Below are positions 1-30,449 of a stretch of 30,449 nucleotides of DNA, in pieces (positions within the stretch are counted from its first letter, which is position 1; every line of letters starts with the position of its first letter). The notes under the pieces were generated by a model. It searched no databases and had not been told where the DNA came from. It saw only the letters and a program-made list of their open reading frames with translations. The stretch is taken from the IMG/VR virus record IMGVR_UViG_3300008122_000018, positions 1 through 30,449 of that record; one strand, 5' to 3'. This DNA is from a virus. The position numbers and the translations under genes were made by a program.

Positions 1-2
1 AT

Positions 3-1184
3 TTTAATAAAAAATTGTCAAAATTATTAAATGAAAATGTTACGCACATGATTTTCATGGATGAGCCATTAACGGCTGAAATTGATGAATCTGTAATTGT
101 AGGTGAAATTTCTGCGGCAGGTCCATTATATGGATTAAAGTATCTTGGTTATGAAGAGGGTGTATTATCATTCTCTACATATCAAAAGACGTCTATTGAA
201 AAGTTCGCGATGTTTTTAGATGATAATGACTTTGTTGAAAATTATGCAATTTCAGTTATTGAATCTAATCCAATGACGAAAGTTGCTAATGTTGTAGATG
301 AAATTGATTTTGATTCTACACGCGAATCTGAATTTGTGGAATTCTTTATCGATGTTGTTATTAGTTGGAATTATGTCAACTTTAACAGCGTTTATGTAGA
401 CCCACAAAATCCATTCGCCGCAAATCAATCCACATCTTTTCAAATTCCGATGGATACAAGCGATCCATATGCAGCTCATGTCCCATTAGATAAAGAACCA
501 GCAGAATTTTATGATAATAATGATTTTGAATATCCAGATGCGGATGCAAAAATTGCTATTGTCCCTGGATTCGATACACTTCAATCGGATGAAACTCCAT
601 TACTTGTAAAATTATCTGCTATTAAATCAAATTCATTAGTTGGATCCGTATTAGTTACAGTACATCCAAAAAATGACGATGAAATTTTAGTTCAAGCTAC
701 TTATAAAGAAGAGCCGGTTACAGACGATGTTTTAAACGACTTATCAGTCATTAATACATTAGATCAGCTTTATCCGACTAAGCTTGAGCTAGTTAAAGAA
801 GCATTTTATCAATTAGGTGACTTATTTACTAGTTCGGCTGTATATAAATCAATAAATGGTAAGAATGTTTTAAATATAGTAGAAGTATTTGCAAATAGTG
901 CAGATGAAGTTATATGTGATACTAATTTATTGAACGAGTTACGCCGTGAAATTAAAGTAAATTTCCGCGGCAAGAAACGTATAAAAATGCAATGCCAACC
1001 TGGATTCAAATATGACCCAGAACGTATGGCATGTGTAAAAATTTCTGGTGCAGAATTGGCCGTATCACGAATCGCTCATCGTCAAATGGCACGTACTAAG
1101 AGAGCGCTAGGCGGAAGCTATAGAACAAGAATTTTAAGAAAAGTTCGCCGCGCTAAACATTTTAGAAAAATCATGGGGCTATAA
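3..1184 (+). CDS. 68: Prohead core protein, gp68-like (probably 5'-partial)
   Basis: The frame is open back to base 3 with no stop. The first possible start is a TTG at 15 without a ribosome binding site, so the gene probably begins outside the window. About 390 residues are visible. Most of the protein is acidic and has no motif I recognise. The last 60 residues are strongly basic and contain a CQPGFKYDPERMACVKI segment followed by many Arg and Lys, like the C-termini of small prohead-core proteins in T4-like phages. The gene ends 2 bases before the prohead protease, the place of gene 68 in T4. The protein is much longer than T4 gp68 (about 140 aa), so the assignment rests on position and the basic tail. 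Family identity is an inference. Confidence 0.5.
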   Translation, partial: FNKKLSKLLNENVTHMIFMDEPLTAEIDESVIVGEISAAGPLYGLKYLGYEEGVLSFSTYQKTSIEKFAMFLDDNDFVENYAISVIESNPMTKVANVVDEIDFDSTRESEFVEFFIDVVISWNYVNFNSVYVDPQNPFAANQSTSFQIPMDTSDPYAAHVPLDKEPAEFYDNNDFEYPDADAKIAIVPGFDTLQSDETPLLVKLSAIKSNSLVGSVLVTVHPKNDDEILVQATYKEEPVTDDVLNDLSVINTLDQLYPTKLELVKEAFYQLGDLFTSSAVYKSINGKNVLNIVEVFANSADEVICDTNLLNELRREIKVNFRGKKRIKMQCQPGFKYDPERMACVKISGAELAVSRIAHRQMARTKRALGGSYRTRILRKVRRAKHFRKIMGL

Positions 1185-1186
1185 AA

Positions 1187-1888
1187 GTGATTAAAGACGG
1201 AACCGCACTCTTAATTGAGCGTAACTTAGAATTGACTGAAAGCAATATTATCACAGGTGATAATGCTACTAATGATAAGAAATATATTATCAAAGGTATT
1301 TTCATGCAGTCAGATTTAAAAAATCGTAATGGTCGTATCTATCCAGAAAAATATATGGATCGCGAAGCGACTCGCTATATACAAGAAAAAGTTTTAACAC
1401 ATCAAGCTACTGGTGAATTAAATCATCCAACCGGTGATGGCAGTTTATCAGTGAATTATGAACGCGTATCTCATAAAATTACCAGTCTAACTAAATGCGG
1501 TAAAAACTGGATGGGAGAAGCATTGATTACACATAAAACTCCAATGGGCTCTGTAATTGCAGGTCTTATGGAAGCTGGCGTTGTAATGGGCGTATCTTCG
1601 CGCGCAACAGGTTCATTGAAATTAGATGGACACGGCGTAAAGATTGTTCAAGAAGATTTTAGATTAATTACTCCTGCTGATATTGTATCTGATCCATCTG
1701 CACCTGACGCATTTATGACTTCTATTATGGAAGGTCATGAGTGGTTATATGTGAATGGCGCATTAACAGAGCAAGCAATTAGTGAAGTAAAAACCGTGCT
1801 AAATAAAGAAGCAAAGACGATTGTAAAAAATGAAGAACAATTAATCAATGTTTTTAGCTGGATTTTAACTCATAAAGTGGGTAAATAA
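1187..1888 (+). CDS. 21: Prohead core protein protease (gp21-like)
   Basis: Serine protease that cleaves scaffold, capsid and internal proteins when the prohead matures. The 233 aa match T4 gp21 in size and motifs: KNRNGRIYP (45-53), GELNHP (76-81) with the catalytic His80, GVSSR (135-139) with the catalytic serine at 137 or 138, and DPSAP followed by IMEG further on. It starts with GTG at 1187, 2 bases after the preceding stop, so translation is probably coupled. It lies directly before scaffold and major capsid genes, as in T4. In the family it is made as an inactive core component and is activated, and partly destroyed, by self-cleavage at [LI]-x-E sites. Identification is firm. Confidence 0.93.
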   Translation: MIKDGTALLIERNLELTESNIITGDNATNDKKYIIKGIFMQSDLKNRNGRIYPEKYMDREATRYIQEKVLTHQATGELNHPTGDGSLSVNYERVSHKITSLTKCGKNWMGEALITHKTPMGSVIAGLMEAGVVMGVSSRATGSLKLDGHGVKIVQEDFRLITPADIVSDPSAPDAFMTSIMEGHEWLYVNGALTEQAISEVKTVLNKEAKTIVKNEEQLINVFSWILTHKVGK

Positions 1889-1896
1889 TTTTTTTT

Positions 1897-1904
1897 TATA
1901 AATC
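1897..1904 (+). promoter_or_regulatory. Possible late promoter (TATAAATC) for scaffold gene
   Basis: A TATAAATC octamer, one base off the T4 late consensus TATAAATA, lies 37 bases before the scaffold start, the same distance as the exact motif upstream of 5536. AT-rich DNA gives such octamers by chance, so support is weak. Confidence 0.3.
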
Positions 1905-1940
1905 GCTTAAATAAATAAAAAATATTGGAGAAATATTTAA

Positions 1941-3224
1941 ATGAACGAATTTAAGAAATTAATGGGCGATGCTATTTCAGATGAAACAGCTACAGCTCTT
2001 CAGACAATCTTAGATACACACCTTAATGAATCTGAAGCAAAAGCAAAGCAAGAAGCTGAAAAAATTCAATCTGAATTAAATGCTCTTACTGAACAACATG
2101 CTGATCTACAAGAATCAGTAACTAATTTGACTAAAGACAAAGCAGACTTAGAAGCTGACAAAGCTGATCTTGCTGAATCTGTTAAATTAGCTGAAGAAAA
2201 AGTTGCTGAACTTACTTCTAATATTGATACGCTTAAAGAAAAAGCAGAAGAATATGCTGAGCAAGTTAAACAAGAAGCTCTTGAAGAAGCTGTTGCAGAA
2301 CACCAACAAGAAATCGCTACTCTTAAAGAACATGCTGAAGCTTATGCTGAAAAAGTTAAAGAAGAAGCTGTTGCCGAATTAACTGAAGCACAAGAAACCG
2401 AAATTTCATTCCTTAAAGAACAAGCTGATTTATTTGCTGAAAAAGTTAAAGCTGAAACTACTGCTGAACTTACTGAAAAGGCAGATGCTTATGGTGTTTA
2501 TCTTCAAGAAAAAGCTGAAGAGTATGCTGAAAAAGTACGTCAAGAAACTATCGTTGAAATGACTGAAAAAGCTGACGCTTATGGCGATTATCTTCAAGAA
2601 AAAGCTGAACAGTATGGTGTTTACCTTCAAGAAAAAGCTGAACAGTATGGCGAGTTTTTAATTGCCGAAGCAGAAAAGTATACAGCTGAACAAGTAGCTC
2701 TTACTGAAGCAAAATGTTTAGCTGAAGCTGAAAAGCAAATTAATGAATTCAAAGACGAACACAAAGATCAATTTGAGCGTTTAGATGAACATAACCGTAT
2801 GGCTATGGTATTTAAAAATCTTAAATCGTTAATCGAATCTTCTGGCTTCTCTATCGAAGAGTCTGAAACTCTTGATACTTTAGAAGAAGAACTGCGTCAA
2901 ACTCGTGCTGCAAATCGCCGCCTTGAACGTACTTTACGTGAAAGTTCGCAAGAACTTAAACAGCTTAAAGTAAAAGAACTAGTTGAATCAATGGCTGAAG
3001 ATTTAACCTTCGCTGATAAAGAACGTATTGTGAAAGCCGCTCTACGCACTCGCAGTGAAACCAATGAAGATCTTTCAGAAGTTGTTAAAACTTTAGTTGA
3101 AAATACTACGCTAAATAATAATAGCAATAAAGCAAATACAACAACTGTTAGTACATTGACCGAAGAAACTGCAAATGCTGCAACTACTAAAGTTAAGTCT
3201 GGCTGGGCTGAACTCTTGAAATAA
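1941..3224 (+). CDS. 22: Prohead scaffolding core protein (gp22-like)
   Basis: Main scaffold protein on which the capsid shell assembles; it is later degraded by the gp21 protease. The 427 aa are rich in Glu, Lys and Ala and form an almost continuous coiled coil, with heptad-like runs of AEKAEEYAEKVK type between about residues 30 and 260. Two adjacent 11-residue units (214-224 and 225-235) differ at two positions. The C-terminal part, from about 270, is less repetitive and ends in a Thr/Asn-rich linker and SGWAELLK. Sequence identity to T4 gp22 is low, as expected for a scaffold; the call rests on composition, size and position between protease and capsid gene. It starts at ATG 1941 after a GGAG ribosome binding site. 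Confidence 0.85.
   Translation: MNEFKKLMGDAISDETATALQTILDTHLNESEAKAKQEAEKIQSELNALTEQHADLQESVTNLTKDKADLEADKADLAESVKLAEEKVAELTSNIDTLKEKAEEYAEQVKQEALEEAVAEHQQEIATLKEHAEAYAEKVKEEAVAELTEAQETEISFLKEQADLFAEKVKAETTAELTEKADAYGVYLQEKAEEYAEKVRQETIVEMTEKADAYGDYLQEKAEQYGVYLQEKAEQYGEFLIAEAEKYTAEQVALTEAKCLAEAEKQINEFKDEHKDQFERLDEHNRMAMVFKNLKSLIESSGFSIEESETLDTLEEELRQTRAANRRLERTLRESSQELKQLKVKELVESMAEDLTFADKERIVKAALRTRSETNEDLSEVVKTLVENTTLNNNSNKANTTTVSTLTEETANAATTKVKSGWAELLK
2580..2645 (+). repeat. Tandem 33-base repeat inside scaffold gene
   Basis: Two adjacent 33-base units (2580-2612 and 2613-2645), in frame, each encode YG-x2-YLQEKAEQ. A third diverged copy lies upstream near 2489. They lengthen the coiled coil by three helical turns each and suggest growth by unequal recombination or slippage. 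Confidence 0.8.
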
Positions 3225-3296
3225 GAGTTCAATCTAAAAATAACAATTTTTTAAACGTTTTTATTAAATAAGAATAAACAATAAGGAAACAAGAAA

Positions 3297-4529
3297 ATGA
3301 GTCAACAACTTCTTACAGAAAAATGGGATGACGTTTTAACTGACAATCGCTTTGCCCCAGTTCAAGACGACACTCGCGCTAAGATCACTGCTCAACTACT
3401 GGAGAACCAGGAGCAAAATCTTTCAGAATCTACTAACGAAACTGGTAATGCTGCGCAGTGGAATCCAATTTTGATTAGTATGGTACGTCGTATCGCTCCA
3501 CGTCTAATCGCTTATGATTTAGTTGGTGTTCAACCGTTAACTCTTCCTACAGGCCTAATCTTCTGTATGAAAGCTCGTTATGCTGCTGATACTGCAAAAG
3601 CTCAAAACGACCTTACTAACAAAGAAGCAATGGGTTGGGATGAAGTAGATGCTGGTTACTCTGGTGACAAAACTGCAAATACAGTTGTAGCTAATAGCTT
3701 TGCTGGTGGTGTTGCTTATGCACGCGGTAAAGGTATGACTACTCAAGCTGGTGAACAATCTAACGCTTGGAACGCTATGGGCGTGACAATCGAAAAAACT
3801 AACGTTAATACTGAAACTCGTCAATTACGTGCTGACTACTCGCAAGAGATCGCAGAAGATATGAAACGTGTTCACGGTATGAATGCAGATTCAGAACTAG
3901 TGAATATCATCTCGAATGAAATCACTGCTGAAATTAACCGTGAAATGCTTGACAAATTGTATGTATCAGCTAAAACTGGTGCTCAATGGACAGCTACTCC
4001 AGGTACTATCGATCTAACTGCTGATGTTGGTGGTCGTTGGTCTGCAGAACGTTTCCGTGGTCTTCAGTTCGCTATCGAACGTGATGCTAACCGTATTGCA
4101 ATCGAATCTCGTCGTGGTAAAGGTAACAAACTTATCGTTTCTGCTGACGTAGCTTCTGCTCTTGCATTTGCTGGTATCATGTCATTCGCTCCTGCGATTG
4201 CTGCTCAAACTAACTTGAATGTAGATCCATCTGGTGCTACTTTCGTTGGTACACTTGGTACCTATAGCGTTTATGTTGACCCATACGCTCAAGGTGATGG
4301 TTACTTAGTTGGTTATAAAGGTCAAGACGTTACTGACTCTGGTATCTTCTACTGCCCGTACTTACCGCTTGCTCTTAGCCGTGCAATCAACCCAGTTAAC
4401 TTCCAAATGGCTCTTGGCTTCAAGACTCGTTATGGTTGGGCTGTTAACCCGTTCGTTAGTGCTACAAATACTTTCGTTCCTGGTGCGAACCCTTACTACC
4501 GCGCTGCTCAAATCAGCGAATTGTTCTAA
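3297..4529 (+). CDS. 23: Major capsid protein (gp23-like)
   Basis: Hexamer-forming shell protein of a T4-like head, 410 aa. Matches to T4 gp23 include MVRRIAPRLIAYDLVGVQP near residue 65, an NAWNAMG segment, RQLRADYSQEIAEDMKRVHGMNA, the EINRE motif, and at the end VGYKGQD...YCPY...FKTRYGWAVNPF. It is about 110 residues shorter than T4 gp23 (521 aa); most of the shortfall lies between ARYAAD and NAWNAMG, where T4 has its insertion domain, and at the N-terminus. LSE at 42-44 fits the gp21 cleavage rule [LI]-x-E, predicting a mature protein of about 366 aa. A good AAGGA site precedes ATG 3297. Codon use is richer in C and G than in neighbouring genes, consistent with high expression. Confidence 0.97.
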   Translation: MSQQLLTEKWDDVLTDNRFAPVQDDTRAKITAQLLENQEQNLSESTNETGNAAQWNPILISMVRRIAPRLIAYDLVGVQPLTLPTGLIFCMKARYAADTAKAQNDLTNKEAMGWDEVDAGYSGDKTANTVVANSFAGGVAYARGKGMTTQAGEQSNAWNAMGVTIEKTNVNTETRQLRADYSQEIAEDMKRVHGMNADSELVNIISNEITAEINREMLDKLYVSAKTGAQWTATPGTIDLTADVGGRWSAERFRGLQFAIERDANRIAIESRRGKGNKLIVSADVASALAFAGIMSFAPAIAAQTNLNVDPSGATFVGTLGTYSVYVDPYAQGDGYLVGYKGQDVTDSGIFYCPYLPLALSRAINPVNFQMALGFKTRYGWAVNPFVSATNTFVPGANPYYRAAQISELF

Positions 4530-4550
4530 GCTTAGGTTTAGATACAAAAC

Positions 4551-4574
4551 AAAAGAAGACTTCGGTCTTCTTTT
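4551..4574 (+). terminator. Terminator after major capsid gene
   Basis: Ten-base stem (4551-4560 with 4565-4574) closed by a TTCG tetraloop and running into T's; 22 bases after the capsid stop. The A/T symmetry means it can also stop leftward transcription of the 4583-5053 gene. Confidence 0.9.
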
Positions 4575-4582
4575 TTTATTCA

Positions 4583-5053
4583 CTAAATTTGATATAATTC
4601 ATTAATAACAATTTTATAATAATTTATCTTAGCATATATATTATCAAGCATATCAATTTTTTCTTGCGTAAGAAATTTAATAGATCGCTGAAATTTTAAT
4701 AGCTCTACTGAATTAAAAAATATATAAGATCGTGGTGTAATATAATCATCAATATATTCTTTAGTAACCATGCCCGTTTCAATATTAATATACAATATGG
4801 TTTTAGATTTTAAATTTGACCCTAATAATTCAATTGTAATATATGTATCAGTAGATAAATTATCTAATATTGTATTTGTTTTAACACAATATTCAATTTG
4901 TGGTAATGGTTTACCGTCATTAATAATATCAATAATACGATCAATATTACTATCATATAAAGTCCATTTAGCGGGATCATAGCGAGGCAATAATTGTTTA
5001 AAATATTGTCGGGCTTGAGGTATCGTTTTAATAATAGGATCAAACTTAAACAT
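4583..5053 (-). CDS. Hypothetical protein
   Basis: A 156-aa soluble protein of no family I recognise, starting MFKFDPIIKTIPQARQYF. Its N-terminal 30 residues look helical and the middle has alternating hydrophobic strands (TYITIELL, SKTILYINIE). It converges on the capsid gene, sharing the terminator between them, and is the only leftward gene in the first 6.9 kb. It sits directly upstream of, and back to back with, a truncated RNase HI gene, so it may be part of the insertion that removed the RNase H N-terminus. No clear ribosome binding site is visible before the ATG at 5053. Confidence 0.65.
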   Translation of the reverse strand: MFKFDPIIKTIPQARQYFKQLLPRYDPAKWTLYDSNIDRIIDIINDGKPLPQIEYCVKTNTILDNLSTDTYITIELLGSNLKSKTILYINIETGMVTKEYIDDYITPRSYIFFNSVELLKFQRSIKFLTQEKIDMLDNIYAKINYYKIVINELYQI

Positions 5054-5169
5054 ATGGTATATCTGTGCAGTATAAAAAAATATTTTACTGCATATACAGA
5101 TATAAAGAAATACATTTTTATGATAAAATATAAAAATTATTTGGTGAAATAGGTACTACTAATAATAGA

Positions 5170-5496
5170 ATGGAATTACTTGCAGCCATTCGCACATTAC
5201 AATGGATTTTAAAGAATCGATCTATTGATAAAAAAAATCCCGGCGCTAATAATGAATTATATAAAATCCATACAGATTCTAATTATGTAAAAGAAGGCAT
5301 TACTAAGTGGATTATCAAATGGAAAATGAAAAATTATATGGGTGTAAAAAATCCAGATTTATGGCAACTTTTAGATAAGTTAAATACTCATATGTCTAAA
5401 TCAGTCCAATGGCATTGGGTACGTGGGCATGATGTATCAGAGGGTAATATTGAAGCGGATAGATTAGCTAATTTAGGTTGTGAAAGTATTAAATAA
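5170..5496 (+). CDS. Ribonuclease HI fragment lacking N-terminus
   Basis: RNase HI cuts the RNA strand of RNA-DNA hybrids. From ATG 5170 the 108 aa follow the E. coli enzyme from Glu48 to near its end: MELLAAI, IHTDSNYVKEGITKWI, LWQLLDKL, WHWVRGHD, EADRLA. Active-site Glu (residue 2), Asp36, His87 and Asp97 are present. Homology continues upstream through KLFGEIGTTNNR in the same frame to a TAA at 5131-5133, with no start codon there. The first half-sheet, with the first catalytic Asp and the glycine loop, is missing, and I cannot find it in another frame upstream. A protein starting at Met 5170 should therefore be inactive. This is probably a decaying gene, though a trans-complementing fragment cannot be excluded. 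Confidence 0.8.
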   Translation: MELLAAIRTLQWILKNRSIDKKNPGANNELYKIHTDSNYVKEGITKWIIKWKMKNYMGVKNPDLWQLLDKLNTHMSKSVQWHWVRGHDVSEGNIEADRLANLGCESIK

Positions 5497-5498
5497 TA

Positions 5499-5506
5499 TA
5501 TAAATA
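5499..5506 (+). promoter_or_regulatory. Late promoter motif TATAAATA
   Basis: Exact T4 late promoter octamer, 30 bases before the start of the first capsid-targeting-like gene and just after the RNase H remnant. The position fits late transcription of 5536-6829. Chance occurrence in AT-rich DNA remains possible. Confidence 0.55.
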
Positions 5507-5535
5507 CAAATATACTTTTTATAAGGAAAAATAAA

Positions 5536-6003
5536 ATGAGCTTTAATACTTTTATTGAAACTGCAAAACCAGTTGTTGAAGAAACCCCTTTAGTAGAATC
5601 GGTTGGTGAAATTGTTGGTAAAGAATATAAATTTGCTAAAAAAGATGCAACTCTTAAATTCTTCAACAAATTCGTATTTTTATTTCATGACATTAATGAT
5701 GATATTCAATATAAATTAAAAAATGCCACTGAAGTTAATACACCTAAATTTAAGGCTCAACATATTTTGTATACAACTTATGGTATTACAGAAGATGGTA
5801 ATGTAATTATTAAAGGTCGCGCTGTATTACCAGTTGGTGAAATTTTTAAAACAGCTGATTTTGAATATATTACTTCACCTCGTGACTTCCATAAAATTGA
5901 AACCGTTTATACTGCCGAAAAAGAATTTGACAATGCCGAAGCTGCATTTAAATCAATTTCAAAGGGCGCTGTTGCTTATTTTGACTGGGCAAAATTTGTT
6001 TAA
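5536..6003 (+). CDS. Putative internal head protein with capsid-targeting-like N-terminus
   Basis: 155 aa, starting MSFNTFIETAKPVVEE. T4 internal proteins and Alt begin with a short capsid-targeting sequence (MKTYQEFIAE in T4 IPI and IPIII) that takes them into the prohead and is cut off by gp21. The short M-aromatic-x2-F-[IL]-x-E pattern here is shared with the next two genes and with 21534. A possible gp21 site is LVE (before SVGE, near residue 21). The rest is a small mixed alpha/beta protein rich in Lys, Asp and Phe with no recognised domain. Late-type promoter at 5499 and an AAGGA site precede it. Packaging and injection into the host are inferences. Confidence 0.6.
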   Translation: MSFNTFIETAKPVVEETPLVESVGEIVGKEYKFAKKDATLKFFNKFVFLFHDINDDIQYKLKNATEVNTPKFKAQHILYTTYGITEDGNVIIKGRAVLPVGEIFKTADFEYITSPRDFHKIETVYTAEKEFDNAEAAFKSISKGAVAYFDWAKFV

Positions 6004-6018
6004 TTAGGAAAAACAAAA

Positions 6019-6510
6019 ATGAAGTTTGAAGAATTTTTAATCGAAGCTAAAAAAGGCAAAAAGATTAAACCTAAGCATAAAGATGGTAAAGGTTTAGATC
6101 GCGTAATTACACAAATTCAAGCCCGTATCGATGCATTACATGATAATTGGGAGCAAGAAGAATTTGATAAAGAAATTCAACCTAAGCTGGATAAATTTGG
6201 TGATCTTAATAAACTTGATCCGCGCGATGCTGTAAAACTGTTCTTTGCTATTACACGCTGCTATTTTATTGCCAAATATCCAACATCTACAGATGCGCTT
6301 GTTGGCACTGTTAAAGTAATTAAAGATAGTAATGTTGATAAAATGCTTCGTCAATTGGCTAAAGATGTTGCTGAATATGCTCAAAAGAAATTTCCTGACA
6401 ATAAAGAGCTTGACGAACTACTAACTGATTTTGAATACGGTTATATCGATGATATTAATACAGAAGCATTAATTGAATTGATTGAACAAATTATTGGCTT
6501 TATTGGATAA
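6019..6510 (+). CDS. Putative internal head protein with capsid-targeting-like N-terminus
   Basis: 163 aa, starting MKFEEFLIEAKKGKK. The first ten residues resemble the T4 capsid-targeting sequence, and LIE before Ala-Lys-Lys is a textbook gp21 cleavage site. After it comes a Lys-rich stretch and then a mostly helical domain (ITQIQARIDALHDNW, DAVKLFFAITRCYFIAKYP, DKMLRQLAKDVAEYAQKK). Cleavage would leave a basic N-terminus able to bind packaged DNA. It is 15 bases after the previous gene with its own AGGA site, and is followed 10 bases later by a third gene of the same type. The function after injection is unknown; host-defence inhibition, as by T4 IPI, is one possibility. Confidence 0.62.
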   Translation: MKFEEFLIEAKKGKKIKPKHKDGKGLDRVITQIQARIDALHDNWEQEEFDKEIQPKLDKFGDLNKLDPRDAVKLFFAITRCYFIAKYPTSTDALVGTVKVIKDSNVDKMLRQLAKDVAEYAQKKFPDNKELDELLTDFEYGYIDDINTEALIELIEQIIGFIG

Positions 6511-6520
6511 GGACGATAAA

Positions 6521-6829
6521 ATGAACTTTAATCAATTTTTAGAAGAAGGCTTAGCAACCGCACACGGTAAAGTGGAAATGGCTATTCGTGAACTTAATTT
6601 AAAATATACAATTGAAAATACGTATAAAGCCAAAATTTTTCATATTGAAGATTTTACATTAACGTCAAGTAATAATGGTGAAGTTACATTGAATAAAAAA
6701 GGCGTGCGTGGACCAATCGCCACTTTTAAAGAATTTAACTTTAATAAAATTCGTGAACGTGCTGTTGAACTTTTGAAAAAACATGTTGTTGAAGCAAAAG
6801 AAGATAAGAAAGAAGTGGAAGCAGCTTAA
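6521..6829 (+). CDS. Putative internal head protein with capsid-targeting-like N-terminus
   Basis: 102 aa, starting MNFNQFLEEGLATAHGK. I chose ATG 6521 over the upstream in-frame ATG at 6482 because an AAGGA site lies just before it and the upstream codons overlap the preceding gene. LEE before Gly-Leu-Ala fits gp21 cleavage. The mature part has a short helix, strands with TLTSSNNGEVTLNKKG, and a charged helical tail (RERAVELLKKHVVEAKEDKKEVEAA). Last gene of the presumed late operon 5536-6829. No known domain. Confidence 0.6.
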   Translation: MNFNQFLEEGLATAHGKVEMAIRELNLKYTIENTYKAKIFHIEDFTLTSSNNGEVTLNKKGVRGPIATFKEFNFNKIRERAVELLKKHVVEAKEDKKEVEAA

Positions 6830-6845
6830 TTGCTCACTATTCGCT

Positions 6846-6910
6846 CTGTATCGCGTTTTATTCAATATAGTATATAAGCATATATGATATCTAAATAAAA
6901 CGCGATACAG
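6846..6910. repeat. 65-base near-continuous hairpin at strand switch
   Basis: Perfect 17-base inverted repeat (6846-6862 and 6894-6910) starting CTGTATCGCG, separated by 31 AT-rich bases that can pair further (6871-6875 with 6880-6884, then 6865-6868 with 6887-6890). It lies after the last rightward late gene and before a normal terminator. The arms contain GC-rich CGCG steps unusual for this genome. It has no T-run, so it does not look like an ordinary terminator. Confidence 0.85.
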
Positions 6911-6913
6911 CTA

Positions 6914-6941
6914 AAAATAGGACCATGTGTGGTCCTATTTT
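6914..6941. terminator. Bidirectional terminator between convergent genes
   Basis: Eleven-base stem (6914-6924 with 6931-6941) of AAAATAGGACC type with loop ATGTGT, T-rich on both strands. It overlaps the last codons of the leftward cREC gene and ends the rightward 5536-6829 unit. Confidence 0.85.
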
Positions 6942-7420
6942 TTATTAATAAAGTCCATAAAATTTTTATGATAATGTTTAATATTATTTCCACCAACTGG
7001 GTTTTTAGTATGAACAAAAATATTCAAATTTTTACATTGAATATCATTATCCATAATATAATCACATAACCACTTTAAACAATCATATCCGGTGTTTTCA
7101 CTGCCGTCATCATTGAAATCTTGAATATCATGATCAAATGAAAAATAAGTATTATTCCAATCTTTAATATATGGAATAATATATTTGAATTCTGCCAATG
7201 TTCTTACAGTAAATTCTGTATGGAAGTCAGGATATTTAATCCATGTTACATCTTTTAAATCGCGCTCATCATCTAAAAATATTAAATTTTTCATTGTAAG
7301 GTCTTCAAAATATGGGGCAAGGCCACAACCTGATGCTTTTTCAGCTCGGGCGTTTAATTCTTCAAATGACATATCTTCAATTTTAGCCAAAAATCGTTTT
7401 GCTAAATCTGCGTCAAACAT
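6935..7420 (-). CDS. cREC domain protein (cyclic-phosphate processing receiver)
   Basis: 161 aa. Residues 43-158 match the cREC type of receiver domain: LDDER (49-53), FDHDIQDF (95-102), TGYD (110-113), and VHTKNPVGGNN (136-146). In response regulators the acidic residues hold a metal and a phosphate; cREC proteins lack the regulator setting and have been proposed, from gene neighbourhoods, to handle cyclic phosphates in RNA repair or nucleotide signalling. Residues 1-42 are a small extra domain with SFEELNARAEKASGCG. ATG 7420 has an AGGA site. First leftward gene after the head region. A macro-domain gene on the same strand at 15815 could belong to the same chemistry. Fold assignment is good; substrate is unknown. 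Confidence 0.8.
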   Translation of the reverse strand: MFDADLAKRFLAKIEDMSFEELNARAEKASGCGLAPYFEDLTMKNLIFLDDERDLKDVTWIKYPDFHTEFTVRTLAEFKYIIPYIKDWNNTYFSFDHDIQDFNDDGSENTGYDCLKWLCDYIMDNDIQCKNLNIFVHTKNPVGGNNIKHYHKNFMDFINKK

Positions 7421-7477
7421 AGTAATGTCCTAAAATAATTTACGTTTAATACGTTCTATAAATGTTTCATCATTTGA

Positions 7478-8107
7478 TTATCTTCTTTTAAAAATACTTT
7501 TTGTAAAAATGCCTTTAATTAAAAAATACATGTATATTACAAAAATAATTTGACCTAAAATTGGTATTAAAAATATTAATTTATTTTTAAATGCTTGACC
7601 AAATTCACGATCCATATATTCTGATAATGTTTCATTAGTGGCGATTATAAAGCACTTACCATCTTTGTCATGCTCAAATGTATATGGTCGATCTAATACT
7701 TTAAGCGAATCCTTAATAATAACATTATAAAAACCCTCTAATAAATCTTTATTCTTTAAATGATGTAATATTTCTTGACCCTTAAGCTTATCAATATTAT
7801 AAAAACATCTAGTTTTATAAAAATTGATGTCAACTTTACATCCATTATTATTAGCCCGGATTAAATGAATAGATATCAATAAATCCCTCATATTAATTAC
7901 AGAAGGATTTATGGATTTTGCAGGCGCAAACGTTTTAAATGAATAGCTATCAGTATCAATATTACCGGTCAAAAAATAAATTGATTCATCTACTTCTTTA
8001 TGATAACCGTAAATAACTGATACAATATCATCTTTAAATTGACTTTTTTCTAAAGCCTTAGCCATATCTAAGTTTTCATATTTAGATTTTAAGTCCAGAT
8101 TCAGCAT
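7478..8107 (-). CDS. Hypothetical membrane-anchored protein
   Basis: 209 aa from ATG 8107, which overlaps the stop of the upstream gene by 7 bases (ATGCTGA), a typical coupling arrangement; a longer frame from 8146 would overlap further and is less likely. The body is soluble. Near the C-terminus a hydrophobic stretch (LIFLIPILGQIIFVIYMYF) forms one membrane segment, followed by a basic KSIFKRR end, so most of the protein would sit on one side of the inner membrane with a short tail. No recognised domain. Member of a leftward run of small genes 7478-9155. Confidence 0.7.
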   Translation of the reverse strand: MLNLDLKSKYENLDMAKALEKSQFKDDIVSVIYGYHKEVDESIYFLTGNIDTDSYSFKTFAPAKSINPSVINMRDLLISIHLIRANNNGCKVDINFYKTRCFYNIDKLKGQEILHHLKNKDLLEGFYNVIIKDSLKVLDRPYTFEHDKDGKCFIIATNETLSEYMDREFGQAFKNKLIFLIPILGQIIFVIYMYFLIKGIFTKSIFKRR

Positions 8108-8415
8108 ATAGCAGTCTCTTTTTTGTACATATAAGACATTCGCCATCCAAAATCATTTTTAGCTTTCATAAAAAAGAATGCCCCATCTGGAAACTTACCC
8201 GTTTCAGCCCAGCTATTTATAATATCTGAAGCACGTGATCGCAATGTATCCAATGGCTCTTCCATATGTTCAACTAAAAATTTAGTAAATTCATCTACCG
8301 CATCTTTTATAGAAATTCGAGTTGCTAATACAAATTGTAGTTCTCGAATTTCTATATCATTGGTACCTTTCATAATAAAAGTATGAATTTTAGTTGGCAC
8401 TACTGAATCTGGCAT
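8101..8415 (-). CDS. Hypothetical protein
   Basis: 104 aa from ATG 8415 (MPDSVVPTKIHTF). This start has an AGGA site 8 bases upstream; a TTG at 8439 is in frame but overlaps the previous gene. Predicted helical middle (SIKDAVDEFTKFLVEHM) and an Arg/Asp-rich helix; ends with an aromatic segment WRMSYMYKKE. No known family. Overlaps the following membrane-protein gene by 7 bases, so both are translated together. Confidence 0.65.
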   Translation of the reverse strand: MPDSVVPTKIHTFIMKGTNDIEIRELQFVLATRISIKDAVDEFTKFLVEHMEEPLDTLRSRASDIINSWAETGKFPDGAFFFMKAKNDFGWRMSYMYKKETAIC

Positions 8416-8420
8416 ATCAT

Positions 8421-8687
8421 TTATCCTGTGAAAGTCCAATCTGGTGGCATAGTAACTAATGTACCTTTATACCGGTTTTTCTCAAACTTTTCTTCATTAA
8501 CATTTACGCGACCTTGATATTCCTGCCTCATATACCAATCAGGCGCAGAACTCGCTGTATTATATTTTTCGTCATATTTACGGCAAAATTCTAATGCTAG
8601 CTCTTCAGTTGGAAATAGATATTGATCCTCACGGCGACATCCCCATCCGCGTTCATATTCCATCTCATCTACTAGATATACAATCAT
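8421..8687 (-). CDS. Hypothetical small protein
   Basis: 88 aa, starting MIVYLVDEMEYERGWGC. A small charged protein with many Tyr, Glu and Arg residues; the PTEELALEFCRKYDEKYN segment is probably a helix that packs on N-terminal strands. This layout (strand, then aligned F/PTEELALEF helix) is common in short phage accessory proteins of unknown function. An AGGAG site precedes ATG 8687. Lies 5 bases before the next leftward gene. Confidence 0.65.
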   Translation of the reverse strand: MIVYLVDEMEYERGWGCRREDQYLFPTEELALEFCRKYDEKYNTASSAPDWYMRQEYQGRVNVNEEKFEKNRYKGTLVTMPPDWTFTG

Positions 8688-8699
8688 ACAGCACTCCTT

Positions 8700-9155
8700 T
8701 TAATAATCTTCGTCTTCGTCTTCGTCTTCGTCTTCTTCATACCAATCATCTTCATCTTCGTCTTCTTCTGGACGAGTGTCAACGATAATATGGCCGAATT
8801 TCATATTACCATCGTTATTACTACATTGTACATTATTTTCAAATGTAACAACTACAGAACAATCGGCATTTGATTTAATTACTTTCTTAGTAAGTACAGA
8901 TGTCGGAATAATCGCAATCTGTCCACTATCAACTAAAATATTATTGTTATTAAAGGTATTTGGGTAACCGCCATCACCATATGCAGTTCCGAAGACAACC
9001 ATATTTTTACCTTTATAAGTAAATTGATTTTCTTTCATATGACTGGTACTATAGATAGTATCAACCATATTTTGATAAGCATCATCAGGCATTACATAGC
9101 ATGGATCAATAATAATATATTCGCCTGCTGGGAGTGTAATTGTATTTGTAAACAT
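8700..9155 (-). CDS. Hypothetical protein with acidic repeat tail
   Basis: 151 aa. The N-terminal domain begins MFTNTITLPAGEYIIIDPCYVM; a G-x-Y-x-I-x-DPCYV opening is widespread in uncharacterised phage and bacterial proteins. About 105 residues of predicted beta structure follow (FGTAYGDGGYP, SGQIAIIPTSVL). The last 22 residues are almost only Asp and Glu with a Trp and two Tyr. The tail is encoded by GAC/GAA-type hexamer repeats at 8703-8732. Such a tail could mimic nucleic acid or bind basic proteins, but this is speculation. Transcribed alone or first in the 9155-7478 run from the promoter at 9186-9218. Confidence 0.7.
   Translation of the reverse strand: MFTNTITLPAGEYIIIDPCYVMPDDAYQNMVDTIYSTSHMKENQFTYKGKNMVVFGTAYGDGGYPNTFNNNNILVDSGQIAIIPTSVLTKKVIKSNADCSVVVTFENNVQCSNNDGNMKFGHIIVDTRPEEDEDEDDWYEEDEDEDEDEDY
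8703..8768. repeat. Hexamer repeat encoding acidic tail
   Basis: Plus strand shows four to five copies of TCTTCG between about 8706 and 8732 and more, interrupted, copies to 8768. The period of six keeps the frame, so slippage would change tail length without breaking the gene. Confidence 0.8.
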
Positions 9156-9185
9156 GTTAATATACCTCTATATTTGTATAAAATC

Positions 9186-9218
9186 ATTATATAATATAAT
9201 TGTTTAAACGTACATACA
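9186..9218 (-). promoter_or_regulatory. Early-type promoter for 9155 gene
   Basis: On the minus strand: TGTATGTACG box (9218-9209), exactly 17 bases, then TATAAT (9191-9186), 30 bases before ATG 9155. Same layout as other promoters listed here. Confidence 0.75.
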
Positions 9219-9243
9219 TTTTTATATTTTTAAGGAAAATATT

Positions 9244-9618
9244 ATGCCTATTAAATTAGATGAATCAGCGGTAACTATTACAGTACCTGACTCTACCAAA
9301 TATAACATGGATTTAATGATGGATTTAACAATAGTATTAGCTAGTCGACACTATTGGGATATCAACGGCAAGGCTGTGTATAAAATATTTCATAAAAAAT
9401 ATAAAAATGTTAAAAAATCAAGCCTTGATAATTCAATAGGTGAACTATCAAACTATGAACACTATAAAGATCTTTGTAAAATTAAAACCGCACTTGACTT
9501 TTTTAAAGATAAATCGGAAACAGATATTTTAGATTTACAGTTTAAAGCTGAAATGGGTAAACCATATAATAAGTATATTACTCGTCTATTTGTATATCGT
9601 AAAATTATGTGGATTTAA
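9244..9618 (+). CDS. Hypothetical protein
   Basis: 124 aa, starting MPIKLDESAVTITVP, with an AAGGA site before the ATG. Basic, Lys/Tyr-rich central part (VYKIFHKKYKNVKKSS) and a helical second half. It is a single rightward gene between leftward ones, divergent from the acidic-tail gene (shared 88-base promoter region with TATAAT repeats at 9190 and 9195), and followed by a symmetrical terminator. No recognised family. Confidence 0.65.
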   Translation: MPIKLDESAVTITVPDSTKYNMDLMMDLTIVLASRHYWDINGKAVYKIFHKKYKNVKKSSLDNSIGELSNYEHYKDLCKIKTALDFFKDKSETDILDLQFKAEMGKPYNKYITRLFVYRKIMWI

Positions 9619-9620
9619 AA

Positions 9621-9642
9621 AAAAGGACCTCGAGGTCCTTTT
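9621..9642. terminator. Bidirectional GGACC-type terminator
   Basis: Stem AAAAGGACCT paired with AGGTCCTTTT around a CG centre, between the convergent genes ending at 9618 and 9641; effective on both strands. Confidence 0.85.
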
Positions 9643-10081
9643 AAAATATTAAAGATGTGTAATTAAAATCTATCACTAATGCGGTTATCAATCCATCTGA
9701 ATTTTTACAAGCACTTACATCAATTTGAGTTTGATGATATGGGATTAATGTACTAGCTACCATATATTGAGATGCCAAAACAAATTTTATATTATCTTCA
9801 CGATTTAGTTTAATACCATTACTTCTAAAAAATTTATCGTCGTCCCCAATTACAATATAGCTATTACTATTTGATAAACTGCAATAAATATTTTTTAATT
9901 TTTCAGGGATAAACAATCCATAATGAGGATGATTTAAAATAATTTTAGCAATATTTCTATTGTCGTCATAAAAAATATCACAATTATATTCGCCAGGAAC
10001 ACATAGATAACTATTTTCTACATCATATTCATTTAATTTAGTAGTAAATGAAATACGTTTTTCTAATTGAATAGATAGCAA
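9641..10081 (-). CDS. Hypothetical protein, end of TelA operon
   Basis: About 146 aa. The best start is TTG 10081 because a GGAG site lies 6 bases before it; the frame also opens upstream at TTG 10093, but that codon overlaps the ribosome site. Mixed strand/helix protein with VCVPGEYNC-like early turns (YLCVPGEYNCDIFYDD), a GDDDKFF segment and a C-terminal IDVSACKNSDGLITALVIDF stretch. No recognised family. It is 56 bases downstream of telA, behind a perfect 34-base palindrome that may limit read-through. Confidence 0.6.
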   Translation of the reverse strand: MLSIQLEKRISFTTKLNEYDVENSYLCVPGEYNCDIFYDDNRNIAKIILNHPHYGLFIPEKLKNIYCSLSNSNSYIVIGDDDKFFRSNGIKLNREDNIKFVLASQYMVASTLIPYHQTQIDVSACKNSDGLITALVIDFNYTSLIF

Positions 10082-10092
10082 AATGAACTCCA

Positions 10093-10126
10093 AAAAATGG
10101 GATAATAATATTATTATCCCATTTTT
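10093..10126. terminator. Perfect 34-base palindrome between telA and next gene
   Basis: Arms 10093-10109 and 10110-10126 are fully complementary (AAAAATGGGATAATAAT and its complement) with no spare loop. It has T-runs on both strands, so it can act as a terminator after telA. It ends at the Shine-Dalgarno/start region of the 10081 gene and could also affect its translation. Confidence 0.7.
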
Positions 10127-10137
10127 ATTAATTTAAA

Positions 10138-11439
10138 TTATTTTTTCATTGCGATACGTTGGCTATCGGTTTTGACAATCTTTTTATAATTGTCTTGTAA
10201 GTCTTTTAAGCGAGTAACTGCTTTTTCACGCTCACTCACACCCTGTTGCTGAATTTGAATTACTTCATTAACAGTTTTAATTAATGTACTTTGTACATAT
10301 TCTAACGTTGATACGTCAATAACTGAACGTTGGTTTGCTTTAGCCGTACTTACAGAGTTGGTGTGCAATAAGTCCGCATTACGTTTAAGAATTTCATTTG
10401 TAGCGTCATCAATAGTATTCGCTAATTGAACACTATTCTTTTGCTCATTCAATGAAATCGCAAGTGTAATCTGGTTTTTCCATGCTGGAATCGTGATATT
10501 TTTGATTGCATAGAACTTATCAACAAGCATCAAATTGTTTGCTTGAATAATACGAATCATTGGCAATGTCTGTAATGCTGATTGCTGTAATACATGAAGA
10601 TCGTGTAAACGCTTTTCTAAGTTATTACAAACATGGTTCAAGTCATAAATGCGTTGAATTACATTTTGATCTTGTTGATTGCCATTAGATAAATCTTTAA
10701 TTTCGTCTTTAAGTTCTTGTAACTTTAAATGACCAGCTGCAATATGTAGACCTAATGAACGATAATCATTGTTTACATTGTCAAACATATTATCGAGTAA
10801 GTGGACACGATTAGTAAGGCCAGATTGATTTGTTTCAATTTCACTTACAAGCGCTTTAATTTGTTCTTCTGTAGTATTAAATTTAGTTAAGAAATTATTA
10901 CGAGCTTTTTCAACAGATTTAAATAATCCACCAATAATTGGTAAGCGCGAAAATGAGCTTTGTTTACCAATAAAGTTACTGCTATTAATACCTTTAGCTA
11001 CATGAATAACTTGGTTTAATTTTTCGCCGGTTTGATCAATGTCTTTATTGTTTACTAAACCCAAAATTTCTGATGTACAGTCATTTGTAGCTGATGAAAT
11101 ATCTTTACCATATTCAGCAACTGCTAATGCATCCATTGGACCTAATTTATTTTTTAGTTCCATTACATCTTTTACATCAGCGTCGGTCAAGCCAAGATCA
11201 ACCAAATTCAATTTTGATGCAGCAAGATCCAAATTTTTAACTGCCGGCAATGCGGGTTCTTCATTTACCGATTTAAGAATTTGATTATTTACATCTTGCT
11301 GAATAGCAGATGGCTCGTCTGCAACAATAACGTCCACTTTACCAGTCTCAGTCTGAGACATAGCTGCACGCTCTTTCAATAATTTTTCTAGTAAAGCGTC
11401 GGTTTGTTCTTTATTAAGATCGTTAATTGATGATACCAT
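10138..11439 (-). CDS. telA: TelA-family (toxic anion resistance) protein
   Basis: 433 aa with the layout of the TelA/KlaA family: a variable, acidic N-terminus (1-150), LPIIGGLFKSVEKARNNFLTKF near 170, a long helical middle with LHIAAGHLKLQELKDEI, then LPMIRIIQANNLMLVDKF from residue 292, IPAWKNQ at 317-323, NEILKRNADLLHTNSVSTAK and a final VIDVSTLEYVQSTLIKT...IQQQG helix. Bacterial relatives are linked to tellurite, cell-envelope antibiotic and metal stress, but the biochemical role is unknown. All-helical, cytosolic. It sits in a coupled leftward operon with a diverged TelA-like gene and has its own promoter at 11474-11506. The family call is confident; a phage function is unknown. Confidence 0.9.
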   Translation of the reverse strand: MVSSINDLNKEQTDALLEKLLKERAAMSQTETGKVDVIVADEPSAIQQDVNNQILKSVNEEPALPAVKNLDLAASKLNLVDLGLTDADVKDVMELKNKLGPMDALAVAEYGKDISSATNDCTSEILGLVNNKDIDQTGEKLNQVIHVAKGINSSNFIGKQSSFSRLPIIGGLFKSVEKARNNFLTKFNTTEEQIKALVSEIETNQSGLTNRVHLLDNMFDNVNNDYRSLGLHIAAGHLKLQELKDEIKDLSNGNQQDQNVIQRIYDLNHVCNNLEKRLHDLHVLQQSALQTLPMIRIIQANNLMLVDKFYAIKNITIPAWKNQITLAISLNEQKNSVQLANTIDDATNEILKRNADLLHTNSVSTAKANQRSVIDVSTLEYVQSTLIKTVNEVIQIQQQGVSEREKAVTRLKDLQDNYKKIVKTDSQRIAMKK

Positions 11440-11473
11440 GATACATATTCCATTTAGGTTTTAAGATAAAACA

Positions 11474-11506
11474 AATATACCATAAAGAAGTATATTTGTA
11501 TATACA
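11474..11506 (-). promoter_or_regulatory. Early-type promoter for telA
   Basis: Minus strand: perfect TGTATATACA box (11506-11497), 17-base spacer, TATATT (11479-11474), 35 bases before the telA start. It lies between the 11511 gene and telA, so telA can be expressed without the upstream genes. Confidence 0.75.
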
Positions 11507-11510
11507 TATT

Positions 11511-13046
11511 TTACAATAAATTATAAACTTTGTTAAATTCATCATTATTGATTTTCATATTCATTTCAATTGCAGGTTTTAAGATTTTTTCAATCGCTGT
11601 AAACTTGTCAATCAAAATACCAATATTGTTTTTAGCTAGCTCATATTGCATTGCTGTTGTACGTGACAATGTTTGAGCCGCCAATAAATCATTTTTTCGT
11701 CGTAATAAACGTTGCTTATCACTATCCGAATATTGATCATCTTGCATATAAGATTCTAATAATTTGATATCTTCATCAAATTGTGTATGTAAATCTTTTA
11801 ATGAATCATATAATTTAGCAAATGATTCATATTGATTGGATAATACAGTTACTAAATTACTTCCTTTGTCTAATAAATTTTCGAAGTCAATAACTGCAAT
11901 TGTAATATTGGCCTTAATTTCAATGTCTGATTTAAATATTTTGCCCCAAAAGCCAATAGTAGAATACTTTTTATATTTTTCTACTGCAGATTTAAGATTT
12001 ACAATTACACTACTCATTCTTTCCAGGTTATCACTAGTAATTTCCATGGTAATTGTATTCATTTTATCGATAGTTGTCACACCAACTGCAAAAATACCAG
12101 TATTTGTATCCATATCTATTTCAGCCTTTTCTATTTGTTCATCAACAACTGTATTGTCGGGCTCTTTAAAAGTACCCATTAAGTTGTTATATTGTAGACT
12201 GTTTATAATAAGTTCGTACATACGCTGGCTAACATAAAACTTAATTATTCTATCAAATAATTTTTTATGTTGCTCATTTAGCATAAAGTAGTCATATTCA
12301 ATACATCTTAATATAGAAAATCTAATAGCAGATAAATCAGTAGATCCACCTGTCATGTATATAAATGGAAGATACTTATTTTGATTTAAAATAGATTCTA
12401 TCTTATCTGGTCTAATGTCATCATTTAAAAATTCAGATATAAAGTTACAGTAATCGATGAGGCCTTTATAGTCATCATTTACATAAAATCTTAAATTAAT
12501 GATATCATTAATAATAGCAATATGTTTATGTAAATCCCTACTTCTAGTTTGTCGTAAATTTTGTACATATCTTGAAATATATTTTGCATTATAGCCGAAG
12601 CCACTAATTGTATCTAAATTTTTAAATATGTCATATAGTGAAAGTGTGTTATACGTGTGAAAATATGAAATTGCTTCCGTGGTAGGCGTTGTTTTATACA
12701 TTGGCAAACTTAAAACAAAATCTTTGCTTATAAGTTTTGAAAATATATGATATGTATAAATTTGATTAATATAATTGCGATATATTGTATTATTGACACG
12801 ATTTAAATCTTCTGAACTAGTCGTTAAACAATATTTTAAAATTAAAGCCATACGTTTATGTAATGAGCTATTATCATCATACGAAATCGGATTTACAACA
12901 GCTGCATAAATATCACCTACGGATGGTTTTATATCATCCGATATCGAATTAAAATGATATTCAATTTTGTCAGTCAAATAAAAGTTTTCATCACGAATAT
13001 CGTAATGTATAAAAGATAGAAAATAAAAATATACATGCATATTCAT
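11511..13046 (-). CDS. TelA-like paralogue with novel N-terminal domain, C-terminally shortened
   Basis: 511 aa. The C-terminal 190 residues repeat the TelA pattern: GFWGKIFKSDIEIKANI (compare GGLFKSVEKARNN in TelA), a helical middle, then from about 448 LRRKNDLLAAQTLSRTTAMQ, NNIGILIDKFTAIEKI and KPAIEMNMKI, aligned with TelA ANNLMLVDKFYAIKNITIPAWKNQITL. The protein stops about 15 residues later, so the last 110 residues of TelA are missing. The IPAWKNQ signature is lost (KPAIEMN). Residues 1-310 are a Tyr/Ile-rich domain that I do not recognise. ATG 13046 has an AAGG site and follows the 56-aa gene by 10 bases. I infer a partner of TelA from a duplication, now diverged. Confidence 0.72.
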   Translation of the reverse strand: MNMHVYFYFLSFIHYDIRDENFYLTDKIEYHFNSISDDIKPSVGDIYAAVVNPISYDDNSSLHKRMALILKYCLTTSSEDLNRVNNTIYRNYINQIYTYHIFSKLISKDFVLSLPMYKTTPTTEAISYFHTYNTLSLYDIFKNLDTISGFGYNAKYISRYVQNLRQTRSRDLHKHIAIINDIINLRFYVNDDYKGLIDYCNFISEFLNDDIRPDKIESILNQNKYLPFIYMTGGSTDLSAIRFSILRCIEYDYFMLNEQHKKLFDRIIKFYVSQRMYELIINSLQYNNLMGTFKEPDNTVVDEQIEKAEIDMDTNTGIFAVGVTTIDKMNTITMEITSDNLERMSSVIVNLKSAVEKYKKYSTIGFWGKIFKSDIEIKANITIAVIDFENLLDKGSNLVTVLSNQYESFAKLYDSLKDLHTQFDEDIKLLESYMQDDQYSDSDKQRLLRRKNDLLAAQTLSRTTAMQYELAKNNIGILIDKFTAIEKILKPAIEMNMKINNDEFNKVYNLL

Positions 13047-13056
13047 GATAATTGCC

Positions 13057-13227
13057 TTATGATTTACGAATTTTTGATACGTCTAACTTTTTAATTTTTT
13101 CAAGATGGTCTGACGCATTAATTGCGTCTAAAAGATTATTTGCGGCTCGATTGCTACGATTAATCGCTTGCTTTAAAATAATTGGACCAGCCCCAATCGC
13201 TTGCATCATATTATATGTACTATTCAT
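13057..13227 (-). CDS. Small operon protein (56 aa)
   Basis: Starts at ATG 13227, overlapping the upstream stop by 4 bases (ATGA), and ends 10 bases before the TelA-like gene. The 56 aa start MNSTYNMMQAIGAGPIILKQ and are an amphipathic helical protein with many Asn, Lys and Ala (AINRSNRAANNLLDAINASD). No family recognised. The close coupling on both sides makes it a real gene of the TelA operon. Confidence 0.7.
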   Translation of the reverse strand: MNSTYNMMQAIGAGPIILKQAINRSNRAANNLLDAINASDHLEKIKKLDVSKIRKS

Positions 13228-13649
13228 TTTGATAAATCCCGTGCTAGTTTAGCCATTTTATTTTTAAAAGCCATATCATAAAGAGCTTCCGACGTTTGAC
13301 CATATTTTTTAGTAATTAACGTATGAGCCTTAATAATTGCTTCTTCATAAGTATAACCGCCACAATCAAGGTCTGTATCATGGGTTAAAGCAAACTTACG
13401 ACCTTTTGTATATGCATATTCACTACTAGGAACGCTCCAATCAATTTCAAATGGGACTAATACTTCTACCCAATATTGTAAGGTATCATTTAAAGATGCA
13501 TCATCTTCAATGCGATTAGTTTTTTTGCAAATAAGATGAGGATCAATTAAAACAATAATTGTCTCTTCTGGATAAGCAAACAGAAATTTGTGGTGGTTTT
13601 TAAGTTCCCACTCTTTTTTAATAAAGTCTTTAATTTCATCAATAGTCAT
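13224..13649 (-). CDS. Hypothetical protein, first gene of TelA operon
   Basis: About 141 aa from ATG 13649 (MTIDEIKDFIKKEW). The frame opens further upstream, but the promoter's -10 box at 13684-13679 places the mRNA start downstream of those codons. Helical N-terminus, an aromatic strand part (YWVEVLVPFEIDWSVPS), a conserved-looking CGGYTYEEAIIKAHTLI and a Lys-rich helical end. The GGYTYEEAI segment is typical of small phage accessory proteins. No function assigned. Its stop overlaps the next start (ATGA). Confidence 0.68.
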   Translation of the reverse strand: MTIDEIKDFIKKEWELKNHHKFLFAYPEETIIVLIDPHLICKKTNRIEDDASLNDTLQYWVEVLVPFEIDWSVPSSEYAYTKGRKFALTHDTDLDCGGYTYEEAIIKAHTLITKKYGQTSEALYDMAFKNKMAKLARDLSK

Positions 13650-13678
13650 AATAAAAAAGCTCGCTAAAATGTATATAC

Positions 13679-13707
13679 ATAATAACAAGCTTTTTTATAT
13701 TTGTAAA
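13679..13707 (-). promoter_or_regulatory. Early-type promoter of TelA operon
   Basis: Minus strand: TTTACA (13707-13702) followed by AATATAAAA, 17-base spacer, TATTAT (13684-13679), with ATG 13649 30 bases on. A TGTATATACA palindrome overlaps the start of transcription (13670-13679) and may be a control site. Confidence 0.7.
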
Positions 13708-13711
13708 CTAT

Positions 13712-14263
13712 TTATTTTACTTCAATGTACGGCAACTTTGAATAATATAGAATAGGTTTACCAGTTGTATCTTTAGTATAGCAATCTTGTTGCCAATCCC
13801 AACCTGCCAAAAACCATTCGTCTTCACCAGTATCGGACAATGAATTAAATCCAATTGTAGTTGTATATAAATCATCCTGCGTACCAACATTTGATGATTC
13901 AACTAATACAATATATTGTTCACCATCTTTAATTGAATCATCAATGTATCGCCATCCCATCTTCAAATATGTAGTAATTACAGCTTGTCGATGTTGATCA
14001 TGTATGCCTTGTAATTTAGTATGCATGAGCTTAATAATTTCCATTGAAACATTATCAGGATGATCTTTTGAAATATCAATGCCATTAACTAATTCAGGTA
14101 CCCATTCGGTTGACCATAAATTATATTCATTTCGAATATCCTGACCTAATGACGAATGTAATGAAATAAGATCATCACTATCTAATGCTCCCAATTGAAT
14201 TTTTGCATTATCAGACAGTTTATCAATTAAGTCATCTGCAATTTTATTAATATCTACTTTCAT
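13712..14263 (-). CDS. Hypothetical protein with DUF551-like end
   Basis: 183 aa. Residues 1-50 contain LISLHSSLGQDIRNEYNLW, a motif seen in small uncharacterised bacterial and phage domains of the type LHxxLGxxIRNxxxLW. The second half (GWRYIDDSIKDGEQYIVLVE ... DEWFLAGWDWQQD) resembles the short DUF551-like beta domain of phage proteins. Enzymatic motifs are absent. AGGAAT site before ATG 14263; early-type promoter about 35 bases upstream. Family names are tentative. Confidence 0.68.
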   Translation of the reverse strand: MKVDINKIADDLIDKLSDNAKIQLGALDSDDLISLHSSLGQDIRNEYNLWSTEWVPELVNGIDISKDHPDNVSMEIIKLMHTKLQGIHDQHRQAVITTYLKMGWRYIDDSIKDGEQYIVLVESSNVGTQDDLYTTTIGFNSLSDTGEDEWFLAGWDWQQDCYTKDTTGKPILYYSKLPYIEVK

Positions 14264-14299
14264 ATTATTCCTAATTCATCATATATTGCGCTGTATCAC

Positions 14300-14331
14300 A
14301 CTATATCAAAGATGGTTGCGGTTTGTATACA
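14300..14331 (-). promoter_or_regulatory. Early-type promoter for 14263 gene
   Basis: Minus strand: TGTATACA palindrome (14331-14324), 18-base spacer, TATAGT (14305-14300), 37 bases before ATG 14263. Weaker fit than the others. Confidence 0.5.
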
Positions 14332-14341
14332 TTTTTATTAA

Positions 14342-14380
14342 GTATTCCATATGGATCAACCAGGATCAAATATGGAATAC
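14342..14380 (-). terminator. Hairpin after PTH2-like gene
   Basis: Eleven-base inverted repeat GTATTCCATAT / ATATGGAATAC with a 17-base loop containing two TTGATCC copies on the minus strand; starts at the stop codon of the leftward gene and is followed by TTAATAAAAA. Likely weak terminator. Confidence 0.55.
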
Positions 14381-14751
14381 TATTCTGGCTTCCAAAGCTT
14401 AGCAAACTTTAATACGTTAGGTATATTGTCAGTGCTTACGGGTAATGTAACTAAGCAAGATTTTTTACCACCCAAGGTATTATTTTCATGACCGGCGTAA
14501 CATACTAATTGGGATTGTATTTTATTAAATTCTTTTTGATTTACCTTAACAACCACCTTTTTAAATGATTCTGTTTTCCATTTTGAATATGTATCGGGAA
14601 TATTTGTATTACCTAAACAATTAAATTCAATCGAATCTAAAAAATAGCTATCAGCCGCTAATACAGCATGCGCTACTAAAGTGGGTACCATATAAGATGG
14701 GAATTCATCTAATACAGCAATATACATTTTTAAATATGGTTCTTGACTCAT
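14380..14751 (-). CDS. PTH2-like (peptidyl-tRNA hydrolase 2 fold) protein
   Basis: 123 aa. The N-terminus LKMYIAVLDEFPSYMVPTLVAHAVLAAD follows the PTH2 pattern (strand, then a helix with xxQxAHAxL). Then come YSKWKTESFKKVVVKVNQKEFNKI, CYAGHENNTLGGKKSCLVTLP and NVLKFAKLW, matching the remaining strands and helices. Cellular PTH2 releases tRNA from stalled peptidyl-tRNA. Phage copies usually lack the conserved Lys before the helix, and here it is Pro-Ser-Tyr-Met-Val-Pro, so activity is doubtful. AAGGA site before ATG 14751. Fold assignment fairly good; role unknown. Confidence 0.65.
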   Translation of the reverse strand: MSQEPYLKMYIAVLDEFPSYMVPTLVAHAVLAADSYFLDSIEFNCLGNTNIPDTYSKWKTESFKKVVVKVNQKEFNKIQSQLVCYAGHENNTLGGKKSCLVTLPVSTDNIPNVLKFAKLWKPE

Positions 14752-15297
14752 TCTTAATTTATCCTTTATTTGGGTATGACTCGACCTTTATATCCGTGAT
14801 TTGAGTAAAATTAAATTTAATAATAAAATTAAGAATGATAATAAAAACTTAAAAATATTATTAAAGTAATTACTAATGATAATATACATATGGAAAAATG
14901 ATAAGAAAACATATTTACAATAATTTGTACTTTGATTCTCTATTTCTACAATGAGAAATCAATTTAAATCAGGGCTGGCCCAACAATACCAATATCACCG
15001 TGTAGAGCGGCTTATTACAAATTTACATCTCGTCTCTCGACACATTCTTTGCCGTAGAATGTATATCCCCTAAGAATTTGTTCCGGCTTCTTAGGCACCA
15101 AACTATATACTAGTTCAAATGGATCAATCAAATATCCATCCTATCAGTTATTATAGAGTTATATTCTATGACGAATATATTGAAACTACGGTTGGTGTGG
15201 CGGATTCTAAACTATCTATGCAATTATATAATTTAGAATCTGTTCTTTACCTTTATAAAAGATTATATTATCCTATTAAAGTAAAGTCTTCGTTTCA

Positions 15298-15369
15298 AAG
15301 TGGTTGATTACCGTATAACCATGATTGGATCACGTCGCCTGTTGTTAGGTCAAACATTGCAGGCACTTT
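15298..15369. ncRNA. Candidate four-way-junction RNA
   Basis: Outer stem AAAGT / ACTTT (15298-15302 with 15365-15369) encloses three stems: GGTT / AACC, TGAT / ATCA, and GCCTG / CAGGC, the last with an inner TGTT / AACA pairing. The stems abut without spare bases at two junction points. It is not a tRNA: the arm sizes do not fit and there is no T-loop. Strand is uncertain. Base pairing by eye only. Confidence 0.3.
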
Positions 15370-15505
15370 ATTTTTTAATTGCAAAGATATTATCAATCTT
15401 CATTCTTTTCTCTATTATTTCGCGCCCAAGAAAAGTAAGGCAGGCTGCAACTTAGGTTGAGACTTATTTATATTTTATATCACATTTGATTATATTTGTA
15501 AATAA

Positions 15506-15527
15506 AAAAACTCCCGAAGGAGTTTTT
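15506..15527. terminator. Terminator after 15542 gene
   Basis: Stem AAAAACTCC / GGAGTTTTT with CGAA loop, 15 bases beyond the stop of the leftward gene at 15542; T-runs on both strands. Confidence 0.85.
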
Positions 15528-15541
15528 ATTTTATAAAATCT

Positions 15542-15799
15542 TTAGTTATAAAATGGATCTTTCATTAATGCAATTAATAATGCGTTATGCTGATCAACCA
15601 CTAAAAATGTTGTGAACGGTTGATATTCTCTATTACATCGTGTAATAAAGTGACCAAACAAGCGTTCGCCTTCTTCGGCACCAAAAATGCTTTGGAATTT
15701 ACGCAAATCCGATTTATATTGGAATTTAATAATTCTTCCATTAAATAAGCTCCAATTTCTTAGAACTGTTAATTCATCATTTGATAATTCATTAGACAT
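15542..15799 (-). CDS. Hypothetical protein
   Basis: 85 aa, MSNELSNDELTVLRNW... A small helical/strand protein with GRIIKFQYKSDLRKFQ and FTTFLVVDQHNALLIALM segments. No family recognised. It follows the macro-domain gene by 15 bases on the same strand and ends before a strong terminator, so the two are probably one transcript. Confidence 0.65.
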   Translation of the reverse strand: MSNELSNDELTVLRNWSLFNGRIIKFQYKSDLRKFQSIFGAEEGERLFGHFITRCNREYQPFTTFLVVDQHNALLIALMKDPFYN

Positions 15800-15814
15800 A
15801 TAATTTACTCACTT

Positions 15815-16258
15815 TTAAACATAATAAACGACAATTTCTAAATCTGGTGTAACTTCATTAATAATTTGTTGAATTGTAGCCCAATCGCCGCCAGCAAGAC
15901 CTGCACCAATACGAGGTATACATGCAGTTTTGCCTTTAAAGTCTTCATTTAATAATGCGAATCCTTTTCGAACAGCGTCATAATCTACTTGAATTTGATG
16001 TGTACCAAAATCATATTGTGTATATAAGTTAATTACAGTACCAAATTCTGTTACAGCCATTGAATAAAGACCAAGCTTATTTTTTGTACCAATTGGAGTT
16101 TTACAATCTGCTTGATAAGCATTAGGGTATCTGTATTTTACAATAGCCGCGATTCCCCCTCCCATGGTATGGAAGCAATTACAACCATGTACTAGTATAT
16201 CATATTCTTTCTTTTCAAACGGTACAAATAAGTTTTCTTTAATTTCAGCAACGATCAT
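15815..16258 (-). CDS. Macro-domain protein (ADP-ribose-binding, phosphatase-like)
   Basis: 147 aa from ATG 16258, chosen because an AGGA site lies 8 bases before it (a TTG at 16276 is in frame but contains that site). Macro-domain signatures: DILVHGCNCFHTMGGGIAAIV near residues 19-39, with the Asn and Gly-rich loop that hold ADP-ribose, and IPRIGAGLAGGDW near 113-125, the phosphate loop. This version resembles the Poa1p-like ADP-ribose-1''-phosphate phosphatases seen in several T4-like phages. Likely role: removing the phosphate from a tRNA-processing by-product or reversing ADP-ribose signals in host defence. Fold is confident; substrate not. Confidence 0.88.
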   Translation of the reverse strand: MIVAEIKENLFVPFEKKEYDILVHGCNCFHTMGGGIAAIVKYRYPNAYQADCKTPIGTKNKLGLYSMAVTEFGTVINLYTQYDFGTHQIQVDYDAVRKGFALLNEDFKGKTACIPRIGAGLAGGDWATIQQIINEVTPDLEIVVYYV

Positions 16259-16277
16259 GTGTTTTTCCTGGACCAAC

Positions 16278-16311
16278 TATAATAATATATATATAAGCAA
16301 TTATATCGGAG
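16278..16311 (+). promoter_or_regulatory. Promoter -10 and ribosome site for 16319 gene
   Basis: TATAAT at 16278-16283 and GGAG at 16308-16311, 7 bases before the GTG start. The divergent macro-domain gene shares this 60-base AT-rich gap. Confidence 0.5.
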
Positions 16312-16318
16312 ATACATA

Positions 16319-16891
16319 GTGATTAACATAGAAGATTTTAAAAAAGAACATTCTACAAATATGAAAAGGCTGAATGAGTATCTAAATGATGATTTAATGG
16401 GACCTATAGCAGAATGGATTATGCAAGAAAAAGGTAATCCATTAGTTTGGATGGATCCTAACTATTATAATCAAATGCGAACTTTAGGCGGTCTTATCAG
16501 CATTTTACATAATATTCAACATGCTCTTGTGGATGATGGAGAAATGTGCTTTCCAATTGTTGAAGGTGAGCAGCAGCTTCGATTCATTGATAAATGGGAT
16601 TATATTCGTGATAATGGTGAGCCTGACGCCTGGGCAGAAGATATTTATGATTTCATTGAAAATATCGAAATAATCCATCGTGAATGGTTACGTAACGCTT
16701 TTGCGTTTGATGCAGCTGATATTGGGATTGAATCAGCGATGGATCAATATTTATCACGATATGCAGACTTTGATCCAGCCTGGGGAACTGAGATTTTAAT
16801 GCTAAAACGCATTCATATCAAAGCTAAGTTAAGAAAAAAATTACAATTAATAAATGAACGGAAGGCTAAAAATAATGATCCACAAGTATAG
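16319..16891 (+). CDS. Hypothetical protein
   Basis: 190 aa, GTG start at 16319 with GGAG 7 bases upstream. Acidic, helical protein rich in Trp, Asp and Glu (MGPIAEWIMQEKGNPLVWMD, DNGEPDAWAEDIYDFIENI). Ends in a Lys-rich helix (LKRIHIKAKLRKKLQLINERK). No known domain. First gene of the rightward right half; its 3' end overlaps the next start by 17 bases. Confidence 0.68.
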   Translation: MINIEDFKKEHSTNMKRLNEYLNDDLMGPIAEWIMQEKGNPLVWMDPNYYNQMRTLGGLISILHNIQHALVDDGEMCFPIVEGEQQLRFIDKWDYIRDNGEPDAWAEDIYDFIENIEIIHREWLRNAFAFDAADIGIESAMDQYLSRYADFDPAWGTEILMLKRIHIKAKLRKKLQLINERKAKNNDPQV

Positions 16892-17240
16892 TTATGGCAA
16901 AGGATATAGCACTGTTGATATAGAAGTTTATGAAAAAGAACTTATTATTAAAAGTGATGAATACGGTTACTTCTTACAATTTGATAAAGGTGACGAATTC
17001 TTAAACATTCTTGAACTTATAGAAATTAACTTTGCTAAGAATGAATGGGGTCAACATACAGAGACTTATTTTAAACAGGAATTAGAAGCTTTTAAGATAT
17101 ATTTTGATATAAATGTACCTCATCATGCATATACTATTCAAAGCCTTGCAGATGAAGATCATCGTTTGTGCGTATCATTGAATGAATGGAATGAATTTTT
17201 AGCTACTTTATATACAATTCGTGAAGATTTATTCAGATAA
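16875..17240 (+). CDS. Hypothetical protein
   Basis: 121 aa from ATG 16875 (MIHKYSYGKGYS), with a GGAAGG site inside the end of the preceding gene; the longer frame from 16854 lacks a site. Strand-rich N-terminal half (STVDIEVYEKELIIKSDEYGY), then helices. The LQFDKGDEFLNILELIE part is typical of small phage proteins without assigned function. Translationally coupled to 16319-16891. Confidence 0.62.
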   Translation: MIHKYSYGKGYSTVDIEVYEKELIIKSDEYGYFLQFDKGDEFLNILELIEINFAKNEWGQHTETYFKQELEAFKIYFDINVPHHAYTIQSLADEDHRLCVSLNEWNEFLATLYTIREDLFR

Positions 17241-17242
17241 TA

Positions 17243-17273
17243 TGTGTACTTATGTACGTACATTTATTATAAT
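17243..17273 (+). promoter_or_regulatory. Promoter with repeated TGTAC boxes
   Basis: TGTGTACTTATGTACGTACA (17243-17262) precedes TATAAT (17268-17273); another ACGTACA lies at 17276. The -10 box places the mRNA start near 17280, which favours ATG 17309 for the next gene. Confidence 0.55.
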
Positions 17274-17308
17274 ATACGTACATTATGACTAAACACAAAG
17301 GTGTTAAA

Positions 17309-17644
17309 ATGACAGACTATCCTGAAGGAACAACCCATAAAAATCCTTGGCTAAATCGTCATGGTTCAACTTGTTTTGAATGGTTTAAGATTGATCCGGA
17401 AACTGGTGAAGTTTTCCAATGGTATACTCCATATATGGAAGATCAACCACGTTGGGCACCACCTTTATCACAAATGGTTAGTCGCGAAACATGGCACAAG
17501 ACTTTAATTCCAGTTGAACAGGAATGTAAATTGGAACCAAAGCCTTGGCATAAAGCGTCATATTTATCGGGTGGTATATCTAAAGCTTATGACCGACCGG
17601 AAAACCCTTATTACCCTAACAGTAAAGGATATCAAGGAGATTAA
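17309..17644 (+). CDS. Hypothetical Trp/Pro-rich protein
   Basis: 111 aa from ATG 17309 (MTDYPEGTTHKNPW). An ATG at 17285 is in frame but is at the predicted transcript start without a ribosome site, whereas AAAGGTG lies 6 bases before 17309. Rich in Trp, Pro and Tyr (NPWLNRHGSTCFEWFKID, DQPRWAPPLSQMV), ending in a Tyr/Pro-rich, probably unfolded tail. No family recognised. Converges with the next gene; the stop codons share bases. Confidence 0.65.
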   Translation: MTDYPEGTTHKNPWLNRHGSTCFEWFKIDPETGEVFQWYTPYMEDQPRWAPPLSQMVSRETWHKTLIPVEQECKLEPKPWHKASYLSGGISKAYDRPENPYYPNSKGYQGD

Positions 17645-18021
17645 ATTTTCTTTTTCTTCTTTTTAGGCTTACTAAAATCAATTGATACTTCATTATCTTC
17701 AGTGGTGATAGTAAGTTTTTTAGATTTATCACTTTCATAATAAATGGTACCTTCAGACGTTATATCTAATTTATTAGCTAGCGCTTGAAGGGCCGTTTTT
17801 ATAATATTTTTATGACCTAAACCAGTTACTGACATTCTATTAATATAAAAAATATTTTCAACATTTGGATGTGTGCTATATGTTTGTATAACCACACCGC
17901 GTTGTTCTAAAAAAATAAAAATATCTTCTAAATCAATTATATCATATTCGCTTGATAAAAGTAATTCGTCATTACTTGCAAAATAAGTAGTTGGACCTTT
18001 TAAGAAATTTGTATATCCCAT
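17641..18021 (-). CDS. Hypothetical protein with lysine tail
   Basis: 126 aa. The body has ALQALANKLDITSEGTIYYE and IDLEDIFIFLEQRGVVIQTY segments and looks like a small alpha/beta domain. It ends in six lysines and Ile (KPKKKKKKI), which could bind nucleic acid. The stop overlaps the convergent gene's stop by 4 bases, and there is no terminator between them. It follows the 18024-18323 gene by 2 bases. Confidence 0.65.
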   Translation of the reverse strand: MGYTNFLKGPTTYFASNDELLLSSEYDIIDLEDIFIFLEQRGVVIQTYSTHPNVENIFYINRMSVTGLGHKNIIKTALQALANKLDITSEGTIYYESDKSKKLTITTEDNEVSIDFSKPKKKKKKI

Positions 18022-18023
18022 TA

Positions 18024-18323
18024 TTATTCCTCGATGTTCAAAATATCTATTAATAGAATCTTTTCATATATACTATGCTTTTCTATTGGAAATATACAAA
18101 TATATTTTTCATTTTTATAATTTGTATAAATACCTTCACTAAATGATTCAAATAATTCTTTTGTAATTTGCAGATGTTCAAACTTTTGATTTAATTCCCA
18201 ATCATTAAATTTGAGCATGCTAGCCCAATGTAAATTTAATGATTTAAAATAATCTGATGCTTCAATTAATGCAATATCGGTATTTATTTCTTCATACGAA
18301 ATAATATAAAGTACGTATTCCAT
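18024..18323 (-). CDS. Hypothetical protein
   Basis: 99 aa, starting MEYVLYIISYEEINTD. Small hydrophobic/aromatic alpha-beta protein (DYFKSLNLHWASML, KYICIFPIEKHSIYEKI). No recognised domain. First gene of a two-gene leftward unit, with a probable TGTGTACA / TAGAAT promoter at 18345-18374 in the gap shared with the polymerase fragment. Confidence 0.62.
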   Translation of the reverse strand: MEYVLYIISYEEINTDIALIEASDYFKSLNLHWASMLKFNDWELNQKFEHLQITKELFESFSEGIYTNYKNEKYICIFPIEKHSIYEKILLIDILNIEE

Positions 18324-18385
18324 TCATTTGTCTCGACTACTTATATTCTATTATTTATTCATTAAATGTACACACCCAAAATAAG

Positions 18386-18413
18386 TGTACAAACAAATAT
18401 AAAAATATATAAT
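18386..18413 (+). promoter_or_regulatory. Early-type promoter for polymerase C-terminal fragment
   Basis: TGTACA (18386-18391), 16-base spacer, TATAAT (18408-18413), 26 bases before ATG 18439. The fragment thus has its own transcription and translation signals. Confidence 0.7.
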
Positions 18414-18438
18414 TCGATTGAGAATGACAGGAGCAAAC

Positions 18439-19686
18439 ATGAATAATCAAATTTCAGATTTGAAATTTCAAATAACACAACTGCAGCAATCTATTAAAGA
18501 TTTAGATGATGAGTGTGAACGATATTCAGCAATGGAACAAGCCGTAAAGATTGTTTTAAACGGTGGATATGGAGCATTAGGAGCAGCTGCATTTAGATGG
18601 TATGACGAAACAATTGCGGAAGGTATTACTGCAACAGGCCGTGTCGGAATACAATATATTACTAAAAAAATTAATGAATTTGTAAATGAGAAAGCCGGAA
18701 CAGCCGGCATCGACTATGTTGTAAGTTCTGATACAGATTCAGTTTATTTTGAAGTTGACGCAATTGTAAAACATAGATGGCCAGAAGTTACCGATAAACA
18801 GCAAATTACTGATTTAGTAAATGAATTTGCTGAAAATGAAGCTGGACCATATATTGATCAATGCTATAAAGATCTTTCCGATTATCTAAATTGCGACGTA
18901 AATTTATTAGATATGAAGCGTGAAGCAATTGCGGATACATTTATTATCAGGGCTAAGAAAAATTATATCATGCGAGTATTTGATAATGAAGGAATTCGTT
19001 ATGCTGATCCGTATTATAAAATGATGGGTATTGAAGTTGTTCGTACATCGCACCCACAAATGATTCGTGACGCTTTAGAGGATACTTTAAAGATGGTAAT
19101 TGAAGGATCAGTTGAACAAGTTCGATCATATGTAAAAGAATTTAAAACTAAATTCATGAGTTCACCATTAAATCAAATTGCTGCACCCCGTGGTATATCT
19201 GATATTACCAAATATATGAATAGTGAAGATTATTCAATTAAAGAATTTGAATATGTTACTAATGAATTTGGTAATAAAGTTAAATCTAAAATTACTATTC
19301 CAATTCATGTAAGAGCAGCTATTAATTATAATTACCTAGTTAATAAATATAAGTTATCAAATAAATTTGAATTTATTAAAAACGGTTCTAAAATTAAATT
19401 TTTGCCATTAAAAGAGCCTAATCCAATTAAGAGTCATGTAATTGGATTTATTGATAATATTCCATCTGAATTTGGCTTAGACGAATATATTGATAAAGAA
19501 GCTCATTTTAATAAAATGTTTATTAGTCCGTTAGAAACTTTTTTAATTTATAACGGATGGACAATCCAGGAAAATACATTATTAGATATGTTTGGTGGAC
19601 AAGAAATTGATATGGCTACTGCAGCAATTAATACAAAGAAAAAGACAATAAAGAAAGTCGATAAAAAGACAACTTCATTGTTTTAA
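18439..19686 (+). CDS. 43: DNA polymerase gp43-like, C-terminal part (split gene)
   Basis: 415 aa equal to the last part of T4-type family B DNA polymerase. ATG 18439 has GGAG 5 bases upstream. A helical leader (1-30) is followed by motif B, with Lys37, Asn41 and Tyr44-Gly45, and by motif C SSDTDS with catalytic Asp98 and Asp100. Then come AKKNY (compare KKRY), MMGIEVVRTSHPQ, the thumb with FHVR-like IPIHVRAAINYNYLV and LPLKEPNP, and near the end NTLLDMFGG plus TTSLF, clamp-binding-like. Exonuclease, motif A and the first finger helix are absent. The matching N-terminal part starts at 29766, 10 kb downstream, so the break is in the tip of the fingers. Followed by uvsX, as expected for gene 43 in T4 order. 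The enzyme must assemble from two chains. Confidence 0.93.
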   Translation: MNNQISDLKFQITQLQQSIKDLDDECERYSAMEQAVKIVLNGGYGALGAAAFRWYDETIAEGITATGRVGIQYITKKINEFVNEKAGTAGIDYVVSSDTDSVYFEVDAIVKHRWPEVTDKQQITDLVNEFAENEAGPYIDQCYKDLSDYLNCDVNLLDMKREAIADTFIIRAKKNYIMRVFDNEGIRYADPYYKMMGIEVVRTSHPQMIRDALEDTLKMVIEGSVEQVRSYVKEFKTKFMSSPLNQIAAPRGISDITKYMNSEDYSIKEFEYVTNEFGNKVKSKITIPIHVRAAINYNYLVNKYKLSNKFEFIKNGSKIKFLPLKEPNPIKSHVIGFIDNIPSEFGLDEYIDKEAHFNKMFISPLETFLIYNGWTIQENTLLDMFGGQEIDMATAAINTKKKTIKKVDKKTTSLF

Positions 19687-19689
19687 TAT

Positions 19690-19707
19690 AAAGGTCTTCG
19701 GACCTTT
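19690..19707 (+). terminator. Terminator after polymerase fragment
   Basis: AAAGGTC / GACCTTT stem with TTCG loop and T-run, 3 bases after the stop codon. Confidence 0.88.
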
Positions 19708-19804
19708 TTTTAATATGTATATACTTAGTTTTATTGTACAAATATAAAAAATAATAGTAAAATATGTTCATTGGATTAGTTCAATATAATTGATTATACA
19801 TATA

Positions 19805-19836
19805 TGTACAAATATAAATTTTAATATGCCTATAAT
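19805..19836 (+). promoter_or_regulatory. Promoter region of uvsX
   Basis: TGTACA followed by AATATAAA (19805-19818) and TATAAT at 19831-19836 (spacer 20, longer than elsewhere). A second TGTACAAATATAAAA box lies at 19736 and a TATAAATA late-type octamer at 19857-19864, so uvsX may have more than one start. The 212-base gap 19687-19898 holds only these signals. Confidence 0.5.
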
Positions 19837-19898
19837 AAAAGCAAGCGTGTAACGATTATAAATAGATGTTTAATTTATAATTGGGAGCATATATAATT

Positions 19899-20981
19899 AT
19901 GTCATTATTGGCAAAACTTAAAAAGAATTCGACTATTAAAATGTCAAGTTCTATGGCGGATTCTAAATTTTTTAATGAAAAAGATGCATGCGTTACTGAT
20001 TTACCATTATTAAATTTAGCTTTGTCAGGTAGTATTCATGGTGGTTTAAATTCAGGTTTAACCGTTGTTGCGGCTCCAAGTAAGCATTTTAAATCAAATA
20101 TTTCGCTATTTATGGTAGCGGCATATTTGAAGAAATTTCCTGACGCTATTTGTTTATTCTACGATTCAGAATTCGGTTCACCACCAGATTACTTACATTC
20201 ATTTGATATTGATCTAGATCGCGTATTACATACACCTGTTGCTACAGTTGAAGAATTACGTTCTGATTTAACAGTTCAGCTTGATAATATTGAACGCGGC
20301 AAAGATAAAGTCGTAATCTTTATTGACTCTATTGGTAACCTGGCATCTAAAAAAGAAACACAAGATGCATTAGATGGTAAAGAAAAAGCGGATATGACTC
20401 GTGCTAAAACCATTAAGTCTTTATTCCGTATTGCTACACCACAGTTTATTTTGAAGGACATTCCATGTATCGTAATTAACCATACGATTGAAACAATGGA
20501 AATGTTCTCTAAAACAGTTATGACTGGTGGTACTGGTATTTTGTATTCTGCAAATACAGTTCTATTTGTGACTAAAGCACAAGAAAAAGATGGTACTGAT
20601 CTTGCTGGATTTAAGTTTACCCTGGTAGCTGAAAAATCACGTGCTGTTAAAGAACGTTCTAAATTCCCTCTTATTGTTACTTTCGAAAAAGGTATTAATA
20701 AGTATTCTGGTATGCTTGAATTAGCATCTGATTTAGACTTTATCAGAAAACCAAAAATGGGATGGTATTCTCGTGTAATTGACGGCGTACAAGAAGAAAA
20801 ATTGTGGCGTGCGAAAGATACAAACACATCAGAATTCTGGAATCCTATTTTCAACGATCCAGCATTTGATGATGCATGTAAAGCAAAATATCGTTTATCT
20901 TCAGGTGCTAAAATTACTGAAGATAGTATCGAAGAAGAATATGAATCCGATCTCGATTATGTCGACGATATGGACTATTAA
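19899..20981 (+). CDS. uvsX: UvsX RecA-like recombinase
   Basis: 360 aa from ATG 19899 (GGGAG upstream; a TTG at 19881 is in frame but precedes the site). T4 UvsX forms filaments on single-stranded DNA and drives strand exchange for recombination-dependent replication. Visible features: N-terminal SKFFNEKDA, Walker A APSKHFKSN (59-67, T4 GPSKSFKSN), CLFYDSEFG, Walker B KVVIFIDSIGNLASKKET, INHTIETMEMFSKTVMTGGTG, and WRAKDTN near the C-terminus. It ends in an acidic tail (EEEYESDLDYVDDMDY), as in T4. About 30 residues shorter than the T4 protein. It lies after the polymerase fragment, behind its own promoter and before a terminator. Confidence 0.97.
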   Translation: MSLLAKLKKNSTIKMSSSMADSKFFNEKDACVTDLPLLNLALSGSIHGGLNSGLTVVAAPSKHFKSNISLFMVAAYLKKFPDAICLFYDSEFGSPPDYLHSFDIDLDRVLHTPVATVEELRSDLTVQLDNIERGKDKVVIFIDSIGNLASKKETQDALDGKEKADMTRAKTIKSLFRIATPQFILKDIPCIVINHTIETMEMFSKTVMTGGTGILYSANTVLFVTKAQEKDGTDLAGFKFTLVAEKSRAVKERSKFPLIVTFEKGINKYSGMLELASDLDFIRKPKMGWYSRVIDGVQEEKLWRAKDTNTSEFWNPIFNDPAFDDACKAKYRLSSGAKITEDSIEEEYESDLDYVDDMDY

Positions 20982-20982
20982 T

Positions 20983-21010
20983 AAAAAGGACTCTTAATTG
21001 AGTCCTTTTT
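20983..21010 (+). terminator. Terminator after uvsX
   Basis: AAAAAGGACTC / GAGTCCTTTTT stem with TTAATT loop, starting right after the uvsX stop; a promoter follows 4 bases later. Confidence 0.88.
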
Positions 21011-21013
21011 ATT

Positions 21014-21046
21014 TGTATGTACAATAATTAAATCTTACGGCATAAT
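21014..21046 (+). promoter_or_regulatory. Early-type promoter
   Basis: TGTATGTACA (21014-21023), 17-base spacer, CATAAT (21041-21046), 29 bases before ATG 21075. With the preceding stem-loop it forms a compact terminator-promoter cassette. Confidence 0.75.
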
Positions 21047-21074
21047 ATTTTTATTATATATAGGAATAGCGGCT

Positions 21075-21374
21075 ATGAGCGAGCAATTTACAATACAATC
21101 AGTTGCACTTACTTCTAATACAAATATTGAAAACCTATGTCTTGTTGGTTTTTTAGGCGACGTAGATTTATCAATTGAATATGTGTCGTCTTCTTATATT
21201 CATGAGAAAATTAATAAAACATTTTTAATTTTAGATGAATGCGAGGATTATATCCATAAGTTATTAGATAATAAAAAACGATATTTTGAATTAAAATATA
21301 TTTTAACACCTGATGAATTAAAGCTAATATTTAATGATGATCAGATTGATATTTATGAAAACGGTGAAAGATAA
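21075..21374 (+). CDS. Hypothetical protein
   Basis: 99 aa (MSEQFTIQSVALTSNTN), GGAAT site upstream. Strand-helix protein with LIEYVSSSYIHEKINK-like middle and an acidic C-terminus (DDQIDIYENGER). No family recognised. Cassette gene with its own promoter. Confidence 0.62.
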   Translation: MSEQFTIQSVALTSNTNIENLCLVGFLGDVDLSIEYVSSSYIHEKINKTFLILDECEDYIHKLLDNKKRYFELKYILTPDELKLIFNDDQIDIYENGER

Positions 21375-21456
21375 AAGACATCAATTTAATAGTAAAAATG
21401 AACTTATTGGTTATTTGATTGATTATATTGATTTAGATATTTTTATTAAAGAATAA
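21355..21456 (+). CDS. Possible 33-aa protein
   Basis: ATG 21355 lies inside the end of the previous gene in another frame and opens 33 codons (MKTVKDKRHQFNSKNELIGY...), ending at 21456, 20 bases before the next terminator. It fills the whole gap up to the terminator, which supports a real gene, but there is no good ribosome binding site. Confidence 0.35.
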   Translation: MKTVKDKRHQFNSKNELIGYLIDYIDLDIFIKE

Positions 21457-21475
21457 TAATCTTTAAATATAATAT

Positions 21476-21501
21476 AAAAGGATACATTCGTGTATCCTTT
21501 T
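21476..21501 (+). terminator. Terminator
   Basis: AAAAGGATACA / TGTATCCTTTT stem with TTCG loop. Confidence 0.88.
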
Positions 21502-21533
21502 TAATAACAATAAATAAATCCTGGAGAATTATT

Positions 21534-21920
21534 GTGTCATTTGTAGAATTTTTAAAAAATGAAACTGAACTTATTAATGAAAGTTGTAAAGTAAAAATTA
21601 CTGATGAATTAAAAGCATTGGTAACTAAAGAATTACATAATGGATATTTTGGGGCAGAACATCGTCATCTTATTAAAATTAAACAAATTGATGATAGTAA
21701 ATATTATGCATTAGTAGGTCATCATGTTGATGAACATCAAGTTAGTTTGTCAAATATAGAAGGCTTAAAAGTCGGCGACGAAATTTATGAAATATTCGAA
21801 TTTGATGGTATCGAAGAACATAATATAAGAGCAGTCGATATTATACCTGGTGAAGATGATTCTGGTATCTATACTAGTAAAACAAAAGCGTTAGAATATT
21901 TTAACTCATTAAAAAGTTAA
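21534..21920 (+). CDS. Putative internal head protein with capsid-targeting-like N-terminus
   Basis: 128 aa with GTG start at 21534 (GGAG 9 bases upstream). The N-terminus MSFVEFLKNETELINES repeats the M-x-F-x2-FL pattern of the 5536-6829 genes, with INE-Ser as a possible gp21 site. The rest is an acidic, His-rich domain (YFGAEHRHLIKIKQ, VGHHVDEHQVSL) with a KVGDEIYEIFEFDG beta part. No TGTATATACA-type promoter precedes it; the gap instead has AATAAATA, close to a late motif. This suggests a late gene set among early ones. Confidence 0.5.
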   Translation: MSFVEFLKNETELINESCKVKITDELKALVTKELHNGYFGAEHRHLIKIKQIDDSKYYALVGHHVDEHQVSLSNIEGLKVGDEIYEIFEFDGIEEHNIRAVDIIPGEDDSGIYTSKTKALEYFNSLKS

Positions 21921-21944
21921 AAAAAGGACCGTGTGGTCCTTTTT
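21921..21944. terminator. Bidirectional GGACC-type terminator
   Basis: AAAAAGGACC / GGTCCTTTTT with GTGT loop between convergent genes. Confidence 0.88.
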
Positions 21945-21957
21945 AAATTCTTATATT

Positions 21958-22197
21958 TTATGCAATGATATGGAAATCAAAGTGAATACCAAGTGATACT
22001 GCTTCAGTGCCAATCGCAACTGGGATAAAACGACCATAATGATTTTTATTATTGCAATTATCTTCGTCCAGTTTTACAACTATATAAGAGATATCAGTAT
22101 TACCATATTTTTTTAAAAACGCGTCACTCGCATTTTCATATGAAGCGTACGTTTTAGTAGTTGAACAAGTATCGAATTTACGTAGGATTGCAGCCAT
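21958..22197 (-). CDS. Hypothetical small phage protein
   Basis: 79 aa, GGAG site before ATG 22197. Contains TTKTYASYENASDAFLKKYG and GRFIPVAIGTEAVSLGIHFDFHII, a two-part layout (Tyr-Ala helix, then a GRF-x-PV strand and His-rich end) found in many short phage proteins of unknown role. Divergent from 22367, with TGTATACACA and TATAAT on the minus strand at 22270-22240. Confidence 0.68.
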   Translation of the reverse strand: MAAILRKFDTCSTTKTYASYENASDAFLKKYGNTDISYIVVKLDEDNCNNKNHYGRFIPVAIGTEAVSLGIHFDFHIIA

Positions 22198-22239
22198 GTT
22201 ATTTACTCCAGCGAGTCAGTATGTTTATTTGATAAAATC

Positions 22240-22270
22240 ATTATACCGCATTAATTTAAATGTGTATACA
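22240..22270 (-). promoter_or_regulatory. Early-type promoter for 22197 gene
   Basis: Minus strand TGTATACACA (22270-22261), 15-base spacer, TATAAT (22245-22240). Confidence 0.5.
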
Positions 22271-22299
22271 TTTTTATTTGATTAAAATAAAATCATATA

Positions 22300-22332
22300 T
22301 GTATATACAAGTATATGTATGCATACTATAAT
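22300..22332 (+). promoter_or_regulatory. Early-type promoter
   Basis: Perfect TGTATATACA (22300-22309), 17-base spacer, TATAAT (22327-22332), 34 bases before ATG 22367. Confidence 0.78.
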
Positions 22333-22366
22333 TGCAACAACTTAAATTATCTTATGGATAAACTCA

Positions 22367-22642
22367 ATGAAAGACACTGTTTTAATTTTTAAAATTGATG
22401 ATACTATTTATCATGTTGATATTCCTGCAATGTACAATGATAGAACTATTCCTGCAAATGTCATAAATCAATTTGATGCAGCAATTTTAGAAGGTAAAAT
22501 TAATAAAGGTTATTTTGTTGATATTCATAAGATTGAATATGCATATCGTGTAAATCGTAGTAAAAAGATTTTTTATAAAGATTTTGATCGTTGTATTCAA
22601 TTTAAATCATCTGATGTAAAAGAATTTTTATCAAAATTATAA
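22367..22642 (+). CDS. Hypothetical protein
   Basis: 91 aa (MKDTVLIFKIDDTIYHVDIP). Two strand pairs, then a helix and a basic centre (YRVNRSKKIFYKDFDR). Its start resembles the 27316 and 26544 proteins in layout (strands, then a short V/IP turn), but I see no clear homology. First of two genes under the 22300 promoter. Confidence 0.6.
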   Translation: MKDTVLIFKIDDTIYHVDIPAMYNDRTIPANVINQFDAAILEGKINKGYFVDIHKIEYAYRVNRSKKIFYKDFDRCIQFKSSDVKEFLSKL

Positions 22643-22650
22643 GGTACTAT

Positions 22651-23010
22651 ATGAAAACAGTAAAATTTCTAATTAATGGTAACCTATTTGGATTTGTCAC
22701 AGATAGTAATGATGAATGGCAACATATACTTTGTAGACAGATTGTGCAAATGTGCGAATTTGTATCTATCGGTAATGATATTATTAAATGCCGTCATCCT
22801 AATAAATATACAGTACATGTAGATATTAATGAAAAATATAATCAAGGCAATTTTACGCAATTACCGGTTAAAGTATTAACGCCTTCGCGATTTGATTCTT
22901 TAATATATGAAAATTTAAATGGCTTTCCTGAAAGAAATAATTATTTGATGTGTTATGAGGACATTTATAATATTTTTGATTTACTGGTTAAAAAAGATAT
23001 TCTTGTTTAA
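22651..23010 (+). CDS. Hypothetical protein
   Basis: 119 aa (MKTVKFLINGNLFGFVTD), 8 bases after the previous gene, AAGG site upstream. Strand-rich start and DIYNIFDLLVKKDILV helical end. No recognised family. Ends one base before a GGACC-type stem-loop. Confidence 0.6.
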   Translation: MKTVKFLINGNLFGFVTDSNDEWQHILCRQIVQMCEFVSIGNDIIKCRHPNKYTVHVDINEKYNQGNFTQLPVKVLTPSRFDSLIYENLNGFPERNNYLMCYEDIYNIFDLLVKKDILV

Positions 23011-23011
23011 T

Positions 23012-23037
23012 AAAAAAGGACCGCAAGGTCCTTTTTT
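23012..23037. terminator. Bidirectional GGACC-type terminator
   Basis: AAAAAAGGACC / GGTCCTTTTTT with GCAA loop, between convergent genes. Confidence 0.9.
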
Positions 23038-23050
23038 AATTTTAAAACTA

Positions 23051-23485
23051 TTAACACAAAGCACGTAACACTTTGAGTTGTGATGCTAAGATACGTGGAG
23101 CACCATCACCTAACTGGATTGATTTAGCAGTTGCAATTGTTGATACAAACACTAACGCGCCATTGGATGCGGCATCATAAATACCGAGTGAAACTACTGT
23201 TCCCCAGTTACCAGTTGGGACTGGAAAGATTAATTCAGCTGTATTGTTATATTCCTGGTTAGTACCGGTTGGTCCAGTCCAAGTACCAGCAACGCGAGGC
23301 AACTCTACACGTGAATATCCTGTACCTGACGCCGAAACCTCTACGCCGCCAGTACCATTTAGGTTAGGTGTTGTAGTAAATAACGCAAGCCATAAGCTTG
23401 ATGGCATTGAAGGCATCGCGACACCTTTTAAAAGGTAGTCGAGGAAATTCTGTGAGGTTGTATAAGAGAGCGTACTAGAAGGCAT
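23051..23485 (-). CDS. Tail-fibre/virion-associated small protein, probably acquired
   Basis: 144 aa (MPSSTLSYTTSQNFLDYLLKG). Layout: an N-terminal helix, LWLALFTTTPNLNGTGGVEV, a GYSRVELPRVAGTWTGPTG region, FPVPTGNWGTVVSLGIYDAASNGALVF and an LGDGAPRI loop. This is the pattern of a widespread small phage virion protein often called tail fibre or structural protein (xWYxALHTxxPT... followed by ...hxxhxhxDAxxxGxxL). It is all beta after the first helix. The gene alone points left among rightward genes, and its codons contain far more G and C than its neighbours, so it is probably a recent import. AGGA site before ATG 23485. Confidence 0.62.
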   Translation of the reverse strand: MPSSTLSYTTSQNFLDYLLKGVAMPSMPSSLWLALFTTTPNLNGTGGVEVSASGTGYSRVELPRVAGTWTGPTGTNQEYNNTAELIFPVPTGNWGTVVSLGIYDAASNGALVFVSTIATAKSIQLGDGAPRILASQLKVLRALC

Positions 23486-23604
23486 GTATAATTCCTCAAT
23501 TTGATTTTTTATAATTATATTTATGCAACTTATTTATGTACTTTTAATTATATTTGCTTTAATATAAGTATGTTTTGTAACCTTCTAAAATTGGTATTTA
23601 AATC

Positions 23605-23787
23605 ATGCGTAATAAATTTGCTGAAGCCGCTAAAGCTAAATCTGAATTGCCACGTAAAGAATGTATTCCTTATATTACAAAAGATGATACATCTATTAAA
23701 TATGATTGGTTCACACAAGAAGAATTTCAAAAAACTGGATATATCCAGGTTAATTTATCAGGTTTTGCTGATCATAAAGATGAATAA
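23605..23787 (+). CDS. Hypothetical small protein
   Basis: 60 aa (MRNKFAEAAKAKSELP). Basic helical start, then YDWFTQEEFQKTGYIQV. No strong ribosome site. It ends 9 bases before the next gene, which supports a two-gene unit. No family recognised. Confidence 0.5.
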   Translation: MRNKFAEAAKAKSELPRKECIPYITKDDTSIKYDWFTQEEFQKTGYIQVNLSGFADHKDE

Positions 23788-23796
23788 GGACTATAA

Positions 23797-24027
23797 ATGA
23801 TAAAATGTTTATTAAAATCTCTGGCGTGGCGTATTTTAGATAAAGAATTACGTCAACATTATATTCAGCGATCACACTTCAATGAATATACTAAATGGAT
23901 GAGTCGAGATTTTCCTATCATGGAAGATATGTTTGAACATTTTAAAGATGAGCCATATGGACAAGCTCGTCGCATTGATGTTCATAGAGAAGAAATGAAA
24001 GAAAAATATTTTCCTAAAGAAAAATAA
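23797..24027 (+). CDS. Hypothetical small basic protein
   Basis: 76 aa (MIKCLLKSLAWRILDK) with AAGGA site. Helical, rich in Arg, His, Met and Trp (HFNEYTKWMSRDFPIMEDMFEH); could bind nucleic acid, but nothing specific is visible. Its 3' end lies within a hairpin (24004-24040) that comes just before the terminator at 24046. Confidence 0.6.
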   Translation: MIKCLLKSLAWRILDKELRQHYIQRSHFNEYTKWMSRDFPIMEDMFEHFKDEPYGQARRIDVHREEMKEKYFPKEK

Positions 24028-24045
24028 TTAGGAAATATTTTATTA

Positions 24046-24067
24046 AAAGGTCTATTTATAGACCTTT
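24046..24067 (+). terminator. Terminator
   Basis: AAAGGTCTA / TAGACCTTT stem with TTTA loop; followed 19 bases later by a promoter. Confidence 0.8.
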
Positions 24068-24085
24068 AATTTTTACCAATATAAT

Positions 24086-24117
24086 TGTACATACAAATTT
24101 ATATATGGTATTATTAC
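24086..24117 (+). promoter_or_regulatory. Early-type promoter for J-domain gene
   Basis: TGTACATACA (24086-24095), 16-base spacer, TATTAC (24112-24117), or the nearer TATTAT at 24109; about 25 bases before ATG 24140. Confidence 0.6.
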
Positions 24118-24139
24118 TTTACTTTAGATATGAGCCTAT

Positions 24140-25165
24140 ATGATGAATATTTTAAATTTATCGGCTAAAGATATTTTAGCGATTAAAATATTTTCTGAAA
24201 TGTTCACCGGAACAGAAGATGAAAATAAAAAAACATATCGTATGCTTTTAAAAAAATGGCATCCAGATATGAATAGTACGGATACAAGTGATGTATTTGT
24301 ACATATTACACAATTGTATGATAGCTTATCTATTAATATAATTCCAAAATCGGTAGAGATTAACGGCAAGTCATATGATTATATATATGATGTTGTAAAA
24401 GATTTATATACAATTTACTATACTGATAATGGTACAGGATTTTTAATTAAGTTCAATCAAAAAGCAGATGGACTTAAACAAAATTATAAATCTAATTTAA
24501 CTAAGCTTCAATCTTTATTGAAAAATCATAAATTTGAAGATCGTTATAAAGATTTGTTATCTTGTAATATTTATGAAAATAAAGAATTTGCAAAAATCAG
24601 AGTTCCGGCAGGTTATGTTCCTTTAAACCTGGCTTTAAAATATATTATATCTTTTAAAGATTGGAAAATTTCAGCATACATTATTTCGCGTTTATATGAT
24701 ACAGCGTTATTGTATAAAAATGCAGGCCTATCATGTATCGGATTTGATCCTGATTTTATCTTTTTAGATACTAAAAAACATCAAATTATTGATTTATCAG
24801 CATTATTTTTCTCTACTGAGAGCAATAAATCTTTAAGCCTTGCACTTACTCCAATGCAAGCATCCGCATTTATTAAAGATGACCTACAAAATAAAAAGTG
24901 TAGTGATGATTCTATTAATAGTATGATTAATTCATTAGGCTTAATGTTATCAGGTGATTTAAATCGATTTGGTAATATTAATGTATTAGATGATTCTGCA
25001 AATAAAGAAATGGTTAAAATTATTAGTGGTATTGGTATTAATGTTCCAATTCGCAATAATTATGAAGCATGGCAAACTAAACTAGTACAACGTATTTTTA
25101 ATGAAAGATCTTTTTATAAAAAAGAAATTGTATTTGGTGATTTAACAAAATATATTGGTAATTAA
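24140..25165 (+). CDS. J-domain plus kinase-like (probable pseudokinase) protein
   Basis: 341 aa. Residues 10-65 form a J-domain: YRMLLKKWHPDMN with the HPD triad at 41-43, then FVHITQLYDSL. J-domains bring Hsp70 (DnaK) to a target. After a YDYIYDVVKDLYTIYY stretch, the rest has the outline of a protein kinase fold: NGTGFLIKFN, with a Lys in the VAIK position, a helical lobe, and GLSCIGFDPDFIFLD-x-KKHQIIDLSAL where kinases have HRDxxxxN and DFG. The catalytic Asp of HRD appears replaced and DFG is DLS, so catalysis is doubtful. A related J-domain/kinase-like pairing occurs near vWA and Ter-type genes. It is followed by a small gene and then the vWA gene. J-domain confident; kinase part moderate. 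Confidence 0.72.
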   Translation: MMNILNLSAKDILAIKIFSEMFTGTEDENKKTYRMLLKKWHPDMNSTDTSDVFVHITQLYDSLSINIIPKSVEINGKSYDYIYDVVKDLYTIYYTDNGTGFLIKFNQKADGLKQNYKSNLTKLQSLLKNHKFEDRYKDLLSCNIYENKEFAKIRVPAGYVPLNLALKYIISFKDWKISAYIISRLYDTALLYKNAGLSCIGFDPDFIFLDTKKHQIIDLSALFFSTESNKSLSLALTPMQASAFIKDDLQNKKCSDDSINSMINSLGLMLSGDLNRFGNINVLDDSANKEMVKIISGIGINVPIRNNYEAWQTKLVQRIFNERSFYKKEIVFGDLTKYIGN

Positions 25166-25166
25166 T

Positions 25167-25481
25167 ATGAATATTCAAATTGATGAAATTATTAAAGCAT
25201 TAAATTATATCTCTGAAAGTACACGGGATATTAAAGCTTTTAACTTTAATAAATTTATTTCAATTTATCAACGACCAACAATTATGCCTCGGGAAGGTGT
25301 ACTAGTTGGACAATATGAAAAATGGTGTTATAAAAAGATTTATTTTTTATCATGCTTTGGAATTAATATCCAATTGTTTTCATATTGGGATGATGAAGCT
25401 GTATTTACTGAACAACATGCGAATGATATTTTAAATCATATCCGCAACACTCTTGAAGAAATTAAACACATTTATTTTTAA
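25167..25481 (+). CDS. Hypothetical protein between J-domain and vWA genes
   Basis: 104 aa from ATG 25167 (MNIQIDEIIKALNYIS), one base after the J-domain gene stop, so probably coupled. Contains REGVLVGQYEKWCYKKIYFLSCFGINIQLFSYWDDE and a C-terminal helix. No recognised domain. Likely a third member of the unit. Confidence 0.62.
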   Translation: MNIQIDEIIKALNYISESTRDIKAFNFNKFISIYQRPTIMPREGVLVGQYEKWCYKKIYFLSCFGINIQLFSYWDDEAVFTEQHANDILNHIRNTLEEIKHIYF

Positions 25482-25488
25482 AATCGCG

Positions 25489-25517
25489 TGTACAAATATA
25501 AAATTTTATAGCATTAT
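25489..25517 (+). promoter_or_regulatory. Early-type promoter for vWA gene
   Basis: TGTACA plus AATATAAAA (25489-25503), 17-base spacer, CATTAT (25512-25517), 42 bases before ATG 25560. A TGTACATA box lies again at 25521. Confidence 0.65.
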
Positions 25518-25559
25518 ATTTGTACATACTTTAAAACAAACGTTACGAGGAGTAACAAT

Positions 25560-26480
25560 ATGGGTGGTTCATCTTTTAATTATGATGATTGGCAACAGTC
25601 TTCAGCAACGACTAAAACAAAATCAGTTAATCAAATTTATAGCTCATCTCTACAAGATGATGTAAATCCACTATTAATCAAAAATGGTGTGCGCGAATCA
25701 TGTGATAGCGATGCCAATCCTAATTCAACACCTATTATTATTGGCCTTGATGCAACTGGTAGTATGCAAGCTATTCCAGAATACATGATCAAAACTGGTC
25801 TTGGTGAAATGTTTAAATCTATTTATGAACGTCAACCAGTAACAGACCCACAAGTTTTATTCTGTACAATCGGTGACGTAATTGCAGGCGATCCTGCACC
25901 ATTGCAAGTCGGCCAATTTGAATCTCAATGTGATCTTCTCATTGATGGACTAAAAAAATTCTGGCTTGACGGTTGTTGGGGTGGTGGTAACGATAAAGAA
26001 AGTTATGACCTACCATATTATTTTGCAATTAACAAAACCCGTACCGACGCATTAATTAAACGCGGCAAAAAAGGTTATCTAATTACTATTGGTGATGAGC
26101 CACCTCCACAATTATTAAAACGCGAACATATTGATAAAGTATTTGGTGGGCGAGCTGAAGGTGATTTTACATTTGAACAATTAGTGACACAGGTCCGTCG
26201 TTCATATATTCCAATTCATATTGTAATTGAACAAGGTAGTCATGTCCAATCATATGGATTAGATCATGTATATAGCCCATGGAAACGTTTATTGGGTGAA
26301 GATGCGATCGTTTGTAGCGATTATACTAAATTGGCTGAAATTATTACTAGTATTTTACAAGTAAAAGCTGGTATTAATACTAACGATGTAATTAATAGTT
26401 GGGATGGTAGCACTTCAGTTGCGGTTGCGAAAGCAATTGGTTCACTTACAACAACACAAGATGCAAGCGTTGTATTTTAA
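25560..26480 (+). CDS. von Willebrand factor A domain protein
   Basis: 306 aa with a GAGGAG site. An N-terminal Ser/Thr/Gln-rich part (FNYDDWQQSSATT, then RESCDSDANPNSTP) leads into a vWA domain: IIIGLDATGSM, where D64-x-T66-x-S68 is the metal-binding site, CTIGDVIAGD, FWLDGCWGGGNDKES, KKGYLITIGDEPPPQLL, and IPIHIVIEQG. vWA domains bind partners through a metal ion. This subfamily is unassigned, but vWA proteins (TerY and relatives) act with kinases and TelA in bacterial Ter systems. It lies after the J-domain/kinase-like gene, and TelA is 13 kb away on the other strand. Fold assignment confident; role inferred. Confidence 0.88.
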   Translation: MGGSSFNYDDWQQSSATTKTKSVNQIYSSSLQDDVNPLLIKNGVRESCDSDANPNSTPIIIGLDATGSMQAIPEYMIKTGLGEMFKSIYERQPVTDPQVLFCTIGDVIAGDPAPLQVGQFESQCDLLIDGLKKFWLDGCWGGGNDKESYDLPYYFAINKTRTDALIKRGKKGYLITIGDEPPPQLLKREHIDKVFGGRAEGDFTFEQLVTQVRRSYIPIHIVIEQGSHVQSYGLDHVYSPWKRLLGEDAIVCSDYTKLAEIITSILQVKAGINTNDVINSWDGSTSVAVAKAIGSLTTTQDASVVF

Positions 26481-26490
26481 TAATTGAAGG

Positions 26491-26525
26491 TTGGATGCTG
26501 TAATAAATATTATTATGGCATCCAA
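26491..26525 (+). terminator. Hairpin between vWA gene and 26544
   Basis: TTGGATGC / GCATCCAA outer stem plus TAATAA / TTATTA inner stem. No T-run follows, so it may be a partial terminator or mRNA-stabilising element. Confidence 0.55.
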
Positions 26526-26543
26526 TATTAAGTGGTATAATAA

Positions 26544-26840
26544 ATGATTACACAATTCTTTAGATATAGAAAAATATTTGTTACATTAGGGACAGAACGC
26601 TTTTGTATTATTATTCCATTTTATGAAAATAATACATATCTTGCAATGGATCCAACTGGTCAAATTTTTACCTATGACTCACCCCCTGTATTCGATAAAT
26701 CAGCAAATCATTATATAATTGATGAAAAGAAACACTCGTACGATTTAGTTGCTACATATAATGGTGACGCATCTAAATTTGTAAATAATATTATTGCAAT
26801 TGCAGACAAGCAATACGAATATAATTTTGTGGAAACCTAA
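26544..26840 (+). CDS. Hypothetical protein, paralogue of 27316 gene
   Basis: 98 aa. Shares with the 27316-27612 protein the pattern [LV]AM-x2-x-G-x-IF-x-YDS-x-P followed by a basic loop and a strand (LAMDPTGQIFTYDSPP here). Strand-rich, possibly a small beta domain. No known function. Weak AAGTGG site upstream. Followed by 26843 after 2 bases. Confidence 0.62.
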   Translation: MITQFFRYRKIFVTLGTERFCIIIPFYENNTYLAMDPTGQIFTYDSPPVFDKSANHYIIDEKKHSYDLVATYNGDASKFVNNIIAIADKQYEYNFVET

Positions 26841-26842
26841 TT

Positions 26843-27205
26843 ATGAGACTAGAACTAGAATCTGTTATTAATACCGATCGTTTCATTGGTAAAAAAGTTT
26901 ATGTTTGTGCTTATCAAGAGCCCGACTTACATAGTCGCCGAGCTGTACAAAATGTTCATGTAACAGAATGTATTGTTGCGCCAATGGATGAATATTTACA
27001 AAACGCATCCACCAAAAAAACTATTTATCATAGTAAAAACGCTTTATTAAAGTTAACAAAAACTAGTCGTGTTATTTATAATAATCCAATTCAGCCATAT
27101 GCTTATAATGCATCATATCATACATGGACCAAAACAGGCGGCATCAATATATTTGATGATTTAGATGAATGTAAGGAACATTATATTTCTTTACTAAAAA
27201 GTTAA
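26843..27205 (+). CDS. Hypothetical protein
   Basis: 120 aa (MRLELESVINTDRFIGKKVYVCAY). Strand-rich start, Arg-rich DLHSRRAVQNVHVTEC, and a GGINIFDDLDECKEHYISLL end. A recurrent pattern in short phage proteins is a final FDDLDECKEHY-like helix, but no function is known. Coupled to the previous gene. Confidence 0.6.
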   Translation: MRLELESVINTDRFIGKKVYVCAYQEPDLHSRRAVQNVHVTECIVAPMDEYLQNASTKKTIYHSKNALLKLTKTSRVIYNNPIQPYAYNASYHTWTKTGGINIFDDLDECKEHYISLLKS

Positions 27206-27216
27206 ACTCAATTATT

Positions 27217-27243
27217 AAAAAAGAGGCTTAAAGCCTCTTTTTT
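27217..27243 (+). terminator. Terminator
   Basis: Thirteen-base stem AAAAAAGAGGCTT / AAGCCTCTTTTTT around one base; a promoter begins 8 bases later. Confidence 0.88.
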
Positions 27244-27250
27244 ATTTAAA

Positions 27251-27283
27251 TGTATATACATTAGTAATAAACATATCTATAAT
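27251..27283 (+). promoter_or_regulatory. Early-type promoter
   Basis: Perfect TGTATATACA (27251-27260), 17-base spacer, TATAAT (27278-27283), 32 bases before ATG 27316. A second TGTATATACA at 27288-27297 overlaps the transcript start and could be an operator. Confidence 0.8.
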
Positions 27284-27315
27284 AAAATGTATATACATAT
27301 TAAGAAGGGACAAAA

Positions 27316-27612
27316 ATGATTAAATCTACTTATAAGCACACGTTAACTCTTATTGTGGGTGACGAAGAATTAGAAGTAAATATTCCTAATTTTGAATATC
27401 CATATTTTGTGGCTATGAATAAAAATGGCGATATTTTTATGTATGATTCACAACCAGCGCGAGCAGGCTATGATCATAATCCGATTAACTGTAAGCGACA
27501 TATGCATATTGCAAGTGTGATTGAGGTCGATACACAATTATATATCGATCATTGTATTGAAGTTGATATGTTTGATACAATTGTTGATTTTAATAGTGGT
27601 ACATCTCGATAA
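27316..27612 (+). CDS. Hypothetical protein, paralogue of 26544 gene
   Basis: 98 aa (MIKSTYKHTLTLIVGDEELEV), AAGGGA site. Contains FVAMNKNGDIFMYDSQPARAG and a following basic CKRHMHIASVIEV strand, matching 26544 over the middle 40 residues. The pair probably arose by duplication. Single-gene cassette between two promoters. Function unknown. Confidence 0.62.
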   Translation: MIKSTYKHTLTLIVGDEELEVNIPNFEYPYFVAMNKNGDIFMYDSQPARAGYDHNPINCKRHMHIASVIEVDTQLYIDHCIEVDMFDTIVDFNSGTSR

Positions 27613-27613
27613 T

Positions 27614-27646
27614 TGTATATACAAATGAAATATTTACTGTTATAAT
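27614..27646 (+). promoter_or_regulatory. Early-type promoter for adenylosuccinate-synthetase-like gene
   Basis: Perfect TGTATATACA (27614-27623), 17-base spacer, TATAAT (27641-27646), 32 bases before ATG 27679. Confidence 0.8.
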
Positions 27647-27678
27647 AAGTTATTAATTAATCTAAATGAGATAAACAT

Positions 27679-28872
27679 ATGAACGTTATTGTAATTGGTG
27701 CTAATTATGGCGACGAAGGTAAAGGTAGAACTGTTGATTTTTTAGCACAGACGCTTAAAATTAATCAAGATAAACAATTGATAAATGTACGATTTTCTGG
27801 TTCAAATAATGCGGCCCATACAGTATGGCATAACGGTAAATCATTTGTATTTCATCTATTAGGCGCCGCATCATTCCGCGGATTACCTACATATTTGAGT
27901 CAACATGTTGTAGTTGATTTTGTTGCACTAGAAACAGAAATTAATGAATTTGAAAAAATTACTGGTCATAAACCAGTCGTTTATGTCGATCCGAGTTGCC
28001 GTGTTAATTTGCCATACGATGTAATGAAAAATCGTATTAAAGAAATTCTTAAAGGCGCTGATAAACATGGTTCAACCGGTAATGGTCTAAATGAAACTAT
28101 TGATCGGCATCAAAGTTTTCCAATTTTAGCTGGCATATTTGAACTTGCATTACCTATGTTAGTTCTCACACAAAATCATTTTCAACAATTTGCTGAAACT
28201 GAGTTAAAGGATATTGAATTAGAACATCAACATAAAGACTTTATTGAATTTTTATGTGAGAAAAATTCAGTATCTTTTATTTTTGAGAAGATTAAAAATA
28301 TCATTAATAATCATCCTCAAATTATATGCTATACGCCTGAACTTAAAAATTATAATTGTATCTTTGAAGGGAGTCAAGGACTCGCTTTAGATGAATATAG
28401 CAAATTTTTCCCTCATGTAACTCGTACTCGTACAGGTACAACAAATGTAATAGATTTATGCCGTGAGCATGATATTGTAATTGACAATGTATATTATGTA
28501 TCTCGTCCATATTTCAGCCGTCATGGAGCTGACAAATATTTTGAAGAGTTTGACCGAATTAGCGACGTTTATAATATTGTAGATGAAACTAATATACCAA
28601 ATGACTGGCAAGATGATTTAAAATTTGGTATTTTAAATGTAACTGAAATGGATGAACGTATTAATGACGACTTTAAAGTTATTAAAAATTTATTCCCAAA
28701 TGTAAATAAGCAGCTGGTGTTTACTTGTATGGATCAATGCGGCGGTGGGTCTGGTATTTATATTCGTAACGGTCGACTATATCAAACAAGCGATCTAATA
28801 AATTCATTAAATTTATATTATAGATTTAGTGATATTAAACCAATATTTTTTAACAATAAGGAAAATATATAA
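27679..28872 (+). CDS. Adenylosuccinate-synthetase-like enzyme (PurA/PurZ superfamily)
   Basis: 397 aa. PurA joins IMP and aspartate using GTP; the related phage PurZ acts on dGMP for the Z (2-aminoadenine) pathway. Visible: GANYGDEGKG (7-16) with the base Asp12 and Lys15, NNAAHT with His47, HGSTGNG (130-136, PurA IGTTGRG), FEGSQG, FPHVTRTRTGTTN, YYVSRPYFSRHGAD and FTCMD (PurA TKLD). The Arg-rich aspartate loop of PurA (TTGRxRRxG) is replaced by NDWQDDLKFG. Asp12 is kept, whereas known PurZ has Ser or Thr there. So the nucleotide may be IMP- or GMP-like and the amino acid partner may differ. Single TAATG overlap with the next gene. Confidence 0.85.
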   Translation: MNVIVIGANYGDEGKGRTVDFLAQTLKINQDKQLINVRFSGSNNAAHTVWHNGKSFVFHLLGAASFRGLPTYLSQHVVVDFVALETEINEFEKITGHKPVVYVDPSCRVNLPYDVMKNRIKEILKGADKHGSTGNGLNETIDRHQSFPILAGIFELALPMLVLTQNHFQQFAETELKDIELEHQHKDFIEFLCEKNSVSFIFEKIKNIINNHPQIICYTPELKNYNCIFEGSQGLALDEYSKFFPHVTRTRTGTTNVIDLCREHDIVIDNVYYVSRPYFSRHGADKYFEEFDRISDVYNIVDETNIPNDWQDDLKFGILNVTEMDERINDDFKVIKNLFPNVNKQLVFTCMDQCGGGSGIYIRNGRLYQTSDLINSLNLYYRFSDIKPIFFNNKENI

Positions 28873-29645
28873 TGTCATATTGTATTAACAATAAATGGCC
28901 TCAAATGCTTACAACCGGTCAAACTATTACCGACCGTGATACTATTATTGAAATTCTTTTATTAACAGATTCATTTTTAACAGATACATCTCAATATAGT
29001 GGTGGTAATAATCGCGCTTTTAATTTAATGTATCGTACAAAAGCCGGCTTAGAATATGTAGGTAAATTTGTACGATATATTAAAGAAAATAATATTACAT
29101 TAAATGGTGATTTTAAATATTTTTCGTATGAGTTTGAAAAACTTTTAAAAGTCGAATTGGGTGTTATTGATACTGAATATGTATGTAATAGATGGGCGTC
29201 ATCGTGTTTCATTTATGGTGCATATGGTTGGTGCTCACCTGAAGGAAAAATATTATATACAGATAATGTTGGTAAATGGCCTTCAACAGAAGAAATTGTT
29301 GAAGAATGGGAATTTATTGCAAAAAAATGGCCCGTCCTTAATATTAATGTTACCATTTTTGATGGTGAAAGTTGCGAAGATAATAAAAACGCATTATTTA
29401 ATTTAGCTATTAAAGACGGTACTGTTGAAATTAAAGCACCTGATACAAGTGTACATTGTCATTTAACAGATATGGATTCTAATTTTAATCAGATTAATCG
29501 CTCATATTCTGAACGTAATGAACAAGGTATTCCAGATGATATGATTGATGAAATAGCATCAATTGTTAAAAATAAAGTTCTTGAGGTATTAAAGAAAATT
29601 CCAGAAAAAGAGTTAGTCAAATATATGGAATTAAATCCATTTTAA
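28872..29645 (+). CDS. Hypothetical protein coupled to PurA-like gene
   Basis: 257 aa (MSYCINNKWPQMLTTGQTITD) with the ATG overlapping the upstream stop by one base, so the two proteins are probably made together. An N-terminal helical domain (1-110) precedes a Cys/Trp-rich centre (CNRWASSCFIYGAYGWCSP), a strand region with FDGESCEDNKN, a linker and a basic/acidic C-terminal helix (MIDEIASIVKNKVLEVLKKIP). I do not recognise a family. The coupling suggests a part in the same nucleotide or nucleic-acid reaction. Ends before a GGACC-type terminator. Confidence 0.68.
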   Translation: MSYCINNKWPQMLTTGQTITDRDTIIEILLLTDSFLTDTSQYSGGNNRAFNLMYRTKAGLEYVGKFVRYIKENNITLNGDFKYFSYEFEKLLKVELGVIDTEYVCNRWASSCFIYGAYGWCSPEGKILYTDNVGKWPSTEEIVEEWEFIAKKWPVLNINVTIFDGESCEDNKNALFNLAIKDGTVEIKAPDTSVHCHLTDMDSNFNQINRSYSERNEQGIPDDMIDEIASIVKNKVLEVLKKIPEKELVKYMELNPF

Positions 29646-29647
29646 AT

Positions 29648-29667
29648 AAAGGACCTTAGGGTCCTTT
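29648..29667 (+). terminator. GGACC-type terminator
   Basis: AAAGGACC / GGTCCTTT with TTAG loop, right after the 28872 gene stop. Confidence 0.88.
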
Positions 29668-29690
29668 TTATATTTGTGCACACCAAGTTT

Positions 29691-29716
29691 TTTACAAATA
29701 TAAAAAGAAATATAAT
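29691..29716 (+). promoter_or_regulatory. Possible promoter for polymerase N-terminal part
   Basis: TTTACA plus AATATAAAAA (29691-29706) and TATAAT (29711-29716, spacer 14, short). GGAG at 29751-29754 is the ribosome site. Confidence 0.45.
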
Positions 29717-29765
29717 ACAATACTTCATATTGTATACTTTTATATTTGTAGGAGATAATTAACGC

Positions 29766-30449
29766 ATGTTTTATACATCAGTTGTAAAAATGGGAAATAA
29801 TATTATTCACCGTTATATCAAAGATGGAAAGCGTTATCAAGAAATTATTAAGAATTTTGATTATGATTTATATGTGAGAAGCGAATATTCGCGTGACGCT
29901 TTAGATGTACATAAAAACCATTTAAAACGTTATAATTTTGACAATATTTATGATATGAGTCAATTTATTAATGAAAATGGTAATGACAATGTTTATGGTA
30001 ATACTGATCCAGTAACACAATTTATAGCAAAAACATATCCTGATGAAATTAAATTAACTAATGATTATGTAGTTCTAAACTTCGATATTGAGACCGAACA
30101 TGGCGAAGGCTTTATTAAATATAAAGACCCTCATATTATCCAGGTTCAAGAAGATAAAAATGAACCAATTAAAATGGCATTAGGTGAATTTAAAAAGATC
30201 GATCTAAATGTGCATGAATATCATGTATATGATGAAGAAAAAAAAGATTGGCTTCTTTATGAAAATTCATGTTATGCACCTCAACAATTAGGATTCCCAG
30301 ACCCAAATTTAGCTTTATACCAGGTAATGTCGGTATCATTAATTTCATCTTTAGAAAATATAATTTATGTATATGGTACTAAAGAATTTAAAGGTGCACG
30401 CACAATTGAAGGCTCTGATTATACCATTCGTCATATTTATTGTGCAAAT
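29766..30449 (+). CDS. 43: DNA polymerase gp43-like, N-terminal part (cut by window end)
   Basis: 228 residues are visible before the window ends. ATG 29766 has GGAG 11 bases upstream. MFYTSVVKMGNNIIHRYI follows the T4/RB69 opening (FYISIETVGNNIVERYI). The exonuclease I motif is NFDIETE with Asp107 and Glu109, matching the T4 DIE pair at 112/114. After it is a region with DPHIIQVQ and FPDPNLALYQVMSVSLIS. This is the 3'-5' proofreading domain. The C-terminal polymerase half is encoded at 18439-19686, so this gene should end in the fingers, after motif A. Its end is outside the window, so it could instead be full length and the 18439 fragment a second copy; the next kilobases would decide. Confidence 0.88.
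   Translation, partial: MFYTSVVKMGNNIIHRYIKDGKRYQEIIKNFDYDLYVRSEYSRDALDVHKNHLKRYNFDNIYDMSQFINENGNDNVYGNTDPVTQFIAKTYPDEIKLTNDYVVLNFDIETEHGEGFIKYKDPHIIQVQEDKNEPIKMALGEFKKIDLNVHEYHVYDEEKKDWLLYENSCYAPQQLGFPDPNLALYQVMSVSLISSLENIIYVYGTKEFKGARTIEGSDYTIRHIYCAN

Follow-up and report, generated by a model that had tools for sequence, protein, structure and literature searches.

A T4-like jumbo phage encodes a TelA protein of the KlaB type that is directly preceded by a strongly diverged KlaA-type partner. We assume that this klaA-telA pair, in which KlaA carries an extra N-terminal part, acts jointly under the inner membrane in envelope protection or exclusion; taken as a whole, this reading has in our estimation an even chance of being correct.

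The window, i.e. the whole stretch of DNA that was analysed, is a 30.4-kb virus record (30,449 nucleotides) with T4-type genes. Its gp23 capsid protein is 55% identical to that of Stenotrophomonas phage Moby, and an S77 prohead protease, UvsX and a piece of a family-B DNA polymerase are also encoded. A near-identical contig of 381 kb (IMGVR_UViG_3300011242_000001, referred to as the sister phage) spans the region, and the window is therefore regarded as part of a jumbo phage. A megablast search of its first 25 kb against phage records gave no match; the host is probably Acinetobacter or a relative. The polymerase piece (18418-19686, plus strand, just before UvsX) comprises only 422 residues (PF00136, E 2e-11), and the gene may be split or its call incomplete. 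The minus-strand gene at 15815-16276 encodes a protein of the macrodomain type that matches the model of the DarG antitoxin below threshold (NF048014, E 9e-10) and could possibly counter a DarT-like DNA ADP-ribosylation by the host. The adenylosuccinate synthetase-like product of 27679-28869 on the plus strand (PF00709, E 3e-36) scores far under the cut-offs for PurA and PurZ; it appears to be a divergent family member and may be of interest with regard to base modification.

The following features were assigned in and around the operon:

10093-10126, no strand assigned: terminator-like hairpin just 3' of TelA (pattern match on the plus strand)
10138-11439, minus strand: TelA (KlaB-type), 433 aa (PF05816, E 4.7e-80; phrog_5890)
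11511-13046, minus strand: 511-aa protein, extended KlaA-type partner of TelA (KlaA profile; one match in 99 Acinetobacter genomes)
11559-12026, minus strand: KlaA-like domain, residues 341-496 of the 511-aa protein (HMM alignment, AlphaFold model)
12117-13046, minus strand: unique N-terminal region, residues 1-310 (no relative beyond the sister phage)
12537-12944, minus strand: patch variable against the sister phage, residues 35-170 (pN 0.08-0.12, pS 0.15-0.27)
13057-13227, minus strand: 56-aa small ORF, ATGA-coupled to 13224-13649 and 10 bases ahead of the 511-aa gene
13224-13649, minus strand: 141-aa small gene, phrog_16370, no function assigned (internal ATG start; 154 aa from TTG)

The identity of TelA, already named in an earlier sequence-only reading of this DNA, is certain (269.6 bits against a Pfam gathering cut-off of 30). 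The gene arrangement described there was likewise recovered: the 511-aa ORF lies directly upstream on the same strand, separated from telA by 71 bases that leave room for separate expression of TelA, and the two small genes upstream are coupled by an ATGA overlap followed by a spacing of 10 bases. The probable end of the operon is the hairpin after TelA, which has a symmetrical stem with a T run on the minus-strand side too. Since this hairpin comes after TelA, the gene at 9641-10093, whose FdtA match lies right at the cut-off, is disfavoured as a member of the operon. No klaC membrane gene was present downstream of TelA in the window. KlaC was not matched in the 381-kb sister record either, a record that is possibly incomplete, while the positive control was recovered; for TerC and TerD, too, the sister phage gave no match in searches that were positive in control genomes. 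The TelA of the window is 56-59% identical to Acinetobacter TelA and clusters in a tree with the bacterial, Acinetobacter-type proteins, apart from the TelAs of the other phages described below. Because of support values of 82/88 and long branches, this placement carries modest weight.

The C-terminal domain of the 511-aa protein is, with high confidence, a KlaA domain. A profile built from 71 KlaA proteins (the gene upstream of telA in L025, a Comamonas MAG, was excluded as not visibly KlaA) matched residues 341-496 in one colinear alignment with 26.7 bits, compared to 5.8 bits for the best of 500 shuffled sequences. The TelA profile reached 6.0 bits (best of 500 shuffles 5.4). Comparison of the last 201 residues by hhalign gave 86% (E 5.8e-7) with KlaA versus 2% with TelA, shuffled and reversed controls being at most 0.12%, and a second profile comparison yielded 64% over 157 columns (E 6e-5) for KlaA versus 5% over 47 columns for TelA. 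BLASTP against TelA (E 0.009) was suggestive only. When the full-length 511-aa protein was used as an unbiased query against 99 Acinetobacter genomes, the sole match (E 9.3e-5), in one genome, was a KlaA gene directly before telA. The protein was unrecognised in Pfam, PHROGs and NCBIfam, and Pfam TelA (PF05816) gave no match at E values up to 1 and did not reach its gathering cut-off; plasmid KlaA scores above the PF05816 cut-off. When an Acinetobacter KlaA alignment was run against the sister phage, the first pass returned no candidate, but full profile scoring does show the match.

The KlaA and TelA families are also related to each other (hhalign 96%, E 1.3e-9). The NN..DKF.AI pattern that the sequence-only reading had seen in the 511-aa protein and TelA is present in both; as was also stated there, the IPAW signature is replaced by LKPAI, and the protein ends about 19 residues later and thus lacks the last ~110 residues of TelA. 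Such a short C-terminus is characteristic of KlaA. Close to the end of the hairpin, KlaA proteins carry a P-x-W motif (PAW in Acinetobacter), the tryptophan of which is invariant in 30 Acinetobacter KlaA proteins and is lost in the PAI of the phage protein. Typical KlaA proteins have ~260 residues and no extra domains, a size from which the 511-aa protein clearly departs. The loss of the PAW tryptophan and the N-terminal extension of ~300 residues are particular to this phage gene, and by its sequence the protein would best be described as a variant rather than a typical KlaA.

TelA proteins occur in many bacteria, on plasmids and in jumbo phages. The closest bacterial TelA loci were found in 66 Acinetobacter loci and one Comamonas MAG. 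A gene of 258-284 residues stands just before telA in all 66 Acinetobacter loci and matches plasmid genes annotated KlaA; a gene of ~305 residues follows telA in 65 of them, the exception being a contig end. The order klaA-klaB(telA)-klaC was read in five plasmid loci (IncP, IncHI2). The 511-aa gene occupies the position of KlaA, immediately upstream of telA and in the same orientation. TelA had been taken to be usually single, which is wrong in view of KlaA in 66 of 66 Acinetobacter loci; neighbouring partners were also present in the five plasmid loci and in one Gram-positive xpaC-telA pair. An exception to the klaA-telA order is the Comamonas MAG (L025, 4158-6041), whose TelA is ~60% identical to that of the window and is preceded by an unrelated-looking 244-aa gene and no KlaA. 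The KlaA family is known from the RK2 kilA operon, its homology to KlaB/TelA was published in 2017, and KlaA, KlaB and KlaC are all required for FiwB inhibition, i.e. the inhibition of IncW plasmid transfer (PMC5696584).

Structure models are compatible with, but do not prove, a shared fold of the 511-aa C-terminus and TelA. The AlphaFold model of TelA features long antiparallel helices at the C-terminal end (172-252 and 258-371), and that of the 511-aa protein a helical hairpin (363-434 and 440-498), the only part predicted with confidence. A fold search with the TelA model recovered viral TelA proteins (E 1e-8) and nothing significant in the PDB, and no solved structure matched TelA by sequence. 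For the 511-aa model there was no significant viral match, and the PDB matches were generic helical hairpins only, so that structure does not decide homology.

In agreement with the sequence-only claim that the 511-aa protein has a new N-terminal part of ~310 residues, searches of phages, plasmids and viral contigs and of Pfam, PHROGs and PDB sequences gave no relative of this region, with the sole exception of the sister phage. Window and sister phage agree in every one of the last 201 residues of the 511-aa protein, and TelA shows a pN of 0.002 between them, while residues 35-170 form the variable patch listed above. The raised pS of this patch points to local recombination and weak constraint, and positive selection is thus not demonstrated. 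Further patches of raised divergence, at 7400-7700 and 16200-17600 of the window, resemble the N-terminus of the 511-aa gene and look like recombination islands. Divergence is also uneven within the pair: the phage KlaA domain is 20-25% identical to Acinetobacter KlaA, TelA 56-58%. In bacterial pairs with a TelA identity of 55-60% the KlaA identity is 45-54% (three pairs only). Either the phage KlaA has changed fast or the KlaA-like gene and TelA have different origins, and the partner may have another role.

TelA is preceded by a probable partner in other jumbo phages as well. In RaK2, 121Q, GAP32, BF, XbC2 and Kaldavass a gene of phrog_13312 (371-424 aa) lies directly before TelA, and XaC1 has a shorter relative at the same position; this adjacency was read in seven loci, and phrog_13312 is present in 41 phage records. 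Genes of phrog_13312 before TelA, with no function assigned, are:

L082, 2039-3229
L083, 2110-3225
L084, 1904-3031
L077, 2491-3747
L078, 2546-3706
L087, 1919-3193

The C-terminal part of phrog_13312 matched a combined KlaA/TelA profile with 89% (E 2e-6; reversed control 5%) and KlaA alone with 61%; single-sequence scores were mostly within the range of shuffled sequences. This C-terminus is probably KlaA-like. If so, TelA is not standalone in jumbo phages of the RaK2/GAP32 type, contrary to a 2021 survey that listed it as such in gammaproteobacterial jumbo phages (PMC7824862). The 511-aa protein itself had no phrog_13312 among its PHROG matches (hhalign at most 3%). Narrow viral scans with TelA patterns added nothing.

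TelA has been proposed to be a component of a sub-membrane structure that bars the entry of phages or xenobiotics, possibly a tool of jumbo phages against superinfecting phages (PMC7824862), and a Listeria TelA mutant shows a higher sensitivity to nisin (PMC12791056). For the present phage we assume that two related helical proteins, the KlaA-like protein and TelA, would work together beneath the inner membrane of the infected cell. Such joint action of the 511-aa protein with TelA is the part of the model that we hold to be fairly likely. The assembly might protect the envelope or exclude competing elements, by analogy with the TelA/Ter proposal and KlaABC, a role for which we see the odds as balanced. 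The N-terminal region of the 511-aa protein would be the specificity part that sets what the assembly binds. A mixed assembly with the 511-aa protein as adaptor, close to the mixed filament or ring of the sequence-only reading, is plausible and would fit both the genetics of KlaABC and the helical-hairpin models. Against this mechanism counts that KlaC, which is needed in the plasmid system, is absent from the matches in the sister phage; the phage pair could possibly use KlaC of the host.

Other explanations of the gene pair have to be weighed against this model. The sequence-only reading had regarded the 511-aa protein as a copy of the phage's own TelA that lost its C-terminus, gained an N-terminal domain and forms the mixed polymer with TelA. 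The shared motif and the weak BLASTP match would be accounted for in this way, and a TelA-related C-terminal domain does exist, KlaA itself being TelA-related. A private duplicate was nevertheless rejected because KlaA fits far better in both profile scoring and hhalign, and because the gene order is that of klaA-telA; we regard this origin as highly improbable, and the relationship noticed as true but old. The pair could also be cargo that gives the infected host tolerance to metals or peptides, since kilA-telA-telB serves as a tellurite-resistance marker in work on A. baumannii (PMC12540391) and the Listeria TelA mutant is 2-fold more sensitive to tellurite (PMC12791056). The kilA-telA-telB cassette, however, comprises three genes, the sister phage yielded no match to KlaC, TerC or TerD, and an Acinetobacter strain with published klaA and klaB (L044) is tellurite-susceptible (MIC 2 ug/mL), so that we consider a resistance cargo unlikely.

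We deem it just as unlikely that the 511-aa protein is a decoy, which would bind the host KlaABC complex via its KlaA-like hairpin and redirect or inhibit it. The strong divergence, the loss of the PAW tryptophan, the added variable N-terminus and the presence of klaABC in the hosts of the closest TelA would all be in line with such a decoy, but the phage keeps a well-conserved TelA, a finding more in keeping with a functional pair than with a pure inhibitor. Returning to the joint action of KlaA and TelA, a more general version can be formulated, though we would call it rather doubtful: KlaA-type proteins might recur in jumbo phages as adaptors within TelA assemblies, where an N-terminal domain particular to each lineage (~300 residues here, ~150 in phrog_13312) on a KlaA/TelA hairpin would re-target a shared sub-membrane assembly and diversify fast, as in an arms race.

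With a KlaA-type partner here and, probably, in phages of the RaK2/GAP32 group, TelA becomes a two-component system open to testing, and the N-terminal parts particular to each lineage mark a possible seat of target specificity. The pairing of klaA with telA and the homology of KlaA and KlaB are already known, and the phage pair is not a new kind of system. New are the ~300 N-terminal residues with their fast-diverging patch, a KlaA domain whose divergence far exceeds that of TelA, the sister phage in which no KlaC was detected and the probable KlaA-like nature of phrog_13312. With klaA-klaB(telA)-klaC (kilA-telA-telB) of IncP and IncHI2 plasmids and Acinetobacter chromosomes the phage shares a co-oriented KlaA-type gene immediately upstream of TelA and a TelA that is 56-59% identical to the Acinetobacter protein; it differs in that no KlaC was found and in its KlaA, which is longer by ~300 residues, lacks the PAW tryptophan and is 20-25% identical. 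In the phrog_13312-TelA pairs of RaK2-, 121Q-, GAP32- and BF-type phages the gene immediately before TelA likewise encodes a protein whose N-terminal part is its own and whose C-terminal part is probably KlaA/TelA-like, but that protein is shorter and shows no relation to the 511-aa protein that could be detected by sequence, and TelA is just 22-26% identical. The TelA-TerC-TerD sets of Caulobacter and Brevundimonas phages are similar in that TelA is phage-borne, whereas its neighbours are TerC, TerD and a putative vWA-like protein (our own reading of the sequence), with no KlaA-type gene. The xpaC-telA (yaaN) pairs of Gram-positive bacteria have XpaC as the partner and, like the phage pair, represent a two-gene set with TelA, with an envelope-stress phenotype in Listeria.

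Follow-up and report, generated by a model that had tools for sequence, protein, structure and literature searches.

The window analysed here is a 30,449-nt stretch of viral DNA spanning positions 1 to 30,449 of IMG/VR record IMGVR_UViG_3300008122_000018, and derives from a large phage of the myovirus type, encoding a gp23-type major capsid protein, a head maturation protease, UvsX and a family-B DNA polymerase. A near-identical relative, the 381-kb contig IMGVR_UViG_3300011242_000001, encodes copies of the two main proteins discussed below with 100% (J-kinase) and 99% (vWA) identity to those of the window. On the plus strand, a gene for a 341-aa protein combining a J-domain (HPD at residues 41-43) with a predicted pseudokinase domain (24140-25165) is followed by a gene for a small coupled protein, 104 aa long from its ATG (25167-25481), and by a gene for a 306-aa vWA protein with a MIDAS-type D-x-T-G-S motif (25560-26480). 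Downstream of the latter, three small unassigned genes (26544-26840, which is not conserved, 26843-27205 and 27316-27612) separate the vWA gene from a gene encoding a 397-aa PurA-like protein of the adenylosuccinate synthetase superfamily (27679-28872), also on the plus strand, which constitutes the third gene of the module described here. The original prediction for this locus, made from the sequence alone, had named the first three ORFs, all of which are present, and did not include the PurA-like gene. It had also placed these ORFs under early-type promoters, a claim that we could not uphold, with 38 sigma-70-like sites against 41 ± 6 in shuffled sequences and hence no excess. Rfam and tRNA scans of the whole window returned no matches.

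The J-domain of the window protein matches the Pfam DnaJ model at an E-value of 4.6e-6 with 27.1 bits, just below the cut-off of 27.8, and its HPD motif (H41-P42-D43) shows no variation in a 38-row family alignment. Across a set of 107 aligned members of the J-kinase family, HPD is found in 41 of 41 phage rows and in 56 of 66 bacterial rows, nine of the ten bacterial rows without it being alignment gaps at the motif. The AlphaFold model of the protein (pLDDT 84) places helices at residues 9-64 and, over residues 73-331, superposes on protein kinases with a Z-score of 17.6 (230 aligned residues, 3.4 Å). This kinase-fold match is to Pim1 (model residues 74-330), and the top Foldseek match of the model is vaccinia related kinase 3, a pseudokinase. 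The window protein has no Pfam kinase match; a relative encoded by Mycobacterium phage Sebata does match Pfam Pkinase, at 1.7e-9, and its N-terminus is likewise a J-domain with HPD. The proposal that a J-domain is here joined to a kinase-like domain is thus borne out by HPD, the DnaJ match and the kinase fold, the last of these covering residues 70-260, for which the lack of a kinase-fold match had been put forward as grounds for refutation. The HRD and DFG aspartates are replaced in nearly all of the 107 aligned sequences. The window copy is no exception, its corresponding motif regions reading GLSCIGFDPDF and IIDLSAL (family consensus HN(A/S)I and GGWWY), and these residues make it almost certain that the kinase has no catalytic activity. 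Because HPD is kept and the catalytic aspartates are missing in nearly all members, the family very probably couples a live J-domain to a dead kinase. Such a fusion of a J-domain to a pseudokinase would be an unusual case.

Comparison of the window vWA protein with PHROGs assigned it to phrog_2971 (2.2e-38), and it has no Pfam match, the vWA-TerF-like family included. Its predicted model (pLDDT 93) adopts an integrin beta-I-like vWA fold (Z 16.1), and the MIDAS-type residues D64-x-T66-G-S68 and G178-D179 are conserved in the family alignment, providing both the DxS/TxS motif and the downstream acidic residue of a predicted MIDAS. The expectation of a vWA protein with a MIDAS site is therefore sustained by fold and residues, as a putative metal site. 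Relatives of this protein occur in 206 phage GenBank records, in at least 169 IMG/VR stretches and in at least 561 stretches from bacterial genomes. The 104-aa protein encoded between the J-kinase and vWA genes is a real ORF, as predicted, and does not stand as a conserved part of the module: it belongs to no family, and its phmmer matches are confined to the window and loci L001, L007 and L008, with none outside the near-identical 381-kb contig.

The genomic context of vWA relatives was assessed in 80 loci from an IMG/VR scan and in the best 80 of at least 561 bacterial-genome relatives, using HMM searches of the flanking sequence. These searches reveal a single gene order on one strand, J-kinase, vWA and PurA, in both phage and bacterial loci. 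Counting only loci with enough flank, vWA is followed by PurA in the same orientation in 79 of 80 phage and 75 of 77 bacterial loci, and is directly preceded by J-kinase in 41 of 81 phage and 61 of 74 bacterial loci. In bacteria the three genes form an operon with median gaps of 17 and 20 nt; the vWA relatives there come from Clostridia, Proteobacteria, Cyanobacteria-related lineages, Bacteroidota, Acidobacteria and others. Unbiased clustering of neighbourhoods in 82 phage loci recovered no other family in more than 16 loci, and the next neighbour families (16 and 11 loci) occupy the J-kinase slot. About half of the phage loci are devoid of J-kinase, many of them with another small gene in its place, and the J-domain part is therefore dispensable in those loci. 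The numbers of vWA and PurA relatives in phage GenBank records run in parallel (vWA/PurA counts of 188/189 for Mycobacterium, 10/10 for Rhizobium and 6/6 for Vibrio phages), and the pairwise distances of the three proteins correlate with r 0.88-0.90 across 99 loci, partly reflecting the shared ancestry of their carriers. The original grouping of J-kinase and vWA into one unit agrees with this conserved gene order, and we regard it as close to certain that the window genes are a phage copy of a conserved operon encoding a J-pseudokinase, a vWA protein and a PurA paralogue.

The PurA-like protein of the window matches Pfam Adenylsucc_synt (3e-36) and phrog_1211 (8.6e-43). In a PurA phylogeny, all module PurAs fall on one branch apart from housekeeping PurA, with a support of 100, and both housekeeping and module PurA were found in six of six bacterial genomes tested. 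Phage and bacterial module PurAs are interleaved in this tree (13 changes, at least 6 of them forced); the unit has therefore crossed between phages and bacteria several times, and is a mobile unit shared by the two. The window copy of the module is the most divergent, with a very long end branch for PurA a J-kinase only about 12-24% identical to its relatives, and the three small genes lying between vWA and PurA. One phage module PurA (locus L029) carries an intein with a LAGLIDADG endonuclease.

The module enzyme shares with ordinary PurA (PF00709) its fold and a P-loop-like GDxGKG and, in E. coli PurA numbering, residues D13, K16, H41 and Q224 (226 in the reference row) are 100% conserved across 150 module PurAs. 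Unlike ordinary PurA, the module enzyme forms a separate clade next to the housekeeping copy and shows a series of family-wide replacements. N38 is Gln in 97% of the 150 sequences, R143 is lost, the guanine-recognition Lys K331 is replaced by Cys or His, and within KAYTTRVG all 150 have Arg in place of K and His in place of V. The aspartate-binding loop TTGRxRR, bearing R303 and R305, reads Q-G-gap-x-L/F-R, with the Arg aligned to R303 absent in 150 of 150 and the R305 position taken by Leu, Phe or Ile. In E. coli PurA, R303 touches both the free aspartate and the ribose of IMP (PMC8342488). Since the catalytic residues are invariant and the aspartate loop with R303 and the guanine-recognition Lys are altered, the paralogue looks active but re-specified, and judging from these residues it is probably a working enzyme of changed specificity.

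Inspection of the neighbouring genes points towards NAD. An NrtR-type gene (Nudix plus winged-helix) adjoins the operon in 36 of 80 bacterial loci, mostly in divergent orientation and beside the J-kinase or vWA gene, and all four of the NrtR-type neighbours sampled carry Pfam NUDIX and NrtR_WHD domains. The divergent intergenic regions contain a common palindrome of the TTGTTATTTGCAAAATACAA type, a putative operator scoring 16.2 bits against 9.6 ± 0.2 in shuffles, a margin somewhat flattered by the 25 random starts given to the real sequences versus 8 for the shuffles and by the close relationship of some loci. ADP-ribose or NAD is the signal for those NrtR regulators that control NAD genes, and other members of the family sense sugars, as does BtAraR, which senses L-arabinose (PMC4666351). 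That NrtR-family proteins need not sense NAD metabolites (PMC4666351) counts against a link to NAD, as does the lack of NrtR in 44 of the 80 bacterial loci; none was seen in the window. Among bacterial neighbours we also identified NAPRTase, in three loci, and isochorismatase-family genes. In phage loci, NadM-Nudix lies within 8 kb of vWA in six cases and NadV in eight, several of them directly adjoining the vWA gene. These NAD salvage genes (NadV/Nampt and NadM-Nudix) encode enzymes different from those of the module and share its cluster in only about ten phage loci, the module being mostly without them nearby. A NadV/NAPRTase-family gene is present anywhere in the record in 11 of 28 module-bearing phage records, including the 381-kb relative. 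We take the NrtR and NadV/NadM neighbours as suggestive, rather than proof, of a link between the module and NAD, which on balance we consider likely.

From these observations we infer that the module would amount to a DnaK-coupled, vWA-organised purine-nucleotide ligase, deployed as a phage accessory and as a bacterial operon with an NAD link, a reading that we see as evenly poised between right and wrong. The PurA paralogue would be the only catalytic subunit, a GTPase-type ligase activating a 6-oxopurine nucleotide, and because its amine and phosphate pocket is altered, its product would be something other than ordinary adenylosuccinate formed from free aspartate. Using its metal-dependent adhesion site, the vWA protein would hold either the complex or its target, while the pseudokinase would serve as a non-catalytic docking module and the J-domain would tie the complex to DnaK, allowing Hsp70 to assemble, deliver or remodel it. 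We advance these DnaK-adaptor and vWA-scaffold roles tentatively, as having somewhat less than an even chance of being correct, and the lack of J-kinase in about half of the phage loci counts against the mechanism, as does the divergence of the window copy. The bacterial operon would be under an NrtR-type repressor and so answer to an NAD-linked metabolite, and in phages the module may act as an accessory set for nucleotide and NAD metabolism, at times inside a NadV/NadM salvage cluster. In its most specific form, the paralogue would act within the vWA-organised, Hsp70-coupled complex on a nucleotide related to NAD or ADP-ribose (for instance a deaminated, hypoxanthine-type dinucleotide), re-aminating or tagging its purine half. 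This version we consider distinctly improbable as it stands; if true, it would represent a novel route by which NAD is repaired or rewritten in stress or infection.

Two other readings concern the enzyme itself. The name of phrog_1211 and several GenBank annotations ('2-aminooxy adenylosuccinate synthetase') suggest a PurZ-type enzyme making 2-aminoadenine for Z-DNA, and the module enzyme does resemble the PurZ of phages S-2L and phiVC8, both being PurA relatives encoded by phages and missing the canonical Arg for aspartate/ribose, the loss of R303 having been discussed for PurZ as well (PMC8342488). In PurZ, however, Ser replaces Asp13 (S23 in S-2L; PMC8342488), whereas Asp13 is kept in 150 of 150 module enzymes. 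The best PDB matches of the module enzyme are to bacterial PurA (3hid, 2.7e-58), with PurZ far lower (7odx, 3.8e-10), the NCBIfam PurZ model NF038379 scores 42 bits against a cut-off of 300, and the nearest relatives are bacterial-type PurA, whereas the PurZ lineage is archaeal-type (PMC8342488). On the retained Asp13, the low PurZ-model score and the far weaker match to 7odx than to 3hid, we rejected a PurZ/Z-DNA identity, which strikes us as scarcely credible. A second reading is plain metabolic help, with an extra adenylosuccinate synthetase feeding AMP and dATP, and the J-pseudokinase and vWA protein as its folding factors. Large phages often carry nucleotide-metabolism genes, the full conservation of D13, H41, K16 and Q224 fits such a supply role, and an Hsp70/J pairing would suit a folding factor. 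The family-wide replacement of the aspartate loop and of the guanine-recognition Lys argues against it, and a J-pseudokinase with a vWA protein would make an odd folding kit for an enzyme that, to our knowledge, normally needs none; we regard this reading as unlikely.

The remaining readings concern the kind of system that the genes belong to. The original prediction saw in the locus a Ter-type stress or defence system, TerY-P-like or TelA-based, split over two operons and including TelA and a TelA paralogue. TerY-P triads combine a TerY-like vWA protein, a Ser/Thr kinase and a PP2C phosphatase (Anantharaman et al. 2012, cited through PMC11090510), and the module resembles them in its side-by-side vWA and kinase-fold genes, its mobility and a proposed regulatory or scaffold role. 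TelA itself is encoded in the window (10138-11439, minus strand; Pfam TelA 4.7e-80), about 13 kb from the module both there and in the 381-kb relative. The gene taken for a TelA paralogue (11511-13046) finds weak backing, in a pairwise BLASTP E-value of 0.009, and has no Pfam TelA match. The co-occurrence check that had been suggested shows TelA to be distributed independently of the module, an outcome named beforehand as grounds for refutation. Of 22 phage records with the module, only 2 have TelA, and a sample of 10 out of 119 TelA phages yielded no module vWA or PurA, Rhizobium RHph_TM30 serving as the positive control. No TerD-family protein was detected in the window or in the 381-kb relative by a search that did detect the CcrColossus positive control, nor was a PP2C phosphatase (model PF13672) detected in either. 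Unlike that of the TerY-P triad, the third gene of the module is a PurA paralogue, and the module kinase lacks its catalytic residues and is fused to a J-domain, rather than to a zinc ribbon or OB fold. A genuine phage Ter cluster is found in Caulobacter phage CcrColossus (gp219-222), encoding TerD, a TerC-like membrane protein, a TerF-like vWA protein and TelA. A phage-borne vWA protein and the presence of TelA are what the two phages have in common; the CcrColossus vWA protein belongs to another family (Pfam vWA-TerF-like, PF10138, 8.8e-31), with no meaningful similarity to that of the window (pairwise BLASTP E 0.08), and there is no linkage between the module and the window TelA. Given the distribution in both directions, the absence of TerD and PP2C from the window and its relative, and the different vWA family, we rejected a Ter/TelA identity, a reading that now appears very improbable; the window phage has TelA and, separately, the module.

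A defensive role can also be envisaged, with the operon as a bacterial anti-phage system whose effector depletes or modifies purine or NAD nucleotides, and the phage copies as counter-defence or decoys. NAD metabolism is a known battleground, the operon has a patchy spread across numerous phyla and has passed repeatedly between bacteria and phages, and NadV, NadM and occasionally NADAR-like and RNA-repair-like genes are also encoded in phage loci. On the other side, PADLOC-DB models gave no match among eight module proteins, five of them bacterial, no recurrent defence family emerged among 125 neighbouring proteins, and what the phages carry is the complete set of three genes, active sites intact, rather than an inhibitor. 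We judge the defensive reading doubtful, and favour the purine-nucleotide ligase with an NAD link.

As a system, the J-pseudokinase, vWA and PurA unit with its NAD context appears to be undescribed, its single genes being known by name. In line with the original view that the gene set was undescribed, no paper joining a J-domain pseudokinase, a vWA protein and a PurA paralogue as a system was found in the open-access literature searched. Carriers number at least 561 among bacterial contigs and over 200 among sequenced phages, the intensively studied cluster C1 mycobacteriophages included. Viewing the genes as one unit points to NAD metabolism and corrects three annotations: the operon parts, so far filed apart under 'kinase', 'hypothetical' and '2-aminooxy adenylosuccinate synthetase', become a dead kinase with a J-domain, a vWA protein and a PurA paralogue distinct from PurZ. 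It also allows the question to be put directly to the test in phages of Mycobacterium smegmatis and in culturable strains of Clostridium or Massilia. Upstream of vWA, Mycobacterium phages Sebata and Tonenili have a gene annotated as a Ser/Thr kinase, and the gene annotated as PurA-like lies one or two places downstream. In the cluster C1 phage Sebata all three genes recur in this order (gp260, gp261 and gp263), annotated gene by gene as 'Ser/Thr kinase', hypothetical and PurA-like, the first of these names hiding both the J-domain and the lost catalytic Asp.

The module, a three-gene unit of J-domain pseudokinase (J-kinase), vWA protein and PurA paralogue, varies in composition among phages. 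In phage loci lacking the J-kinase, two other families occupy its slot directly upstream of the vWA gene, a family of 125-aa proteins (16 loci) and a Met-rich family of 240-aa proteins (11 loci), with examples of such slot genes at 9351-9734 of locus L058 and 6222-6935 of locus L002. A Ro60-like TROVE and vWA protein is encoded less than 8 kb from the module in six phage loci (e.g. L002 11354-12862), and in phage contig L029 the module PurA (3403-5925) is split by an intein that carries a LAGLIDADG homing endonuclease.

Mycobacteriophage records such as NC_041993 are likely to carry misannotations of gp260 and gp263. The gene named 'Ser/Thr kinase' in these records starts with a J-domain and lacks the catalytic Asp, and the product named '2-aminooxy adenylosuccinate synthetase' retains Asp13 and is not a PurZ enzyme.

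In the window, TelA is adjoined by a gene for a 511-aa protein (11511-13046, minus strand) whose C-terminal part weakly resembles TelA (pairwise E 0.009). Caulobacter phage CcrColossus (L179) carries an apparently complete Ter-type cluster at 170840-174496, comprising TerD, a TerC/DUF475-like membrane protein, a TerF-type vWA protein and TelA, and in other TelA phages the genes flanking TelA are similar in size to those of this cluster.

The window also encodes, on the minus strand, a cyclic-phosphate processing receiver domain (cREC, PF20274; 6935-7420) and a macro-domain protein (PF01661, E 4.9e-5; 15815-16276). The macro domain is an ADP-ribose-binding fold, and a single phage carries both this protein and the NAD-linked module. 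A head/decoration-type gene (phrog_240; 23051-23485, minus strand) lies on the opposite strand to its surroundings and has 42% GC, compared with 25-28% around it, and looks like a recent import.

The family-B DNA polymerase appears split and out of order, at 18418-19686 (plus strand) and past 30290. No more than its C-terminal half, covering profile positions 496-851 of 856, is present in the window. The exonuclease part lies ~12 kb downstream in the near-identical 381-kb contig IMGVR_UViG_3300011242_000001 (73801-74253), a position corresponding to ~30292 of the window.
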